NCBI RefSeq assembly: GCF_025770785.1
Contig: NZ_JANZLA010000004.1
Coordinates: forward strand, 186,001 to 250,000
DNA: 64,000 bases
Reading direction: 5' to 3'
Source: Cellulomonas sp. SG140
Lineage (GTDB): Bacteria > Actinomycetota > Actinomycetes > Actinomycetales > Cellulomonadaceae
Shown here piece by piece: positions 1 through 64,000 of this stretch. The notes below the pieces were generated by a model. That model ran no database searches, was not told the origin of the DNA, and worked only from the letters and a program-made list of their open reading frames with translations. The translations under genes and the position numbers were made by a program. Each line of letters opens with the position of its first letter. Position 1 is the stretch's first letter.

Positions 1-47
1 AGCTCGACGCGCGAGCCTGCGACGTCGACGCGCTCCGACGCCTCGCA

Positions 48-518
48 ATGCATGCCGAGCCGCTGGGCGGCGTCCGTCCCCTGACCGCCGCCGACCTGCC
101 GGGAATCCTCGCGCTCGACGCCGCCACGCTCCACGACTACCCGGGTGCCGAGGCGACGACTCACACGCCACTGAGCGTGGCGAGGGCGACGGTCAGCGCG
201 ACGCGAGTGGCGTACGGCGTGGTCGACGCCGGCGGTGCGGTGGTGGCCATGACGCTCCTGGACGTCGATCTTGCGGCGTGCCGCGCGGAGGTGGACTTCA
301 CCGTCGTCGCGCGGCCCTTGCGCGGCAGAGGCCTCGGGACGGCGGTCAAGGCGGCGTCGGTCCTGGACCTGCTCGAAAGCGGGGTCACGACGATCCGCAC
401 CGGCGGCTCGGCGGACAACCCGGCGATCATCGGCGCGAACCGACTGGTCGGCTTCGTGGTCGACGAGCAGTGGGTGACGCTCAGGTCCGGGGGAGCCGCA
501 GCGTCAGAGCAGACGTGA
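48..518 (+). CDS. GNAT family N-acetyltransferase, possibly the 3' part of a longer gene
   Basis: The product is a GNAT-fold acetyltransferase that would move an acetyl group from acetyl-CoA to an unknown amine. The 156 residues starting at this ATG hold one full GNAT unit. The acetyl-CoA pyrophosphate loop RGRGLGTA is at residues 92-99, and the C-terminal NPAIIGANRLVGF segment at 124-136 matches the usual NxxMxxxNxxLGF pattern. The reading frame stays open upstream to the first bases of the window with no stop, and there is no clear Shine-Dalgarno sequence before the ATG. The true start may therefore lie outside, and this could be the second half of a two-GNAT protein. Its 3' end overlaps the convergent gene at 504-818 by 15 bases. 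The substrate cannot be read from the sequence. Confidence 0.7.
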   Translation: MHAEPLGGVRPLTAADLPGILALDAATLHDYPGAEATTHTPLSVARATVSATRVAYGVVDAGGAVVAMTLLDVDLAACRAEVDFTVVARPLRGRGLGTAVKAASVLDLLESGVTTIRTGGSADNPAIIGANRLVGFVVDEQWVTLRSGGAAASEQT

Positions 519-818
519 GTCGGTGGTGCCGGTAGTCGTGGCGGGCGGCGTCGCGGCGAGCCACTTCCGGCGCTGGCGTCGGAGGTCCCACACGGCGAAC
601 GCCTCGAACAGCACGAAGCCGACGATCCACGCCGGCAGCCAGGGCGAGTGCCACACGTGGACGAACAGGTTCGCCCACACGAACAGCATGGCGACCTGCC
701 ACAGCACGAACCGGCCCGCAGACGGCTCCCGTGGCGCCAGCGGCGCCACGGGCTCCGGCAACGTCGGGATCGGTGGCAGCGGGTCGCTGCCGGAGGGACG
801 GACAGGTCCGTCGTGCAT
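504..818 (-). CDS. Small two-helix membrane protein, unknown function
   Basis: This is a 104-aa protein with a proline-rich N-terminus (residues 1-35), two hydrophobic helices at about 37-56 and 60-79, and a basic segment (RRQRRK) after the second helix that suggests a cytoplasmic tail. The start is the ATG at 818, preceded by a good AGGGGG Shine-Dalgarno sequence about six bases away. I do not recognise the family. It is transcribed away from the thiamine operon and converges on the GNAT gene, with a 15-base 3' overlap. No motif points to a function. Confidence 0.6.
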   Translation of the reverse strand: MHDGPVRPSGSDPLPPIPTLPEPVAPLAPREPSAGRFVLWQVAMLFVWANLFVHVWHSPWLPAWIVGFVLFEAFAVWDLRRQRRKWLAATPPATTTGTTDSRLL

Positions 819-974
819 GGTCGTACCCCCTGGTCAGGCCCCTGCCCAGGGCCCGTCTGCACGGTACGCCCGCGTCCCGTCTCGCCGGAGGCATCCGCGG
901 CAGCGGGCCCGCCCGACCCCGTCCGCGGGCGGCGATAGGTGGTCGGCCGCCGAGCGGGGTACCGTCGCCTCGCA

Positions 975-1067
975 CACACGGGAGCTCGGGCACGACCGGG
1001 CTGAGAGGGCGACATCCAGGCGTCGCCGACCGTACGAACCTGACCGGGTAATGCCGGCGTAGGGAGG
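975..1067 (+). promoter_or_regulatory. TPP (THI-box) riboswitch
   Basis: The leader of cytX carries the thiamine-pyrophosphate aptamer signature. It has the P3 stem GCUCGG/CCGGGC followed directly by CUGAGA (1001-1006). About 40 bases later come the pyrophosphate-sensor helix parts GAACCUGACCGGGUAAUGCCGGCGU and the closing GUAGGGA (1060-1066), here overlapping the Shine-Dalgarno sequence. The AGGGAGG at 1061-1067 lies seven bases before the cytX ATG, so ligand binding would hide the ribosome site, meaning control at translation. The outer P1 pairing is not obvious by eye. The genes behind it are all thiamine salvage genes, which agrees with the ligand. Confidence 0.93.
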
Positions 1068-1073
1068 CATTCG

Positions 1074-2486
1074 ATGACAGCAGTTCAGGACCGTCCCACC
1101 GAGGCGCCGCTGACCCTCGAGGCACCGGCACCGCGGGTGCTCGGGCTGGCCGACCAGCTCGGCCTGTGGGGCAACCTCGGCGTGAGCCTGCTCGGGTTCA
1201 CCGGCGCGATGTTCGTCCTCGTGCCCGTGACCGACCCCGGCATGTCGCTCGGCGCCGCGCTGGTCGCGGTGGTCGTCGGCACCGTGCTCGGGTCGCTCGG
1301 CATCGGCGCGATCGCCATCCCGGGCGCCCGGACCGGGGCGCCGTCGATGGTGCTGCTGCGCGGGCTGTTCGGCACCAGGGCGTCGTACGTGCCGACCGTG
1401 CTCAACATCGTCCAGCTGATCGGGTGGACCACGTTCGAGCTGGTCACCATCAGCACGGCGCTGAGCCAGCTGGCGCCGGGCGTGCCGCGCTGGGCCTACG
1501 CCGTGGCGGCGGGCGTGCTCAGCACCGCCCTCGCGCTGCGGCCGCTGGCGTGGATCCGCGTGCTGCGCAAGTACGTGACGATCGTCGTGATGGTCGCGCT
1601 GGCGTACCTGGCCGTCCAGCTGCTGCGGCACCCGCTGCCGGCGCTGAACGACGGCGGCTGGGACGGCTTCTGGGTGGCGGTGGACACCGTGATCGGCGTG
1701 ACCGTGTCCTGGGTGCCGCTGGTGGCCGACTACGCCCGGCACTCGCGCACCCCGCGCAAGGCGTTCGTCGGCACCGCGGTCGGCTACGCGGTGACCCAGT
1801 TCGCCTGCTACGCGATCGGCCTGCTGGCCCTGGTGACGGTCGCCGGGCGGGACCCGAACAAGATCTTCGGCAGCTTCATCGCCGTGCCGCTCGGCGCGCT
1901 GGTGTTCGGCGTGCTGACCATCCGGGAGCTCGACCAGTCGTTCGCGGACACGTACTCCACCGCCGTCTCGGTGCAGAACCTGCGTCCCCGCTGGGACCGC
2001 CGCGTGCTGGCCCTGGTGATCGGCGCGGTGTCCACCGTCGCCGCCGTGGCGCTCAACATCGCGGACTACGAGAGCTTCCTGCTGCTGATCGGCTCGGTGT
2101 TCGTGCCGCTGCTCGGCGTGCTGCTGGTCGACTGGTTCCTGCTGCGGAGGGGCCGCTGGGACCTGTCCGCCGCCAGCCGCACGCGCTGGGCGACGCTGAT
2201 CGCGTGGGCCGTCGGCTTCGTCGCGTACCAGCTGGTCAACCCCGGTGCGCTCACGTGGTGGGTGCCCATCTGGTCCGGCCTCGGGTCGGCGTTGCACTTC
2301 ACCGCGCCGAGCTGGCTGGGCGCGTCGATCTTCTCCTTCGTGGTGGCGGCGGTGGTGGCCGCCCTGCTCACCCCGCTGCTGCGCGGACCGGCCGTGCCCG
2401 ACGAGCTGACGACGTACGACGAGACGCGTGACGAGGCGCCGGCCGAGGCGGCCCTGGTCGCGCAGGACGAGGAAGGTGCCCGATGA
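1074..2486 (+). CDS. cytX: NCS1-family permease, putative hydroxymethylpyrimidine importer CytX
   Basis: This is a 470-aa polytopic membrane protein of the nucleobase-cation-symport-1 family with about 12 hydrophobic helices. The N-terminal block GNLGVSLLGFTGAMFVLVP and the motif GARTGAPSMVLLRGLFG are typical of NCS1 cytosine/purine/thiamine-precursor carriers. It is the first gene behind a TPP riboswitch and overlaps thiM by four bases (ATGA). The likely cargo is therefore the thiamine pyrimidine moiety HMP or a related base, as for CytX, rather than cytosine. Its Shine-Dalgarno sequence is the 3' strand of the riboswitch. The charged C-terminal 30 residues are outside the membrane. The substrate is inferred from context. 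Confidence 0.88.
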   Translation: MTAVQDRPTEAPLTLEAPAPRVLGLADQLGLWGNLGVSLLGFTGAMFVLVPVTDPGMSLGAALVAVVVGTVLGSLGIGAIAIPGARTGAPSMVLLRGLFGTRASYVPTVLNIVQLIGWTTFELVTISTALSQLAPGVPRWAYAVAAGVLSTALALRPLAWIRVLRKYVTIVVMVALAYLAVQLLRHPLPALNDGGWDGFWVAVDTVIGVTVSWVPLVADYARHSRTPRKAFVGTAVGYAVTQFACYAIGLLALVTVAGRDPNKIFGSFIAVPLGALVFGVLTIRELDQSFADTYSTAVSVQNLRPRWDRRVLALVIGAVSTVAAVALNIADYESFLLLIGSVFVPLLGVLLVDWFLLRRGRWDLSAASRTRWATLIAWAVGFVAYQLVNPGALTWWVPIWSGLGSALHFTAPSWLGASIFSFVVAAVVAALLTPLLRGPAVPDELTTYDETRDEAPAEAALVAQDEEGAR

Positions 2487-3289
2487 CCCGTCAACCCGTG
2501 ACCGCCGCCGCGGTGGGGGAGGCGCTCGAGGCGTTCCGCGAGACGACGCCGCTGGTGCAGTGCCTGACCAACATCGTCGTCGCGCAGTGGACCGCCAACC
2601 TGCTGCTCGCAGCCGGCGCGGCACCGGCGATGGTGGACAACCCGCACGAGGCCGGTGAGTTCGCCCGGATCGCCGGTGGCGTGCTGGTGAACCTGGGCAC
2701 CCCGTACGACGACACCACCGACGGCATGCGCCTCGCCGCGTCGGCGGCGGCCGACGCCGGCACCCCGTGGGTGCTCGACCCGGTGGCAGCGGGCGGCCTG
2801 CGCTGGCGCACCGACGTGGCGATCGAGCTGCTGGGCGCGTCGTCGCCGACCATCGTGCGCGGCAACGCCTCCGAGATCCTGGCGCTCGCCGGCGGGGCCG
2901 GCGGCAAGGGCGTCGACGCGACCGACTCGCCGGAGGCGGCGGCGGAGGTGGCGCGGTCTGTGGCGCGGGAGCGCGGGACCGTCGTGGCGGTCAGCGGGCC
3001 GACGGACCACATCACCGACGGCGACCGCATGGTGCTCGTCAGCAACGGGCACGAGTGGCTGACCCGGGTCACCGGCGTCGGCTGCTCGCTCGGCGCGCTG
3101 ATGGCCGGCTTCGCCGCCGCGGTCGACGACCCGCTGCTCGCGGCCGTCGCCGCGACCGGGATGCTGACCGTCAGCGCCGACCACGCCGTGCTCGCCACGC
3201 GTGGGCCCGGCGGGTTCGCCTCGGCGCTGCTGGACGAGCTCAGCCTGCTCACGCCGGACACCCTGGCGGCCGAGGTGAAGCTGGGCTGA
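2483..3289 (+). CDS. thiM: Hydroxyethylthiazole kinase ThiM
   Basis: ThiM phosphorylates 4-methyl-5-(2-hydroxyethyl)thiazole with ATP, a thiamine salvage step in the cytoplasm. The 268-aa protein has the family hallmarks: CLTNIVVAQWTANLLLAAGA (27-46), MVDNPHEAGEF (50-60), LDPVA (98-102), RGNASEI (126-132), SGPTDHITDG (171-180) and the active-site loop TGVGCSLGAL with Cys201. The ATG overlaps the cytX stop (ATGA), so translation is probably coupled. The stop is shared with the next start (TGATG). Length and motif order are normal for ThiM. Confidence 0.96.
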   Translation: MTRQPVTAAAVGEALEAFRETTPLVQCLTNIVVAQWTANLLLAAGAAPAMVDNPHEAGEFARIAGGVLVNLGTPYDDTTDGMRLAASAAADAGTPWVLDPVAAGGLRWRTDVAIELLGASSPTIVRGNASEILALAGGAGGKGVDATDSPEAAAEVARSVARERGTVVAVSGPTDHITDGDRMVLVSNGHEWLTRVTGVGCSLGALMAGFAAAVDDPLLAAVAATGMLTVSADHAVLATRGPGGFASALLDELSLLTPDTLAAEVKLG

Positions 3290-4083
3290 TGGACGGCACC
3301 GGACCCCGGACCACCGGCGGCGGCCGCGCGCCGCTCGACCTGTCGGTCTACCTGATCACCGACACCGGCCAGTGCGGCGCGTTCGGCGTGCCGGCCACGG
3401 TCGCCGCCGCCGTCGCCGCGGGCGTCACGGTGGTGCAGCTGCGCGACCCGGACGCCGACGACGCCGACCTCGTCGTGCTCGGCCGTGCCCTGGTCGCCGA
3501 GCTGGCCGGCACCGGGGTCCCGCTCCTGGTCAACGACCGGGTGCACCTGGTCGAGGCGATCGGCGCCGACGGCGCGCACGTCGGCCAGGGTGACGCCGAC
3601 GTGCTCGAGGCCCGCGATCTGCTGGGTCCGCACGCCTACCTGGGTCTGTCCGTGCAGACCGCATCGCACGTCCAGGCCGCCACCACCCTGCCGGCGGACG
3701 CCCTCGACTACCTCGGCGTCGGACCGGTGTGGCCCACCGGCTCGAAGCCGGACGCGGCACCGGCCAGCGGCCTGGAGCGACTGCGCGAGCTGTCCGCGGC
3801 GAGCCCGTGGCCGTGCGTCGCGATCGGCGGGATCACGGTGGACCGGGTCGCGGCGGTGGCGGCGACGGGTGCCGCAGGGGTCGCGGTGATCAGCGCGATC
3901 TGCGGGCAGCCGGACGTGGGTGCCGCAGCGCGGGCGCTGCGCGAGGCGTGGGACGGTGCCGTCGGCGAACGGACGGCCGGCGGGGGTGCAGCCGGCGGAG
4001 GCGTAGCCGGCTCCGTCCCGGACGACGCGGCAGCCGGCCTCCACGCCTGGGCCGGGGTCCCCACCCAGAGGTTCGTGCTGTGA
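3289..4083 (+). CDS. thiE: Thiamine-phosphate synthase ThiE
   Basis: ThiE joins HMP pyrophosphate and thiazole phosphate into thiamine monophosphate. The TIM-barrel signatures are visible: VVQLRD (48-53), VNDR (81-84), GAHVGQGD (95-102), GVGPVWPTGSK (143-153) and the phosphate-binding AIGGI (178-182). The start is the ATG in TGATG, overlapping the thiM stop by one base; the frame is open further upstream, but that would run into thiM. At 264 aa it is longer than usual because of a Gly/Ala-rich tail of about 35 residues after residue 225, encoded by decaying GCCGGCGG-type repeats. The tail is probably dispensable. Confidence 0.95.
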   Translation: MDGTGPRTTGGGRAPLDLSVYLITDTGQCGAFGVPATVAAAVAAGVTVVQLRDPDADDADLVVLGRALVAELAGTGVPLLVNDRVHLVEAIGADGAHVGQGDADVLEARDLLGPHAYLGLSVQTASHVQAATTLPADALDYLGVGPVWPTGSKPDAAPASGLERLRELSAASPWPCVAIGGITVDRVAAVAATGAAGVAVISAICGQPDVGAAARALREAWDGAVGERTAGGGAAGGGVAGSVPDDAAAGLHAWAGVPTQRFVL

Positions 4084-4886
4084 GCCGCCCACCGGTCGCG
4101 CTGACCATCGCCGGCAGCGACCCGTCCGGCGGTGCCGGCATCCAGGCCGACCTGAAGACGTTCAGCGCCCTCGGCGCGTTCGGCACCAGCGTGATCACGG
4201 CGCTGACGGCGCAGAGCACCGTCGGCGTCACGGGCGTGCACGTGGTGCCGCCCGAGTTCGTCGCGCAGCAGCTGGACACCCTGGTGGCGGACGTGCGGAT
4301 CGACGCCGTCAAGATCGGCATGCTCGCCGACGCGGCCGTCGCGACCATCGTCGCGCGCTTCCTCGAGGCGTACCGGCCACCGATCGTCGTCCTCGACCCC
4401 GTCATGGTGGCCACCAGCGGCGACCGGCTGCTGGCCGACGACGCCGTCGAGGCCGTCCGCGCCCTGCTGCCGCTCGCGTCCGTGATCACCCCAAACCTGG
4501 GCGAGGCCGCCGTGCTGCTCGACGGCTCGGTGGCCCGTGGTGTCGACGAGATGCTCGAGCAGGCCGCCGCACTCCGCGGGCTCGGTGCCGACCGGGTGCT
4601 GCTCAAGGGCGGCCACCTGGACGACGAGACCTCGGTCGACGTCCTCGCCGAGCCCACCGGCTCGACCCTCCTCGAGGCGCCGCGCATCCCGACCCGGAAC
4701 ACGCACGGCACGGGCTGCACGCTCTCGTCGGCGCTCGCCGCCCTGCGACCGCAGCGGGACACGTGGCTCGACACCGCCAGGGACGCCAAGGCCTGGCTGA
4801 CCGAGGCGCTGCGCCGCGCCGACGAGCTGGAGATCGGCCACGGCCACGGCCCGGTGCACCACTTCCACGCCATCTGGCCGCGCTGA
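4080..4886 (+). CDS. thiD: Bifunctional hydroxymethylpyrimidine kinase / phosphomethylpyrimidine kinase ThiD
   Basis: ThiD phosphorylates HMP twice to HMP pyrophosphate, the substrate of ThiE. The 268-aa ribokinase-fold protein begins with the diagnostic AGSDPSGGAGIQADLK (11-26). It carries PNLGEAAVL in the middle and the C-terminal anion-hole motif HGTGCTLSSALAAL. The GTG start at 4080 overlaps the thiE stop (GTGA, four bases) and falls immediately before the first conserved strand. Any upstream start would overlap thiE extensively. It is the last gene of the riboswitch operon, which is a salvage set since thiC, thiG and thiS are not here. Confidence 0.95.
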   Translation: MSRPPVALTIAGSDPSGGAGIQADLKTFSALGAFGTSVITALTAQSTVGVTGVHVVPPEFVAQQLDTLVADVRIDAVKIGMLADAAVATIVARFLEAYRPPIVVLDPVMVATSGDRLLADDAVEAVRALLPLASVITPNLGEAAVLLDGSVARGVDEMLEQAAALRGLGADRVLLKGGHLDDETSVDVLAEPTGSTLLEAPRIPTRNTHGTGCTLSSALAALRPQRDTWLDTARDAKAWLTEALRRADELEIGHGHGPVHHFHAIWPR

Positions 4887-4962
4887 GCCGCACCGGCGTC
4901 GCCTGCCCGTTCGACCGGCGTTCGTCTGCGTCCGTCGCCGATCGCCGGCGCCGGACGACGCG

Positions 4963-5664
4963 TCAGCGGCGGTCGGGCTCGTGTCCGTGCTGCGGCACCA
5001 CCGTCGGCAGCAACCGGTCGAGCAGGTCCATCGTCTCGTCGACCGTGCCGGCCTCGACCGGTCCCGGCACCCCCTCCTGCGCGGCGGCACGGCCGGCCAC
5101 GGCCGGCGTCCACCCGTCCAGCGACACCACCGGCACGCCGGTCCGCGTCGCCATCGCCACCTCGCTCAGCGTCCCCCAGCTCCCGCCGACGGCCACCACG
5201 GCATCTGCCGCCCGCACGATCAGCCCGTTGCGCAGCTCGCCCAAACCCGTGGCCAGGGCGATCGTGACCCACGGGTTGGCCGCGCGCCGGTCGTCGCCCG
5301 GCAGGATGCCGACGACCACCCCGCCGGCCTCCGTCGCCCCGCGGGCGACTGCCGCCATCACCCCGTCGCCACCGCCGCAGAGCACCACGTCACCACGCTC
5401 CGCCAGGGCCCGGCCCAGCCGCTCGGCGACGTCCTGCTGCACGCGCGTGCACACCGACGGACCGACCACGGCGACGTAGCGGGCGGTACGGGGCTCGTCG
5501 TCGGCCGGCGCGCGGGCGCCACGCGCTCGCCGGCGCGCCGGACGCTCGGGCGCGTCCTCCACCGACAGCCCCGGGCGGTGACCGTTGGCGCTGGGTACCC
5601 CGTCGGCGATGGACGCTCCCTCTGTGCCCGGCGGGACGGAGCCGCGCGCGTCGTCGTCGTCCAT
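4963..5664 (-). CDS. SLOG/LOG-like nucleotide-binding protein (TIGR00725-type)
   Basis: The 233-aa protein has a disordered, charged N-terminus (1-60) and then a Rossmann-like SLOG domain. GGGDGVMAAVARGA (97-110) and GGSWGTLSE (160-168) correspond to the nucleotide-binding loops of the LOG/lysine-decarboxylase-like superfamily. Relatives include cytokinin-activating LOG phosphoribohydrolases and molybdenum-cofactor carriers; the catalytic PGGxGTxxE motif is altered here, so activity is uncertain. It starts three bases after the stop of the YciO-like gene without its own Shine-Dalgarno sequence, so it is probably translated by coupling. The two genes form a minus-strand operon. Confidence 0.75.
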   Translation of the reverse strand: MDDDDARGSVPPGTEGASIADGVPSANGHRPGLSVEDAPERPARRRARGARAPADDEPRTARYVAVVGPSVCTRVQQDVAERLGRALAERGDVVLCGGGDGVMAAVARGATEAGGVVVGILPGDDRRAANPWVTIALATGLGELRNGLIVRAADAVVAVGGSWGTLSEVAMATRTGVPVVSLDGWTPAVAGRAAAQEGVPGPVEAGTVDETMDLLDRLLPTVVPQHGHEPDRR

Positions 5665-5667
5665 CGC

Positions 5668-6285
5668 TCAGAACCGGTCGGGGTCGCCTGCGCCGACGCG
5701 GACGATCTCGGGCTCGCCGGACGTCCAGTCGACCACCGTGGTCGGCGTCGTCCCGCAGTCCCCGCCGTCCACCACGGCGTCGACCAGGTCGTCCAGCTCC
5801 TCCTTCACCTGCCACCCCTCGGTCAGCGGCCACTCCGCGCCGGGCATCAGCAACGACGACGACAGCAGCGGCTCGCCGAGCTCGCGCAGGATCGCCTGCG
5901 CCACCGGGTGCTGCGGGATCCGCACACCGACCGACCGCTTCTTGGCGTGCGCCAGCCGCCGCGGCACCTCGGGCGTCGCCGGGAGGATGAACGTGTACGG
6001 GCCCGGCGTGGCGGCCTTGATCGCCCGGAACTCGTTGTTGTCCAGGTGCACCAGCTGCCCCAGCTGGGAGAAGTCGGCGCACATCAACGTGAAGTGGTGG
6101 TGGTCGTCGAGGTGCCGGATGTGCTGGATCCGGTCGAGGCCGTCGTGGTTGTCCATCCGGGTGCCCAGCGCGTACATCGAGTCGGTCGGGTAGGCGATCA
6201 GCGCGTCGTCGCGGAGCATCGCCACCACCTGCGCGATCAGCCGCGGCTGCGGGGTGGTGGGGTGGACGTCCAGGTAGCGGGCCAC
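5668..6285 (-). CDS. Sua5/YciO/YrdC-family protein, YciO-like
   Basis: The 205-aa product belongs to the dsRNA-binding YrdC/Sua5/YciO superfamily. YrdC/Sua5 members make threonylcarbamoyl-AMP for tRNA t6A; YciO-type members are less well defined. Visible motifs are YPTDSMYALG near residues 33-42, KAATPGPYTFIL near 90-101 and SVGVRIPQHP near 118-127. The length (about 206 aa) fits YciO better than Sua5. The GTG start at 6285 has a TAGCCT box six bases upstream and no Shine-Dalgarno sequence, so it is probably leaderless. That box overlaps the TAG stop of the gene upstream. It is co-transcribed with the SLOG protein. Confidence 0.82.
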   Translation of the reverse strand: MARYLDVHPTTPQPRLIAQVVAMLRDDALIAYPTDSMYALGTRMDNHDGLDRIQHIRHLDDHHHFTLMCADFSQLGQLVHLDNNEFRAIKAATPGPYTFILPATPEVPRRLAHAKKRSVGVRIPQHPVAQAILRELGEPLLSSSLLMPGAEWPLTEGWQVKEELDDLVDAVVDGGDCGTTPTTVVDWTSGEPEIVRVGAGDPDRF

Positions 6286-6291
6286 GGCGTC

Positions 6292-6297
6292 AGGCTA
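6292..6297 (-). promoter_or_regulatory. -10 box TAGCCT of a leaderless promoter
   Basis: TAGCCT on the minus strand ends six bases before the GTG of the YciO-like gene, which has no Shine-Dalgarno sequence. Its TAG is also the stop codon of the preceding DHFR-like gene. Confidence 0.6.
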
Positions 6298-6876
6298 GGC
6301 CGCGCCCGGGCGGGTGGCCACGGGGCCTGACGCCCGGCGGTACCGCTCGTGGACCACCCGGTTGGCGAAGGTGCGCGTCTCGACGAGGTCCAGCTCTATC
6401 GGCTCGGTGACGGCCGGGAGGTACGGGTTGCCGCCGCCGACCACCACCGGGTTGCGGAACATCCAGAACTCGTCGACCAGCCCCAGCTCGACGGCCTGCC
6501 GGGCCAGACCGGGGCCGCCGATCGCGACGTGCTTGTCCGTGGCGGCGTGCGCCGCCGCGATCTCCTCGGCCAGCGACCCGGTGGCGAGGCGGGCGTTGCC
6601 CTGGACGCTGGTGAGGGTGCGGCTGAAGACGACCTTCGGCAGGGCCGTCCACGCGTCGGCGAAGGCGCTCTGCAGCTCGTCGTCCCGCATCGACGGGTCC
6701 GTCTCCCAGACCAGCATCGTCTCGTAGAGCTTGCGGCCGCACAGGTGCACGCCGAGGCTGCGCACCTCCTCGAGGTGCACCGTGAACTGCTCGTCGGTCG
6801 GCACGGACCAGCTGAAGTCGCCGTTCCGGTCCGCCGTGAACCCGTCGACCGAGACGCTCATCGAGTAGATCAGCAT
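6295..6876 (-). CDS. Dihydrofolate-reductase / RibD C-terminal family reductase
   Basis: This is a 193-aa protein of the RibD-C/DHFR superfamily, an NADPH-dependent reductase of unknown substrate. The N-terminus MLIYSMSVSVDGFTADRNGD is the typical first strand and loop; GRKLYETM (about 47-54) and HVAIGGPGLARQ with LVDEFWMFRNPVVVGGG in the C-terminal half complete the fold. Members of this group are often stand-alone and uncharacterised. The ATG has TAGCGT five bases upstream and no clear Shine-Dalgarno sequence. The stop TAG is embedded in the promoter of the next gene, so the two may be only partly co-transcribed. Confidence 0.85.
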   Translation of the reverse strand: MLIYSMSVSVDGFTADRNGDFSWSVPTDEQFTVHLEEVRSLGVHLCGRKLYETMLVWETDPSMRDDELQSAFADAWTALPKVVFSRTLTSVQGNARLATGSLAEEIAAAHAATDKHVAIGGPGLARQAVELGLVDEFWMFRNPVVVGGGNPYLPAVTEPIELDLVETRTFANRVVHERYRRASGPVATRPGAA

Positions 6877-6916
6877 GGGTCACGCTAGGCAGGCTGCGCG
6901 CCCGCTGTCACGGGCC

Positions 6917-7276
6917 TCAGCGCTTGTCGGGGGCGACGCCCCGCACCTGGTCGGCGACGAACCGGCGGTGGTTCAGCGCCAGCTTGGCGCGTGTCGTCTC
7001 GCCGAGGTCGACGCCCAGCACGTCCGCCAGCCGCAGCAGGTAGATCAGCACGTCGGCCATCTCCTCGCCGGCGCGGGCCTGTCGCTGCGGGTCCGCGGTG
7101 AACCGCTGCGCGGCGGCGTCGGCCGGCACCCACTGGAACAGCTCGGCGAGCTCACCGACCTCGCCCATGACGGCCAGCACCAGCGACTTCGGGTCGTGGA
7201 ACTGCTCCCAGTCCCGCTCGGTGCTGAACTCCCGCACCAGCCGGGTCAGCTCGGCGATCTCCCGTTCCTCGTCCAC
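6917..7276 (-). CDS. MazG-like nucleotide pyrophosphohydrolase
   Basis: This 119-aa all-alpha NTP pyrophosphohydrolase of the MazG/RS21-C6 (iMazG) type probably cleans the nucleotide pool by hydrolysing non-canonical dNTPs to monophosphates. Metal-binding acidic helices are visible: LAVMGEVGELAELFQW (the ExxE pair) and GEEMADVLIYLLRLAD (the ExxxD pair). I chose the GTG at 7276 because AGGATGAGG just upstream can act as a Shine-Dalgarno sequence and the length then equals the usual 110-125 aa; the frame is open for 76 more codons without family similarity. Confidence 0.85.
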   Translation of the reverse strand: MDEEREIAELTRLVREFSTERDWEQFHDPKSLVLAVMGEVGELAELFQWVPADAAAQRFTADPQRQARAGEEMADVLIYLLRLADVLGVDLGETTRAKLALNHRRFVADQVRGVAPDKR

Positions 7277-7347
7277 GGCCTCATCCTGCCCGCCGCCGCC
7301 GGGAACCGAACCCCGGGCCCGGACGCACCGACGTCGGTGCGTCCGGG

Positions 7348-7587
7348 TCAGGGGCGGCGCCGAGGCAGCAGACGGTCGAGCACGAGACCGAGCACCACGG
7401 CGCCGATCACCATCCACGGCCACGGCCGCAGCGAGAGCGCCGACGCGGCCGCCCATGCGATCACGCAAGCAACGAGCATGACCACGACGTCCCGCCAGAA
7501 CCATGACCGGGCCGGTGCTGACGGGTACGCGCGCCCCTCGACCGGCTTCGCCTGCGGCACCACCGGGATCCCCCGCTCGTCGTCCAC
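7348..7587 (-). CDS. Small membrane protein, unknown function
   Basis: This 79-aa protein has a polar N-terminus (1-30), two hydrophobic helices at about 31-48 and 55-70, and a terminal RRR. It starts with GTG at 7587, with a weak CACGAT box six bases upstream and no strong Shine-Dalgarno sequence. The family is not recognised. It is transcribed towards the MazG-like gene, 71 bases away, and away from the histidine kinase. Confidence 0.55.
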   Translation of the reverse strand: MDDERGIPVVPQAKPVEGRAYPSAPARSWFWRDVVVMLVACVIAWAAASALSLRPWPWMVIGAVVLGLVLDRLLPRRRP

Positions 7588-7690
7588 CCGCCCATCGTCG
7601 TGCCTACCTGTAACCCCGCGCGGGACTTTGCGTCCCCGGTCCGTCCGCCCCCCGCGGCTTGGACGACCGGCCCGGTGCTGCCCGCCAAAC

Positions 7691-7758
7691 GAGCACTTCG
7701 CACCGAGACGAGCACATCAAAGTGCTCACCTCGGTGCGGAAGTGCTCATCTCGGCGCG
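7691..7758. repeat. 68-bp palindromic intergenic repeat, copy 1
   Basis: The element contains a near-perfect hairpin. GAGCACTTCGCACCGAG (7691-7707) pairs with CTCGGTGCGgAAGTGCTC (7730-7747; one extra G). An inner stem, GAGCAC (7710-7715) with GTGCTC (7722-7727), encloses ATCAAA. A third CTCGG-GCG half unit follows at 7750-7758. A second copy of the same length and design is at 13022-13088. It lies in the gap between a minus-strand and a plus-strand gene, so it is not simply a terminator. It resembles REP-like or non-autonomous palindromic elements. Confidence 0.8.
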
Positions 7759-7814
7759 TACCCGGTGGGGCCGCCTCGTCCAGCGGGAGGATCCGCCGCA
7801 CCCGCTCGCGGCTC

Positions 7815-7820
7815 TAGGGT
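7815..7820 (+). promoter_or_regulatory. -10 box TAGGGT of a leaderless promoter
   Basis: TAGGGT ends six bases before the GTG start of the histidine kinase; no Shine-Dalgarno sequence is present. Confidence 0.6.
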
Positions 7821-7826
7821 TCGGGC

Positions 7827-9053
7827 GTGAGCACGGGGGTGTCGTCGGGCAGCCGGTTGTACCGGTGGCTGCGCGTGCACGTGCTGCCCGTCGACGCGCT
7901 CATCGCGGCGGTGATCAGCCTGTTCGCCGTGCTGCCCTTCGTCGCGGTCGCCCTCAGGCAGCCGTCCGTCGACCGCGTTGCCACGGCCGCCGTCTCGGTG
8001 GGACTGGTGCTGCCGCTGGTGTGGCGGCGCACCCGTCCCGTGCCGGCGGCCGCCGCGATGGTGGTCGTCTGCCTGGTGCAGCTGTTCTCCGGCATGGGCG
8101 TGGTGGTGGGGCAGGTCGCGGTGCTGCTGATGGTGGCGGCGCTGGCGGCGCACGCCCCGCGCTGGGCGTCGCGCGCGGGGCTGACCATCGCGATCCTCGG
8201 CATGGCCGGGCTGGCCGTGCGTGGCCACCTGGTGGCCACCTCCTCCGAGACCCCGCTGGCGCGGTTGACGATCGCCCTGCTCGGGTGGTCGATGGTGGTC
8301 GCCGCATGGCTGTTCGGCGACCTGACCCGCAGCCGCCTCGCCGAGCGGCAGGCGCTCGCGGACCGCGCCGAGCGGCTCGAGCACGAGCAGGCGCAGGCGC
8401 GGGAGCTCGCAGCGGCGGAGGAGCGGGCCCGCATCGTGCGGGAGCTGCACGACGTGATCGCCCACTCGCTGTCCATCGTGGTGCGCCAGGCCGACGGCGC
8501 CCGCTACGCCGCCGGTTCCCCGCCCGGGCCGACCACCGACGCCCTCGAGGCGATCGCCTCCACCGCGCGCGGCTCGCTGGCCGAGCTGCGGCGGCTGTTC
8601 GGCGTGCTCAGCTCCGAGGCGCCGGACCAGCCGCCCACAGCCCCGACGCCGGGGGTCGCGGACCTGGACACCCTGGTCGCCCAGGTGCGCGGCGCCGGCG
8701 TGGAGGTGGTGCTGCACCGCGACGGTGAGCCGCCCACCGACCTGCCGGCCGGCGCGCAGCTGGTGCTCTACCGGGTGGTGCAGGAGAGTCTGACCAACGT
8801 GCTGAAGCACGCCGGTCCCGGGACGCGGGCGGACGTGCAGGTGCGCTGGACCGAGGTGGCCGCCGACGTGACGGTGCACGACACGGGTCCGGGGCTGCGG
8901 CACGACGGTGACGGCATCGGCCGCGGTCTGCGGGGCATGCGCGAGCGGCTCGCGATGTACGACGGTGAGGTCAGCGTCGGGGACGCCCCGAGCGGCGGGG
9001 TGGTGGTGCACGCCCGGCTACCGCTGGCCGGGGTGCGGGGGGAGCACGAGTGA
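7827..9053 (+). CDS. NarL-type (HisKA_3) sensor histidine kinase
   Basis: This 408-aa membrane sensor autophosphorylates on histidine and passes phosphate to the partner regulator encoded next. Residues 1-165 form about six hydrophobic helices with almost no loops, so the signal is probably sensed in or at the membrane. A short coiled linker (165-200) leads to the HisKA_3 dimerisation helix with the phospho-accepting His208 in RELHDVIAHSLS. The ATPase domain has QESLTNVLKH (N box, 319-328), DTGPGL (G1, 352-357) and GIGRGLRGMRER (G2, 363-374). The GTG start is leaderless. The stop overlaps the regulator start by four bases (GTGA). Confidence 0.92.
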   Translation: MSTGVSSGSRLYRWLRVHVLPVDALIAAVISLFAVLPFVAVALRQPSVDRVATAAVSVGLVLPLVWRRTRPVPAAAAMVVVCLVQLFSGMGVVVGQVAVLLMVAALAAHAPRWASRAGLTIAILGMAGLAVRGHLVATSSETPLARLTIALLGWSMVVAAWLFGDLTRSRLAERQALADRAERLEHEQAQARELAAAEERARIVRELHDVIAHSLSIVVRQADGARYAAGSPPGPTTDALEAIASTARGSLAELRRLFGVLSSEAPDQPPTAPTPGVADLDTLVAQVRGAGVEVVLHRDGEPPTDLPAGAQLVLYRVVQESLTNVLKHAGPGTRADVQVRWTEVAADVTVHDTGPGLRHDGDGIGRGLRGMRERLAMYDGEVSVGDAPSGGVVVHARLPLAGVRGEHE

Positions 9054-9868
9054 GCGAGGCAGGTGCGGTGGGGGGCTCGGGAGTGGCAGGGGGTGGACCG
9101 GGGGGATCGGCCGGCGGGACGACGAGCGGTGGACCGGGGGTCACCACGCCCCCGATCCGCGTCGCGGTGGTGGACGACCAGTCGTTGATCCGCAGCGGCC
9201 TGACGATGCTGATCGGCTCCCAGCCGGACCTGCGCGTGGTGGCCGAGGCGGGCGACGGCGTTCAGGCGCTCAGCCTGCTGGCGCGCACCCCCGCCGACGT
9301 GGTGCTGATGGACGTGCGGATGCCCCGGCTGGACGGCCTCGAGGCCACCCGGCGGCTGCTCGCCGCACCGCCGCCGGTGCCGCGCGTCGTCATGCTCACG
9401 ACGTTCGACCTGGACGAGTACGTGCTCGCGGCCATCCGGGTCGGCGCCAGCGGGTTCCTGCTCAAGGACGCCGACCCCGAGCAGCTGCTCGACGCGATCC
9501 GCGTGGTGCACCGCGGCGACGCCGTCATCGCCCCGGGCATGACCCGGCGGCTGCTGGACCACGTCGCGCCCCTGCTCGGCGCCCCGCCGGCCGCCCCGGA
9601 CAGCGACCTCTCCCGGCGCATCGCCGCCCTCTCGGCACGCGAGCACGAGGTGTTCCTGCTGATGGCCGCCGCGCGCTCCAACTCGGAGATCGCCACCGAG
9701 CTGTTCCTCTCCGAGACCACGGTGAAGACCCACGTCGCGCACGTGCTCGACAAGCTCGGTGCGCGCGATCGGGTGCAGGCCGCCGTCCTGGCCTACGAGG
9801 CCGGCGTGGTCACGCCGGGCGACCGGACCACCGTCATCGACCCACCCCCGGCTCGTCCGGGGGGATGA
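9050..9868 (+). CDS. NarL/FixJ-type response regulator
   Basis: The product is a DNA-binding partner of the kinase. The receiver (36-155) has acidic D42/D43, phospho-acceptor D88 in VVLMDVRMPRLDG, T117/T118 and K139. The LuxR-type helix-turn-helix covers 192-252 (LSAREHEVFLLMAAARSNSEI, then SETTVKTHVAHVLDKLGARDR). The GTG overlapping the kinase stop gives an unusual Gly/Ser/Thr-rich N-terminal extension of 35 residues. An in-frame GTG lies at codon 11, so the real start may be slightly later. Nearby candidate targets are the lipoprotein and the ABC transporter that follow, but no binding site can be assigned. Confidence 0.93.
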   Translation: MSEAGAVGGSGVAGGGPGGSAGGTTSGGPGVTTPPIRVAVVDDQSLIRSGLTMLIGSQPDLRVVAEAGDGVQALSLLARTPADVVLMDVRMPRLDGLEATRRLLAAPPPVPRVVMLTTFDLDEYVLAAIRVGASGFLLKDADPEQLLDAIRVVHRGDAVIAPGMTRRLLDHVAPLLGAPPAAPDSDLSRRIAALSAREHEVFLLMAAARSNSEIATELFLSETTVKTHVAHVLDKLGARDRVQAAVLAYEAGVVTPGDRTTVIDPPPARPGG

Positions 9869-9946
9869 TCCCCGAGGTCCCGAAACCCCACCGGGCCTCA
9901 GGGAGAACCCGGACCGCTCACGCCGGGCTCACCCCGAGGAGACCTG

Positions 9947-10636
9947 CTAGGCCGGGCTGACCCGGATGGAGTGGATCGGTGAGCCCGGCAGCTCGCTGTC
10001 GTGGCCGGCGACGAAGCCCACGTCGATGCGGTACCCGTCCGTGGTCAGGTAGCTGTACGTGATCTCCGTGCCCCAGCCGCCGGTCCGGTTGTCCGCGCCG
10101 AGCTGCTGTTCCACGTCCGTCGCCGTCTGGTCCCACGTCAGCCCCAGCGGGAGCATGCCGGGATAGGCACGGAAGTTCGTCTCCGCGCCCGGGTAGCCCA
10201 GGGCGTTCTCGTCGTTGAAGAGGGTCACGGCCACCACCGCCCCGGCGGCGTCCGGTGTCAGCTGGAACCCCTGCGACTGCACGTTCACGTCGGTGTCCCA
10301 GGTGCGGCCGAGCTGCTGCGTGTACGCCTGCAGGTCGGGATCGCTCCACACGTTGCGGCCCAGCGCCCACTGCCAGATCTCACCGGCGGCGACGGGCGTC
10401 TCGGTGGTCGGTTCAGGGGTGGGCTGCGGCGGCTCGGGCGTCGGTTCGGGCGTCGGTTCCGGCGGCAGGGTGGTGCTCTCGTCGGGCGACGGGGTGGGGC
10501 TGTGGGTCGGCTCGGCGGTGTGCGTCGAGAACGTCGGTGTCGGTGGTGGGGGCGGCGGTGGTCCGTCGCAGGCGGCGAGCAGACCGACGGTGAGAACGGC
10601 TGCGGCGGACGTGCTGATCGCGACGAGCTTCCTCAT
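9947..10636 (-). CDS. Secreted lipoprotein with Pro/Thr-rich stalk, unknown function
   Basis: From the ATG at 10636 the 229-aa product has a basic start (MRK), a hydrophobic signal and the lipobox LAAC with Cys23, so it should be lipid-anchored outside the membrane. Residues 24-85 are a proline/threonine/glutamate-rich linker with PTPEPTPEPP repeats. The remaining 140 residues form a soluble domain I do not recognise (QTATDVEQQLG, TEITYSYLTTDGYRIDVGF). The frame is open for 27 codons upstream, but the signal peptide fixes the start. It converges on the two-component pair. Confidence 0.75.
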   Translation of the reverse strand: MRKLVAISTSAAAVLTVGLLAACDGPPPPPPPTPTFSTHTAEPTHSPTPSPDESTTLPPEPTPEPTPEPPQPTPEPTTETPVAAGEIWQWALGRNVWSDPDLQAYTQQLGRTWDTDVNVQSQGFQLTPDAAGAVVAVTLFNDENALGYPGAETNFRAYPGMLPLGLTWDQTATDVEQQLGADNRTGGWGTEITYSYLTTDGYRIDVGFVAGHDSELPGSPIHSIRVSPA

Positions 10637-10814
10637 GAGGCCCCCAGCCCTTCGAGCAAGCGCTGCTCCCAGTCTCCTCCGAGCGGCTCCGGGCGGACCC
10701 GTCGGTCCTGGATTCACCCGTCCCCGACCCTGAGCGACCTCCGCGCGGCGGGGCTGGAGCTGCCACCCGACGGGCGGTCGACGGCTCGTCCCGGAGGATG
10801 AGCGCCGGCTGTGA

Positions 10815-10836
10815 GGATCGGCCCGCAGGCCGATCC
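10815..10836. promoter_or_regulatory. Perfect 9-bp inverted repeat, candidate operator
   Basis: GGATCGGCC (10815-10823), CGCA, GGCCGATCC (10828-10836) is a perfect inverted repeat. It ends 20 bases before the TACGTT -10 box of the ABC transporter gene, so it covers the -35 region. It could be a repressor or activator site; as RNA it would form a short hairpin, but it lies upstream of the inferred transcription start. Confidence 0.5.
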
Positions 10837-10856
10837 GCCGGGCCCGGCCCCCTCCC

Positions 10857-10862
10857 TACGTT
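10857..10862 (+). promoter_or_regulatory. -10 box TACGTT of a leaderless promoter
   Basis: TACGTT ends seven bases before the ATG of the ABC ATPase gene; there is no Shine-Dalgarno sequence between them. Confidence 0.55.
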
Positions 10863-10869
10863 CGAGCCC

Positions 10870-11616
10870 ATGACCAGCACCTCTGTCCACACGTTCGCGC
10901 CGCCGGCGATCAGCGCTCGCGGGCTGTCCAAGACGTTCGGCTCCGGCGAGACCACCGTGCACGCCCTGCGCAGCCTCGACCTCGACATCGAGCGCGGCCG
11001 CATCACGGCGATCATGGGCCGTTCCGGCTCCGGCAAGTCGACCCTGCTGCAGATGCTCGCCGGCCTGGACCGGCCGACGTCCGGCAGCGTCCGCCTCGGC
11101 GGGGACGACATCACCGGCCTCGGCGACGACGAGCTGACGCGCCTGCGCCGCACCCGGATGGGCTTCGTGTTCCAGGCGTTCAACCTGCTGCCTGCCCTGG
11201 ACGCGCGAGAGAACATCGAGCTGCCGTTCCGGCTGGCCGGCCGGCAGATCGACCTGAACACCCGCGGCTGGATCGAGCAGCTGATCGAGCGCCTCGGCCT
11301 CGGCCCGCGTCTGACCCACCGGCCCTCCGAGCTGTCCGGCGGTCAGCAGCAGCGCGTCGCGATCGCCCGTGCGCTGGCCACCCACCCGGACGTCGTCTTC
11401 GCCGACGAGCCGACCGGGGCGCTGGACTCCGCGACCAGCGCGGACGTGCTCGACCTGCTCGCGGCGCTCGCCCGCGAGGAGGGCCAGACGGTGGTGCTGG
11501 TGACGCACGACGACGACGCGGCCCGCCGTGCCGAACGTGTGGTGCGCCTGGAGGACGGCCGGATCGAGGACGACGTGCTCAACCCCGTCGCCGTCGGTGC
11601 GCAGGTGCGGCGATGA
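10870..11616 (+). CDS. ABC transporter ATP-binding protein, MacB/LolD-like
   Basis: This 248-aa ATPase drives the FtsX-type permease encoded next. It has Walker A GRSGSGKST (50-58), the Q-loop at Q102, signature LSGGQQQR (155-162), Walker B VVFADEP (175-181) and the switch H213 in VTHDD. The class usually works in mechanotransmission, lipoprotein release or antimicrobial-peptide resistance rather than classical uptake. I chose ATG 10870: the TACGTT box seven bases upstream supports a leaderless start, whereas an in-frame ATG at 10798 has GGAGG directly against it. It overlaps the permease by four bases (ATGA). The two-component pair upstream may control it. Confidence 0.9.
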   Translation: MTSTSVHTFAPPAISARGLSKTFGSGETTVHALRSLDLDIERGRITAIMGRSGSGKSTLLQMLAGLDRPTSGSVRLGGDDITGLGDDELTRLRRTRMGFVFQAFNLLPALDARENIELPFRLAGRQIDLNTRGWIEQLIERLGLGPRLTHRPSELSGGQQQRVAIARALATHPDVVFADEPTGALDSATSADVLDLLAALAREEGQTVVLVTHDDDAARRAERVVRLEDGRIEDDVLNPVAVGAQVRR

Positions 11617-13010
11617 CCGCCTGGGCCCTGCGCGAGCTGCGCAGGTCCGCCGGCCGGTACGCGGCCAGCGTGGCGGTGGTGGCGGTGGTGACGGCGTTCG
11701 CCGTGCTGCTGATCACCGCGATCGACGCATTCACCGATGCGGCGCGCGCGCAGGGTGCCGACGTCGGCGCCACCAAGGTGATGCTCGCCGTTGTCGGTGC
11801 GGTGTTCCTCGGCATCGCCGTGGTGGTCGCCGTGATCGTCGTCTCCAACACGTTCTCCACCATCGCGGCCGGCCGCATCAAGGACATCGCCGTGCTGCGG
11901 CTGATCGGCGCGACCGGCAAGCAGGTGCGCCGCACGGCCCTGGTCGACGGGTCGGCCGTCGGGGCGGTCGGCGCCCTGGTCGGCATCGGGTCCGGTCTGG
12001 GGATCGGCGCCATCGGCGTCGAGCTGATGCGCTCCTGGGCGCACCTGACGGTGTCGTTCCCCTGGTCGGTGCAGCTGGTCGTGGTGCCGTTCGCCGGGGC
12101 GGTCGTCGCCACCGTGCTGGCCGCGATCGTCGGCGTGCGGGAGGTGTCCGGCGTCTCCCCGTCGGAGGCGGCCCGGTCCCTGCCGGACGGCCGGCGCGTC
12201 AGCACCACCGTCCGCCGCCGTCGGATCGCCGCCGGCCTGGTGCTCGGGGGCCTGGGCGTGCTGTTCCTGGTCGGCGGCGTGCTCATCGGCTACGCCACCC
12301 CGCTCGGGCTCCTCGTCGCCTTCTTCGGCGGCCTGTTCTCGAGCGTCGGCGTGGTGCTCTCCGCGCCGGTGATCCTGCCGCCGCTGGTGTCCGTGCTCGG
12401 CCGGCTGGTGCCGCGCGCCGCCTCGCCGCGACTGGCGGCGGCCAACCTGCGGCACGACTCGATCCGGACGTCCCGGACGGTCCTCGCCGTGATGATCGGC
12501 GTCACCGTGCTGACCATGTTCCAGGTGGCCGGGCAGATGGCGGTGACGTCGTTCCGCAACTACGCCGGTCCGGCGCAGAACCTGGCCGAGGTGCAGTCGG
12601 CCATCCGCGGCATGCTGATCGCGGTCGACGCCTTGACGTCGTTCTCGGTGGTGGTCGCGGTGATCGGCCTGGCCAGCACGTTGGCGATCTCCGTGCTGCA
12701 GCGGCGGCGCGAGCTCGGCACCCTCCGCGCCGTCGGCTTCACCGGCGGTCAGGCACGGTCGATGCTGCTCACCGAGAGCCTGCTGGTGGCGGGCACCGGG
12801 GCGGTCGGCGGGCTGGTGCTCGGCAGCGTGTACGGGTGGGTCGGCGCCGTGTCGGTGTACGGCAAGCACGCCTCCCGCACGCTCGAGCTCCCGTGGCTGT
12901 TCGTGCTGGCGGTCGCCGCGGGCGCGCTGCTGCTCGGCGTGGTGGCGTCCCTGGCCCCCGGCCGCCGCGCCAGCCGCGTCCCGCCGGCGGTGGCGCTGAT
13001 GGACATCTGA
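11613..13010 (+). CDS. FtsX-family ABC transporter permease
   Basis: This 465-aa membrane partner of the preceding ATPase has an N-terminal helix (about 18-38), then two FtsX units of three to four helices each, about 55-185 and 355-460. The middle part holds extra helices near 215-260. Typical phrases are GRIKDIAVLRLIGATGKQVRR in the first unit and RRRELGTLRAVGFTGGQARSM in the second, the coupling regions that contact the ATPase. No large extracellular MacB domain is present, so it is closer to YknZ/BceB-like half systems. Cargo is unknown. A palindromic repeat follows 11 bases after the stop. Confidence 0.88.
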   Translation: MTAWALRELRRSAGRYAASVAVVAVVTAFAVLLITAIDAFTDAARAQGADVGATKVMLAVVGAVFLGIAVVVAVIVVSNTFSTIAAGRIKDIAVLRLIGATGKQVRRTALVDGSAVGAVGALVGIGSGLGIGAIGVELMRSWAHLTVSFPWSVQLVVVPFAGAVVATVLAAIVGVREVSGVSPSEAARSLPDGRRVSTTVRRRRIAAGLVLGGLGVLFLVGGVLIGYATPLGLLVAFFGGLFSSVGVVLSAPVILPPLVSVLGRLVPRAASPRLAAANLRHDSIRTSRTVLAVMIGVTVLTMFQVAGQMAVTSFRNYAGPAQNLAEVQSAIRGMLIAVDALTSFSVVVAVIGLASTLAISVLQRRRELGTLRAVGFTGGQARSMLLTESLLVAGTGAVGGLVLGSVYGWVGAVSVYGKHASRTLELPWLFVLAVAAGALLLGVVASLAPGRRASRVPPAVALMDI

Positions 13011-13021
13011 CAGGGCGAGAC

Positions 13022-13088
13022 GAGCACTTCGCACCGAGATGAGCAGTCCGGAGTGCTCGTCTGGATGCGAACTGCTCACCTCGGGGCG
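13022..13088. repeat. 67-bp palindromic intergenic repeat, copy 2
   Basis: This copy shares its first 18 bases (GAGCACTTCGCACCGAGA) with the element at 7691 and keeps the same order of half units: inner GAGCA (13041-13045) with TGCTC (13054-13058), then CTGGATGCGAACTGCTC and a final CTCGGGGCG (13080-13088). It is less perfect as a hairpin. It lies in the convergent gap after the FtsX permease and could stop transcription there. The rest of the gap, to 13295, is GC-rich with a short GCCCGTGCCC repeat near 13125-13155 and no gene that I can support. Confidence 0.75.
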
Positions 13089-13295
13089 GTGCGGGGAGGG
13101 TGCGGGGGCGACAGGGGGCGCCGCCCGTGCCCGCCCGTGCCCGCCCCTGCCCGCCATGGGCGCACGTCCGCCCGGGTCGGCTCGTGGAGGGACGGCCGGC
13201 CCGGGCGGAGGTGGGTGCGCCCGACGAGGTCCGACGACGCCCGACGACGGGTGTGACCAGGGCGTCCGGCGGCGGTGCGTCGGTGGATCAGCAGG

Positions 13296-15356
13296 TCAGG
13301 CGGGCACCAGGTGGCTCGGCAGCACGTCGAAGTGGTCCGGCTCGATGGTGAGGTCCGCCCGGCCGCCGGTCAGCGACCGCAGGTCCAGCACGTACCGGCT
13401 CAGCTCCGACTCGGGCACCAGCGCCTCGATCCGCACGGTCCCGTCGTCCAGCGACACGGTGTCCGCGATCCGCCCGCGCCGCGTGGACAGGTCGCCCATC
13501 ACGTCGCCCTGGACGGACACCGGCACGGTGACCGCGATCCGGCTGACCGGCTCCAGCACCACCGACCCGGCGGCCAGCAGCGCCTCCTTCACACCGAGCG
13601 CCGCAGCCGTCCGGAACGCCATGTCGGAGGAGTCCACCGGGTGCGACTTGCCGTCGAACACCTCGACCCGCAGGTCGACGATCGGGTGCCCGTGCGGGCC
13701 GCCCGCCGCCATGCCCTCGGTGACGCCGCGGTGCACGGCCGCCATGAAGTTGCGCGGGATCGCGCCGCCCACCACGGAGTCGACGAACTCGTACCCGGTG
13801 CCGCGCGGCAGCGGCGAGACCCGCATGTTGACCACGGCGTACTGACCGTGCCCGCCCGACTGCTTCTTGACCTTGCCCTCCACCTCGACGGTGCCGGCGA
13901 TGGTCTCCTGGTAGCCCACCGGCACGGGCGACGTGGTGACGTTGACGTTGAACACCCGGGAGAGCCGCTCCAGCGCGACCGTCAGGTGCGTGTCGCCGAG
14001 GCCGCGCAGCACCGTGCGGTCACCCGTGCGGTCGATCGTCAGCGTCGGGTCCTCGGCCACCAGCCGGGACAGCGCGGCCGAGAGCCGGTCGTCGTCGGAC
14101 TGCGTCACCGGCTCGAGGGCCAGGCCGTAGACGGCCTGCCGCGACCTCGTCGGACGTGCCCGCAGCGCCGTCCCACCAGGGGCTCCACGTCCGGCGAGCA
14201 GCGAGCCCGACGGCGTGCCCGTCAGCTTCGCCACCGCCGCCACCTCACCGGCACGCACCGCGTCCACCGGCAGGTGCTCCTTGCCGCGCAGCCGGAACAG
14301 GCCGGGCAGCCGCTCCTCGGCACCGGTGGTGGTGTTGGTCAGCTTGTCGCCGGCATGCACCGTCCCGGACAGGACGCGGAACAGGGTCACCTGCCCGACG
14401 AACGGGTCGGCCATGGTCCGGAAGGCGTGCACCAGCACCGGACCCGCGGGGTCGGGGGCGACCTCCACCTCGGTCTCGCCGGCCAGCACCGTCGCCACCG
14501 ACTCGGTGGGCACCGGGCTGAGCTCGCACACCAGGTCGGCCAGGCGGTCGATGCCCACCTCGGTGATGCCGGAGGCGACCAGCACGGGGAACGCCTCGCA
14601 CTCGCGCACCTCGTGCGCCAGGGTCTTCTCCAGCTCGGCGACGGACGGCACCTCGCCGCCCAGGTACGCCTCGAGCTGCTCGTCGTCGTGGGAGACGATC
14701 TCCTCGGTGACCTCCTCGTGCAGGCGGTGCTCCTCGTCGGCCACCTGCTGCGGGATCGCCTGGTTGTGGTGCCGGCCGTCCGGGTCGTACGCGTAGCCCT
14801 CCTCGGCCAGCACGTCGGCGACGCCGGCGAAGCCCGACTCCTCGCCGAGCGGCAGCTCCAGCGGTACCAGCCCGTCGCCGAACGACGCCCGCAGCTCGTC
14901 GAGCACGTGGTGGAAGTCGGCGCGGGTCTTGTCCTCCTTGGTGACGACGAACATGCGCGGCACCCCGGCCGCGGCGGCGGCCTGCCACGCGAGGTGGGTG
15001 CCGGCCTGCACGCCGTCCACGGCGCTGACCACGATCAGCGCCATGTCGGCGGCCGTCAGCGCGGCGTCCACAGCCCCCGCGAAGTCGAGGTAGCCCGGGG
15101 TGTCCAGCAGGGTGAGGTCGTAGGTGTGCCCGTCGTCGGCGGCCCACGTCAGGGGCACGGCCGAGAGGGTCAGGGAGATGCCCCGGGCGATCTCCTCGGG
15201 CTCGTGGTCGGAGACGGTCGACCCGTCCTCCACCTTCCCGGGCCTGGTCAGCACGCCGCCGCGGTGCAGCAGCGCTTCGACGAGGGTGGTCTTGCCGGCA
15301 CCACTGGCGCCGAGCAGCGCCACGGTGCGGACTCTGGGCGACGTTGCCTGGTCCAT
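13296..15356 (-). CDS. Elongation factor G-like protein EF-G2
   Basis: This 686-aa translational GTPase paralogue of EF-G has the full five-domain length. It has a P-loop GASGAGKT (16-23) and G3 DTPGYLDF (85-92). The usual NKxD base-recognition motif is replaced by TKED (139-142), and the switch-I RGIT is RGIS (59-62 region). The C-terminal EF-G domains IV-V are present (SGGHGQYAVVNMRVSPL and DLRSLTGGRADLTIE). Such changes are typical of actinobacterial EF-G2, whose role is unclear and which may lack normal translocase activity. It stands alone, downstream of nothing obvious. Confidence 0.9.
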   Translation of the reverse strand: MDQATSPRVRTVALLGASGAGKTTLVEALLHRGGVLTRPGKVEDGSTVSDHEPEEIARGISLTLSAVPLTWAADDGHTYDLTLLDTPGYLDFAGAVDAALTAADMALIVVSAVDGVQAGTHLAWQAAAAAGVPRMFVVTKEDKTRADFHHVLDELRASFGDGLVPLELPLGEESGFAGVADVLAEEGYAYDPDGRHHNQAIPQQVADEEHRLHEEVTEEIVSHDDEQLEAYLGGEVPSVAELEKTLAHEVRECEAFPVLVASGITEVGIDRLADLVCELSPVPTESVATVLAGETEVEVAPDPAGPVLVHAFRTMADPFVGQVTLFRVLSGTVHAGDKLTNTTTGAEERLPGLFRLRGKEHLPVDAVRAGEVAAVAKLTGTPSGSLLAGRGAPGGTALRARPTRSRQAVYGLALEPVTQSDDDRLSAALSRLVAEDPTLTIDRTGDRTVLRGLGDTHLTVALERLSRVFNVNVTTSPVPVGYQETIAGTVEVEGKVKKQSGGHGQYAVVNMRVSPLPRGTGYEFVDSVVGGAIPRNFMAAVHRGVTEGMAAGGPHGHPIVDLRVEVFDGKSHPVDSSDMAFRTAAALGVKEALLAAGSVVLEPVSRIAVTVPVSVQGDVMGDLSTRRGRIADTVSLDDGTVRIEALVPESELSRYVLDLRSLTGGRADLTIEPDHFDVLPSHLVPA

Positions 15357-15403
15357 GTCGTCTCCAACGGTGGAGCGGTTCGTCCGGCCAGGCTAATGAA
15401 CGA

Positions 15404-15446
15404 ACGCCCCCGGCGACAGGACCGGGGTCCCTGGCGCCGGGGGCGT
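15404..15446 (-). terminator. Hairpin terminator after the FKBP gene
   Basis: ACGCCCCCGGCG (15404-15415) pairs perfectly with CGCCGGGGGCGT (15435-15446). The 19-base loop can fold further (CAGG/CCTG). Read on the minus strand it follows the FKBP stop and is followed by a T-richer tail (TCGTTCATTAG). Confidence 0.6.
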
Positions 15447-15473
15447 ACGAACGATTGAGCTGTGGGCCGCGGA

Positions 15474-16451
15474 TCAGCCGGCCGCGAGGATGTCGACGAC
15501 GAAGACGAGCGTCGAGTTGGCGGGGATGCTGCCCTGCGCCTTGTCCCCGTAGCCGAGGTCCGGCGGGATGATCAGCAGCACCTGGCTGCCGACCTTCTGG
15601 CCGACCAGGCCCTGGTCCCAGCCCTTGATGACCTGGTTCTGACCGATGGTCAGGCCGGACAGCGGGGTGCCCTTGGTCCAGGAGGAGTCGAACGGCGTGC
15701 CGTCCCACAGCCAGCCGGAGTACTGCACCGTGATCGACTGGCCGGAGGCCACCGTCGCGCCGCTGCCCTGGATCAGGGGCTGCACGACGAGGGAGGTCGG
15801 GGCGGCCGTCTTGACGGGGGTGAGCGTCGGGGCGCCCTTGTCGTCGAGCTTGACGGTCGGCAGCCCGGCCGGCGGGGTCACCGCGGTGCCCGCGGCGCGC
15901 GACGGGACCGTGCCGATGACGTCGATGACACCGACGATCGTCGAGCCGGAGCTGGTCGAGGGCACGGCCATCAGCACGCGGGCACCGACCTTCGAGGTGC
16001 TCAGGGCCTTGTAGAGGTCGGCGTTGAGGCCGGTGCTGCTGATCGCGACCGTCTCCGGCGCCGCGCCGTAGCTGCTCTGGCCCTCGGTGCCGTCCGACCC
16101 CTGCACCGCCACGCTGTGGAACTGGATGATCATGCCGTCGGCCAGGGCCGCGCCCGTGCCGGCCGAGAGCACCTTGACCACCGGGCCGCTCACGCTGAAC
16201 GGCTTGGACGGCAGCGTGATGGTGGGCTTGCTGCTGGCGTCGCCGGTGACGGTGATCTTGTCGACGGCGGCGAAGTCGGCGGGGCTGGCCGTGGCGGCAC
16301 CCGTCGCGGCCGCGCTGGGCGCGGAGGTGGCCGACGGGCTCGCGGTGGACTTCGCCGAGCTGTTGCCGCTGCACGCAGCCAGGCCACCGAGGCCGATGGT
16401 GAGGACGAGCGCGGCGGCGACGGCGCTCCGGACGGCTGTGGTGCGACGCAC
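15474..16451 (-). CDS. FKBP-type peptidyl-prolyl isomerase lipoprotein with two domains
   Basis: This is a 325-aa secreted lipoprotein that should catalyse prolyl isomerisation outside the membrane. The signal peptide ends in LAAC (Cys near residue 27), followed by a Ser/Ala/Thr-rich spacer. Two FKBP units follow: a divergent one (about 70-180) and a canonical one (about 205-325) with VQYSGWLWDGTPFDSS, IKGWDQGLVGQKVGSQVLL and IPPDLGYG, the usual active-site residues. The GTG at 16451 has GGAG six bases upstream. A strong hairpin follows the stop. Two-domain FKBP lipoproteins are common in Micrococcales. Confidence 0.9.
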   Translation of the reverse strand: MRRTTAVRSAVAAALVLTIGLGGLAACSGNSSAKSTASPSATSAPSAAATGAATASPADFAAVDKITVTGDASSKPTITLPSKPFSVSGPVVKVLSAGTGAALADGMIIQFHSVAVQGSDGTEGQSSYGAAPETVAISSTGLNADLYKALSTSKVGARVLMAVPSTSSGSTIVGVIDVIGTVPSRAAGTAVTPPAGLPTVKLDDKGAPTLTPVKTAAPTSLVVQPLIQGSGATVASGQSITVQYSGWLWDGTPFDSSWTKGTPLSGLTIGQNQVIKGWDQGLVGQKVGSQVLLIIPPDLGYGDKAQGSIPANSTLVFVVDILAAG

Positions 16452-16568
16452 AGAAGGCTCCGGTGGGGGTTGGGTTGGCGCGCCCGGGTCGGGAGCGACC
16501 CGTGCACGGTACGCGACCAGCCTGGGAGTCGCCCGGGCCGACCGTCCCTCGGGCCGAGGGCGGGCGGT

Positions 16569-18062
16569 CTACAGCGGCAGCGCCTGCTCGCGCAGCAGCG
16601 CCTCCTCCGAGACGGCCTCGAGCACCTCGTCGGACGGAACGGGCGCCTCGAGGACGGCAGGCGCTGTGCGGGGCGTCGGGACGGCCTGGTCGACCGCCTG
16701 CTCGAGCAGTGCGTCGTCCCGCGGCGGTGTGCGCGGGTCCACCAGCCGGCGGCGCTCGTGCTGGTAGGCCCACGTCAGCGGGATCAGCGCGGCTACCCAG
16801 GCGAGCGGTGCCGCGAGGCACGCGCCGAGGAAGCCGAGCGGCCCGGTCAGCAGCAGCGCCGCCAGCACGCGGGTGATCAGCTCCATCACGCCCGCCGTCG
16901 TCGGGATCACGGTGCGACCCAGCCCCTGCAGGGTGCCGCGCTGCACGAACAGCATGCCGAGCAGCGCGTACGGGATGCCGTTGGACACCAGGTACACCTG
17001 CGCCAGCTGCACCACGTGCTCCTGGCCCTGCCCGACGAACAGCCGCACCAGCCACGGCCCGGCCAGGATGTTCACGGCTCCGACGGCGACGGCGAACCCC
17101 GCCGACATCAGGCACGTCTGCGCGACGCCCACCCGGATGCGGCTGTACAGCCGGGCGCCGTGGTTCTGCGCGGCGAACGTGGCCATGGCGAGCCCGAACG
17201 ACTGCAGCGGCGCGATGGCCAGGGCGTCCACCCGGCCGGCGGCGGTGAACGCGGCGACCGCCTGGGCGCCCAGCCGGTTCAGCGCGTACTGCAGCACCAG
17301 CGTGCCGAGCGCGATGATCGACATCTGGAAGCCCATCGGCAGGCCGAGCCGCAGCGGCTCGAGCAGCTCGGCGCGGGTCAGCCGGAAGTCCTCACGGTGC
17401 AGGTGCAGGATCGGCATCCGCGCGCGGATCAGCCACAGGCACGCCATCACGGACGTCAGCTGGGCGGTGATGGTGGCGAGCGCGGCACCGGCGACGCCCA
17501 TCCGCAGACCGCTGACGAACGCCCACACCAGCAGCACGTTGAGCACGCAGGACAGCACCAGGAAGACGAGCGGCGTCCGGCTGTCGCCCAGCGCCCGGAT
17601 GGTGTTCGACAGGAAGTTGAACGCCACCATCGCCGTGCAGCCCCAGAACGTCACCACGATGAAGGTGGTCGCGTCGTGCCGGATCTCCGGCGGCGTCCGC
17701 ATCACCACCAGCAGCCACGGCGTGATGGTGGTGGCCACGGCGGTCAGCAGCACGGCGGCGGCCGCCGTCAGGATGGCGCCGGCGGCGACCGAGCGGCGCA
17801 CCCGGCGCTCGTCGCGCGCCCCGAAGGCGTGCGCGGTGGGGACGGCGAAGCCCGACGACATGCCCCACGTGAAGCCCAGCAGCAGGAACTGCAGACCGCC
17901 GGTGGAGCCGACGGCCGCGAGCGCGTCGACACCGATGGTGCGGCCGACGACGAAGGCGTCGGCGAAGCCGTAGAGCTGCTGGAACACGTTGCCGATGAGC
18001 AGCGGGACGGTGAAGGCGATGATCAGGCGGGCCGGGCGACCGGAGGTCAGGGCAGTGGGCAC
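16569..18062 (-). CDS. MATE family efflux transporter
   Basis: This 497-aa protein has 12 hydrophobic helices in two six-helix halves and would export cationic or drug-like compounds using an ion gradient. The N-terminal VPLLIGNVFQQLYGFADAFVVG is the diagnostic MATE start, and ALNRLGAQAVAAFTAAGRV opens the second half. The last 45 residues are hydrophilic and acidic. The start is GTG 18062 without a good Shine-Dalgarno sequence. A LacI-type palindrome lies 60 bases upstream, so sugar-linked regulation is possible. Confidence 0.9.
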   Translation of the reverse strand: MPTALTSGRPARLIIAFTVPLLIGNVFQQLYGFADAFVVGRTIGVDALAAVGSTGGLQFLLLGFTWGMSSGFAVPTAHAFGARDERRVRRSVAAGAILTAAAAVLLTAVATTITPWLLVVMRTPPEIRHDATTFIVVTFWGCTAMVAFNFLSNTIRALGDSRTPLVFLVLSCVLNVLLVWAFVSGLRMGVAGAALATITAQLTSVMACLWLIRARMPILHLHREDFRLTRAELLEPLRLGLPMGFQMSIIALGTLVLQYALNRLGAQAVAAFTAAGRVDALAIAPLQSFGLAMATFAAQNHGARLYSRIRVGVAQTCLMSAGFAVAVGAVNILAGPWLVRLFVGQGQEHVVQLAQVYLVSNGIPYALLGMLFVQRGTLQGLGRTVIPTTAGVMELITRVLAALLLTGPLGFLGACLAAPLAWVAALIPLTWAYQHERRRLVDPRTPPRDDALLEQAVDQAVPTPRTAPAVLEAPVPSDEVLEAVSEEALLREQALPL

Positions 18063-18121
18063 AGGGGTGCGGCGTTCTACGAGCAGCGGGAAGGGAGGTC
18101 GGGGTGGAGACGAGGGACACC

Positions 18122-18133
18122 CGAATCGATTCG
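18122..18133. promoter_or_regulatory. LacI-family operator-like palindrome
   Basis: CGAATCGATTCG is a perfect 12-bp palindrome that fits the LacI-family core AAnCGnTT. It is 60 bases upstream of the MATE start and in a gap (18063-18264) that otherwise shows no gene. It does not match the operators near the two LacI genes of this window, so its regulator is probably elsewhere. Confidence 0.5.
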
Positions 18134-18264
18134 AGCGGAACCGATGTTAACGCTGCCGTGCGCGGCCGGTCACGCCCATTTCCGCATCTGGGACGAGACC
18201 TCACCCGCCCCGCGAACCGCTCACAGTCCGGCTCGGTCCGCCTCGGCCTTCGCCGCTGCAGGCG

Positions 18265-19971
18265 CTACAGCAGCCGCCGCGAGCCCGGCTCCTCGATCCG
18301 CAGCCACCGGTACCCGTAGCCGGACAGGGGTAGCTCGACGCGGCCCTTCTCGTCGACCTCCGTCGTCCCCTCGCACAGCAGGTCCACCAGGCACGTGCCC
18401 TCCGGCAGGTCGGGGAGCTCGAGGGGCACCACCACGGCCTCCTTGCTGAGGTTGTGCAGGCTGACCATCGACGCGTCGCCCCAGATGGAACGCATCGCCA
18501 GCACCGAGTCGTGCGGCTGGTCCAGCATCTCGGCCCGTTGCGTCCAGCCCAGCTCCGGCGCCTCCCGGTACCGGCGGATCAGCGTCTGGATGAACGAGAG
18601 CAGCGACTCCGGGTCGCGCCGCTGGTCGGCGACGTTCACGTGCTCCGGTCCGAACGGCCCGTCGGTCACCGGCCGCACCAGCCGCGACGGCGCCACCCGG
18701 CTGAAACCGCCGTTCTTCCCGGACGTCCACTGCATGGGGGTGCGGACGGCCCGGCGGTCCTCGGCGGCGAGGTTCTCGCCCATGCCGATCTCCTCGCCGT
18801 AGAACAGCACGGGCGTGCCGGGCAGGGCGAAGAGCAGGGAGTACACCATCCGCACGCGGCGGGGGTCGCCGTCGAGCATCGGGGGCAGCCGGCGGCGCAG
18901 ACCGCGGTCGTACAGCTGCATGTCCTCCTCGGGGCCGAAGGCGTCGAACACCTCCTGGCGCTCCTCGTCGGTCAGCTTGTCGAGCGTGAGCTCGTCGTGG
19001 TTGCGCACGAAGGTCGCCCACTGCGAGTCCTTCGGGATCTCCGGCCGGGACTCGAGCGCGGTGCGCAGCGGCCGGGCGTCCTGCCGGGCGAGGGACAGGT
19101 ACAGGTTCTGCATCACGATGAAGTCGAACTGCAGGTCCAGCTCGCGGCCCTCGACCACGCCCTGGTCGTCGTGGTCGCCGAAGAACAGGCTCTGCTGGTC
19201 GTACGGCAGGTTGACCTCGCCCATGAGGATCGAGTCGCCCACCCGGCGGGACAGGAACGCCCGCAGCGCGGTGAGGAACTGGTGCGGGCGGTCGACGTCG
19301 TCGTCGGGACGCGACGCGACGTCGGCCAGGAAGAACGGCACCGCGTCGACGCGGAAGCCCGACAGCCCCAGCTGCGCCCAGTACCCCATCACTTTCGCGA
19401 TCGCGTCCCTGACCTGCGGGTTCGCGGTGTTGAGGTCCGGCTGCTGGTGGTAGAAGTGGTGCCGGTACCACTCGCCGGCCACCTCGTCGTACGTCCAGAT
19501 CCCCTTCTCCTTGTCGGGGAAGACGACCTCCTTGTGCGTGTCCGGCGGCTCGTCGGACCGCCACACGTAGAAGTCCCGGTACCTGCTGTCCTTGCTGCGG
19601 CGGGCCGCCTGGAACCAGGGGTGCTTGTCGGAGGTGTGGTTGACCACCAGGTCGGCGATCACGCGGATGCCGCGGTCCTTGGCGGTGCGCACCAGCTCGA
19701 CGAAGTCGCCGGCGTCGCCCAGGCGGGGGTCGACGCCGTAGTAGTCGGTGATGTCGTACCCGTCGTCGTAGTCGGTGGTCGGGTAGAAGGGCATCAGCCA
19801 CAGGCAGGTGACGCCCAGGTCCGCCAGGTGGTCGATGCGCTGCACGGCGCCGGGCAGGTCGCCGTAGCCGTCGTCGTTCCAGTCCATGAACGTCTTGACG
19901 TCCAGGCAGTAGATGACGGCGTTCTTCCACCACAGGTCGCCGGTGTCGCGGATCCGCATGAAGTGGTTCAT
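18265..19971 (-). CDS. GH13 alpha-glucan enzyme, trehalose-synthase-like
   Basis: This 568-aa GH13 protein is close in sequence pattern to trehalose synthase (maltose/trehalose isomerase). The GH13 regions are complete: DLVVNH (107-112), GFRVDAVPF with nucleophile D209, ILMGEVNLP with acid/base E252 and VRNHDELT with D326. TreS-like blocks such as DLGVTCLWLMPFYP (51-64) and EWYRHHFYHQQPDLN (167-181) are present. An alpha-glucosidase function cannot be ruled out. It lacks a signal peptide, so it acts in the cytoplasm. The C-terminal beta domain ends near residue 560. ATG 19971 has no obvious Shine-Dalgarno sequence; a second Met is four codons in. Confidence 0.85.
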   Translation of the reverse strand: MNHFMRIRDTGDLWWKNAVIYCLDVKTFMDWNDDGYGDLPGAVQRIDHLADLGVTCLWLMPFYPTTDYDDGYDITDYYGVDPRLGDAGDFVELVRTAKDRGIRVIADLVVNHTSDKHPWFQAARRSKDSRYRDFYVWRSDEPPDTHKEVVFPDKEKGIWTYDEVAGEWYRHHFYHQQPDLNTANPQVRDAIAKVMGYWAQLGLSGFRVDAVPFFLADVASRPDDDVDRPHQFLTALRAFLSRRVGDSILMGEVNLPYDQQSLFFGDHDDQGVVEGRELDLQFDFIVMQNLYLSLARQDARPLRTALESRPEIPKDSQWATFVRNHDELTLDKLTDEERQEVFDAFGPEEDMQLYDRGLRRRLPPMLDGDPRRVRMVYSLLFALPGTPVLFYGEEIGMGENLAAEDRRAVRTPMQWTSGKNGGFSRVAPSRLVRPVTDGPFGPEHVNVADQRRDPESLLSFIQTLIRRYREAPELGWTQRAEMLDQPHDSVLAMRSIWGDASMVSLHNLSKEAVVVPLELPDLPEGTCLVDLLCEGTTEVDEKGRVELPLSGYGYRWLRIEEPGSRRLL

Positions 19972-20065
19972 ACCGGGTGAAGCGCCGGTGCGCGCGGCGA
20001 GCGGGCGGACCTGCAGGTGGCGGGGCGCAGGGCGGAGTCACCCACACCGGCCGGTTCCTCCCGCG

Positions 20066-20071
20066 TAGCGT
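20066..20071 (+). promoter_or_regulatory. -10 box TAGCGT before a leader ORF
   Basis: TAGCGT is followed by seven bases and then a GTG at 20079, the same geometry as the leaderless genes of this window, but this GTG opens only a 15-codon frame. Confidence 0.5.
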
Positions 20072-20078
20072 CGGGACC

Positions 20079-20126
20079 GTGGCGTGGCAGCGCCGCAGGT
20101 GGGACGACGACGAGGACGCACCATGA
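20079..20126 (+). CDS. Putative 15-codon leaderless leader peptide
   Basis: The GTG at 20079 opens a frame of 15 sense codons (V-A-W-Q-R-R-R-W-D-D-D-E-D-A-P). Its TGA at 20124-20126 overlaps the ATG of the oxidoreductase gene as ATGA. The promoter box TAGCGT sits seven bases before the GTG. This layout would let a leaderless start deliver ribosomes to the main gene by termination-reinitiation, helped by the internal GAGGA (20112-20116). No conservation can be checked here, so expression is an inference. Confidence 0.4.
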   Translation: MAWQRRRWDDDEDAP

Positions 20127-21199
20127 CTGCACCCCTGGCCTACGCGGTGGTCGGCTCCGGCTGGCGGGGCGAGTTCTTCGTCCGGATGGCGCGGCTGATG
20201 CCGGACCGGTTCCGCTGCACGGGCGTGGTGACCCGGTCCGACGAGCGTGCCGAGTGGGTGCGGCGGACGTGGGGCGTGCCGGCGCTGCGCTCGCTCGACG
20301 AGATCGACGGGGTCGACGTGGTGGTGGTCGCCACCCCGTGGCCGGTGACGCCGGTGACCATCCGCGCGCTGGTCGACCGTGAGATCCCGGTGCTGGCCGA
20401 GACGCCGCCGGCGCCCGACGCCGCCGGGCTGGTGGAGCTGTGGCACCACGTCGGCTCCACCGAGCTGGTGCAGGTGGCCGAGCACAGCGTGTTCATGCCG
20501 GCGCACGCCGCCCGGGAGGCCGTGGTCGACTCCGGGTTGATCGGCGAGCCGACCAGCGTCCAGGTGTCCTCGACGCACCTGTACCACGCGATGGGCCTGG
20601 TCAGGCGGCTGCTCGGGGTGGCGCCCGGCCCCGCCGTGGTCCGCGCGTCGGCGTTCACCGCGCCGCTGCTGGACCCGGTGAACCGCGACGGCTGGACCGG
20701 CGCCGAGTGGCCCGTCGGGGCGCGCACCGTGCTGGCCACCGTCGACCTGGGCGAGAACCGCAGCGCCCTCTACGACTTCACGGACAACCAGTGGCACAAC
20801 CCGCTGCGCGCCAACCGGATCGTGGTGCGCGGCTCGCTCGGCGAGATCGTGGACGACTCCGTGACCCGCTGGGCGGGGGAGCGGACCGTGGTCACGTCGC
20901 CGATCGTCCGTCGGCAGTCCGGCATCGAGCAGAACCTGGACGGGTGGGACACCGAGCACCTGAGCCTGGACGGGCAGGTGCTGTGGCGGAACCCGTTCGA
21001 GGGCGCGCGGCTCGCGGACGACGACCTGGCGGTGGCGGGCCTGCTCGCGGCGACCGCCCAGTGGGTGCACGGCACCGGGCCGGCGCCGTACCCGCTGGCC
21101 GAGGGCTGCCAGGACCACCTGCTGGGGCTGGCGATCGAGGAGTCCGCGCGGACCGGTGAGGCGGTGCAGGTGCCGGCGGCGCCGTGGGCGGTCGCCTGA
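20123..21199 (+). CDS. Gfo/Idh/MocA-family oxidoreductase
   Basis: This is a 358-aa NAD(P)-dependent sugar or sugar-alcohol oxidoreductase. The Rossmann loop GSGWRG (11-16) and the AETPPAPDAAGL block near residues 93-104 (the EKP-like motif, here ETP) are visible, followed by the C-terminal alpha/beta substrate domain. ATG 20123 has GAGGA about six bases upstream and overlaps the stop of a possible leader ORF. An in-frame GTG at 20084 is less likely. It faces away from the GH13 gene and converges on the glycoside importer operon, so it may process the same sugar. Confidence 0.85.
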   Translation: MTAPLAYAVVGSGWRGEFFVRMARLMPDRFRCTGVVTRSDERAEWVRRTWGVPALRSLDEIDGVDVVVVATPWPVTPVTIRALVDREIPVLAETPPAPDAAGLVELWHHVGSTELVQVAEHSVFMPAHAAREAVVDSGLIGEPTSVQVSSTHLYHAMGLVRRLLGVAPGPAVVRASAFTAPLLDPVNRDGWTGAEWPVGARTVLATVDLGENRSALYDFTDNQWHNPLRANRIVVRGSLGEIVDDSVTRWAGERTVVTSPIVRRQSGIEQNLDGWDTEHLSLDGQVLWRNPFEGARLADDDLAVAGLLAATAQWVHGTGPAPYPLAEGCQDHLLGLAIEESARTGEAVQVPAAPWAVA

Positions 21200-21229
21200 G
21201 GGGTTGGGCCCCCCGGATCGGCCCGGCCG

Positions 21230-22120
21230 CTACTTCCCGACGCCGACCGCGATCCCCGCGACCACGTACCGCTGCAGCGACAGGAACACCGCGAACAGCG
21301 GCAGCACGCCCAGCACCAGGGTCGGCAGCAGCTGCTCGGGGCTGAGCGTGTGCGTGCCGATGGTGGCGTACACCGCCAGGGTCACCGTCTGCTTCGAGTC
21401 GGACGACAGCAGCACCAGCGGCAGGATCAGGTCGTTCCACACCTGCATCACCACGAAGATCGCGAGCGTCGCGGTGGCCGGCTTGAGCAGGGGGAAGACG
21501 ATGCGGGCGAACGTCCGCAGCAGCCCGGCGCCGTCGACGGCGGCCGCCTCCTCGAGCTCGGCCGGCACGGTGCGCAGGAAGCCCGCGAAGAAGAACACCG
21601 CGAACGGCATCGTCGTCGCCGCGTAGGCCAGCACGATGCCGCCGTAGCTGTCGAGCAGGTGCAGCTTCTGCATCACCTCGTACAGCGGGGTGAGCACCAC
21701 GAAGATCGGGATCGTCAGCCCGGAGACGAACACCTGGTACACCGTCCGGGTCCACCGGCGGGTGTGCCGCACGATCGCCCACGCCGCCAGCGAGGCGGTC
21801 AGCACCGTCAGCGCCGCGGTGGCCAGCGTGATCAGCAGCGTGTTCCCGACGCTGCGCAGGTAGTGCATGTTGACGAACGCGGTGCGGTAGTTCTGCCAGT
21901 CGGGGGCCGTCGGGAAGGCGAACGGGTTGTCCGGGGCGCTCTGCCCGTGGTGCAGCGAGACGACGACGAGCACGTAGATCGGCGTCAGCACCAGGGCGGC
22001 GAACAGCACCAGGACCACCGAGGCGACGCCGTTGCTCAACCGGCGGCGCGTGCGGCGGACCGTCCGGCGGGACGCGGTCGGAGCCTGCTGCTCCGTGGCG
22101 GGTGCGGTGAGGGTCGTCAT
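21230..22120 (-). CDS. CUT1 sugar ABC transporter permease, MalG-like
   Basis: This 296-aa inner-membrane permease has six helices. The EAA loop that docks the ATPase is readable as ELEEAAAVDGAGLLRTFARI in the second half. A basic cytoplasmic N-terminus of about 30 residues precedes helix 1. It is the last gene of the LacI-controlled operon; its start overlaps the stop of the partner permease by four bases. No ATPase gene is present, so a shared MsiK-type ATPase must serve it. Confidence 0.93.
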   Translation of the reverse strand: MTTLTAPATEQQAPTASRRTVRRTRRRLSNGVASVVLVLFAALVLTPIYVLVVVSLHHGQSAPDNPFAFPTAPDWQNYRTAFVNMHYLRSVGNTLLITLATAALTVLTASLAAWAIVRHTRRWTRTVYQVFVSGLTIPIFVVLTPLYEVMQKLHLLDSYGGIVLAYAATTMPFAVFFFAGFLRTVPAELEEAAAVDGAGLLRTFARIVFPLLKPATATLAIFVVMQVWNDLILPLVLLSSDSKQTVTLAVYATIGTHTLSPEQLLPTLVLGVLPLFAVFLSLQRYVVAGIAVGVGK

Positions 22121-22992
22121 GCGAGGTCGGCCTCCCGCCGGCGCAGCAGGGTCGCCTGGATCACGCCGACCACGACGGTCAGCACGAGCAGCCCGACGGC
22201 CAGCGTCGTGCCGTAGGCGAACTGGTAGTTGGCGAAGCTGTTGTTGTAGATGGCCAGGCTCAACGTCTGCGTCGAGTCCTCCGGTGCGCCCTGCGTCATG
22301 ATGAACGGCAGGTCGAACACCCGCAGCGAGCCGATCACGCTCAGCGTGATGTTGATGGTGAACGAGGGCGCCAGCAGGTGCCAGTCGATGTGCCGGAACC
22401 GGCGCCAGCCGCTCGCACCGTCGAGGTTGGCCGCCTCGAGCAGGCTCGGCGAGATCGCCATGTAGTTGGCCAGGTAGATGGTCGCGGTGTACCCGAGGAA
22501 CATCCAGACGTAGATGGCGGCGATCGCCCAGAGGGCGGTGTGCGGGTCACCGAGCCACACCGGCTCGAACCGATGCAGACCCAGGGCGTCCATCACCACG
22601 TTCAGCGGACCGCCGAGCGGCGAGTAGACGTACGACCACAGGTACCCGACGGCGACGAACGCCATCATCGCCGGCAGCAGCAGGCCGGCCCGCACCACGT
22701 CGCGCACGCGCTCCTGCCGGAACAGCCAGAACGCGACCAGCAGGGCCAGCGCGTTCTGCACCACGACCACCACGACGGTGTAGGCGAGCGTGTTGGTCAG
22801 CGCGCGGCGCACCGTCGGGTCGTGGAGGGCGTGCACGTAGTTGGTCAGACCGACGAAGGCGCCGCCGTTGGGGCCGATCGCGTCGGTGAAGCTCAGCTGG
22901 ATGCCCCGGACCAGCGGGTACAGCACGAATGCCGTGAAGAGAAGGGCTGCGGGGGCGATGAGCGCCAACGCGGATCGGCCACGGATCTGCAT
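22117..22992 (-). CDS. CUT1 sugar ABC transporter permease, MalF-like
   Basis: This 291-aa permease has six predicted helices and the EAA motif LLEAANLDGASGWRRFRHI. It forms a heterodimer with the MalG-like protein encoded next, whose start overlaps its stop by four bases. It starts with ATG 22992, with GGAGGTCC upstream (a good Shine-Dalgarno sequence), 62 bases after the binding-protein gene. Substrate is inferred from the GH2 enzyme of the operon to be a beta-glycoside or a released sugar. Confidence 0.93.
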   Translation of the reverse strand: MQIRGRSALALIAPAALLFTAFVLYPLVRGIQLSFTDAIGPNGGAFVGLTNYVHALHDPTVRRALTNTLAYTVVVVVVQNALALLVAFWLFRQERVRDVVRAGLLLPAMMAFVAVGYLWSYVYSPLGGPLNVVMDALGLHRFEPVWLGDPHTALWAIAAIYVWMFLGYTATIYLANYMAISPSLLEAANLDGASGWRRFRHIDWHLLAPSFTINITLSVIGSLRVFDLPFIMTQGAPEDSTQTLSLAIYNNSFANYQFAYGTTLAVGLLVLTVVVGVIQATLLRRREADLA

Positions 22993-23054
22993 GGGGACCT
23001 CCGGGGGTCCGGGGCAGCGCGGCGTACGGCTGCCCCGGACCCGGGTGCTGGTTG

Positions 23055-24320
23055 CTAGGCGGCGGTCTTCGGGATGGTCTGGTCGAGCTTGGCCAGCAGC
23101 GACGAGCTCGACTGGGTCGGGTCGTTGAACAGCGACGTGCCGACCTTCCAGAACTCCTGCTCGTACGTCGGGTAGTGCAGGTACTCGATCGGCGAGACCT
23201 GCGAGTGACCGGCGTTGAAGGCGTCGACGTAGGCGGCCGCCTTCGGCATCTGCGGGCTCGGCACGTCCTTGAGCGTGGTGAACGAGTTCTCCGCCGCCAG
23301 GTAGCGGCTGTCGTTGGCCGGGTCGGCCATGAACGCGACGTACTTCTCCGCGGCGTCCTTGTGCTTGCTCGCGGCGTTCACGCCCCAGCCCGAGCCGACG
23401 AAGGTCACGCCGTTGGGCTTGCTGCCGGCGTCACCGCCGGGGAACGGGTTGAACGAGAAGTCGAACTTGGCGTTCTGCTGGAAGTTCTGCAGCTCCCAGG
23501 CGCCCATCACGGTGAACGCCCACTTGCCGGCGGCGAAGTCGGCGTTGCCGGTGTTGAACGGCTCGATGCCGTTCTGCAGCTTGCCGTCCACGGTGCCGTT
23601 GGTCAGCAGCTGCTTGATGTGGTCGAACACCGGCGTGAACGTCGGGTTCCACGACGAGCTGCCGGTGTCGTAGCCGGCGCCCCACGTGTCGGGCAGCAGG
23701 TTGGCCGCGAGCGCCAGCGTCAGCTGCTCGGAGGTCCAGCCGCCCTGGTTGGCCAGCAGCAGCCCGGGCTGCCCGGCGTCCTTCAGCTTCTGCAGCGCGG
23801 CCAGGAAGTCCGGCCACGTCTGCGGGACGTCGGTGATCCCCGCCTTCTTGAGGATGTCGAGGTTCGCGTACAGCCCGATCGGGATGTTCTGCTGCGTGAA
23901 CGCGTAGGTCTTGCCGTTCACCTGGCCGAACGGTGCGACGTTCGGCAGCAGCTGCGAGACCCACGCCTGCGAGGAGAGGTCCTCGAGGTAGCCCTGCTTC
24001 TGCCACTGCTGCACGCGCGTGGGGTTGGTCATCAGCACGTCGGCGTCCGTCTTGGCGGCCAGCCGGGTGTTGTTGTACTGGTCGTACTCGCCGTTGGCGA
24101 CGTACTTGTAGTCGATCGTGATGTCCGGGTACTTCTTCTGGAAGTCGGCGTTGATCTCGGGGATGCTCGCCAGCTCGGTGCCGCCGCCCTCGAAGCCGAC
24201 GACCGTCAGGGTCACCTTCCCGGAGCCGGCGGTGGAGCCGGAGCCCGAGCCGCCGCTCGAGCATCCGGCCATGGCCAGTGCGGCGGCCGCAGCCCCGGCC
24301 ACCAGCAACGACTTGCGCAT
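23055..24320 (-). CDS. CUT1 extracellular sugar-binding lipoprotein
   Basis: This is a 421-aa solute-binding lipoprotein. Signal peptide MRKSLLVAGAAAAALAMAGC has the lipid-anchored Cys20, followed by a Ser/Gly-rich spacer and the two-lobed fold (INADFQKKYPDITIDYKYV near 48-66; FNTGNADFAAGKWAFTVMG in the C-terminal lobe). It delivers sugar to the two permeases encoded downstream. AAGGAG lies nine bases before the ATG. It follows the GH2 gene by 41 bases in the same direction and is covered by the same LacI control. Confidence 0.93.
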   Translation of the reverse strand: MRKSLLVAGAAAAALAMAGCSSGGSGSGSTAGSGKVTLTVVGFEGGGTELASIPEINADFQKKYPDITIDYKYVANGEYDQYNNTRLAAKTDADVLMTNPTRVQQWQKQGYLEDLSSQAWVSQLLPNVAPFGQVNGKTYAFTQQNIPIGLYANLDILKKAGITDVPQTWPDFLAALQKLKDAGQPGLLLANQGGWTSEQLTLALAANLLPDTWGAGYDTGSSSWNPTFTPVFDHIKQLLTNGTVDGKLQNGIEPFNTGNADFAAGKWAFTVMGAWELQNFQQNAKFDFSFNPFPGGDAGSKPNGVTFVGSGWGVNAASKHKDAAEKYVAFMADPANDSRYLAAENSFTTLKDVPSPQMPKAAAYVDAFNAGHSQVSPIEYLHYPTYEQEFWKVGTSLFNDPTQSSSSLLAKLDQTIPKTAA

Positions 24321-24361
24321 GTGTCCACTCCTTCGTGTGTGCAACATGGTGGGGGTGATGC

Positions 24362-26245
24362 CTAGGCGGGGCGCGCTGCGCCCGCCGGGTGTGGGGCCGG
24401 TGCGGTCCGCGCCGTGAGCGGGCCGTCCGGCCGGTCCTCGCCGCGCTCGATCGCCGCGGGTCGCGTCTGGATCGTGCGCAGCAGCTCCAGGTCGAACTTC
24501 GGCACCCGGTCGAACCGCGCGATGCCGTTCTTCTCCTGGAAGACGTCGGTGAGCTGCGTGAAGCAGTAACCGAACATGTCGGGGTCGTCGAGCAGCCGGT
24601 CGACCAGCGCCCGGAAGCGGTCCACCCACTCCTCGACGCTGCGCGGCGCCTCGCCGTAGCCCCACGAGTCGTCGCCGTGCCCGTCGACCTCGGACCACCA
24701 GATGCCGCCGAACTCGCTGCAGAAGTACGGCTGCCCGGCGTAGGGCACCGACCACGGGGAGCCGTCGGGCGCGCGGTTGGTGTACGGCCGGCCGATGGCC
24801 AGCCCGTCCATCTGGCGGGCGAACGCCGCCGGGTCCTGCTCGTACAGGTGCGAGTCGTAGACGTCGGCACCGGCGACCCGGTGCGCGTAGCCGGAGGTGT
24901 CCAGCACGGGGCGGGTCGGGTCGACCGCCTTGGTCAGCAGGTACAGGGCCCGGGTCGCGTCGTCGAGCACGGACAGCCGGGGGCCGATCGTCTCGAACGT
25001 CTCGTTCAGCGGGCACCAGCCGACGATCGACGGGTGCGACAGGTCGCGGGTCAGCGCCTCGACCCACTCGGTGACGAACGAGACGGTGGGCACCTGCCGG
25101 CCGTCGTCGTCCAGCGCACCCCAGTCCGCGAACTCGCCCCACACCAGGTAGCCGAGCCGGTCGGCGTGGTACAGGTACCGCTCCTCGAACACCTTCTGGT
25201 GCAGCCGGGCGCCGTTGAACCCGGCGGCCTGGGCCAGCTCGATGTCGCGCACCAGGTCGGCGTCCGACGGGGCGGTCAGCAGGCCGTCGGGCCAGTAGCC
25301 CTGGTCCAGCACCAGCCGCTGGAACACCGGCCGGCCGTTCAGCAGCATCCGGCGGCCGTCGATCGCGACGGACCGCATCCCCGCGTAGCTGTCCAGGGTG
25401 TCGACGGGCACGCCGTCGTCGAGCAGCGTGAACCGGACCCGGTACAGGTGCGGGTCCTCCGGCGACCACAGGCGCAGACGGTCGGCCGGCACGTCGAGGG
25501 TCAGGCCGGGGGTGATGCGCGACGTGACCTCGACGGCACCGGCCGCGACCAGGCCCTCGTCGTCGTGCAGCTCGACGCGGGCCATCAGCCCGGCGTGCGG
25601 GCGCGCGACGGGTAGCTGGAACGTGAAGCTGGACGACGCGAGGTCCGGCACCGTCACCGGCCGCAGCAGGTGGCTGGTCGGGACGGGCTCGAGCCACACC
25701 GTCTGCCAGATGCCGGTGGTGCGCGTGTAGAAGGCCTCGTAGTTCTCCGCCCGACGGGACTGCTTGCCCCGTGCCTGGACGGCGTGCCGGTCGTCCTCGA
25801 CCAGCAGCGAGAGCGTGAACGTCGGGCCGGTCAGGGCGTCCGTCAGGTCGAACGAGAAGGACGTGAAGCCGCCGCGGTGCCGGCCCACCTCGACGTCGTC
25901 CACCCAGACGGTCGTGTGGTGGTCCGCCGCGCCGACGTGCAGCAGGACCCGCTGGCCCTGCCACTCCTCGGGGAGGGTCACCTCGCGCTGGTACCGCACG
26001 GCGTCGACGAAGTCGGTCCGGCCGATGCCGGACAGCTCCGACTCCCGGGCGAACGGGACGACGATCGTGCCGGCCGGCGACCAGGACGACGGCAGCTGCC
26101 CCGAGCCGCCCTCGTCGAACCGCCAGGGGCCGTTGAGGTTGAGCCACTCCTGCCGCACCAGCTGCGGGCGCGGGTACTCGGCCCGGGGCAGCTCGCCCTG
26201 GTCGCCGATGCGGCGGCTCGTCGTTTCCCTCGATGCAAACGGCAC
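24362..26245 (-). CDS. GH2 family beta-glycosidase (beta-galactosidase/glucuronidase-like), cytoplasmic
   Basis: From GTG 26245 the product has 627 aa: an N-terminal sugar-binding jelly roll (about 20-190), an immunoglobulin-like domain (about 190-295) and a TIM barrel. The acid/base Glu is in WCPLNETFE (E415) and the nucleophile Glu in YFCSEFGG (E511). LVLDQGYWPDGLLTAPSD (312-329) places it in a GH2 subgroup of poorly known specificity. No signal peptide is present, so imported glycosides are cut inside the cell. The frame is open 12 codons further to a TTG, but that TTG is part of the -35 box. A TACTCT -10 box lies seven bases before the GTG, supporting a leaderless start. Confidence 0.88.
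   Translation of the reverse strand: MPFASRETTSRRIGDQGELPRAEYPRPQLVRQEWLNLNGPWRFDEGGSGQLPSSWSPAGTIVVPFARESELSGIGRTDFVDAVRYQREVTLPEEWQGQRVLLHVGAADHHTTVWVDDVEVGRHRGGFTSFSFDLTDALTGPTFTLSLLVEDDRHAVQARGKQSRRAENYEAFYTRTTGIWQTVWLEPVPTSHLLRPVTVPDLASSSFTFQLPVARPHAGLMARVELHDDEGLVAAGAVEVTSRITPGLTLDVPADRLRLWSPEDPHLYRVRFTLLDDGVPVDTLDSYAGMRSVAIDGRRMLLNGRPVFQRLVLDQGYWPDGLLTAPSDADLVRDIELAQAAGFNGARLHQKVFEERYLYHADRLGYLVWGEFADWGALDDDGRQVPTVSFVTEWVEALTRDLSHPSIVGWCPLNETFETIGPRLSVLDDATRALYLLTKAVDPTRPVLDTSGYAHRVAGADVYDSHLYEQDPAAFARQMDGLAIGRPYTNRAPDGSPWSVPYAGQPYFCSEFGGIWWSEVDGHGDDSWGYGEAPRSVEEWVDRFRALVDRLLDDPDMFGYCFTQLTDVFQEKNGIARFDRVPKFDLELLRTIQTRPAAIERGEDRPDGPLTARTAPAPHPAGAARPA
26223..26240. promoter_or_regulatory. 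LacI-family operator O2 of the GH2 operon
   Basis: GTTTCCCTCGATGCAAAC is an imperfect palindrome with a TCGA centre and perfectly paired outer arms (GTTT/AAAC). It sits just inside the start of the GH2 gene, 13-30 bases after the -10 box, where a bound repressor would block elongation. Confidence 0.65.
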
Positions 26246-26281
26246 GTCGAGGAGAGTAGCCAGGGCTTTGCCTCGATGCAA
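26246..26281 (-). promoter_or_regulatory. Promoter of the GH2-importer operon
   Basis: On the minus strand: -35 box TTGCAT (26281-26276), a 17-base spacer, -10 box TACTCT (26258-26253), seven bases, then the GTG start at 26245. The spacing is ideal for a sigma-70-type promoter with a leaderless transcript. Confidence 0.7.
26268..26281. promoter_or_regulatory. LacI-family operator O1 of the GH2 operon
   Basis: TTGCCTCGATGCAA overlaps the -35 box of the GH2 promoter. It differs by one base from the perfect palindrome in front of the LacI gene itself. A further half site GATGCAA lies at 26289-26295. Confidence 0.7.
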
Positions 26282-26323
26282 GGACCGTGATGCAACCGCA
26301 ACCCCACGGCCGCGGGGGCGGGC

Positions 26324-27319
26324 TCAGGCGGTAGGGGAGCTCTCCCGCACGATCAGTCGGTGCGGGCCCACGAGCACCTCGCCCGGCAGCTCCTCGCCGG
26401 ACAGCCGGCGCACGATCCGGTCGAGCGCGGTGCGGGCCAGCCACTTCTTGTCGGGGCTGACCGTGGTCAGCGACGGGGTCGCGAACCGGCCGTCCTCGAT
26501 GTCGTCCCAGCCCACGACGGCGACGTCGTCCGGCACCGAGACATGGGCCTCGTAGAGCGTCCGCAGCGCACCGAGCGCCAACGGGTCCGAGAAGCAGAAG
26601 ACGGCGTCCGGACGGTCGGGACCGTCCAGCAGCCGGCGCATCGCGGCTGCTCCCTCGGGGCGCCGGAAGCCGCTGACGTACTCGACGATCTCCGGCAGGT
26701 CCCGGCCGCCGGCGCGCAGCGCCGCCCGGTACCCCTCGAGGCGCAGGGCGCTCGACCCGTGGGCGGCGCGCTCGGCGCCGATCGCCGCGATGCGCCGTCG
26801 TCCCTGCTGGACCAGGTGGTCCACCGCCTCGTACGCGGCCCGGAAGTTGTCGATCATCACCTTGTCGAAACCGGGGAACTCGTCCTCGCCCAGGAACACC
26901 AGCGGACCGGCGGAGAAGCCCGCGACGTCGTCGGCGCGCAGCGCGAGGGGGCTGAGCACCAGCGCGTCGAACAGGGAGCCCGTCGACGTGCGGTGCAGCA
27001 GGGCGAGCTCCCGCTCGTGGTCCCCGTCCGTCTGGTCCACCACCACCGTGAGGCCGCGCTCGGCGCCGCCCTCGACGAACGCCCTGGTCAGCTCGGCGAA
27101 GTACGCGGTGTCGAGCTCCGGCAGCATCAGCCCCACCAGGCCGGAGCGACCCACCTTCAGGCTGCGCGCGAGCTCGCTCGGGCGGTACTCCAGCTCCTCG
27201 ATGGCGCGGAGCACGCGCTCGCGGGTGTCGGGGGCGACGTGGTCGAACCCGTTCACGACGTTGGACACCGTCCGCACGGACACGTTGGCCGCGCGTGCGA
27301 CCTCACGGCGCGTCGCCAT
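26324..27319 (-). CDS. LacI-family repressor of the GH2-importer operon
   Basis: This 331-aa regulator has an N-terminal helix-turn-helix and hinge (ATRREVARAANVSVRTVSNV at 2-21) and a periplasmic-binding-protein-like ligand domain from about residue 60. ATG 27319 has GGAGGG 10 bases upstream; the open frame extends 32 codons further without similarity. The site TTGCCTCGAGGCAA before it and two near-identical sites at the GH2 promoter argue that it represses both itself and the operon downstream, being released by a sugar. It reads in the same direction as the operon, 78 bases before the GH2 start. Confidence 0.93.
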   Translation of the reverse strand: MATRREVARAANVSVRTVSNVVNGFDHVAPDTRERVLRAIEELEYRPSELARSLKVGRSGLVGLMLPELDTAYFAELTRAFVEGGAERGLTVVVDQTDGDHERELALLHRTSTGSLFDALVLSPLALRADDVAGFSAGPLVFLGEDEFPGFDKVMIDNFRAAYEAVDHLVQQGRRRIAAIGAERAAHGSSALRLEGYRAALRAGGRDLPEIVEYVSGFRRPEGAAAMRRLLDGPDRPDAVFCFSDPLALGALRTLYEAHVSVPDDVAVVGWDDIEDGRFATPSLTTVSPDKKWLARTALDRIVRRLSGEELPGEVLVGPHRLIVRESSPTA

Positions 27320-27350
27320 GACGCCGCCCTCCCCCCGGTCGTCGCCGTGA

Positions 27351-27364
27351 TTGCCTCGAGGCAA
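27351..27364. promoter_or_regulatory. Perfect LacI-family operator, autoregulatory
   Basis: TTGCCTCGAGGCAA is a perfect 14-bp palindrome 31 bases upstream of the LacI start codon. A TAGGAT -10 box lies just upstream of it (27383-27378, minus strand), so the site covers the early transcribed region. Confidence 0.75.
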
Positions 27365-27510
27365 CCGCTCGCTCGGGATCCTAGCCGCAGGTCCGCGGCC
27401 GCGGCCGGTGACCAACGTCCGGACCTCCTCAGGCGGCGTCTCCCTGTGGCAGAGCGCCCGCGGCGGGGTGAGGCTGGTTCATCGACGACCCTCGACGGGA
27501 GGAGACGACC

Positions 27511-27876
27511 ATGGCGGTGACCAGCTTCCAGGACCTGCCCCTGGCGGACCGCGACCGCGACTGGGACGGCGACGCCGCCGATCGCCGGGTGCGGAAGTGG
27601 GCCGGTGCGGACGACGAGCCCAACGAGAGGTACCGCGACGCGCACGTCTGGTACGACGCCGACGCGAAGGACAACTTCACCGGCTACAAGCTGCTGATCG
27701 CGGACGTGGTGGGCGGAAAGCTGCAGGCCGTGCCGCGTGCGGTGTTCGCCGCCGCGGCCGTGATGCAGGGGTCGCGTGGCGGGATCGACGTGCCGGACAA
27801 GGACCGCGACCGCATCCGCAGCCACCTGGCCAAGTACTACGCCAAGCTCGACGAGACACCGCCCTGGGACGACTGA
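27511..27876 (+). CDS. Conserved 121-aa protein of unknown function
   Basis: This is a soluble, strongly charged protein with a good ribosome site (GGGAGGAG, eight bases before the ATG). The order of blocks is DRDRDWDGDAADRRVRKWA, then FTGYKLLIADVVGGKLQAVP, then AAAAVMQGSRGGIDVPDKDR, then HLAKYYAKLDETPPWDD. From memory the pattern resembles a small segment found in phage head-maturation proteins, but no other phage gene is near, so I do not assign that role. It lies between the LacI gene and the VIT transporter. Confidence 0.7.
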   Translation: MAVTSFQDLPLADRDRDWDGDAADRRVRKWAGADDEPNERYRDAHVWYDADAKDNFTGYKLLIADVVGGKLQAVPRAVFAAAAVMQGSRGGIDVPDKDRDRIRSHLAKYYAKLDETPPWDD

Positions 27877-27890
27877 GCGGGGGCCCTCAC

Positions 27891-27954
27891 GGCAGTTTCC
27901 GTACCGTCGAACTCCCATTGTCGGAATTCCGAGAACGGTCCGGGAATTGCTGCC
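27891..27954 (+). promoter_or_regulatory. AT-richer structured leader before the VIT gene
   Basis: GGCAG...TTCCG.ACCG (27891-27906) can pair with CGGT.CGG.AA..CTGCC (27936-27954), and the loop holds the perfect palindrome TCGGAATTCCGA (27921-27932). The stretch is clearly less GC-rich than its neighbours. It could be a terminator for the 121-aa gene or a cis-acting RNA or operator region for the metal transporter. The rest of the gap to 28075 shows nothing I can name. Confidence 0.4.
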
Positions 27955-28075
27955 GCGGCGGTGGTCCGCAGCATTTCTCCGTAGGCTTGACGGTCGAGCG
28001 CCCGCCGGGCACGCCGTCGCCCTCGTCGTCGTGCGCACCGCGGGCCACCACCGCCCCGATCGTCTGGAGCCCGTT

Positions 28076-29248
28076 GTGCCTGCCGCCGTGCCCCCTGCCG
28101 ACCCGCAGCCGACGGCTGCCGACCGCCGCCGCTGGCGCCGCAACCTCGCCGACGAGCGGGCGGAGGCCGCCGCCTACCGCGACCTCGCGTCGCGCCGCAC
28201 GGGAGAGGAGCGCGACATCCTGCTCGCCCTCGCGGAGGCCGAGCGGCGTCACGAGGCCCACTGGCTGACGCTGCTCGGCGACGACGTCGGCCGGCCGCAG
28301 CGCGGTGACTGGCGCACCCGCACGCTTGGGCTGCTGGCCCGGCGGTTCGGCTCGGTGTTCACCCTCGCCCTCGCGCAGCGCGCCGAGATGCGCTGGGCCG
28401 CGGACGCGGACGCCGACGCGACCCCGACGATGGCCGCCGACGAGCGCATCCACGTCGAGGTGATCCGCGGCCTGGCCACGCGTGGTCGCAACGCGATCTC
28501 CGGCCGGTTCCGGGCGGCCGTGTTCGGCGCCAACGACGGGCTGGTCAGCAACCTCGCGCTGGTGCTCGGCATCGGCGCCAGCGGGGTGCCGGCCGGCACC
28601 GTGCTGCTCGGCGGCCTCACCGGGCTGCTGGCCGGCGCCCTGTCGATGGGCGCGGGGGAGTACGTCTCCGTCCGGTCCCAGCGCGAGCTGCTCGAGGCGT
28701 CCCGGCCGGCGGCCGCCGCCGGTGAGGCGCTCCCGATGCTGGACGTGGACGCCAACGAGCTGGCGCTGGTGTACCGGGCGCGCGGCCTGGACGCGGCGGC
28801 GGCCGCCGACCGGGCGGCTGTGGTGCTCGGCTCGCTGGACCGCTACCGCGAGCAGCAGGCGCTCGACGCGTCCCTGCTCCGCTCGTCCACGGCCCTGCCC
28901 GGCGACGAGGACCACGTGCCGGCCGTCTCCGGCCAGACCCCCGCGCCGCCGACGGACGAGCACGAGACGATCGGCACCGCCTGGGGTGCCGCGGGTGCGA
29001 GCTTCTGCTTCTTCTCCGTCGGCGCCGCGATCCCCGTCCTGCCCTACCTGTTGGGGGCCACGGGCCTGCAGGCGGTGCTGTGGTCGGCCGGCCTGGTCGG
29101 CATCGCGCTGATCGGCACGGGCTCGGTGGTCGGCGTGCTGTCCGGCGCCTCACCCGTGAAGCGCGCGCTGCGGCAGCTGGCGATCGGCTACGGCGCGGCT
29201 GCGGTCACCTACCTGCTCGGCTCGGTGTTCGGCACCTCGACCAGCTGA
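28076..29248 (+). CDS. VIT1/CCC1-family iron/manganese transporter with ferritin-like N-terminal domain
   Basis: From GTG 28076 (GGAG six bases upstream) the 390-aa protein joins a ferritin-like helical head (about 15-138) to a VIT membrane domain with about five helices (145-390). The head shows two ExxH metal motifs, E56-H59 in AERRHEAHW and E123-H126 in ADERIHVEV. The membrane part opens with RAAVFGANDGLVSNLALVLG and has GALSMGAGEYVSVRSQREL. Such ferritin-like VIT proteins move Fe(II) or Mn(II) out of the cytoplasm, the head acting as metal sensor or donor. The open frame upstream has no family similarity. Confidence 0.9.
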   Translation: MPAAVPPADPQPTAADRRRWRRNLADERAEAAAYRDLASRRTGEERDILLALAEAERRHEAHWLTLLGDDVGRPQRGDWRTRTLGLLARRFGSVFTLALAQRAEMRWAADADADATPTMAADERIHVEVIRGLATRGRNAISGRFRAAVFGANDGLVSNLALVLGIGASGVPAGTVLLGGLTGLLAGALSMGAGEYVSVRSQRELLEASRPAAAAGEALPMLDVDANELALVYRARGLDAAAAADRAAVVLGSLDRYREQQALDASLLRSSTALPGDEDHVPAVSGQTPAPPTDEHETIGTAWGAAGASFCFFSVGAAIPVLPYLLGATGLQAVLWSAGLVGIALIGTGSVVGVLSGASPVKRALRQLAIGYGAAAVTYLLGSVFGTSTS

Positions 29249-29371
29249 CCCGGGACGGACCGGGTCCGTCCCAGAGCGGCATCTGGCGGCCGGGCCCTCG
29301 GGACCTCGCGACGGCGACGCGGCCGCTCGCGCTGGGGGCGAGCCGACGTCCTGGTCAGCCGAGGGGTTGCC

Positions 29372-29377
29372 TACCAT
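29372..29377 (+). promoter_or_regulatory. -10 box TACCAT of a leaderless promoter
   Basis: TACCAT ends six bases before the GTG of the MFS gene; no Shine-Dalgarno sequence. Confidence 0.55.
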
Positions 29378-29383
29378 CTGCGG

Positions 29384-30667
29384 GTGCCCCGCCTGCTGCT
29401 CGACGCCACACCTCTGCGCGTCAGCCCGGCGTTCCGGCGGTTGTGGCTCGGGCTGTCGGTGTCCAACCTCGGCGGTCAGCTGACCGTGGTGGCCGTCGGC
29501 CTGCAGGTGTACCACCTGACCCGGTCGACCTTCGCCGTCGGCGTGCTGGGGCTGTTCGCGCTGGTGCCGCTCGTGGTGTTCGGGCTGTACGGCGGGGCGA
29601 TCGCCGACCACGCCGACCGCCGCACGGTCGCCCTCGTCGCCTCGGCCGTCGCGTGGGTGGCGGTGCTCGGGCTCGTCGTGCAGGCCGTCGCGCACAGCAC
29701 GTCCGTCGGCATCCTCTACGCGCTGGTCGCGCTCGAGTCCGGCGCCGGGGCGGTCAACTCCCCGGCGCGCGGCGCGATCATCCCGCGGCTGCTCGAGCCC
29801 CGGCACATGCCCGCGGCCAACGCCTGGCAGACGCTGGGCTGGAACATCGCGCTGACCGTCGGCCCCCTCGTCGGTGCCGGCATGGTGGCGCTCGGTGGGT
29901 ACGGGCTCGCCTACGGCACCGACGCGGTGCTGTTCACGTTCGCGCTCGCGGCGCTCTACCGGCTGCCGCCCGTGCCGCCCGAGCGGTCGGCCAACGGCCG
30001 GCAGCGCGCCGGGCTCGGCTCGGTGCTCGACGGGCTGCGCTACCTGGGCACCCAGCCGAACGTCCGCATGACGTTCCTGGTGGACCTCGCGGCGATGGTG
30101 TTCTCGTCCCCGCGCGTGCTGTTCCCGGCGATCGGCGTCGTCTACCTGGGCGGCGGCGCGACGACGACGGGTGCGCTGACCGCCGCGGTCGCCGTCGGCG
30201 CCGTGCTGTCCGGACTGCTGTCCGGCGGGCTGGCCCGGGTCCGGTGGCAGGGGCAGACCATCGTCTGGTCCATCACGGTGTGGGGCCTGTCGATCGTGGC
30301 GTTCGGGCTGGTGCTGGTGCACGCCGGTCCGCACAGCCCGGCGCAGGTCCTGTGGGGCGCGTTGCTGGCGGTGCTGGTCGCGCTCGCGGTGGCCGGTGCG
30401 GCGGACAACACCAGCGCGGTGTTCCGGCAGACGATCCTGCAGACCGCCACGCCGGACGACATGCGGGGGCGCCTGCAGGGCGTTTTCACCGTGGTGGTCG
30501 CCGGCGGGCCGCGGCTCGGCGAGCTGGGGCTCGGTGCGGTGTCGTCCCGGATCGGCGAGGGCTGGGCGGCGACGATCGGCGGGGCGGCGTGCCTGGTGGT
30601 GCTGTGGCTGCTCGTCGTCGGCCAGCCGCGGTTCTGGCGGTACGACGCGCTGGACCCGCAGCCCTGA
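29384..30667 (+). CDS. MFS exporter, EntS-like
   Basis: This 427-aa major-facilitator protein has 12 helices. The loop between helices 2 and 3 reads GGAIADHADRRTV, the standard MFS motif A, and PARGAIIPRLLEPRHMPAANAW is characteristic of the EntS/siderophore-exporter-like group. It probably exports a small molecule, but siderophore genes are absent here, so cargo is unknown. The GTG start is leaderless. It is followed after 15 bases by the convergent phosphotransferase gene. Confidence 0.88.
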   Translation: MPRLLLDATPLRVSPAFRRLWLGLSVSNLGGQLTVVAVGLQVYHLTRSTFAVGVLGLFALVPLVVFGLYGGAIADHADRRTVALVASAVAWVAVLGLVVQAVAHSTSVGILYALVALESGAGAVNSPARGAIIPRLLEPRHMPAANAWQTLGWNIALTVGPLVGAGMVALGGYGLAYGTDAVLFTFALAALYRLPPVPPERSANGRQRAGLGSVLDGLRYLGTQPNVRMTFLVDLAAMVFSSPRVLFPAIGVVYLGGGATTTGALTAAVAVGAVLSGLLSGGLARVRWQGQTIVWSITVWGLSIVAFGLVLVHAGPHSPAQVLWGALLAVLVALAVAGAADNTSAVFRQTILQTATPDDMRGRLQGVFTVVVAGGPRLGELGLGAVSSRIGEGWAATIGGAACLVVLWLLVVGQPRFWRYDALDPQP

Positions 30668-30682
30668 GCCAGCGGTCGCGGC

Positions 30683-31675
30683 TCAGGCGAGGGAGTCGAG
30701 CGCCGCGCGCAGGTTCGTCTCGAGCGTGGTGCGGTGCCCGTCCACCCAGTCGCCGGTGTACGCGCGTGGCACCAGCTCCACCCGCATGATCAGCGCGAAG
30801 TACAGCCGGTACAGCTCGATCCGGGCACGGACGGCCTGGTCGTCCAGGTCCGGTGCCTCGGCCACCGAGGCGTACCCGGTGAGCAGGCCGGTCGGCACGG
30901 GCCCGCGGCCCAGCTGGTCGGCGCCCACCAGCTCGAGCACGGGGTCGCCCCACAGCGCCCGCTCGGGGTCGATCACGCCGACCAGCTCACCGGTCGCGGG
31001 GTCCAGGAACAGGTTCCCGGGCCACAGGTCGGTGTGCACCAGCACGGGGGTGCGCACCTGGTCCAGCGTCAGCCGGTGCCGAGCCAGCGTCGCCCGGACC
31101 TCGTCGGCCGGCACCGGGACCGCCCACCGCTCGGCATCGCCGAGCGCAGCCTCGACCATCAGCCCGAACGCCTCTGCCCAGGTGCCGGCCCGCAGGGGCG
31201 ACGCCTCGCCGACGTAACCGAACACCGGCCCCGTCACCTGGTGCAGCCGCCCCATCAGCGCGCCCAGCTCGTGCTGCGCCCGGGCCGCCCGGGGGTCGTC
31301 GTCCACCGTCCCCAGCCCGCACTCACCCCACGGCGTGCCGCCCAGCCGACTCGCGACCACCACGTCGCCCGGCCACACCGACCGCGTCATGTCCTCCAGC
31401 AGCACGCGCGGGACCGGCACCCCGGGCACGTCCGCCAGCAGCCGGTACACCAGCGCCTCGCTGCGGACCAGGTCGTGCTCGTAGGTGAGCAGGCGGTCCT
31501 CGTGGGTCGGCGCCGTCTTCACCACCGCGTCGGAGCCGTCGTCGAACGTCACCAGGAACGTCGTGGCGAACATCCCGCCCGTGAGCCGCTCGGCGCCGAC
31601 CGCCCGGCCCAGCGGGCTCAGCACCGCCGCCAGCGCCGCGAGCTGGTCGGTCGCCACGTCGCGCTCTCCGTCCAC
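30683..31675 (-). CDS. Aminoglycoside/choline-kinase-like phosphotransferase
   Basis: This is a 330-aa protein kinase-like small-molecule phosphotransferase (APH superfamily). Catalytic loop HTDLWPGN (214-221, D216 as base), metal-binding DPERA (236-240) and the ATP lysine K53 in DAVVKTAP are present, so it should be active. The substrate is unknown; the LWPGNL form is also seen in fructosamine-kinase-like members. GTG 31675 has TAGGCT eight bases upstream and no Shine-Dalgarno sequence. It is divergent from the DUF2231 gene. Confidence 0.82.
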   Translation of the reverse strand: MDGERDVATDQLAALAAVLSPLGRAVGAERLTGGMFATTFLVTFDDGSDAVVKTAPTHEDRLLTYEHDLVRSEALVYRLLADVPGVPVPRVLLEDMTRSVWPGDVVVASRLGGTPWGECGLGTVDDDPRAARAQHELGALMGRLHQVTGPVFGYVGEASPLRAGTWAEAFGLMVEAALGDAERWAVPVPADEVRATLARHRLTLDQVRTPVLVHTDLWPGNLFLDPATGELVGVIDPERALWGDPVLELVGADQLGRGPVPTGLLTGYASVAEAPDLDDQAVRARIELYRLYFALIMRVELVPRAYTGDWVDGHRTTLETNLRAALDSLA

Positions 31676-31764
31676 GGCCGGTCAGCCTAGGGCTCGCCGT
31701 GCGGCGCCGGGGGCGCCGCGTGATGCTGGACGTCCTGCTCGTCCCCCGACCACCGGAGCCGACC

Positions 31765-32316
31765 ATGACCTCTGCACACTCCAGCGGCCGCTCGACCACC
31801 GACCCGGCTGCGGCGCGCATGGCAGCGGGCCTCGAGCACGACGAGCGCCTCGACCCCCTGGTGGACGAGCTCGCACCCGTCGCCCGCGCCGTGGTGGGCA
31901 GCGACACCCGGGCGTCGGTGCTGCGCGGCGACCCCTTGGGGCACAAGCTGCACCCGATGCTGACCGACCTGCCGCTCGGCCTGTGGATGTCCGCCACCGC
32001 ACTCGACCTGGTCGGCGGCCCGTCGGCGCGTCCGGCAGCCCGCCGGCTGGTCGGCCTCGGCCTGCTCGCCACGGGTCCGACGATCGCCGCGGGCCTGGCC
32101 GACTGGGAGAACAGCGGCGACCGGGCGCGGCGGGTCGGTGTGGTGCACGCCGGTCTGAACGGTGTCGCCGCGGCGCTGTACGGCTTGTCCTGGCTGGCTC
32201 GGCGGCGCGGGCACCAGGGGCTCGGCGTGATGGCGGCGCTGACCGGCGGCGGGGTCGCCGGCGTCAGCGGCTACCTCGGTGGGCACATGTCGTTCGGCAT
32301 GCGCTCCGACGGCTGA
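31765..32316 (+). CDS. DUF2231-type membrane protein
   Basis: This 183-aa protein has a polar N-terminus (1-60) and then the DUF2231 hallmark GHKLHPMLTDLPLGLWMSATA (first 20 residues GHKLHPMLTDLPLGLWMSAT, about 61-80) and four hydrophobic helices. Conserved histidines (HPML, VVHAGLN, GGHMSFG) suggest metal or haem contact, which I infer only. ATG 31765 has GGAG seven bases upstream; a GTG 22 codons earlier is an alternative. Function is not established for the family. Confidence 0.78.
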   Translation: MTSAHSSGRSTTDPAAARMAAGLEHDERLDPLVDELAPVARAVVGSDTRASVLRGDPLGHKLHPMLTDLPLGLWMSATALDLVGGPSARPAARRLVGLGLLATGPTIAAGLADWENSGDRARRVGVVHAGLNGVAAALYGLSWLARRRGHQGLGVMAALTGGGVAGVSGYLGGHMSFGMRSDG

Positions 32317-32332
32317 TCCGTCCGGCGGCGCC

Positions 32333-33541
32333 TCAGGCGCCCGGGGGCTCAGGGGTGCCGGCGCGCAGCACGCGGAGCGCGAGCACCGTCGCGACGAGGA
32401 CCGCCCCGCCGCACGCCACCACCACCAGGTAGGCGGCACGGGCGCCGCCGGCGTCCACCTGCGCCCCGGCGAGCGACGACGCGATCGACACCCCGACGTT
32501 CAACGCGGTGCCCACCCAGGTCAGCCCCTCCGTCAGGCGTCCCGGCGGGACGTGCGCCTGCACCAGGCCGTTGCCGGTGATGATCGACGGGGAGATGGTG
32601 AACCCGACGGCGAACATCACCGCGGCCAGCGCCCACAGGCTGTCGACCAGGACGAACAGGCACACGCCGACCGCCAGCGCGGCGACGGCCCCCGCGAAGC
32701 GCCGGTGCAGCGGTGCCGCCCACGCCCGTGCGCCGTACAGCAGGCCCGCCAGCAGCGACCCGAGCGCGAACGTCGCCAGCACGAACCCGGCGGCGCCCTT
32801 GTTGCCGTGCTCGTCGGCGAAGGCGACGGTCGCCACCTCGGTGGCCCCGAACAGGCCGCCCATCGGCACGAACACCACGGCGAGCACCGCCATCGCCGGC
32901 AGCCGCAGCACCGTGCCGCGCGCCCGACCCTCGGTGCGCCGCACGGCGGGCGGCTCGGTGGCGCGCTGCGCGCAGAACCACAGCCCGCCGCCCACCACGC
33001 CGACGGCCGCCACCACCAGCCCGGCCTCCGGCCGGACGGCCGTCGCCAGCATCGTCACGGTCACCGGCCCCACCACGAACACCAGCTCGTCCAGCGCCGA
33101 CTCCAACGAGTAGGCGGTGTGCACCGCCCGCCCGTCCCCGGCGAGCACCCACGTCCACCGCGCCCGCACCAGCGACCCGAACGAGCCGCTGCCCGCGCCG
33201 ATCAGCACGGCGGCCCCGAACAGCCACACCGCAGGTGCCCGCATCGCCGACGCCGCCGCCAGCAGCAGCATCCCGCCGCCGGCCAGCACGGTCGCCGGAC
33301 GCATCACCCGCGACTGACCGAAGCGGTCCACCCAGCCGCCGAGCACCGGCGCGGCGACCGCCTGGGCGACGATGTACGTCGCGGACACCGCACCGGCCAG
33401 CGTGTACGAGCCGTACAGCGAGCTGACGGCCAGCACCACGCCGATGCCCACCATCGACATCGGCAGCCGCGCGACGGCCGCCGCGGCGGAGAAGGTCAGC
33501 GCCCCCGGGCGCGACAGGACGTCGCGATACGGGGTGAGCAT
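32333..33541 (-). CDS. MFS transporter, unknown cargo
   Basis: This is a 402-aa twelve-helix major-facilitator protein. GGWVDRFGQSRVMRP is motif A between helices 2 and 3; GSGSFGSLVRARW and the FTISPSIITGNGL segment are typical of a poorly characterised actinobacterial MFS group related to sugar/drug exporters. It lies 50 bases after pgm in the same direction, separated by a hairpin, so it may be only partly co-transcribed. ATG 33541 has no strong Shine-Dalgarno sequence; a CAGACT box lies six bases upstream. Confidence 0.87.
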   Translation of the reverse strand: MLTPYRDVLSRPGALTFSAAAAVARLPMSMVGIGVVLAVSSLYGSYTLAGAVSATYIVAQAVAAPVLGGWVDRFGQSRVMRPATVLAGGGMLLLAAASAMRAPAVWLFGAAVLIGAGSGSFGSLVRARWTWVLAGDGRAVHTAYSLESALDELVFVVGPVTVTMLATAVRPEAGLVVAAVGVVGGGLWFCAQRATEPPAVRRTEGRARGTVLRLPAMAVLAVVFVPMGGLFGATEVATVAFADEHGNKGAAGFVLATFALGSLLAGLLYGARAWAAPLHRRFAGAVAALAVGVCLFVLVDSLWALAAVMFAVGFTISPSIITGNGLVQAHVPPGRLTEGLTWVGTALNVGVSIASSLAGAQVDAGGARAAYLVVVACGGAVLVATVLALRVLRAGTPEPPGA

Positions 33542-33555
33542 GCCGCCAGTCTGTC

Positions 33556-33587
33556 AGCCGGCGCCGACATCCCGTCCGGCGCCGGCT
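33556..33587 (-). terminator. Hairpin after pgm
   Basis: AGCCGGCGCC (33556-33565) and GGCGCCGGCT (33578-33587) form a perfect 10-bp stem with a 12-base loop, starting five bases after the pgm stop. There is no T-tract, so termination may be partial. Confidence 0.45.
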
Positions 33588-33591
33588 CTGC

Positions 33592-35277
<1,686 letters not shown>

Positions 35278-35331
35278 GGGGGGATCTTCTCCCACCGTCG
35301 GGGGTCGGCGCACCCGCCCGGAACCGGCCGA

Positions 35332-35337
35332 TAGGTT
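35332..35337 (+). promoter_or_regulatory. -10 box TAGGTT of a leaderless promoter
   Basis: TAGGTT ends seven bases before the ATG of the DUF5926-like gene; no Shine-Dalgarno sequence. Confidence 0.6.
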
Positions 35338-35344
35338 GTGCCCC

Positions 35345-36169
35345 ATGGCCAAGACGACCACCTCCTTCGTGCTGCGACCGTTCGAGAACCTGCCCGGCGA
35401 GACGGACTGGGTCGCGATGCGCGAGCTGGTGCCCGCCGCGACCGCCACCGTCCGCACGACCGCCGAGCACGGTGCCCGCGAGGTCGTCGTCACCACCGTC
35501 CTCCCCGACGCCTGGGCTGCCCTGCACCGGGCCGACGGCACCGTGATGGTGGCGCTGCAGACGCGCAGCAGCTCCGGCGACGCGAGCCGTGACCTCGCCG
35601 AGGCGCTGCTGCGCGCGCTCGACGCCGAGCCCGGCACCGCGATCGAGAACCTCGGCCTGCCCACGCCGGGCCCCCGGCTGCAGGACGTGCTGGACCTCTC
35701 GGTGCCGTTCGAGGTGACTCTGCTCGACTCGTTCGAGTACTGGCTCGACCCCGCCGCCGAGCGCACGCCGGACGTCGAGGCGGCTCTCGAGGAGGCCGAC
35801 TCCGGCATCATCGACACCCGCAAGCTCCCCGGGGTCGAGTCCGCGTACTGGTGCCGCATGGGCGCCAAGGAGTTCCTGCGCTGGGTGCAGCCGCTCGACG
35901 AGCAGCAGGTGCTGGACGGGCTGGCCCGCCTGCACGGCCGCCGCGAGTCCGGCTTCGAGGACGCCAAGTTCATCGGCTACTTCCGCGCGGCCGGCCTGGT
36001 GGTCCCGGTGTGGGAGCTGGCCCGCGGCACCGAGGCCGAGGAGATCGAGGACGCCGTCAAGGCGTTCGCTCCGCGGTTCGCCGCCGCGGTGGCCGACGAC
36101 TCGCCGCTCGACGCGAACGCCCGCCGCGCCCGCGCCGGTCTGGTGGCCCGCCAGGTCACCCTGCGCTGA
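35345..36169 (+). CDS. DUF5926-like conserved actinobacterial protein
   Basis: This 274-aa soluble protein has no catalytic motif I can name. Recognisable blocks are [20 protein letters not shown] near the start, [20 protein letters not shown] (about 117-136) and [18 protein letters not shown] (about 164-181). The pattern matches a family widespread in actinobacteria (DUF5926, sometimes mislabelled as topoisomerase). ATG 35345 is leaderless with TAGGTT seven bases upstream. It shares a divergent gap of 67 bases with pgm. Confidence 0.75.
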
Positions 36170-36238
36170 CCTCGGGCGCCCGCGGGGGCCGTCCGGGTGA
36201 ACGTGGGCCTCGACCGGCGAGGTTGTGGAGGCCGTCGT

Positions 36239-36244
36239 TAGGCT
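36239..36244 (+). promoter_or_regulatory. -10 box TAGGCT of a leaderless promoter
   Basis: TAGGCT ends six bases before the GTG of the GT2 gene. The start codon itself lies inside the perfect palindrome GGTCACGTGACC (36245-36256). Confidence 0.6.
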
Positions 36245-36250
36245 GGTCAC

Positions 36251-37189
36251 GTGACCAGGTCCGGCGACAGCACCCGCGAGCGGGGAGCAGTCACCGACCA
36301 GGGAGCAGGTGAGGGCGCCGAGCAGGCGCCGTCCGCGGACGGGCCCGCAGTCGCAGACGCGGACCCGCCGTCGGCCTCGGCCCGCCCCGCCCGGGCCGAG
36401 TCGGTGCGCATCGGCGCAGGACGCCCGCCGCGCCGGCAACGGGTGGCGGTGATCATCCCCGCCAAGGACGAGTCGCGGCGCATCGCCACCACGGTCCGCT
36501 CGGCACGCGCGATCCCCGGCGTCGACCTGGTGCTCGTGGTCGACGACGGCTCGGAGGACGCCACCCAGCACGTCGCCCGGGAGGCCGGTGCCGTCGTCGT
36601 GCGTCATTCCCACAACCGCGGCAAGGCCGCCGCGATGGAGACCGGCGCGGCGGTCGTCGCGATGCGCGACGCCCCGGACCGGCCGCCGCGCTTCCTGCTG
36701 TTCCTCGACGGCGACCTGGCGGAGTCGGCGGTGCACGCCGCCCCGCTGGTGCCGCCCGTGCTGGCCGGTGAGGCGGACCTGACGATCGCGCTGCTGCCGC
36801 CGCAGCCCGGGGCGGGCGGGCACGGGATCGTCGTCGGTGCCGCGCGGCACGGGATCGCGGCCCTCACGGGATGGACGCCCACCCAGCCGCTGTCCGGCAT
36901 CCGTTGCCTGACGCGCGAGGCGTACGAGGCGGCGACGCCGCTGGCGCACGGCTGGGGCGTCGAGACCGGCATGACCATCGACCTGCTGCGGCAGGGGTTC
37001 CGGGTGCTCGAGGTGCCGTGCGACCTGCACCACCGTCCGTCGGGAGCCGACTGGAAGGGGCAGCTGCACCGGGCGGCGCAGTACCGGGACGTGCAGCTGG
37101 CGCTGAGCGCCCGACGGGCGCGCGCCGCGGGCGGCGTGGTCCGCGGAGTGTTCAGCGCGAAGCGGCCGGCCCGGGGTCCGCAGCTCTGA
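36251..37189 (+). CDS. Family 2 glycosyltransferase
   Basis: This 312-aa GT-A fold enzyme would transfer a sugar from a nucleotide or lipid-linked donor. After a disordered N-terminus of about 60 residues come VAVIIPAKDESRRIATTVRS, the donor-site VVDDGSEDAT and the metal-binding LFLDGDLAES, the DxD equivalent. GWTPTQPLSGIRCLTREAYE and WGVETGMTIDLLRQ correspond to the acceptor side. It lacks membrane helices, unlike DPM-type relatives. The leaderless GTG start has TAGGCT six bases upstream. Its 3' end overlaps the convergent membrane-protein gene by 38 bases. Confidence 0.86.
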   Translation: MTRSGDSTRERGAVTDQGAGEGAEQAPSADGPAVADADPPSASARPARAESVRIGAGRPPRRQRVAVIIPAKDESRRIATTVRSARAIPGVDLVLVVDDGSEDATQHVAREAGAVVVRHSHNRGKAAAMETGAAVVAMRDAPDRPPRFLLFLDGDLAESAVHAAPLVPPVLAGEADLTIALLPPQPGAGGHGIVVGAARHGIAALTGWTPTQPLSGIRCLTREAYEAATPLAHGWGVETGMTIDLLRQGFRVLEVPCDLHHRPSGADWKGQLHRAAQYRDVQLALSARRARAAGGVVRGVFSAKRPARGPQL

Positions 37190-39365
37190 CGGCGCGGTGG
37201 TCGTCCCGCAGCCGGGCGACAGCGGCGAGCAGCAGCGGGCCGAGGAGTGCGATCCCGGTCGCCGGGATGATGATCCCGGAGTCGTTCATCAGGAACCCGA
37301 CCACCATGGCGGCGCCCCACGCCGCAAGGCCGGCGCGCAGCAGCGGCACCCGCGGAGCCAGCCCGCCCAGGTCCGTGTCCCGCAGCCGGCGGCCCTGCCG
37401 ACGCGCGTGCCGCACCAGCGCGAGCCAGCCCAGCGCCACGGCAACGACCAGCAGCACCAGCACGCGCCAGTCGCCCAGCACGTGCAGGTTCGCGGACTCC
37501 TTGCGCGCGAGCACGGTCCACAGGCCACCCTGCAGCAGGGTCGCGACGAACCGGCCCAGATGGGTCCGCTCCGCCGGCGGCCGCAGGTAGTCGAGCACCA
37601 TCAGGGTCCCGACGACGAGCACACCGGCAGCCACCACCAGCAGCACCGTCCGCCACCGGACCTGCCGCCCGCTGACCACCACGGCGAGCAGCCCGAACAT
37701 CAGCAGCAGCGCCACCGGCCCGCCCGCATCGCTGCCGAGCCCCGGCGTGCCGTCCACCACGACCACCACCAGTCCCAGCGCGGCCACCGCGGCGACGGCC
37801 GCCCACCGCCGACCCCGGCGCACCAGCACGTCCGCGACCACCACCGCCAGCACCATCCCGGCCGTCGCCGCCAGGGCGAACGCCTGGTTGCTCCAGCCGT
37901 AGAACCGTGCGCCGAGCAGCCGGTGACCACCCATCGGCGTGTCCACGGTCAGCGGTGAGCCGAGCACCGCGTCGGCCAGCAGCACACCGACCGTTACGGT
38001 CGTCACGGCGGCTGCCGTCCCCAGCACGGTGCGCCGCCACGGACCCACCAGCGCCGGCACCGCCAGCAGCACCGCCCAGCCGAGGGCCGCCGCGCCGAGC
38101 GCCACACCCGGCGCACCGGCCCGCCACCACGGCACCAGCGCGACCAGGAAGGACGAGACGGGCAGCAGCGCCACCATCGTGCCGGCCACCTGCAGCGACC
38201 GCAGCACCGGGCGTGACGGCCGCCGACCCCCGCGCAGCAGCAGGGCGGCGACGACGACGAACAGCACCACGAGGATCAGCAGCCCGGCGTTGAACGTGCC
38301 CGAGACGCGGGTGATCGCCAGCGCCTCGCGCTGCACGTCGAGCAGACGGGCCAGCCGGGCGTCGGCCGTCGAGGGGCCAGCGGCGTGGCCGATGGTCGAG
38401 CCGACCAGCCCTGCACCACGGTCCCGCAGGCCGAGCGCGGCCAGCACGGTGGCCGGGACGTCCGCCGTCTGCACCAGACCCGTCTGCCGCGTGGCGCCGG
38501 AGGTCAGCAAGGCAGAGTCGTACCGACCGCCGTCCGGAGCCGGTCCGGTCGCGGCGACCAGCTGGAGGTCGGGGCTGCCGGAGTCGGTCAGGGAGGCGAC
38601 CAGCACGGTGGTGCCGGGGTCGGCGGCCTCGAGCGCCCCACCGACCATCGAGTCGACCGCGGCGAGCTGCGTCGAGCGGTCCGCCGTCCCGGCGCGCTCC
38701 GCCGCACCCGCGCGCACGCCCCCGGCGTCGACGACGACCACCCGAGCAGACGCCAGCGCATCGCGCACCACCCCGGTCAGCCGGGAGGCCGACGACGGCA
38801 GCGCCGCGTACCGTCCCACCACCTGGCCGTCCGTCCCGGCGAGCGCCACCGCCGCCCCTGGACCGACCGCCGCCGTCGCCACCCCGGCGCTGCGCAGCGC
38901 CTCGCCGAAGCTCCCGGCCTTCGCGTCGTACTGCTGCGCCGCCAGCGCCGCCCGGTCCGCGGCCCACCCCGGTACGGCCCCGCCGACGGGCTCGTCGAGA
39001 GCCGCACAGGTCCCACCGGCCCGCGGCCCGGCCGCCTTGGTCCCCGCCGAGACGGTCAACCACCCGTCCGCCGGGCACCCGGTCGCCTCGACACCGCGGG
39101 TGCTGGCCACCGCCAGCCCGCCCGTGCGGGACAGCCGCCACAGGGCCGGTGTCGCGGTGGCGGACACGTCGCTCCACCGCACCCCGCTGGTGCCGACCAC
39201 CAGCACCGGACCGGGCACGGCCCCGGGAGCGGCCGTCGTCCCGGGCGACCCTGTCGAGCCGGCCCCCGCCGCCCCCGTCAGCACCGTCACCAGACCGGCG
39301 AGCAGCGCCGTGACCAGGCCGGTCGCGACCACCCGCCGAGCCAGGGGACCGCGGCGGGCACGCAC
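37152..39365 (-). CDS. Large membrane protein with alkaline-phosphatase-like extracellular domain
   Basis: The 737-aa protein has an N-terminal signal/anchor helix (about 10-32), an outside domain of about 300 residues and then about 11 helices (345-710). The outside part starts with VLVVGTSGVRWSDVSATATP and later has VVVVDAGGVRAG and GTTVLVASLTDSG, a pattern of the phosphatase/sulfatase-like superfamily, though the metal ligands look incomplete. I do not know its substrate; cell-envelope work is likely. The GTG start has TAGGCT six bases upstream, so it is leaderless. It sits between the GT2 gene and pheA. Confidence 0.68.
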   Translation of the reverse strand: MRARRGPLARRVVATGLVTALLAGLVTVLTGAAGAGSTGSPGTTAAPGAVPGPVLVVGTSGVRWSDVSATATPALWRLSRTGGLAVASTRGVEATGCPADGWLTVSAGTKAAGPRAGGTCAALDEPVGGAVPGWAADRAALAAQQYDAKAGSFGEALRSAGVATAAVGPGAAVALAGTDGQVVGRYAALPSSASRLTGVVRDALASARVVVVDAGGVRAGAAERAGTADRSTQLAAVDSMVGGALEAADPGTTVLVASLTDSGSPDLQLVAATGPAPDGGRYDSALLTSGATRQTGLVQTADVPATVLAALGLRDRGAGLVGSTIGHAAGPSTADARLARLLDVQREALAITRVSGTFNAGLLILVVLFVVVAALLLRGGRRPSRPVLRSLQVAGTMVALLPVSSFLVALVPWWRAGAPGVALGAAALGWAVLLAVPALVGPWRRTVLGTAAAVTTVTVGVLLADAVLGSPLTVDTPMGGHRLLGARFYGWSNQAFALAATAGMVLAVVVADVLVRRGRRWAAVAAVAALGLVVVVVDGTPGLGSDAGGPVALLLMFGLLAVVVSGRQVRWRTVLLVVAAGVLVVGTLMVLDYLRPPAERTHLGRFVATLLQGGLWTVLARKESANLHVLGDWRVLVLLVVAVALGWLALVRHARRQGRRLRDTDLGGLAPRVPLLRAGLAAWGAAMVVGFLMNDSGIIIPATGIALLGPLLLAAVARLRDDHRAVRAADPGPAASR

Positions 39366-39371
39366 CCGGCT

Positions 39372-39377
39372 AGCCTA
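39372..39377 (-). promoter_or_regulatory. -10 box TAGGCT of a leaderless promoter
   Basis: TAGGCT (minus strand) ends six bases before the GTG of the large membrane-protein gene at 39365. Confidence 0.6.
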
Positions 39378-39420
39378 CGCAGCGCACTCCTCTGCACCCC
39401 GACGGCCTCCAGGAGGACCG

Positions 39421-40380
39421 ATGAGCGACCGCCCCCGGTACGCCTACCTCGGACCGGCCGGCACGTTCACCGAGGAGGCGCTGCTGCAGGTGGTGCGGCC
39501 CGACGAGGCCGTGCTGCTGCCGCAGACGGACGTCGGCTCGGCGATCGGCGCGGTGCGGGCCGGTGCTGCCGACTTCGCCGTGGTCGCCATCGAGAGCACC
39601 GTCGAGGGCGGCGTCACCGCCACGCTCGACGCCCTCGCCACCGGCGAGCCGCTGGTGGTGCTGCGCGAGATCCTCGTCCCCGTCCAGTTCACGCTGGCCG
39701 CCGCGCCCGGCCGGCAGCTGGCCGACGTGCACCGCATCAGCGCCCACCCGCACGCCTGGGTGCAGTGCCGGAACTGGTTGGCCGAGCGCCTGCCGCACGC
39801 GGTGCACGTGCCGGCCACCTCGAACACCGCGCCGGCCGCCCTGATCGCCGAGCGCCTGACCGACCCGTCGCTCCCGCCGCTCGCCTTCGACGCCGCCCTG
39901 GTGCCGCCGGCCGCGGTCCCCACGTACGGCCTGGCGGCGCTCGCCGACGAGGTGGCCGACAACGACGCGCTGGTCACCCGGTTCGTCGTCGTCGGCCACC
40001 CGGGCGAGGTCCCCGCACCGACCGGCGCCGACAAGACGAGCCTGGTGGTGCACCTGCCGGACAACGAGGCGGGCGCCCTGCTGGCGATGCTCGAGCAGTT
40101 CGCCGTCCGGGGCGTGAACCTGTCCCGCATCGAGTCGCGCCCCATCGGCGACGCGCTGGGCCGGTACTCGTTCTCGATCGACGCCGAGGGGCACATCCTC
40201 GACGAGCGCGTCGGCGAGGCGATCATGGGCCTGCGCCGGCGCTGCCCGTACGTCCGCTTCCTCGGCTCCTACCCCCGCGCCGACGCGCTCCCGCCGACCG
40301 TCCACGCGGGCACGTCGGACGCCGAGTTCGTCGACGCCCGCACGTGGCTGCGCGCCCTCCGCGCCGGCCAGGCCACCTGA
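39421..40380 (+). CDS. pheA: Prephenate dehydratase PheA
   Basis: PheA converts prephenate to phenylpyruvate in phenylalanine synthesis. The 319-aa monofunctional enzyme begins with YAYLGPAGTFTEEAL (7-21). It has VVAIESTVEGGVTATLD, the catalytic TRF motif in NDALVTRFVVVG, and a C-terminal ACT domain (about 202-280) with the phenylalanine-binding ESRP in LSRIESRPIGD, so it should be feedback-inhibited. AGGAGG lies five bases before the ATG. A 35-bp tandem repeat that begins within its last codons follows the stop. Confidence 0.95.
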   Translation: MSDRPRYAYLGPAGTFTEEALLQVVRPDEAVLLPQTDVGSAIGAVRAGAADFAVVAIESTVEGGVTATLDALATGEPLVVLREILVPVQFTLAAAPGRQLADVHRISAHPHAWVQCRNWLAERLPHAVHVPATSNTAPAALIAERLTDPSLPPLAFDAALVPPAAVPTYGLAALADEVADNDALVTRFVVVGHPGEVPAPTGADKTSLVVHLPDNEAGALLAMLEQFAVRGVNLSRIESRPIGDALGRYSFSIDAEGHILDERVGEAIMGLRRRCPYVRFLGSYPRADALPPTVHAGTSDAEFVDARTWLRALRAGQAT

Positions 40381-40460
40381 CGCGCCGCGGCCCGCGCGGC
40401 GGCCAGACGACCTGACGCGCCGCGGCCCGCGCGGCGGCCAGGCGACCTGACGCGCCGCCG
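40366..40460. repeat. 35-bp GC-rich tandem repeat after pheA
   Basis: Two full 35-bp units start at 40381 and 40416 (CGCGCCGCGGCCCGCGCGGC...) and a partial third at 40451. The last 15 bases of pheA (GGCCAGGCCACCTGA) are a diverged copy of the end of the unit. The units differ by a single A/G. Each can fold back (CCGCG/CGCGG), so together they may act as a two-way terminator in the convergent gap before 40462. Confidence 0.75.
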
Positions 40461-40461
40461 G

Positions 40462-41286
40462 CTACGGCAGCAGCGGCGCGAACCCGTCGATCAGCCCCGC
40501 CAGCGCGGCCGGCGCCTCCAGCGGGATCAGGTGCCCGGACGGCAGCACCTCGAGCCGCGCGTCCGGCACGTACGGCAGCAGGTTGTCCCGCAGCACCTCG
40601 ACCGGTTCCACGTGGTCGTGGTCGCCGCCGACCACCAGCGTCGGCACGTCGATCGCCGGTGTCAGCCCGCTGACGTCCTCGGCGATGCCCCGCAGCGGCC
40701 ACTCGTCGCGGGCCTCCGCGCCGCTGGCCCGCGAGTCGGCCAGCACCTGCAGCTTCAGCTCCTCCGGCAGAGGAGTGCCGGTCAGCACGTGGTCGCGCAC
40801 CCCGGCGATCGACTGGTCGGTGTCGTAGGCGTGCGCCAGCTGTGCCTGGTACTCCGACGAGATCATCGCGGCGGGCCGCGCCGGCCCGGGTGCCACCAGC
40901 ACCAGCCCCAGAAGGCCGGCCGGACGGCCGGCGGCCACCAGCTGGGCCACCTTGCCGCCCATCGAGTGCCCGACCAGCACGTGCTCCCGCACGCCCGCCT
41001 CGGCGATCACCCCGAGGACGTCCGCGGCGAGCTGGTGCAGCGAGTACGGTCCCGGCAGGTGCTGCGAGCGACCCCAGCCGCGCAGGTCGAGCGCCAGCAC
41101 GTCGCGCCCCGGCAACCGGTCGACGACGGCGTCCCAGGTGCGTGCCGACCCGCCCCAGTAGTGCAGCAGGACGAGCGTCGGGCCGGTACCGGCGCGATGG
41201 TCGTAAGTGGGCAGGCCGCTACCGGCCGCGGAGGCGGCGTCGGTCGACGGTCGGACGGTCGTGGTGGTGATCTCCGTGTTCTCCAT
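40462..41286 (-). CDS. Alpha/beta hydrolase
   Basis: This 274-aa alpha/beta-fold hydrolase has the nucleophile elbow VGHSMGGK (Ser), the oxyanion block LLHYWGGSARTW and the late acid/histidine motifs VVGGDHDHVEP and LPSGHLIPLE. It resembles esterases and haloperoxidase-like proteins; substrate unknown. ATG 41286. The divergent AraC-type gene starts about 55 bases away, so it is likely its regulatory target. Confidence 0.86.
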   Translation of the reverse strand: MENTEITTTTVRPSTDAASAAGSGLPTYDHRAGTGPTLVLLHYWGGSARTWDAVVDRLPGRDVLALDLRGWGRSQHLPGPYSLHQLAADVLGVIAEAGVREHVLVGHSMGGKVAQLVAAGRPAGLLGLVLVAPGPARPAAMISSEYQAQLAHAYDTDQSIAGVRDHVLTGTPLPEELKLQVLADSRASGAEARDEWPLRGIAEDVSGLTPAIDVPTLVVGGDHDHVEPVEVLRDNLLPYVPDARLEVLPSGHLIPLEAPAALAGLIDGFAPLLP

Positions 41287-41340
41287 GGCTCCATCCCACC
41301 GGAGCCACGCACGACGAGCATCGGGCGAACCAGTCGCGTG

Positions 41341-42195
41341 ATGGTGAAAACTGGACACGTGCCAGCCGTGCAGCAGCTGACGTACCAGCCGCTCGGCGGG
41401 GTGCCACGTCCCGTCGAGGTGCTCACCTTCGACCGGCTCCGCGAGCTCAGCGCGGGGGGTACCCAGCGGGCCGACTTCCACGTCGTCGCCGTCGTCGACC
41501 GCGGGCACGGGGCCGTCACCGTCGACTTCCGCCGGCACCGGCTCGGTCCCCGCTCGGCGGTCTGGATCCCGCCGGGCGCCGTGCACCGCTGGGACGACAT
41601 CGAGGAGCTGTCCGGCCGTCTGGTGCTGTTCGTCCCGAGCGCACCCGCCACCCCGGCCACCCGCCGGCTCAGTGCAGCACCGAACCAGGCGCCGACGTGG
41701 ACGGTCGGACCGGACTGGCCCCTGCTCACCGCGGCCCTCGACCACCTCGAGCTCGAGGCCGCTGCCGGACCGTCGGAGCTCGCCGCCCTCCTCCTGTCGG
41801 CCCTCCTCCTGCGGCTGGACCCGCCCGGCCGGGACCCCGAGCCCGACGACTCGCTGTTCGCGCTGTTCCGGGACCGCGTCGAGGAGGGTTTCCGTACGCA
41901 CCGCGACGCCGGGTACTACGCGAGGGCACTCGGCTACGCACCCCGGACGCTGTCCCGGGCGGTCCAGCGCGCCACGGGCGGCACCGCCAAGGCCTACCTG
42001 ACCGAGCGCGTGGTCCTCGAGGCGGAGCGCCTGCTCGCGCACGACGGCGTCACGGCCGCCCGCTGCGCGCGCGAGCTGGGCTTCCCGGACGCGACGAGCT
42101 TCTCGGTGTTCTTCCGCACCGCCACCGGGCTGCCGCCGGCCCGCTGGCTGGCGCAGTGGCGCGACGCCCCCACCGGCCACGAGCCGACGTCCTGA
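41341..42195 (+). CDS. AraC-family transcriptional regulator
   Basis: This is a protein of about 284 aa with an N-terminal cupin-like sensor (about 15-120; FHVVAVVDRGHGAVTVDF, WIPPGAVHRWD) and a C-terminal double helix-turn-helix (about 180-284). The DNA-binding part is readable as LGYAPRTLSRAVQRATGGTA and ARELGFPDATSFSVFFRTAT. It probably activates or controls the divergent hydrolase gene. Start is uncertain: ATG 41341 is used, but GTG at 41338, 41344 or 41359 are in frame, and 41359 has an AAAACT box six bases upstream. Confidence 0.85.
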   Translation: MVKTGHVPAVQQLTYQPLGGVPRPVEVLTFDRLRELSAGGTQRADFHVVAVVDRGHGAVTVDFRRHRLGPRSAVWIPPGAVHRWDDIEELSGRLVLFVPSAPATPATRRLSAAPNQAPTWTVGPDWPLLTAALDHLELEAAAGPSELAALLLSALLLRLDPPGRDPEPDDSLFALFRDRVEEGFRTHRDAGYYARALGYAPRTLSRAVQRATGGTAKAYLTERVVLEAERLLAHDGVTAARCARELGFPDATSFSVFFRTATGLPPARWLAQWRDAPTGHEPTS

Positions 42196-42255
42196 CCCAG
42201 CCCCTCGAGCGGGCTGGACCCGGGCCTGCGCCCGGCCGTCCCGACCCGGGTCCGA

Positions 42256-43422
42256 TCAGCTCGCGGGTGCCGGCACCCGCACGACGAGCGCGCCCGGGTC
42301 CACCCGTGCCGCCAGCTCTGCCACCTGTCCCAGCACGTCCCCGTCCAGCTGCACGTGCTCGCCCCCGGACAGCTGCATCTCCACCGACCGCGCCCGGGTG
42401 TGGTCGATCCGCCCGATCCGCGCCGGCAGCGGGTTCCGCAGCCCGAACCCCTGCAGCACCACCTCGCCGAGCAGCTGCGCCCAGCCGGCCACCCCGCCGC
42501 GCGTGTCGATCGCGGCGATGTCCAGCCAGCCGTCGTCGAGCACCGCGTCCGGCAGCAGCTGCAGGCCGCCGGGCAGCTTCCCGCAGTTGCCCACCAGCAG
42601 GCTGCGCAGCCGCAGCTCCTGCCACGCCCGGCCGTCCAGCTTCACCCGCACCCGGCTGCGCCGCCCGTGCAGGTGCTGCACCCCGGCGACGAAGTAGGCG
42701 ATCCAGCCGACCTTGGCCTTGAGGTCCTCGTCGGTGCTGGCCACCATCGCGGCGTCGAACCCGACCCCGCCGATCACCAGGAAGATGTGCTCGCGGTCCG
42801 GATCGGGGTCGGCGGCCGGGCCGGTCACCTCCTCGTCCGGGTCCTCGGCGTCCGCAGCCGCCCACCGCTGCACGGCCACCCAGCCGACGTCGATGGTCCG
42901 GTCCTTGCCGTCCAGCGCCGCGGTGATCGCCGCCGCCGGGTCGCCCACCGGGATGTCGAGGTTGCGCGCCAGCAGGTTCCCCGTGCCGAGGGGGAGCAGC
43001 GCCATCGGTACGTCGGTGTGCACCAGCGCCTCGGCGACCGCGCGCACGGTCCCGTCACCACCGACCGCCACGACGAGCTTCGCGCCGCGCTCCACCGCCT
43101 CGCGCGCCTGCCCCACGCCGGGGTCCTCGACGGTGGTCTCGAGCCACAGGGGCTCGGGCAGGTACCGCTCGGAGCAGGCCTTGACCACCTGGGTGCGCAG
43201 CGCGGCGACGTCAGGCTTGGACGGGTTGGCGACGAAGGCGACGAGCGGCCGCTCCTCGTCGTCCGGCCCCGTCAGCACCTCCGCAGCGGCGGCCGGCGCA
43301 CCGGCTGCCCCCGGGTGACCCAGCCGTCCGGCGGCCTGCCGACGGGCCACCCACACCGCCAGCACGATCGCGACCAGCGCGAGCACCGCAGCCGTCAGCC
43401 CCAGCCAGTCGTGCCATGTCAT
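42256..43422 (-). CDS. Diacylglycerol-kinase-family lipid kinase
   Basis: The 388-aa protein has one N-terminal membrane helix (about 7-27), a linker, then the catalytic fold of the DgkB/YegS type. ATP is bound by VVAVGGDGTVRAVAEAL with GGDGT at 121-125, and the second glycine loop is PLGTGNLLARN (144-154). It phosphorylates diacylglycerol or a related lipid at the inner face of the membrane. ATG 43422 has TAGATT seven bases upstream and no Shine-Dalgarno sequence, so it is leaderless. It is divergent from serS. Confidence 0.9.
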   Translation of the reverse strand: MTWHDWLGLTAAVLALVAIVLAVWVARRQAAGRLGHPGAAGAPAAAAEVLTGPDDEERPLVAFVANPSKPDVAALRTQVVKACSERYLPEPLWLETTVEDPGVGQAREAVERGAKLVVAVGGDGTVRAVAEALVHTDVPMALLPLGTGNLLARNLDIPVGDPAAAITAALDGKDRTIDVGWVAVQRWAAADAEDPDEEVTGPAADPDPDREHIFLVIGGVGFDAAMVASTDEDLKAKVGWIAYFVAGVQHLHGRRSRVRVKLDGRAWQELRLRSLLVGNCGKLPGGLQLLPDAVLDDGWLDIAAIDTRGGVAGWAQLLGEVVLQGFGLRNPLPARIGRIDHTRARSVEMQLSGGEHVQLDGDVLGQVAELAARVDPGALVVRVPAPAS

Positions 43423-43429
43423 GTCCGGC

Positions 43430-43435
43430 AATCTA
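43430..43435 (-). promoter_or_regulatory. -10 box TAGATT of a leaderless promoter
   Basis: TAGATT (minus strand) ends seven bases before the ATG of the lipid-kinase gene. Confidence 0.6.
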
Positions 43436-43525
43436 CGCATCCACCTGCGACGTCGCGCGGTCGGGGCGGGTGAGGACGGCGCTCGCCGACAGGCCACGCC
43501 GCGGGTGACGGTGCCGGCCGGTCGA

Positions 43526-43531
43526 TAGGCT
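43526..43531 (+). promoter_or_regulatory. -10 box TAGGCT of the serS leaderless promoter
   Basis: TAGGCT ends seven bases before the GTG of serS; no Shine-Dalgarno sequence. This gap is shared with the divergent lipid-kinase promoter. Confidence 0.65.
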
Positions 43532-43538
43532 GGCAGCC

Positions 43539-44828
43539 GTGATCGATCTGCGGCTCCTGCGGGAGGACCCCGATGTGGTGCGCGCCAGCCAGGTCGCGCG
43601 TGGTGACGACCCCCACCTGGTGGACGAGATCCTCGACGCCGACGCGCGCCGCCGCTCCGCGCTGACGGCGTTCGAGACGCTGCGCGCCGAGCAGAAGTCC
43701 CTCGGCAAGGACGTCGCGAAGGCCGCCGGTGCCGACAAGGAGCACCTGCTGTCCCGGGCACGGCAGCTGGCCGACGAGGTGAAGGCGCGCCAGTCGGACG
43801 CGGAGGACGCCGAGAAGCAGGCGGACCTGCTGGCCCGCCGCATCGGCAACGTGGTGGCGGACGGCGTCCCCGCCGGCGGCGAGAACGACTACGTCGTGCT
43901 GGAGCACGTGGGCACGCCGCGCGACTTCGCCGCCGAGTACGGCGACGGCTTCCGGGTCCGCGACCACCTCGAGCTCGGCGAGGGCCTGCAGGCGATCGAC
44001 ACCGAGCGCGGCTCCAAGGTGTCCGGCGCCCGGTTCTACTACCTGACCGGCATCGGCGCCCGCCTCGAGCTGGCGCTGCTGAACGCCGCCGTCGACCGCG
44101 CGCTCGCCGCCGGCTTCACCCCGGTGATCACGCCCACCCTGGTCAAGCCCGAGATCATGGCCGGCACCGGCTTCCTCGGCGCCCACGCCGACGAGATCTA
44201 CCGCCTCGAGGCGGACGACCTGTACCTGGTCGGCACCAGCGAGGTCGCCCTCGCCGGCTACCACTCGGGCGAGATCATCGACCTGTCCGCCGGCCCCAAG
44301 CGGTACGCCGGCTGGAGCGCGTGCTACCGCCGCGAGGCCGGCTCGTACGGCAAGGACACCCGCGGCATCATCCGCGTGCACCAGTTCCACAAGGTCGAGG
44401 CGTTCAGCTACACGACCGTCGAGGACGCGGCCGACGAGCACCAGCGGATCCTCGGCTGGGAGAAGGAGATGCTCGGCCTCGTCGAGCTGCCGTACCGCGT
44501 GATCGACACCGCCGCCGGCGACCTCGGCTCGTCGGCCGCTCGTAAGTTCGACTGCGAGGCCTGGCTGCCCAGCCAGCAGCGCTACCTCGAGCTGACCAGC
44601 ACCTCGAACTGCACCACGTTCCAGGCCCGCCGCCTCGGCATCCGCGAGCGCACGGCGGACGGCTCCGTCCGCACCGTCGCCACGCTGAACGGCACCCTGG
44701 CCACCACCCGCTGGCTCGTCGCCATCCTGGAGAACCACCAGCTCGAGGACGGGTCGGTCCGCGTGCCGGAGGGCCTGCGCCCGTACCTGGGCGGCGTGGA
44801 GGTGCTGCACCCGGCGGCGACGGCATGA
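43539..44828 (+). CDS. serS: Seryl-tRNA synthetase
   Basis: SerS charges tRNA-Ser and tRNA-Sec with serine. The 429-aa class II synthetase starts with [18 protein letters not shown] and has the antiparallel coiled-coil tRNA arm at about 28-105. The core has motif 2 ([19 protein letters not shown]) and motif 3 near [18 protein letters not shown]. The GTG start is leaderless. It overlaps the HAD gene by four bases (ATGA), an arrangement I recall as common in actinobacteria. Confidence 0.97.
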
Positions 44829-45634
44829 CCGGGACCGCAGGCCGGGTCGGCCTGCTCGCCCTGGACGTCGACGGCACCGTCATGACGTACGACGGCGTCG
44901 TGTCCGACGGTGTCCGCACCGCCGTGTCCGCCCTGGTCCAGGCCGGGGTCCACGTCGTGCTCGCCACCGGTCGCTCGTTGCAGGGCGCTGCCCAGGCGGC
45001 CGCCGCGCTCGACCTGACCGACGGCTGGCTGGTGTGCTCCAACGGCGCGGTCATCGCCCGCCTCGACTCGGACCTGGACGACGGCTACGAGCTGCACCAG
45101 GTGGTCACCTTCGACCCGGCACCTGCCCTGCGCGCCCTGGCGATCGAGCTGCCGGACGCGCTGTACGCGGTGGAGAACCTCGGCGTCGGCTTCCTGGTCA
45201 GCGCGGACTTCCCGCCGGGGGAGCTGAGCGGCGAGACCGAGGTCGTGCCGTTCGAGCGGCTCCTCGCGGCGCCCGCCAGCCGGGTGGTGATCCGCAGCCC
45301 CGACAGCACGCCGGACGAGTTCCACGCCCTCGTCGAGCGCGTCGGGCTGCACGAGGTGTCCTACGCCGTCGGCTGGAGCGCCTGGCTGGACCTGACGCCC
45401 GGCGGCGTCTCCAAGGCGAGCGCCCTGGAGCAGGTGCGCCGCGAGCTCGGGGTGCAGCCGTTCGCGACGATGGCCGTCGGCGACGGCTCGAACGACACCG
45501 AGATGCTCGAGTGGGCGGCCCGTGGCATCGCGATGGGCCACGCCGACGAGCGGGTGCGCGCCGCGGCCGACGAGGTGACCGGCACCATCGACGACGACGG
45601 CCTGCTGCCGGTGCTGCGGTCGCTGCTGCACTGA
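44825..45634 (+). CDS. Cof-type HAD-superfamily phosphatase
   Basis: This is a 269-aa HAD hydrolase with a type IIB cap. Nucleophile motif ALDVDGTV (D14, D16), a threonine motif (LATGRS), the cap domain at about 85-190 and motif [14 protein letters not shown] are complete, so it should be an active sugar- or nucleotide-phosphate phosphatase. Substrate unknown. Translated by coupling with serS through ATGA. Confidence 0.92.
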
Positions 45635-45714
45635 CCGCCGGCAGCATCCGGCCTGCTCAGAGGCGACGAGCGGCAGGACCACCGACCCGTTCCAGCACGC
45701 TGGCCTGCGGTTTC

Positions 45715-45730
45715 GCGGGAGCGCTCCCGC
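45715..45730. promoter_or_regulatory. CebR/CelR-type operator core before the second LacI gene
   Basis: GCGGGAGCGCTCCCGC is a perfect 16-bp palindrome. Its 12-bp core GGGAGCGCTCCC is identical to the centre of the cellulose/cellobiose repressor site TGGGAGCGCTCCCA known from Streptomyces and Thermobifida. It lies 82 bases upstream of the LacI start. The rest of the gap 45635-45812 shows no gene. Confidence 0.65.
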
Positions 45731-45812
45731 GCCGCCGGTCGGGCTCGCCCGCTGCTGCGCCGACCCGAGTCGCGGTGGACCACCGCCGGTCCGCGGTGCA
45801 CAATCGGCCCCC

Positions 45813-46829
45813 GTGGCGCGCATCGAGGACGTGGCGCGGTCCGCCGGTGTCTCGACGGCGACCGTCTCTCGCGCGCTGCGAGGCCTCCCGCACGTGTCCT
45901 CGCAGACCCGTGACCGGGTGCGTGAGGTCGCCCGCGAGCTCGGTTACGTCGCCTCCCCGTCGGCCGCCAGCCTCGCCTCGGGGCGGACCCGCACCATCGG
46001 CCTGCTGACGCCGTGGGTGAACCACTGGTTCTTCGCCAACGTGATCGACGGTGCCGAGCGGGCGCTGCGCGCCCAGGGCTTCGACGCGCTGCTGTACACG
46101 TTCGAGATCTCCCGCGACCTGCGCCGACGTCAGGTGGACCCCGACGTGCTCCGCCGACGGGTGGACGGCGTGATCGTCGTCGGCATGCCGCTGGACCGCG
46201 ACGAGGTCGCCGCCCTGGTCGGCCTGGGCCACCCGCTGATCTTCATCGGCACCGGTGCCCCCGGCCAGGTCACCGTGCGGGTGGACGACCTGCGCACCGC
46301 CACCGAGGCCACCGAGCACCTGCTGCGCCTGGGCCACCGCACCATCGGGCACATCACCGGGTCCCCGCAGGACAACGCGCCGTGGGCGCCGCCGATCGAC
46401 CGCCGCTCCGGGTGGAAGGAGGCGATGACGCGCGCGGGCGCCGAGCCGAGCCCGGAGCTGGAGGTGAACGGCTACTTCGACGTCGAGGGCGGCCGGGAGT
46501 CCACGTGCCGGCTGCTGGCGCGGCGCCCCGACGTGACGGCGATCTTCGCGGCGTCCGACGAGATGGCGATGGGGGCGATCCTCGCCGCCCGCGAGCTGGG
46601 CCGGCGGGTGCCGGAGGACCTGTCGGTGATCGGCATCGACGGCCACGACCTCGGTGAGCTCGTGGGCCTGACCACGATGGCGCAGTCCGCCGAGGACCAG
46701 GGGACCGCCGCCGCGACGCTGCTCCTGGGCATGATCGCCGGCACCCCGGCGCCCGAGCAGGTGATCTTCCCGACCCAGCTGGTGGTGCGCACCTCCACCG
46801 CCGCTCCGGTGGCGCATCTCGCTACGTGA
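45813..46829 (+). CDS. LacI-family regulator of the alpha-glucoside importer
   Basis: This 338-aa regulator has a standard helix-turn-helix (ARIEDVARSAGVSTATVSRA at 2-21), a hinge and the sugar-sensing domain (TIGLLTPWVNHWFFANVIDG near 65-84). GTG 45813 has a CACAAT box eight bases upstream and no Shine-Dalgarno sequence. The next gene encodes a sugar-binding protein whose promoter carries a LacI operator, so this protein most likely represses it. The palindrome in front of its own gene has a different sequence and suggests a second, CebR-type regulator acts here. Confidence 0.92.
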   Translation: MARIEDVARSAGVSTATVSRALRGLPHVSSQTRDRVREVARELGYVASPSAASLASGRTRTIGLLTPWVNHWFFANVIDGAERALRAQGFDALLYTFEISRDLRRRQVDPDVLRRRVDGVIVVGMPLDRDEVAALVGLGHPLIFIGTGAPGQVTVRVDDLRTATEATEHLLRLGHRTIGHITGSPQDNAPWAPPIDRRSGWKEAMTRAGAEPSPELEVNGYFDVEGGRESTCRLLARRPDVTAIFAASDEMAMGAILAARELGRRVPEDLSVIGIDGHDLGELVGLTTMAQSAEDQGTAAATLLLGMIAGTPAPEQVIFPTQLVVRTSTAAPVAHLAT

Positions 46830-46851
46830 CGAAATCGTGACGTCGGGGTGC

Positions 46852-46880
46852 TTGACGGCTCCCGGGCGGCGAATGTCAAG
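46852..46880 (+). promoter_or_regulatory. Candidate promoter of the importer operon
   Basis: TTGACG (46852-46857) is a good -35 box. TGTCAAGAT (46874-46882) offers an extended -10-like match at 17-19 bases spacing. The LacI operator follows within about 10 bases. Confidence 0.45.
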
Positions 46881-46889
46881 ATCAAGCCG

Positions 46890-46909
46890 GTCTGTAAGCG
46901 TTTGCAGAC
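46890..46909. promoter_or_regulatory. LacI-family operator of the importer operon
   Basis: GTCTGTAAGCGTTTGCAGAC is a 20-bp palindrome with two mismatched pairs and the exact LacI-family core AAnCGnTT. It lies 48 bases before the binding-protein start, just after the candidate -10 box, in position to repress. Confidence 0.75.
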
Positions 46910-46956
46910 ACCAGCCACCTGTCGCATCAACGAAGTTGTGACCGGGAAGGACAGAC

Positions 46957-48327
46957 ATGAAGCGAACCTCACGATTCGCCGCTGCTGCCGCTGGCGTGGC
47001 GGCACTGGCGACCGTCGCCGCGTGTTCCAGCGGCGGCTCGTCCGGAACCTCGAGCTCGAGCGGCGGCTCGGCGGCCGCCCTGACCGGCGACTGCGCGCAG
47101 TACCAGGACTACGCCGGCCACAGCGGCAAGACCGTCACGATGTTCGGGTCGATCCTCAGCCCCGAGTCGGACTCGCTGAACTCCTCGTGGGCCGACTTCT
47201 CCAAGTGCACCGGCATCACCATCCAGTACACGGGCTCCAACACCTTCGAGTCCGACCTGCCGGTGAAGGTCAACGGCGGCAACGCCCCGAACCTCGCGAT
47301 CATCCCGCAGCCCGGTCTGCTCGCGCAGATGGTGGCGACGGGCGCGGTGAAGGACCCGCCGGCCCAGACCGTCAAGAACGAGGACAACTGGAACGCCGCC
47401 TGGAAGGGCTACGGCTCGGTCGACGGCAAGTTCTACGCGGCCCCGATGAGCGCCAACATGAAGTCCCTGGTCTGGTACTCGCCGAAGTACTTCAAGGACA
47501 ACGGCTTCACCGTCCCCACCACGTGGGCCGACATGATGTCGCTGTCCGACCAGATGGCGTCGAAGATGACCGGCGCCGCGAAGCCGTGGTGCGGCGGCAT
47601 CGGCTCCGGCACCGCGAGCGGCTGGCCTGCCACCGACTGGCTCGAGGAGGTCGTCCTCGGCAAGTACGGCGGCCAGGTCTACGACGACTGGATCAGCCAC
47701 AAGGTCAAGTTCTCCGACCCGCAGATCCAGGACGCGATGAAGGTCGTCAGCGACTGGCTGCAGAACCCGAAGTGGGTCAACGGCGGCGTCGGTGACGTCA
47801 AGACGATCGCCACCACCACGTTCCAGAACGCGGGCCTGCCGATCCTGAAGAACGAGTGCGGCATGCTGCAGCAGGCGTCCTTCTACGAGGCGCAGTGGCC
47901 GAAGGGCACCAAGGTCGGACCTGACGGCGACGTCATGGCCTTCAAGCTCCCGGCCGTCGACCCGTCGATCAAGACGCCCGTCGAGGGTGGCGGCGAGTTC
48001 GTGACCGCGTTCTCCGACGACCCGGCCGTGCAGGCGGTGCAGAACTACCTGAGCAGCCCGCAGTGGGCTGAGAGCCGGATCAAGGTCGCACCGGGCTGGG
48101 TCTCCGCGAACGAGAAGGTCGACCAGAGCCTGTACACCGACCCGATCGACCAGCTGTCCGCCAAGTACCTCGCCGACCCGAACGCCACGTTCCGGTTCGA
48201 CGCCTCGGACGCCATGCCGGCGGCCGTCGGTGCCGGTGCCGAGTGGACCGGGATGGTCGACTGGTTCGGCAGCGGCAAGTCCGCGGCGGACGTCGCCAAG
48301 GCGATCGACGCGGCCTGGCCGAGCTGA
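46957..48327 (+). CDS. AglE-like alpha-glucoside-binding lipoprotein
   Basis: This is a 456-aa solute-binding lipoprotein of a CUT1 importer. The signal peptide ends with VAAC (Cys at about 23), followed by a Ser/Gly spacer. Blocks such as NLAIIPQPGLLAQMVATGAV, SANMKSLVWYSPKYFKDNGF and GIGSGTASGWPATDWLEEVV match the alpha-glucoside-binding protein AglE group. GGAAGGA lies seven bases before the ATG. It is separated from the permease genes by a perfect 18-bp hairpin, which should raise its expression relative to theirs. Confidence 0.92.
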   Translation: MKRTSRFAAAAAGVAALATVAACSSGGSSGTSSSSGGSAAALTGDCAQYQDYAGHSGKTVTMFGSILSPESDSLNSSWADFSKCTGITIQYTGSNTFESDLPVKVNGGNAPNLAIIPQPGLLAQMVATGAVKDPPAQTVKNEDNWNAAWKGYGSVDGKFYAAPMSANMKSLVWYSPKYFKDNGFTVPTTWADMMSLSDQMASKMTGAAKPWCGGIGSGTASGWPATDWLEEVVLGKYGGQVYDDWISHKVKFSDPQIQDAMKVVSDWLQNPKWVNGGVGDVKTIATTTFQNAGLPILKNECGMLQQASFYEAQWPKGTKVGPDGDVMAFKLPAVDPSIKTPVEGGGEFVTAFSDDPAVQAVQNYLSSPQWAESRIKVAPGWVSANEKVDQSLYTDPIDQLSAKYLADPNATFRFDASDAMPAAVGAGAEWTGMVDWFGSGKSAADVAKAIDAAWPS

Positions 48328-48361
48328 CCGACCCCACCTGTTCCACCTGCTTGAGATCTGA

Positions 48362-48402
48362 GGTGCTCCGGCCCGCGGGCGAGTCCCGCGGGCCGGAGCA
48401 CC
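48362..48402 (+). terminator. Perfect 18-bp hairpin inside the importer operon
   Basis: GGTGCTCCGGCCCGCGGG (48362-48379) and CCCGCGGGCCGGAGCACC (48385-48402) pair without a mismatch around the loop CGAGT, followed by CTTTCT. It sits 35 bases after the binding-protein stop and 52 before the first permease. It probably stabilises the binding-protein mRNA end and terminates part of the transcripts. Confidence 0.85.
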
Positions 48403-48454
48403 CTTTCTGCCCGACCGTGGCACCCTGTTCGAAGCGAGACAGACAAGGGGGTCT

Positions 48455-49480
48455 GTGGTGAGCGCTACCTACGTCTCATTGGCGTCGAGCGTGGCCGGCC
48501 AGGCGGCCACCACCCTGCTCGGCGCCGTCGAAGCCGTCGCCGGCTTCGTCGCGATCCTCGCGATCGTCTTCTACGTCGCCGGCCGGGCGACCGGGCGGCT
48601 CGAGAAGCCGCTGGCGGTGATCATCTGCCTGGGCCCGGCCCTGTTCCTGGTCGCCCTCGGGCTGGTGATCCCGGCGATCACGACGATCAACAACAGCCTG
48701 ACCAACCAGCAGTTCCTCGGCCAGCAGAAGACCAAGAAGGTCGGTCTGAAGAACTACGTCTTCGCGTTCACCGACCCGTACACCCAGCAGACCATCGTGC
48801 GGACGGTGCTGTGGCTGGTGATCGTGCCGGCGGTCGCGGTGGGCGTCGGCCTGCTGGTCGCCCTCCTGGTGGACCGCATGAAGTACGCGTCGATCCCCAA
48901 GACGATGGTCTTCCTGCCGACCGCCATCTCGTTCGTGGGTGCGGCCGTCATCTGGTCGTACGTCTACAACTACGTGACGCCGTCGCAGCCGCAGACCGGT
49001 CTGCTCAGCCAGGTGGTCATCAAGCTCGGCTGGCACAACCCGCCCAACTGGCTGATCACCCCGCCGCTGAACACCTTCCTCGAGATGGTGATCATGATCT
49101 GGATCCAGGCGGGGTTCGCGATGGTGGTGCTCGGCGCCGCCCTCAAGGCGATCCCCGACGAGGTGATCGAGTCGGCGCGGATGGACGGTGCCTCGGGGTT
49201 CCGGCTGTTCCGCACCATCCAGATCCCGATGATCCGCAACACCCTGGTCGTGGTGCTGACGACGGTGATGATCACCACGCTGAAGGTCTTCGACATCGTC
49301 TTCACCATCAACAACGGCAACTTCAAGACGGACGTGCTCGCCCGCCAGATGTACGCGGACATGTTCGTCACCAGCCAGGTCGCTCGCGGCAGCGCGCTGG
49401 CCGTGATCCTGTTCCTCGCCGTCCTGCCGCTGGTGCTCTACAACGTCCGACAGCTGCGCAGGGAGCGTGAGATCCGATGA
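48455..49480 (+). CDS. AglF-like CUT1 permease
   Basis: This is a 341-aa permease. Unlike the usual six-helix MalF it has an extra N-terminal helix (about 22-45) before PLAVIICLGPALFLVALGLV. The FLPTAISFVGAAVIWSYVYN block is characteristic of AglF-type alpha-glucoside permeases, and the EAA loop reads IPDEVIESARMDGASGFRLF. GTG 48455 follows AGGGGG. Overlaps the second permease by four bases (ATGA). No ATPase gene accompanies it. Confidence 0.92.
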   Translation: MVSATYVSLASSVAGQAATTLLGAVEAVAGFVAILAIVFYVAGRATGRLEKPLAVIICLGPALFLVALGLVIPAITTINNSLTNQQFLGQQKTKKVGLKNYVFAFTDPYTQQTIVRTVLWLVIVPAVAVGVGLLVALLVDRMKYASIPKTMVFLPTAISFVGAAVIWSYVYNYVTPSQPQTGLLSQVVIKLGWHNPPNWLITPPLNTFLEMVIMIWIQAGFAMVVLGAALKAIPDEVIESARMDGASGFRLFRTIQIPMIRNTLVVVLTTVMITTLKVFDIVFTINNGNFKTDVLARQMYADMFVTSQVARGSALAVILFLAVLPLVLYNVRQLRREREIR

Positions 49481-50442
49481 GCGCCACCACCGACCCGATG
49501 AGCGCGACCGGCACGGCGACGACCGACGTCAAGAAGCCCCTCACCGGTCCGGCGGCCACCAAGGCCGTCCGGTCGGCGTTCAGCAGCCCGGCGGCCTCGA
49601 TCGTCGCGATCGCGATCGGCGTGCTGTGGACCATCCCGACGTTCGGTCTGTTCGTCAACTCGTTCCGGTCGAAGACCGACGCGGCCACCACAGGCTGGTG
49701 GATGTTCTTCGTCCACCCCAGCTTCAGCCTCGACGGGTACCGCCAGGTGCTCACCGGGCAGGGCGGCCTGTTCATCCCGCTGGTGAACTCCCTGGCGATC
49801 ACCATCCCGGCGACGATCATCCCGATCTTCGTCGCCTCGATGGCCGGGTACGCACTGGCGTGGATGCGGTTCCGGGGCAGCGACGCGATCTTCTTCACGT
49901 TCTTCGCCCTGCAGGTGGTGCCGCTCCAGATGGCGCTGGTGCCGCTGCAGCAGTACTACGTGCACGGGCTGCGGATCGCGGGGGTGACGGTGCTGCCGTC
50001 ACCGGGTGTGAACGGAACGTTGGCGCAGATCTGGCTGTCGCACACGATGTTCTCGCTGCCGCTGGCGGTGTTCCTGCTGCACAACTTCATCGCGCAGCTG
50101 CCGTCGTCGCTGATCGAGGCGGCGCGGGTGGACGGCGCCTCGCACCTGCGGGTGTTCCGGTCGATCGTGCTGCCGCTGTCCATGCCGGCGATCGCGTCGT
50201 TCTCCATCTTCCAGTTCCTCTGGGTGTGGAACGACCTGCTCGTGGCCAAGACCTTCGGCGGCTCGAACCCTGCGCTGCAACCGGTCACCGCCCGGATGCA
50301 GAGCCTGACCGGCAGCTACGGCTCGCACCTGGAGCTGCTGGCACCGGCCGGCTTCCTGACGATCGTCGTCCCGGTGATCGTGTTCCTCGCCCTCCAGCGC
50401 TACTTCGTCCGAGGGCTGCTCGCGGGGTCGGTCAAGGGCTGA
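49477..50442 (+). CDS. AglG-like CUT1 permease
   Basis: This is a 321-aa six-helix permease with a long polar N-terminus (1-40), the first helix at about 42-62 and the EAA loop LIEAARVDGASHLRVFRSI. VFPLSMPAIASF-type helix VLPLSMPAIASFSIFQFLWV precedes the last membrane part, and the C-terminus ALQRYFVRGLLAGSVKG is typical for MalG/AglG proteins. It completes the importer; transport energy must come from an ATPase encoded elsewhere. Confidence 0.93.
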   Translation: MSATTDPMSATGTATTDVKKPLTGPAATKAVRSAFSSPAASIVAIAIGVLWTIPTFGLFVNSFRSKTDAATTGWWMFFVHPSFSLDGYRQVLTGQGGLFIPLVNSLAITIPATIIPIFVASMAGYALAWMRFRGSDAIFFTFFALQVVPLQMALVPLQQYYVHGLRIAGVTVLPSPGVNGTLAQIWLSHTMFSLPLAVFLLHNFIAQLPSSLIEAARVDGASHLRVFRSIVLPLSMPAIASFSIFQFLWVWNDLLVAKTFGGSNPALQPVTARMQSLTGSYGSHLELLAPAGFLTIVVPVIVFLALQRYFVRGLLAGSVKG

Positions 50443-50477
50443 TCCGGACGCGACGGGGCGGGTGCGCGGTGCAGGCA

Positions 50478-50483
50478 TAGCCT
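50478..50483 (+). promoter_or_regulatory. -10 box TAGCCT of a leaderless promoter
   Basis: TAGCCT ends seven bases before the GTG of the EamA-type gene; no Shine-Dalgarno sequence. Confidence 0.6.
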
Positions 50484-50490
50484 GACCCGC

Positions 50491-51378
50491 GTGCCCGCCC
50501 CGCTGCTGTTCCTGCTGTCGGGGCTGACCCAGTACCTCGGTGCCGCGGTGGCCGTGCGGCTGTTCGGCGTGCTGCCACCGGCCACCGTCGCGTGGCTGCG
50601 GATCGCCGTCTCGGCGGTGCTGCTGCTGGTGTGGGCGCGGCCGTGGCGGCGTGGTCCGTGGGACCGTCGGCGGCTGCTCACCACCGCCGCGTTCGGCGTG
50701 GTGCTCGCGGCGATGAACGTCAGCTTCTACGTGGCGATCGCGCACCTGCCGCTGGGCACGGCGGTGGCGATCGAGTTCGTCGGACCCGTGGCGGTGGCCG
50801 CCGTGACCGGGTCCGGGTGGCGGGAGCGCGCCGCGATCGCGGTCGCGGCGGTGGGTGTGGTGCTGCTCGCGGGGGTGTCGCTGCACACCGGTGGGTCGGC
50901 CCGCGTGGGGCTGCTGGCGATCGGTGCGGCGGCTGCCTTCTGGGCCGGGTACATCCTGCTGGGCCGGCGGGTGGCCGGTCAGGCGTCGGGCCTGTCGGGC
51001 CTGGCGGTCGGGATGACGACGGGTGCGGTGGTCCTGGCGCCCGGGTTCGCCGGTGCCGCGGGGCCCGCGCTGCACGAGGTGCGGCTCGCCGCCGCGGTGG
51101 TGGCGGTGGCCGTGTGCTCGTCGGTGGTGCCGTACGGCATCGAGCAGGTGGTGCTGCGCCGCGTGAGCGCCGCGACGTTCGCCGTGCTGCTGGCACTCCT
51201 GCCGGCGAGCGCGGCCGTGGTCGGTGCCGTGGTGCTGCGCCAGCTGCCTCATCCGGTGGACCTCGTCGGGCTCGCCGCCGTCTGCGGTGCGATCGCGCTG
51301 ACCGCTCGCCGCGAGCCGCCGGTGGTGCGCGCGGCCCGCAGCCGCACCGAACCCGCCCCGGACGACGGGTCGGGGTGA
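50491..51378 (+). CDS. EamA/DMT-family exporter, RhtA-like
   Basis: This 295-aa protein has ten hydrophobic helices in two EamA repeats. ALPASAAVVGAVVLRQLPHP and AIEFVGPVAVAAVTGS are the conserved ends of the two halves and match RhtA, a threonine/homoserine exporter. The substrate is inferred. The leaderless GTG start is 48 bases after the importer operon, so it has its own promoter (TAGCCT). Confidence 0.86.
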   Translation: MPAPLLFLLSGLTQYLGAAVAVRLFGVLPPATVAWLRIAVSAVLLLVWARPWRRGPWDRRRLLTTAAFGVVLAAMNVSFYVAIAHLPLGTAVAIEFVGPVAVAAVTGSGWRERAAIAVAAVGVVLLAGVSLHTGGSARVGLLAIGAAAAFWAGYILLGRRVAGQASGLSGLAVGMTTGAVVLAPGFAGAAGPALHEVRLAAAVVAVAVCSSVVPYGIEQVVLRRVSAATFAVLLALLPASAAVVGAVVLRQLPHPVDLVGLAAVCGAIALTARREPPVVRAARSRTEPAPDDGSG

Positions 51379-51510
51379 CGGGTTGGGCTGACCGGGGGAT
51401 TCGCCCTCGAAACGGCCACTCAGCCCGGGCACAGGCTGCGATGATCGCGCCGCCCGGCCGTCACCGGGATGTGCGCCGACGTATCGGCGCCACCTGAGCG
51501 GGGGGCTCAC

Positions 51511-52326
51511 ATGTCGTTGCAGCGCCGTCTTGTCGTGGGTTCGTCCGTCGCCGCGATCGCGGTGGTCCTCACCGGGTGCGGCGCCTCGGCGCCGCAGGCC
51601 GCCGCTCCCGCCGCTGGCGCCTCGGAGGCGGTCGTGACGCCGACACCGACCCCGACGCCCACGCCGACGGCGGTCTACACCCTGACCTCCGCGACGTTCG
51701 CGCAGGCGATGCAGGCGGCGGCCGCCAAGGCCACGAGCTGCACGTTCACCCTCCAGGTCGCGACGAACGGTCAGACGATCACGGCGGACGGCGCCCTGCG
51801 CGTGCTGCCGGACAAGACCAGCGAGCTGGCCATGAAGATGACCACCTCGGGCACCGGGTCGATCGACCTGCGCGTGGTGGCCGGTACCTGGTACATCAGC
51901 GGTGGCGAGCTGACGGGCGGCAAGTTCGTCAAGGGCGACCCGAAGGACCCGAAGGGGCCGTTCGCGGGCATGGCCGGGGTGTTCGACTCCGTGAACCCGA
52001 ACCAGGGGATGTCGGCGTTCCAGGACGCGATCGTCTCGGTGACGCCGGCGGGCGGCACCGAGCAGGTGGACGGCGTCCCGACGCAGGCGTACGACGTGGT
52101 GGTCGACACCACGAAGCTCAGCGCCGCCGTCCGTTCGGAGCAGTTCGACGAGAAGACGGCGCTGCCGGCCCAGATCAGCTACCGGTACTGGTTCGGTGCC
52201 GACGGCCTGGTGCGCAAGATGACGTCGGACGTGCAGGGCGAGCAGCAGGTGATGACGTTCTCGGGCTGGGGCCAGCCGGTGGACATCCAGGCGCCGCCGG
52301 CCAACCAGGTGGTCACGCTCAAGTGA
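51511..52326 (+). CDS. LppX/LprAFG-like secreted lipoprotein
   Basis: The 271-aa product has a signal peptide with the lipobox LTGC (Cys at about 24). After an alanine-rich spacer come TPTPTPTPTPT (encoded by a short ACGCCGACC-type repeat) and a soluble domain of about 220 residues. FTLQVATNGQTITADGALRV and VDGVPTQAYDVVVDTTKL fit the LppX/LprG fold that binds lipids or lipoglycans in mycobacteria. It may shuttle an envelope lipid; this is a family inference. ATG 51511 has a G-rich ribosome site (GAGCGGGGGG). Confidence 0.75.
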   Translation: MSLQRRLVVGSSVAAIAVVLTGCGASAPQAAAPAAGASEAVVTPTPTPTPTPTAVYTLTSATFAQAMQAAAAKATSCTFTLQVATNGQTITADGALRVLPDKTSELAMKMTTSGTGSIDLRVVAGTWYISGGELTGGKFVKGDPKDPKGPFAGMAGVFDSVNPNQGMSAFQDAIVSVTPAGGTEQVDGVPTQAYDVVVDTTKLSAAVRSEQFDEKTALPAQISYRYWFGADGLVRKMTSDVQGEQQVMTFSGWGQPVDIQAPPANQVVTLK

Positions 52327-52333
52327 GGACGCG

Positions 52334-52361
52334 GCCCCGTCGGCCGTCGGGCCGGCGGGGC
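52334..52361. terminator. Two-way hairpin terminator
   Basis: GCCCCGTCGGCC (52334-52345) and GGCCGGCGGGGC (52350-52361) form a 12-bp stem with one G-T pair between two convergent genes. Confidence 0.55.
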
Positions 52362-52371
52362 ACCACCCCGG

Positions 52372-52920
52372 CTAGAGGTACTGGCCGGTGGAGCGGGAGC
52401 TGTCGCCGTCGTCGTCCTGGTCGCGCGGGACCACGAAGACGCCCGGTCCCGCCTGCTGCGGGTGCACGCCCGGCGGCAGTGCGCGGCGCATCCCGGTCAG
52501 CTGTGCCTGCGCCGCCATCTGCTGCGCGACCAGCGCCGTCTGGATCCCGTGGAACAGACCCTCGAGCCAGCCGACCAGCTGGGCCTGCGCGATCCGCAGC
52601 TCGGCGTCCGACGGTGCGTCGTCGCTGAACGGCAGCGTGATGCGGTGCAGCTCGGCGACCAGCTCGGGGGACAGGCCCTCCTCGAGCTCGGCCAGCGACC
52701 GCTCGTGGATCTCGGCGAGCCGGCTGCGCGCCGCGTCGTCGAGCGGGGCGCTGCGCACCTCGTCGAGCAGCTGCTTGATCATGGTGCCGATCCGCATCAC
52801 CTTGGCCGGCTGCTCCACGAGCGAACCGACCTGCTCGTCGCGGTCCTCGTCGGGTTCGGGGCGCGCGGCGGAGGTCGTCACGTCGTCGTCCGCCACGGTC
52901 GTCTCGTCGTCCTGGCTCAC
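52372..52920 (-). CDS. bpa: Bacterial proteasome activator Bpa
   Basis: Bpa forms a dodecameric ring that opens the 20S proteasome without ATP and feeds it unfolded proteins. The 182-aa protein has an acidic disordered N-terminus (1-33), a four-helix core (about 35-145) including VEQPAKVMRIGTMIKQLLDE and LVGWLEGLFHGIQTALVAQQ, and a C-terminus ending exactly in GQYL. That motif docks into the proteasome alpha ring. The intact docking motif implies this organism keeps a 20S proteasome. It stands alone between the lipoprotein gene and the quinone reductase. Confidence 0.95.
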   Translation of the reverse strand: MSQDDETTVADDDVTTSAARPEPDEDRDEQVGSLVEQPAKVMRIGTMIKQLLDEVRSAPLDDAARSRLAEIHERSLAELEEGLSPELVAELHRITLPFSDDAPSDAELRIAQAQLVGWLEGLFHGIQTALVAQQMAAQAQLTGMRRALPPGVHPQQAGPGVFVVPRDQDDDGDSSRSTGQYL

Positions 52921-52957
52921 CTGGGCATTGTGCCGCCCGCCGGGCGCCCCGCGCCTG

Positions 52958-53932
52958 CTACGGCACCAGCAGGATCTTGCCGAACGCCGCTCCGGACTCC
53001 ATCAGCTGGTGCGCGTGCGCGGCCTGGTCGAACGGGACGTGCGTGTGCACGACGGGCCGCACCGCTCCGGCCGCCACCAGCGGCCACAGGTGCTGCCGGA
53101 CCTCCGCCATGATCGCCGCCTTCTGGGCCAGGGGACGGGACCGCAAGGTGGTGCCCAGCACGGTGGCGCGGCGCTCGAGCAGCAGGCCGAGGTCGAGCTC
53201 GGCACGGCGGCCCTGCTGCAGGCCGATGACGGCCAGGCGGCCGCCGTCGGCGAGCACCGCGAGGTTCTCGGCCAGGCCGCCGGCGCCGAGCACGTCGAGC
53301 ACCACGTCGACCCCGCGGCCCTCCGTCGCGGTCAGCACCCGGTCGGCGACGCCGGGGAGCCGGTGGTCGACGACGACGTCGGCACCCAGGGCCCGCACCC
53401 GTTCGCACCGCTCGGGACCCCCGGCGGTGGCCAGCACCCGGTGCCCCAGCGCGTGCCCGACCTGCACGGCGACGGACCCGACACCGCCCGAGCCGCCGCG
53501 CACCAGCAGCGTGTCGCCGTCCGTGAACCGAGCGGCCTGCAGCGTCGACCACACCGTGGCCAGCGCCTCCGGCAGCGCCGCCGCCTCCGCGGTCGCCAGG
53601 CCGTCCGGCACCGGCAGGCACAGCGCCGCGGTCGCGACGGCACGCTCGGCGTAGCCGCCGCCGGCCAGCAGCGCCGCGACGCGGTCACCGACGGACCACC
53701 CGCCGGTGCCCGGTCCGAGGGCGGACACCACGCCGCTGATCTCCATCCCGGGCCAGTCCGGCGCCCCCGGCGGAGGTGGGTAGTGACCCTGCCGTTGCAG
53801 CACGTCAGCGCGGTTCACCCCGGCCGCGCCCACCTCGACCAGCAGCTCACCGGCACCCGGCACGGGGTCCGCCACCTGGTCCACCTGCAGCTGCTCCGGC
53901 CCACCGGGGGCTCGCACCACGACCGCTCGCAC
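52958..53932 (-). CDS. Zinc-independent NADPH:quinone oxidoreductase (MDR family)
   Basis: This 324-aa medium-chain reductase has the N-terminal GroES-like domain (GVNRADVLQRQGHYPPPPGA near 39-58) and a Rossmann domain with GGSGGVGSVAVQVGHALG. It lacks the zinc cysteines, as in the PIG3/QOR group, and should reduce quinones or enones with NADPH. GTG 53932 has TACTTT six bases upstream and no Shine-Dalgarno sequence, so it is leaderless. It is divergent from the conservon. Confidence 0.92.
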   Translation of the reverse strand: MRAVVVRAPGGPEQLQVDQVADPVPGAGELLVEVGAAGVNRADVLQRQGHYPPPPGAPDWPGMEISGVVSALGPGTGGWSVGDRVAALLAGGGYAERAVATAALCLPVPDGLATAEAAALPEALATVWSTLQAARFTDGDTLLVRGGSGGVGSVAVQVGHALGHRVLATAGGPERCERVRALGADVVVDHRLPGVADRVLTATEGRGVDVVLDVLGAGGLAENLAVLADGGRLAVIGLQQGRRAELDLGLLLERRATVLGTTLRSRPLAQKAAIMAEVRQHLWPLVAAGAVRPVVHTHVPFDQAAHAHQLMESGAAFGKILLVP

Positions 53933-53938
53933 CCGGTG

Positions 53939-53944
53939 AAAGTA
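53939..53944 (-). promoter_or_regulatory. -10 box TACTTT of a leaderless promoter
   Basis: TACTTT (minus strand) ends six bases before the GTG of the quinone reductase gene. Confidence 0.6.
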
Positions 53945-54105
53945 CGCCGGAACGGACGAATGGGTGTCCCCGAGCGGGTGACGTCCGTGGCAAACTCGCC
54001 CCGCGACCTCATGGTCCGCACCACCGCGACCGATAGCACCCGAACGAGGTCCACGTCACCGCGACGCGCTGAGGCGTGCGTGGCACCGGGTCGGAAGGGA
54101 ACGAC

Positions 54106-57100
54106 ATGCTGCGACGGCTTGGCATCCGCGCCAAGGTTCTGGCGGTTCTTGCCGTGCCCATGCTCGTCATCCTCGCCGCCGGCGTGTTCATCTCCGCGAC
54201 GGCTCTGACGCAGCTGCGGCTGGACCGCGCGACCCGCGGAGTCGTCGACCTGGTGCAGGCCTACCAGCCGCTGAACGAGGCGTTCCAGAAGGAGCGCGTG
54301 GTCTCCACGACCAACGGCAGCGCGGACCAGATCAAGGCGGCCCGCGCGGCGACCGACAAGGCGCTCGCCGACGTCAAGCCGGTCGCCGCCAAGCTGGACC
54401 TCGCCGAGTTCCCGCCGGACATCGTCGGCAAGTTCACCGAGCTGCAGCGGTCCTTCGACAACGACCTGTCCGCCATGCGGCAGAACGTCGACACCCAGGC
54501 GCGACCCGAGATCATCCAGGGCGCCTACGCCAGCCTCGCCAGCCGCCAGATCGCCCTGGTCCAGCTGGTGGCGCAGACGATCAGCAACCGTGACGTCGCC
54601 AAGTACCTCTCGGCGCAGGCCGCGGTGGCGTCGACGGCGGACGACCTGGTGCAGGAGGCCGTCGCCGGCCTGACCCTGATGAACAAGCAGGCCGTCTCCT
54701 CGCTCTCGTCCGTCCAGTTCGCCAACCTGGGTACGCAGACCGAGAACCAGCGGGCGTTGGCCCGTGACCAGGTGGCCAGCCTGGGCGTCAAGAGCATCGA
54801 GATCGGCTACGCCGACCCGAACGCCGACTTCATGACGATGCGGTCGACGATCAGCATCGGCACCAACGCCGCGTTCGCCCTGGTCGACCCGGCAGCGTTC
54901 GCCAAGGCGGTCACCGACCAGACCGGACGCCTCAGCGCGGTCAGCACCGAGGTCCTGAGCAACGGCCACACCGTGGCGACCCGGGCGATCGACGCGCAGA
55001 CCCAGCGCGCCATCATCACGGTCGGCATCGCCATCGGCGCCGCCGTGCTGTCCTTCTTCTTCGCGGTGGTCGTCTCCCGCACCATCGTCGTCCCGCTGCG
55101 TCGCCTGACCGCGGCCGCCGCGGACGTGCGTGACGAGCTGCCGCGCCTGGTCGAGCAGGTGCAGGTCCCCGGTGAGAGCCCCTCGCTGGAGCTGCCGCAG
55201 ATCCCCGTGACGTCGTCCGACGAGGTCGGCCGCCTGGCCGCCGCGTTCAACGCGGTGAACGCCACCACCGTCCAGGTCGCCCAGGAGCAGGCGGCGCTGC
55301 GCGGGTCCATCGCCGAGATGTTCGTCAACGTGGCCCGCCGCGACCAGGTGCTCCTCAACCGCCAGCTGTCGTTCATCGACTCGCTCGAGCGGTCCGAGGA
55401 GGACCCGAGCACCCTGGCCAACCTGTTCCGCCTCGACCACCTCGCCACCCGCATGCGCCGCAACGCGGAGTCGCTGCTGGTGCTCGCCGGCATCGACTCC
55501 GGCCGACGCCTGCGCGACTCGCTGCCGCTGTCGGACGTCATCCGCACCGCCTCGTCCGAGATCGAGCAGTACGACCGCGTCGAGCTGGAGCTCACCGCCG
55601 ACCCGGCCATGCTCGGGTTCAACGCCCTGCCGGCCGCGCACCTGCTCGCGGAGCTGCTGGAGAACGCCACCGTGTTCTCCGAGCCCGAGACGCCGATCGT
55701 GGTGGCCACGGGTGTCCGGGGCGACCAGGTCGAGGTCCGCATCATCGACCAGGGCCTCGGCATGAGCGACGTCGAGCTGGACGCCGCCAACGAGAAGATC
55801 CGGTCGGTCGGCGCGGGTGACGCGCTGGGCGCCCAGCGCCTGGGCCTCTTCGTCGTCGGCCGGCTGGCGCAGCGCCTCGGCGCCGAGGTGGAGCTCCGCA
55901 AGAGCAGCCGTGGCACGACCGGTACCGAGACGGTGGTGCGCTTCCCGTCGACGCTGTTCCAGTCGACCGAGGTCTCCGCGCTGGGCAGCTACGGCCCGGC
56001 GGTCCCGTCGGTGCCCGTGCCCGAGCTGGAGGAGGCGCCCGAGGCGCAGCCGGTGGACCTCGCAGCGCTCACGGACGGCGCGACGCCGCTCGGCCTGCCT
56101 CGTCGTCGCGCGGGGGTCGATCCCGCCGCGCCGCCGGCCTCGCTGCCCACCCGGACCCCTGCCGCCCAGCCTTCGGCCGCCTCGGCACCGCTGCCGCCGG
56201 CCGCGCCGCTGGCGCCCGCCGCCGCGGACCAGCGACCCGGTGGGCTGCCGCAGCGCTCGCGCAAGACGTTCGACGAGAACGCCATCGTCCTGCCCGAGGC
56301 GCCCACCCCGACCCTCTCCCCGTCGCTGTCCGCGGAGGCACCCGACTGGGCACCTGCCGTGGTGGACTCGCAGGCGGGTTCCGGCCTGCCGAGCCGTACC
56401 CGTGCCGCGACCTCGGCGTGGTCCTCGGAGGGTGCGGCCGGCGCGGCAGCCGCGCCGCTGGCACCGGCCCCCGACGCCGGCGTCCGTACGGGGCTGTTCT
56501 CCGGCTTCCGCGGACGCGGGGACCTCGGCGCCACCCGTCCCGTCGACCAGGCGCCGACCGGCCTGCGGCGGGCCGGTGACGGTGCGGCACCGGCAGCGGC
56601 GGCCTTCTTCCAGGCACGGCCCGCCCAGACGAGCTTCCAGCCCGAGCCGCTCGCGCCGGAGACGCCCGAGCCGGCGCCGATGGTGGTGCCCGGGCTCGCT
56701 CCGGACGACGACCTGCTGCCCGCCGACTACGCCGCGTACGCGGACGGCCCTGCCTTCGCCGACGCTCCCTCCTTCGAGGACGCCCCCGCCTTCGCCGACG
56801 CCCCCGCCTTCGCCGACCCGCCCGCCTTCGCTGACGCGCCCGCCTTCGCGGACGGCCCGGCCTTCGCGGACGCCCCGGCCGAGACGCCGGGCGAGCCGGA
56901 CGTCGCAGCCGACGAGCCCGCCGTTCCCGCCGAGCTGCCGGCGTGGGTCCCCGCCTCGCTGTCCGAGCACGACGTGACCGAGGCGGCGCCGCAGGCGCTC
57001 GCCGAACCCGTCACCGAGCCGGCGATGCCGAGCTGGGCGGCGCCGGCGGTCGACCTCGCGGGCTGGGCACCGCCCGCCGACGAGGTGCCGACGTTCGAGC

Positions 57101-58611
57101 CGGAGCCGGCGGCCTTCACCTCGTACAGCGGTTTCGCCGGCTGGTCGGCACCGACCACGGCACCGACCACCGAGACGACCCCGCTCGACGAGCCGGCGGC
57201 GTACCTGCCGTTCGGTCGGTCGATGGACGAGGCGCGGGCGTGGACCACCGGGACCATCCCGGTGGTGCCCGAGCCGATCGGCTTCCCCGGCACCCCGGTG
57301 CCGGCCGCGCCGGAGCCGCCCGCGGCCTGGGCGCCGCCGGTCCCGACCGAGCAGTCCGACGAGGCCGCAGGCGAGTGGCCCCAGCCGGCCTGGCAGTCCC
57401 CGGCCTGGCAGCCGCCGACGTGGTCGTCGCCCTGGAGCGAGCAGGCGCCGGCGGCATCGGTGCCGGACGCCGAGGCGCCGCTGCCGGTGGTCGGCCTCGC
57501 ACCGGACGCGGAGCCGGAGCCGTTGCCGGTCGCCCGTGCGCTGCCGGAGCCCGTCGGCGCAGCGGTGCCGGACGTCGCAGACCCGGTGTTCGGCGGCTGG
57601 CCGCCCGTCCAGGGTGAGCCGGAGGAGTCCGCGCCGACCCAGCTGTTCTCGCCGATCGAGGCCGCGGAGGCCATCGCGCCCGCCCCGGCACCGTTCGCGG
57701 CCCCCACCCCGTTCGGAGGTCAGCCGGAGCCTGAGCCGGCCGAGCCCGTCGAGCCGGCCCCGATCGCCTGGCAGCAGCAGGCCGCCTGGGCCCCCACCAA
57801 CGCCGCCCCGGCAGCGGTCGCCCCGGCGCGCTCTCGGGAGCGTGCACCTCGCAAGCGCGGTCTCTTCGGTCGTCGGCGCCCCGCGCCGGAGACGGGCCAG
57901 ACGCCGGTGGTCCCGGCTGCACCCGTCGCGGCCGCCCCGTCGGCCCCGGTCCGCAGCACCGTATGGGGGCCGGACGGCGCGGCTGCCAAGCCCTCCGTCA
58001 ACCCGCCCGCACCGCAGGCGACGGCGTTCGCGACCGCTCCCGGCTTCGAGGCCCCGGCCTTCGCGGCACCCGTGCCGACGTTCTCCCCGGCGCCCGCCGC
58101 ACCGGCCCCGCTGCCGCAGGCCGCTCCGCCGGCCCCGCACCCGGCACCGGCCGCACCCCCCGCACCGGCGCCGCTGATGCCGGCGGTGCTCGACACGCGC
58201 CAGGCGGCCTGGTCGGGAGCACCGGAGCCGGCGTCGAACAGCTGGGCGCCGTCCGGCTGGGCGCCGCGCGCCGACTCGGCGAGCACGGTGCCGCAGCCGA
58301 ACCCCGCTCCGGTCGCCCGGATCGGCGCCCTGGACGACGACGTCGCGGCGATGCTCGCGATGCGGTCGGACATCCAGGAGCAGGCTCTGTCCGAGCTGAG
58401 CCAGCTGTCGGCCTACCGGCCGCAGGTGGTGTCCGGCGCCGCCGAGCGCCTCACCAAGCGCGTGCCGACGGCGATCCCCGAGGCGCCCGAGATCGACACC
58501 GCCGCCGCAGGAGCCGAGCGCGACCCGGCCCAGCTGCGGTCACGACTGTCCAGCTTCCAGTCCGGCACCGCCCGCGGTCGCCGTGACGCCGGCCAGGACG
58601 GTGCCCGATGA
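54106..58611 (+). CDS. cvnA: Conservon sensor histidine-kinase-like protein CvnA with giant Pro/Ala tail
   Basis: This 1501-aa membrane kinase heads the conservon. TM1 is 9-31, an extracellular helical (NIT-like) sensor 32-301, TM2 302-325 and a HAMP-like linker 326-395. The helical region RLDHLATRMRRNAESLLVLA (442-461) is the dimerisation part. The GHKL ATPase has LLAELLENATVFSEP (N box, 513-527), DQGLGM (548-553) and GLFVVGRLAQRLG (580-592). After residue 620 comes a low-complexity Pro/Ala-rich tail of about 790 residues with seven PAFADA-like units (882-923). A predicted helical segment (about 1409-1437, DDDVAAMLAMRSDIQEQALS...) lies near the end. ATG 54106 follows GGAAGGGA. Confidence 0.92.
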   Translation: MLRRLGIRAKVLAVLAVPMLVILAAGVFISATALTQLRLDRATRGVVDLVQAYQPLNEAFQKERVVSTTNGSADQIKAARAATDKALADVKPVAAKLDLAEFPPDIVGKFTELQRSFDNDLSAMRQNVDTQARPEIIQGAYASLASRQIALVQLVAQTISNRDVAKYLSAQAAVASTADDLVQEAVAGLTLMNKQAVSSLSSVQFANLGTQTENQRALARDQVASLGVKSIEIGYADPNADFMTMRSTISIGTNAAFALVDPAAFAKAVTDQTGRLSAVSTEVLSNGHTVATRAIDAQTQRAIITVGIAIGAAVLSFFFAVVVSRTIVVPLRRLTAAAADVRDELPRLVEQVQVPGESPSLELPQIPVTSSDEVGRLAAAFNAVNATTVQVAQEQAALRGSIAEMFVNVARRDQVLLNRQLSFIDSLERSEEDPSTLANLFRLDHLATRMRRNAESLLVLAGIDSGRRLRDSLPLSDVIRTASSEIEQYDRVELELTADPAMLGFNALPAAHLLAELLENATVFSEPETPIVVATGVRGDQVEVRIIDQGLGMSDVELDAANEKIRSVGAGDALGAQRLGLFVVGRLAQRLGAEVELRKSSRGTTGTETVVRFPSTLFQSTEVSALGSYGPAVPSVPVPELEEAPEAQPVDLAALTDGATPLGLPRRRAGVDPAAPPASLPTRTPAAQPSAASAPLPPAAPLAPAAADQRPGGLPQRSRKTFDENAIVLPEAPTPTLSPSLSAEAPDWAPAVVDSQAGSGLPSRTRAATSAWSSEGAAGAAAAPLAPAPDAGVRTGLFSGFRGRGDLGATRPVDQAPTGLRRAGDGAAPAAAAFFQARPAQTSFQPEPLAPETPEPAPMVVPGLAPDDDLLPADYAAYADGPAFADAPSFEDAPAFADAPAFADPPAFADAPAFADGPAFADAPAETPGEPDVAADEPAVPAELPAWVPASLSEHDVTEAAPQALAEPVTEPAMPSWAAPAVDLAGWAPPADEVPTFEPEPAAFTSYSGFAGWSAPTTAPTTETTPLDEPAAYLPFGRSMDEARAWTTGTIPVVPEPIGFPGTPVPAAPEPPAAWAPPVPTEQSDEAAGEWPQPAWQSPAWQPPTWSSPWSEQAPAASVPDAEAPLPVVGLAPDAEPEPLPVARALPEPVGAAVPDVADPVFGGWPPVQGEPEESAPTQLFSPIEAAEAIAPAPAPFAAPTPFGGQPEPEPAEPVEPAPIAWQQQAAWAPTNAAPAAVAPARSRERAPRKRGLFGRRRPAPETGQTPVVPAAPVAAAPSAPVRSTVWGPDGAAAKPSVNPPAPQATAFATAPGFEAPAFAAPVPTFSPAPAAPAPLPQAAPPAPHPAPAAPPAPAPLMPAVLDTRQAAWSGAPEPASNSWAPSGWAPRADSASTVPQPNPAPVARIGALDDDVAAMLAMRSDIQEQALSELSQLSAYRPQVVSGAAERLTKRVPTAIPEAPEIDTAAAGAERDPAQLRSRLSSFQSGTARGRRDAGQDGAR
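56749..56874 (+). repeat. Seven 18-bp in-frame repeats encoding PAFADA-like units
   Basis: The units read PAFADA, PSFEDA, PAFADA, PAFADP, PAFADA, PAFADG, PAFADA (residues 882-923 of CvnA). The DNA copies (CCCGCCTTCGCCGACGCC type) are nearly identical, so copy number may vary between strains. Confidence 0.85.
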
Positions 58612-58699
58612 ACCTTCGACCCACCCACCACGTCCCCCGCACCACACCGGGGGTCGGCTGCACAGCAGTCCGTCCCGACTGCACCATCAAGGAGGAAGT

Positions 58700-59149
58700 G
58701 TGACCGCGCTCAGCACCGAGGCAGCCAACTTCGGCTGGCTCCTGGACAACTTCGTCCGGACCGTGCCCGGCACCCGCCACACGTTGGTGGTGTCGGCCGA
58801 CGGTCTGCTCATGGCGATGTCCGAGCAGCTCGACCGCACCAGCGGCGACCAGCTCGCGGCCATCGTCTCGGGCATGTCGAGCCTGACCCGTGGCGCCTCG
58901 CGCCAGCTGCACGCCGGGGAGGTGCGGCAGGCCATCGTCGAGATGGACAACCTGTTCCTCTTCCTGATGAGCGTGTCCAACGGGTCCGTCCTGGCCGTGG
59001 TGGCAGACTCCACGTGCGACGTGGGCCTGATCGGCTACGAGATGGCGATGCTCGTCTCCCGTACCGAGGCGACGCTCACGCCGCAGCTGATCTCGGAGAT
59101 GCGCGGCCAGCTCCCCGTCGACGGTGCTACCCGCGCCCCCGTCGCCTGA
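58700..59149 (+). CDS. cvnB: Conservon roadblock/LC7-domain protein CvnB
   Basis: This 149-aa roadblock/LC7 fold protein is the second conservon component, expected to sit with CvnA, CvnC and the GTPase CvnD at the membrane. FGWLLDNFVRTVPGTRHTLV (10-29), VSADGLLMAMSEQLDR and LFLFLMSVSNGSVLAVVAD are the conserved strands. GTG 58700 has GGAGGA nine bases upstream; the frame is open 39 codons further but without family similarity. It follows cvnA by 88 bases. Confidence 0.93.
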   Translation: MTALSTEAANFGWLLDNFVRTVPGTRHTLVVSADGLLMAMSEQLDRTSGDQLAAIVSGMSSLTRGASRQLHAGEVRQAIVEMDNLFLFLMSVSNGSVLAVVADSTCDVGLIGYEMAMLVSRTEATLTPQLISEMRGQLPVDGATRAPVA

Positions 59150-59162
59150 GCGGAGCCTGACC

Positions 59163-59540
59163 ATGGCAGAGCACCTCGAGTACGAGGCCCGGACGGTACG
59201 GCCCTACGCCGTCACCGGTGGCCGGGTGAAGTCGGCACGGTCCGACCTGCCGCTGGAAGCCCTTGTCGAGCAGATGCCCGGGGCCGTCGCCGGCACCGGT
59301 CTGCCGCCCGAGAAGCGCGCGATCCTGCACCACGCCTCGGTCGGCTACATCTCCGTGGCAGAGCTGTCGGCCCTGCTCCACCTCCCGCTCGGCGTGATCC
59401 GGATCCTCGTGTCCGACCTCGCCGACCAGCAGTTCGTCCGTGTGCACACCTCGCAGCCGGTGGAAGTGAACACCGGTGAGTCCCCCGCCCTGTCCCTGAG
59501 CGTGCTGGAGAGTGTTCTCAATGGCATTTCCGCCCTCTGA
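59163..59540 (+). CDS. cvnC: Conservon DUF742 protein CvnC
   Basis: This 125-aa DUF742 protein contains a winged-helix-like unit. VRPYAVTGGRVKSARSDLPL (13-32) is the family start and SVGYISVAELSALLHLPLGV-IRILVSDLADQ the helix-turn-helix part. ATG 59163 has GGAG seven bases upstream. Its last 20 bases overlap the cvnD start, so translation is coupled. Its function in the complex is unknown. Confidence 0.93.
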   Translation: MAEHLEYEARTVRPYAVTGGRVKSARSDLPLEALVEQMPGAVAGTGLPPEKRAILHHASVGYISVAELSALLHLPLGVIRILVSDLADQQFVRVHTSQPVEVNTGESPALSLSVLESVLNGISAL

Positions 59541-60132
59541 CGCCGCCGTCGCCGCTCCGACGGGACAGGCCGCGTCCACCGCACCCACTGTCGTCAAGAT
59601 CGTCGTCGCGGGCGGCTTCGCCGTCGGCAAGACGACCTTCATCGGGTCCATCTCGGACATCGAGCCCCTCAACACCGAGGCCGCGATGACCGAGCACTCC
59701 GTCGGCGTCGACGACGCCGGTGGCGTGTCCGACCGGAAGACCACCACCACGGTCGCCATGGACTTCGGCCGCATCGCGCTGCCGGGCTCCCTGTGGCTGT
59801 ACCTGTTCGGCACCCCTGGGCAGGACCGCTTCCTGTTCATGTGGGACGACCTGGTCCGCGGCGCGATCGGTGCCGTGGTGCTGGTCGACACCGACCGGCT
59901 CGACCAGTGCTTCCCGGCGGTCGACTACTTCGAGAGCCGTGGCATCCCGTTCGTCGTGGGTGTCAACTGCTTCGACGGCGTCGCCAAGCACGCCCTGGAG
60001 GACGTGCGCGAGGCGCTGGCGATCCCGCCGCACGTGCCGGTGCTGTACACCGACGCGCGTTCGCGGGCCGCGACCAAGCAGGCGCTGATCGCCCTGGTGC
60101 AGCTGGCGATGGCCCGCCTGCGCGCACGCTGA
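59521..60132 (+). CDS. cvnD: Conservon GTPase CvnD
   Basis: This is a 203-aa Ras-like GTPase of the conservon (MglA-related). P-loop AGGFAVGKTT (30-39), the switch-II motif FGTPGQDRF, where Gly replaces the usual Asp of DTPG, and NCFD in the place of NKxD are visible. It likely cycles with CvnB as regulator. ATG 59521 lies inside cvnC; a GTG three codons earlier is an alternative. It ends the four-gene conservon. Confidence 0.94.
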   Translation: MAFPPSDAAVAAPTGQAASTAPTVVKIVVAGGFAVGKTTFIGSISDIEPLNTEAAMTEHSVGVDDAGGVSDRKTTTTVAMDFGRIALPGSLWLYLFGTPGQDRFLFMWDDLVRGAIGAVVLVDTDRLDQCFPAVDYFESRGIPFVVGVNCFDGVAKHALEDVREALAIPPHVPVLYTDARSRAATKQALIALVQLAMARLRAR

Positions 60133-60163
60133 GCACGCAGCGCCCGACGCACCTCGCACGACC

Positions 60164-60781
60164 ATGACGGCCGGTCCCTCCGGGGGCCGGCCGTCGTCGT
60201 CCGGGGACGGTCCCGTGTCGTCCGAAGGCGGCTCGGTGTCGTCCGAAGGCGGCTGGGTGCCGTCCGGGGGCAGCCCGGTGCCGGACGAGAATGGAGCGGT
60301 GATCCCGAGCCCGCGCACGGCCGCCGAGGCGGACGGCTGGGTGGGGCGGCCGGCGCCGCCGCGTGACCTGGTCTACGTGGACGGTTCGGCGCTGAGCCGG
60401 TTCCTCGAGGGTGCGCCCGAGCGTGCGGCGTGGGGGCAGTTCGTCGCCGGTCGGCAGGGCGACCTGGTGACGTCGGTGCTCGGCGTGACCGAGCTGAAGC
60501 GGGTCGCGCAGCTGCTCGGTAGGCCGGCGCGGGACCAGGCCGATGCCGCGACAGAGCAGGTGGACGTCGTCCGGTTCTCGGACCAGGCGCTGAAGGCGGC
60601 GTCCCGGGTCTCGGCCGTGCTGCCGCCGTTCGTCGCCCTGCACCTGGGCGCGGCGCTGGCGCACCCGGACGTGCGGACGGTGGCGACCTACGACACGGAC
60701 CTGGCGCGCGTGTGCGTGCTGCACGGGCTGGTGGTGGTGTCCCCGGGCTGGCCGGACCGGTGGTGGGAGCGGGTCGGCTGA
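60164..60781 (+). CDS. PIN-domain-like protein with incomplete active site
   Basis: From ATG 60164 the product has 205 aa: a Gly/Ser-rich N-terminus of about 65 residues, partly built from three 21-bp repeats, then a PIN fold. The first acidic residue is in LVYVDGSALSRF and the second in TSVLGVTELKR; the fourth is in VATYDTDLARV. The third, normally in DAIHLA, is replaced (FVALHLGAAL). RNase activity may therefore be weak or lost. No antitoxin gene lies beside it, so a toxin role is not supported. A later GTG (60299) could be the true start. Confidence 0.7.
   Translation: MTAGPSGGRPSSSGDGPVSSEGGSVSSEGGWVPSGGSPVPDENGAVIPSPRTAAEADGWVGRPAPPRDLVYVDGSALSRFLEGAPERAAWGQFVAGRQGDLVTSVLGVTELKRVAQLLGRPARDQADAATEQVDVVRFSDQALKAASRVSAVLPPFVALHLGAALAHPDVRTVATYDTDLARVCVLHGLVVVSPGWPDRWWERVG
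60215..60277 (+). repeat. Three decaying 21-bp tandem repeats
   Basis: GTGTCGTCCGAAGGCGGCTC at 60215, a near-identical unit at 60236 and a diverged one at 60257 encode VSSEGGS, VSSEGGW and VPSGGSP in the N-terminus of the PIN-like protein, if that start is used. Confidence 0.7.
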
Positions 60782-60867
60782 GCGGTGCGGGACCGGCGGC
60801 CGGGACCGTCGACCGGAGGGGCCCGTCGGCGGCTGTGGGAAAATCGTCGAGCCGCCACCTGTCTGGA

Positions 60868-61536
60868 GTGATCCCGCTGCGTCTCATCCTCGTCCGCCAT
60901 GGCCAGATCGCCGCGAACGTGCGCGGCGAGCTGGAGACCACCACTCCCGGGCCGGAGCTGACCGCCCTGGGTGCGCAGCAGGCCGCCGCTCTGACCGAGG
61001 CGCTGGCCGACGAGCCGGTCGCGGCGCTGTTCGCCTCGACGATGATCCGCACCCAGCGCACCGTCGCACCGCTCTCGGCGGCCCGCGGCCTTCCGGTGAC
61101 GGTGCTGCCCGGGCTGCGCGAGGTGGACGCCGGTGACCTGACGATGCGGTCCGACCGTCCCAGCGTCGAGCGCTACCAGGGCACGGCGTTCGGGTGGGCG
61201 GACGGGCAGCTGGACACGGTGATGCCCGGTGCGGCGGGGGGACGGGAGTTCTTCGCGCGGTACGACGAGGCGGTGGCGACCATCGAGGCGGCGGGGGCCG
61301 GATGCGCCGTCGCGGTCAGCCACGGCACCGCGATCCGGGTGTGGGTCGCCGGCCGGTCGACCAACGTGGACGCGGAGTTCGCGGCGGCCCGGCCGCTGAC
61401 GAACACGGGTGCGGTGGTGCTCGAGGGCAGCAGCGCCGACGGCTGGCTGGTCACGGCGTGGGAGGGCGAGGCGCTCGGGGGCCCGGCCGTCCAGTCGGTC
61501 GGCGCGGACCCCACGGGCGCTCCCGCGGCCTACTGA
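60868..61536 (+). CDS. Histidine phosphatase family protein
   Basis: This is a phosphoglycerate-mutase-like phosphatase of about 222 aa. Catalytic LILVRHGQ near the N-terminus and the second histidine in AVSHGTAIRV are present with the usual arginine (MIRTQRT). The substrate is unknown. GTG 60868 is chosen because the RHG strand starts five residues later; an in-frame GTG at 60835 is possible, and neither has a good ribosome site. The 3' end overlaps arsM by seven bases, tail to tail. Confidence 0.87.
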   Translation: MIPLRLILVRHGQIAANVRGELETTTPGPELTALGAQQAAALTEALADEPVAALFASTMIRTQRTVAPLSAARGLPVTVLPGLREVDAGDLTMRSDRPSVERYQGTAFGWADGQLDTVMPGAAGGREFFARYDEAVATIEAAGAGCAVAVSHGTAIRVWVAGRSTNVDAEFAAARPLTNTGAVVLEGSSADGWLVTAWEGEALGGPAVQSVGADPTGAPAAY

Positions 61537-62297
61537 TCGGCCTCCTGAGCGACGGGCTTGCGCGCCCGGATGACGGCGTTGTGCATGCCGTCGGCCGCCT
61601 CGTCCATGAACTCGACGCTGGTGTCGACGAACCCGGCCGCCTGAAGGCCGTCCAGGTACTCGCCGCGAGACAGCGCCCCGGCGACGCAGCCGGCGTAGCT
61701 GCCGCGCTCGGCACGGTCCGCGGGGGTCAGGTGGTCCTCGGCGACCACGTCCGACACCCCGAACCGACCGCCCGGCGCCAGCACCCGGAACGCCTCGCGC
61801 AGCACGGCCGCCTTGTCGACCGACAGGTTGATCACGCAGTTGGAGATCACCACGTCGACGGCGGCGTCGGGCAGCGGCAGCTCCTCGATGGTCCCGGCCC
61901 GGAACTCCACGTTGGTCGCTCCCGCCTCGGCGGCGTTGGCGCGGGCGAGCGCGAGCATCTCCGGGGTCATGTCGACGCCGTAGACGTAGCCCGTCGGGCC
62001 GACGCGACGCGCCGACAGCAGCACGTCGATGCCGCCGCCGGACCCGAGGTCGAGCACCCGGTCACCGGGCTGCAGCTGCGCGACGGCGAGCGGGTTGCCG
62101 CAGCCGAGGGACGCGCGGACGGCCGCGACCGGCAGCTGTGCGCGGTCCTCGGCGCCGTAGAAGGGGCTCGGCCCGGCGTCGAGGGTCGAGCAGCACGATG
62201 ACGCGGCGGGGGAGCAGCACGCCGACGCCTCCGTCGCCGCCTGGCCGTAGTGGGCCCGCACCTGCGCGCGGAGCGACTCTGCACCCGTCTGGCTCAT
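61530..62297 (-). CDS. arsM: Arsenite S-adenosylmethionine methyltransferase ArsM
   Basis: ArsM methylates As(III) with SAM to less retained or volatile species. The 255-aa protein has a cysteine-rich N-terminus (two CC pairs at 27-28 and 35-36), the SAM loop DLGSGGG (84-90 region) and three cysteines at the positions of the As(III) ligands of the family: C66 (SLGCGNP), C154 (SNCVINL) and C204 (AGCVAGAL). ATG 62297 has GGAGG five bases upstream, and that ribosome site abuts the palindrome CATCGATCGATG. It is divergent from arsR. Confidence 0.95.
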   Translation of the reverse strand: MSQTGAESLRAQVRAHYGQAATEASACCSPAASSCCSTLDAGPSPFYGAEDRAQLPVAAVRASLGCGNPLAVAQLQPGDRVLDLGSGGGIDVLLSARRVGPTGYVYGVDMTPEMLALARANAAEAGATNVEFRAGTIEELPLPDAAVDVVISNCVINLSVDKAAVLREAFRVLAPGGRFGVSDVVAEDHLTPADRAERGSYAGCVAGALSRGEYLDGLQAAGFVDTSVEFMDEAADGMHNAVIRARKPVAQEADQ

Positions 62298-62306
62298 CAC
62301 AACCTC

Positions 62307-62318
62307 CATCGATCGATG
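62307..62318. promoter_or_regulatory. ArsR operator candidate 1
   Basis: CATCGATCGATG is a perfect 12-bp palindrome next to the arsM Shine-Dalgarno sequence. Confidence 0.6.
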
Positions 62319-62347
62319 TCCGTCTATGCCTTGGAAGGTGACACAAC

Positions 62348-62359
62348 CATCGACCGATG
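62348..62359. promoter_or_regulatory. ArsR operator candidate 2
   Basis: CATCGACCGATG repeats site 1 with one change and keeps the ACC/CC left flank and TC right flank. A half site, CATCGAT, follows at 62374-62380 before arsR. Together they cover the divergent arsM/arsR promoters. Confidence 0.6.
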
Positions 62360-62400
62360 TCAATGGTGACAGCCATCGATCCTTGCGGCATCATGGACGC

Positions 62401-62766
62401 GTGACCGTCGTCCAGCTCCCCGTCATCCAGGGCTCGTCGTCCGCCGCCTGCTGCGAACCGCTCACCCAGGCGCCGCTGACCGCCGAGCAGGCCGTCACCC
62501 TGTCGCACCGCATGAAGGCGCTCGCCGACCCGGCCCGGCTGCGCCTCGTCTCGATGCTCGCCGCCAGCCCGGCGGGCGAGGCCTGCGTGTGCGACCTGAC
62601 CGAACCCCTGGGCCTGTCGCAGCCCACCGTGTCCCACCACCTCAAGGTGCTGCACGACGCCGGCCTGCTGACCCGCGAGAAGCGCTCCACCTGGGCGTAC
62701 TACGCCGTGGTCCCGGAGGCGCTCGCCGCGATCGCCGAGGTGCTCACGCCGGGCGCACGGGCATGA
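62401..62766 (+). CDS. arsR: Arsenic-responsive repressor ArsR
   Basis: This is a 121-aa winged-helix repressor of the SmtB/ArsR family. Cysteines lie in an N-terminal pair C17-C18 (SAACCEPL) and in ACVCDL (C62, C64), compatible with the three-cysteine As(III) site described for Corynebacterium glutamicum ArsR1. The recognition helix is LSQPTVSHHLKVL. GTG 62401 has a CATCAT box six bases upstream, so it may be leaderless. It overlaps the acetyltransferase gene by four bases (ATGA) and should repress both directions through the palindromes in the gap. Confidence 0.95.
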   Translation: MTVVQLPVIQGSSSAACCEPLTQAPLTAEQAVTLSHRMKALADPARLRLVSMLAASPAGEACVCDLTEPLGLSQPTVSHHLKVLHDAGLLTREKRSTWAYYAVVPEALAAIAEVLTPGARA

Positions 62767-63269
62767 CCGCGGTCCGCCTCGCCCCGCTGACGGCCGACCA
62801 CTGGCCGCAGGTGCGGGACATCTACGCGGCCGGCATCGCCACCGGCAACGCGACGTTCGAGTCCGAGCCGCCGACGTGGGAGAAGTTCGACGCGGGCAAG
62901 CTGGCGGAGCACCGGCTGGTGGCGCTGGACGACGACGGCACCGTGCTCGGCTGGGTCGCGGCGAGCCCCGTGTCCGACCGGTGCGTCTACGCCGGCGTCG
63001 TGGAGCACTCGGTGTACGTGCACCCGGACGCCCGCGGGCGCGGGGTGGGCCGGACGCTGCTCGACGGGCTGCTGCGCTCGACGGCGGAGGCGGGCGTGTG
63101 GACCGTGCAGTCGGGGGTGTTCCCCGAGAACACCGCCAGCATCGCGTTGCACGCCGCGGCGGGCTTCCGGACCGTCGGCACCCGCAGCCGGCTCGGGCGC
63201 ATGAGCTACGGCCCGATGGCGGGGCAGTGGCGCGACGTCGTGCTGCTGGAGCACCGGCTGCCGGACTGA
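62763..63269 (+). CDS. arsN1: ArsN1-like N-acetyltransferase (arsinothricin/phosphinothricin type)
   Basis: This 168-aa GNAT enzyme is of the phosphinothricin-acetyltransferase type. IYAAGIATGNATFESEPPTW (19-38), HSVYVHPDARGRGVGRTLLD (the acetyl-CoA loop) and SRLGRMSYGPMAGQWRDVVL near the end are diagnostic. In ars operons this family acetylates the arsenical antibiotic arsinothricin. Translational coupling to arsR (ATGA) supports the ArsN1 reading here; phosphinothricin could also be a substrate. Specificity is not shown by the sequence alone. Confidence 0.85.
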   Translation: MTAVRLAPLTADHWPQVRDIYAAGIATGNATFESEPPTWEKFDAGKLAEHRLVALDDDGTVLGWVAASPVSDRCVYAGVVEHSVYVHPDARGRGVGRTLLDGLLRSTAEAGVWTVQSGVFPENTASIALHAAAGFRTVGTRSRLGRMSYGPMAGQWRDVVLLEHRLPD

Positions 63270-63313
63270 CGCACCGGCTGCCGGGCTGACGCTCCGGCTC
63301 GGGTCGGCTCGGG

Positions 63314-64000
63314 TCAGCCGATCAGGTGGCTGCCGACCAGCAACCACCGCCCGGCCAGCACCGCCGCACCCACGGTGACCAGGCCGAACAGCAGGACCCA
63401 CAGCCCGCCGGGCACATGGGTCAGCACGGCCAGCTGTCCCGGGTCGGACCCGTCGTGCCGCCGTCCTCGTCGGGACGACGCGACCTCGAGCACCGCCCGG
63501 GGCGCTCCGAGCAGCAGCACCCACGCCGCCAGGTGGCCCGCCGCCACCTGCCACGTCACCGGCGCCCAGCCCGTGATGCCCACCAGCACCGCGGCGGTCG
63601 CCAGCACCGCCCACAGCCCGTACAGGTTGCGGATCTGCACCAGGACGAGGGCGAGCAGCACCAGCAGCAGCCACAGGGCCCCGACGGCGTACCCGCGGGC
63701 CACGAGCGCCGCGACCCCGATCCCGAGGATCGCCGGTGCCGGGTACCCGGCCGCCAGCGTCAGCACCATCCCCGGCCCGCGCGGGGCGCCGCGAGAGGTG
63801 GTCAGCCCCGAGGTGTCCGAGTGCACGCGGATGCCGGACAGCCGGCGCCCGGCCAGCACCGCCACGGTCGCGTGACCCGCCTCGTGCACGATCGTCACCA
63901 GGTGCCGCAGGGCGTGCCAGGCCGTCGGGACGCCGAGCAGCAGCAGTGCTGCGGCGGCGGTGCCGAGCACGACGGCCGCGGACGGCGCGGGCTGCGGGGA
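63314..64000 (-). CDS. M50-like membrane metallopeptidase, 5' end outside the window
   Basis: At least 228 residues are visible; the frame is open to the window edge, so the start may lie beyond it, although a GTG at 63970 is possible. The zinc motif HEAGH lies in the first cytoplasmic-facing helix (VTIVHEAGHATVAVLAGRR). Several further helices follow, as in the M50B-like group of actinobacterial membrane proteins. The second metal motif (NxxPxxxxD) is not clear, so activity is uncertain. The gap before arsN1's end (63270-63313) shows only short GC-rich repeats. Confidence 0.78.
   Translation of the reverse strand, partial: SPQPAPSAAVVLGTAAAALLLLGVPTAWHALRHLVTIVHEAGHATVAVLAGRRLSGIRVHSDTSGLTTSRGAPRGPGMVLTLAAGYPAPAILGIGVAALVARGYAVGALWLLLVLLALVLVQIRNLYGLWAVLATAAVLVGITGWAPVTWQVAAGHLAAWVLLLGAPRAVLEVASSRRGRRHDGSDPGQLAVLTHVPGGLWVLLFGLVTVGAAVLAGRWLLVGSHLIG

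Follow-up and report, generated by a model that had tools for sequence, protein, structure and literature searches.

The locus examined here raises the question of what the very long C-terminal tail of a conservon sensor kinase, CvnA, is for, and whether such a tail sets this genome apart from its relatives. The window, that is, the whole 64,000-nucleotide stretch of Cellulomonas sp. SG140 DNA that was analysed, contains one conservon, in which Pfam searches placed CvnA, CvnB, CvnC and CvnD in that order at 54106-60132 (Table 1). Matches to HAMP and HATPase_c, Robl_LC7, DUF742 and PF03029 in four adjacent genes, encoding a histidine kinase, a roadblock protein, a DUF742 protein and a small GTPase, confirmed the reading of the gene order as a conservon in a first-pass annotation made from the letters alone. 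Order and domains are like those of the actinobacterial G protein systems Cvn1-13 of Streptomyces coelicolor and mfp of mycobacteria. The kinase core of CvnA gave one full match in its own genome, where cvnC was also the only gene with a DUF742 match above the curated cut-off. CvnB, CvnC and CvnD are encoded on the strand of CvnA in 62 of the 64 loci sampled from the window's family, Cellulomonadaceae, the remaining two being interrupted by a contig end; among the 80 loci listed, the closest named one, a Cellulomonas MAG (L251), carries a CvnB 99% identical to that of the window. The Pfam search gave no NIT domain in the window CvnA at E≤0.1; many listed relatives carry PF08376. Directly after cvnD there is no accessory gene of the CvnE/CvnF type (P450 or GAF); a gene for a PIN-domain protein with a repetitive N-terminus follows instead (60164-60781). 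About 1.2 kb upstream of cvnA, on the minus strand, lies the gene for Bpa (bacterial proteasome activator; PF10759, 3.7e-76; 52372-52920), with a zinc-type alcohol dehydrogenase gene between the two. A 1441-codon open frame antisense to cvnA (53815-58140, minus strand) is probably a by-product of high GC content and Pro/Ala codons.

Table 1. Genes of the conservon and segments of the CvnA tail, in window coordinates.
Feature	Position	Strand	Basis
cvnA, sensor histidine kinase, 1501 aa	54106..58611	+	HAMP 323-383, HATPase_c 510-615; family orthologues
Tether, residues 621-1399, P/A-rich, predicted disordered, fast-evolving	55966..58302	+	pLDDT mostly <50; dN/dS 0.215-0.217
Conserved island 643-674 (DLAALTDG..GLPRRR), LPxR at 663	56032..56127	+	Peak 12-mer above shuffle threshold, 100% of 58 family tails
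Conserved island 787-811 (VRTGLFSGFRGRGD; GLFSGFRGRG)	56464..56538	+	100% of 58 family tails, 69% of 13 other-family tails
FADAPA hexapeptide array, residues 884-925	56755..56880	+	Seven units by pattern
Island 1039-1057 (SMDEARAWTTGTIPVVPEP)	57220..57276	+	12-mer scan, pattern; short predicted helix 1038-1047
Basic island RKRGLFGRRR, residues 1249-1258	57850..57879	+	64% of 58 family tails
Helix 1 (predicted), residues 1411-1436, order-specific	58336..58413	+	AF2 pLDDT about 76; 60/72 order tails by pattern
Motif P1, residues 1449-1461 (LTKRVPTAIPEAP)	58450..58488	+	C-terminal alignment, profile, spacing
Motif P2, residues 1472-1493 (RDPAQLRSRLSSFQSGTARGRR)	58519..58584	+	Peak 12-mer in 100% of 58 family and 13 other-family tails; predicted helix 1474-1482
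cvnB, roadblock/LC7 (Robl_LC7), 149 aa, W13 and F18	58700..59149	+	PF03259 1.7e-22; W13 conservation
cvnC, DUF742 protein, 125 aa	59163..59540	+	PF05331 4.3e-25
cvnD, small GTPase, 203 aa	59521..60132	+	PF03029 5.5e-27

Tails were compared in the 64 family loci, 60 of which have a complete tail (L047 and L117 were excluded at contig ends, L042 and L044 because the ORF ends in another frame), in 16 loci from other families of the same order, giving 13 complete tails, and in 60 CvnB loci from across the phylum. Among the latter, 52 have a CvnA just upstream and provided the CvnB-linked tails; in the other eight no CvnA was found there (L173, L183, L275, L291-L294 and L296). Complete family tails measured 573-1037 residues (median 853, mean 832, SD 109, n=60), and 22 of the 60 had at least 881 residues, the near-identical strains L102 and L103 being counted in both numbers. 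Tails from the other families of the order spanned 359-860 residues (n=13), and the CvnB-linked tails of conservons elsewhere in the phylum spanned 37-677 residues (n=52), with a median of 264 against 853 in the Cellulomonas-type family. Since long tails are common within the family and part of the order, they are a trait of those groups and not of this genome. The length had been singled out as exceptional for a CvnA protein, and with 22 of 60 relatives at or above it we rejected it as a novelty; the locus is, for its family, an unremarkable conservon with a tail of typical length. In two of the excluded loci, L042 (G181) and L044 (G199), the C-terminal module lies upstream of cvnB in a different frame from the CvnA ORF, the result of either an assembly error or a real frameshift.

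The kinase core ends near residue 620, as first proposed, and the tail beyond it (residues 621-1501, 881 residues) is composed of 23% Ala and 19% Pro (42% Pro+Ala). An AF2 model of CvnA 302-1501 with 34 homologues gave a folded core to about residue 620, beyond which pLDDT stayed under 50 almost throughout. The tail is predicted to be mostly disordered apart from one helix at 1411-1436 (helix 1; pLDDT about 76) and two further short helices at 1038-1047 and 1474-1482. A C-terminal helix had been claimed at 1409-1437, and it is real as a prediction, given the AF2 helix; the reported FADAPAF-type repeats and basic segment were likewise recovered, as seven FADAPA-type hexapeptides by pattern at 884-925 and as RKRGLFGRRR at 1249. 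Near-identical strains differ in the FADAPA array, for which the pattern search gave one further tail among 75 (L102).

Window-tail 12-mers were scanned against 58 tails from the family and 13 from other families, with the threshold taken from shuffled tails (1.2% background). Islands at 643-674, 787-811 and the C-terminus (1468-1498) reached 100% in the family, and only the C-terminal island was also present in 100% of the 13 other-family tails; outside the islands the tail is poorly alignable among relatives. The most widely conserved part of the tail is its last ~50 residues, which hold a two-part motif. Islands at a 30% threshold nonetheless cover 401 of the 881 tail residues, and the two inner islands at 100% of the 58 family tails would suit a tether that acts as a multi-site scaffold or condensate former, with GLFSGFRGRG, RKRGLFGRRR and DEARAW mattering as much as the end. 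We consider such a role quite unlikely: apart from GLFSGFRGRG (69%) the inner islands peak at no more than 38% of the 13 other-family tails, and an RGLFGR-type pattern occurs in 2/13 other-family and 0/17 phylum tails. The amphipathicity of five tail segments was no better than that of shuffles, which disfavours membrane binding and leaves a membrane-binding amphipathic helix unsupported.

Alignment of 36 of the 74 available C-termini resolved a layout of helix 1, followed by L-x-[RK]-R (P1) and then by R-D-x3-[LV]-R-S-x-L-S-x-F-x-x-G-x3-GR with variants (P2). In the window, P1 reads L-x-[RK]-R at 1449 and P2 reads R-D-x3-L-R-S-x-L-S-S-F-x-x-G-x3-G-R at 1472-1493. The two motifs are spaced by 29.2 ± 2.6 residues (range 26-42) in 72/72 order tails, and the tether ahead of the pair measures 718 ± 154 residues in the 72 tails. 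The tail splits into this tether and a hook, the motif pair with its near-fixed spacing in the order. Comparison with two near-identical strains gave dN/dS values of 0.215 and 0.217 for the tether, with indels, 0.073 and 0.154 for the sensor part, 0.028 and 0.026 for the HAMP-kinase part, and 0 and 0.075 for residues 1400-1501, the last pair reflecting only 0 and 1 amino-acid changes; the corresponding identities were 91-92% for the tether, 99% for the core and 99-100% for the end. On these few substitutions, constraint on the last 102 residues of CvnA equals that on the kinase core. A near-fixed hook geometry on a tether that drifts in length and sequence is the pattern that would be expected of a docking motif, and the likeliest function of the tail end is to dock CvnB (or CvnC) onto the kinase. 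Constraint matching that of the core, in a segment always on the same chain, would also fit autoinhibition, with the C-terminus folding back onto the core, but AF2 of 302-1501 is of low confidence from residue 1440 on (block means about 33-65), and we hold autoinhibition to be highly improbable.

Helix 1 was detected by pattern in 60/72 order tails and in 0/52 CvnB-linked phylum tails (L046 was scored without it, though a variant is visible by eye). At its position 9/72 order tails have a different helix (SAVLYEEM), and the two never co-occur in the 72 tails tested. The replacement helix, EARS[DE]W[MI]ASAVLYEEM, is found in L055, L056, L059-L061, L065, L066, L068 and L069 and, by eye, in L252, L253, L255, L257-L259, L261, L264-L267 and L269-L271; named loci with it belong to Oerskovia, Cellulosimicrobium, Sediminihabitans and Isoptericola. 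Helix 1 is thus both specific to the order and replaceable, which rules out 1411-1436 as a widely conserved piece. The first-pass annotation had pictured a long tether that would let the C-terminal helix reach partners far from the membrane. A fast-changing tether and a constrained C-terminus fit that picture, but conservation of the helix stops at the order, and what is conserved beyond the order sits behind it, at 1449-1493. The same annotation would have abandoned its idea if tails of this length were common and neutral or the helix not conserved; in the family such lengths are indeed common and drifting, and the helix is kept within the order.

A profile built from 72 order sequences matched 22/52 CvnB-linked phylum tails at E≤0.01 against 1/2600 shuffled tails and, when iterated on its own hits, which is partly circular, 33/52 against 0/2600. 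No profile match was obtained for 19/52 phylum tails, many of which show a degenerate pair by eye only; the 37-residue tail of L276 shows, by eye, a P2-like stretch alone. LP[RKQ]R occurred in 42/52 CvnB-linked phylum tails (shuffle mean 1.1, maximum 5 tails in 200 rounds), and stricter motif patterns in 24/52 (shuffle mean 0.3) and 10/17, the shuffles leaving shared ancestry uncontrolled. A protein search with CvnA 1390-1501, among candidates of only ~0.55-1.75 times the length, returned 155 matches; among the 120 listed, 118 have HATPase_c and two are named partial. In its own genome the C-terminal module matched once, the next match having an E of 0.09. Related motifs are present in conservon kinases of the phylum and, by profile and pattern, appear as related pairs that recur in otherwise unalignable tails; the two-part motif is therefore no peculiarity of this genome. 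Because the position of the motif drifts, an ordinary alignment would miss it.

An LPxR-type motif in the C-terminal extension of conservon kinases is already described in the accessible text of Wuichet and Sogaard-Andersen (2014; PMC4316618), so the motif is not new as such. As in conservons elsewhere, it is present here, as four [GS]LPxR sites found by pattern (663, 679, 713 and 760) and a variant, LTKRV, at 1449. Spacing and profile suggest that P1 at 1449 is the local counterpart of the published site. From the lack of a conserved arginine finger in Group 2 MglA/MglB, the same authors raised the idea that the arginine of the motif could act as such a finger in trans, here on CvnD. They did so with caution (PMC4316618), the idea leaves P2 unexplained, and at L327, an A-B-C locus with an intact hook, there is no CvnD match within 4 kb downstream. 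Retention of the hook there is a mild argument against CvnD as its partner, though that genome could supply a different GTPase, and we regard the finger as very unlikely. In the literature searched, with subscription titles mostly outside its scope, we found no description of P2, of the P1-P2 spacing or of long CvnA tethers; the two-part hook, with its nearly constant spacing at the end of a rapidly drifting leash, is an extension of the known LPxR motif. The recurring hook is also at odds with a remark in the accessible text of a 2026 preprint (PMC13015309), which sees 'no notable sequence conservation' in the longer C-terminal domain that MfpE has in Actinobacteria, the proteins compared here being conservon kinases, none of them a named MfpE.

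Which partner the hook might grip can be approached through CvnB. CvnA9 is reported to bind both CvnB9 and CvnC9 (PMC8510531, citing Komatsu 2006), and MfpD, a CvnB homologue, has a conserved Trp12/Phe17 pair on helix 1, Trp12 being solvent-exposed and facing away from the GTPase interface, according to the accessible part of the preprint PMC13015309. The matching W13 is present in 60/60 family, 13/13 other-family and 49/52 CvnA-linked phylum CvnBs, the exceptions beside a CvnA being L280 and L307 (Gln) and L290 (Phe); the F18 position is Leu in 21/52 of the CvnA-linked phylum CvnBs. Four roadblock proteins without an upstream CvnA (L291-L294) also have no helix-1 Trp (Ala, Ala, Ala, Glu), and their contigs carry no DUF742 over the cut-off, three of the four genomes having none at all. 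W13 is kept at L173, where the 4.5 kb upstream of a B-C pair contain no match to CvnA, and at L275, whose roadblock gene comes second, after an A-B-C-D set, and lacks a separate CvnA. At L183 (Phe) and L296 (Trp) the contig breaks off, which makes them uninformative on coupling to CvnA, and the CvnB5 structure (PDB 3leq) has no Trp at this position. Given this mixed distribution, the Trp is a marker of most conservons and does not identify CvnA in particular as its ligand. In five large genomes (L322-L326), A-B-C-D is followed by a second roadblock gene, giving two CvnB-like proteins per CvnA, and LP[RKQ]R occurs once, close to the end of that CvnA.

CvnC is specific to conservons to the same degree as CvnA, and the Trp may therefore serve CvnC. 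The hook could then bind not CvnB but CvnC, the GEF-like DUF742 protein, as the reported CvnA9-CvnC9 interaction (PMC8510531) and the persistence of W13 in the L173 pair, which would leave the Trp of CvnB to CvnC, might allow. CvnC is, however, only 43-54% identical to its window counterpart across the 13 complete other-family loci, against 72-83% for CvnB, and the hook hardly varies, which makes CvnC as the partner unlikely. An AF2 chain of tail, CvnB and CvnD from Cellulomonas carbonis, with stops read through, reached a pLDDT of 43.7 and a pTM of 0.29, too low to speak for docking either way; this low-confidence chain again predicted helix 1 and a helix at P2.

We tentatively favour, at somewhat less than an even chance, a CvnA tail that is a drifting, predicted-disordered tether ending in a two-part docking hook for CvnB, and probably CvnC, which keeps CvnD near the kinase. 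The hook would bind its partner at the CvnA C-terminus; that partner would be CvnB, probably together with CvnC, and the Trp/Phe patch on helix 1 of CvnB would be the receptor. The link would keep the GTPase switch, CvnD, close enough for the kinase to reach and may carry the kinase state to the GTPase without a response regulator. The exact length of the tether would be nearly neutral, and the inner islands may be extra, more lineage-bound contact sites. It is a doubtful though conceivable extension that actinobacterial conservon kinases share the two-part hook (LxRR, ~29 residues, LRSxLSSFxxGxxxGR) and grip the roadblock GAP with it through the exposed helix-1 tryptophan, wiring the G protein to its receptor, on a leash of 570-1040 residues in Cellulomonadaceae and kin.

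Roadblock/LC7 dimers bind disordered partner tails, such as those of the dynein intermediate chain and LAMTOR1, which the grip of CvnB on the hook would resemble in its proposed working principle only. By description only, the tail may also be likened to that of WalK of Streptococcus mutans, a disordered kinase C-terminal tail with a short motif needed for partner binding (accessible text of PMC9087282). WalK differs in that its partner is a response regulator. To our knowledge, neither a roadblock protein nor a GTPase is involved in the WalK tail system.

Biochemistry supporting CvnB as a GAP, CvnC as a GEF and autophosphorylation of the kinase is reported for other conservon members only, and the terminal regions of CvnA8 are described as unstructured (mBio 2026, PMC13343842); the accessible text of that paper gives the target of CvnA8 phosphorylation as unknown. 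For the link from kinase to GTPase in conservons, whose kinases have no response regulator, the recurring hook offers a short, testable peptide.
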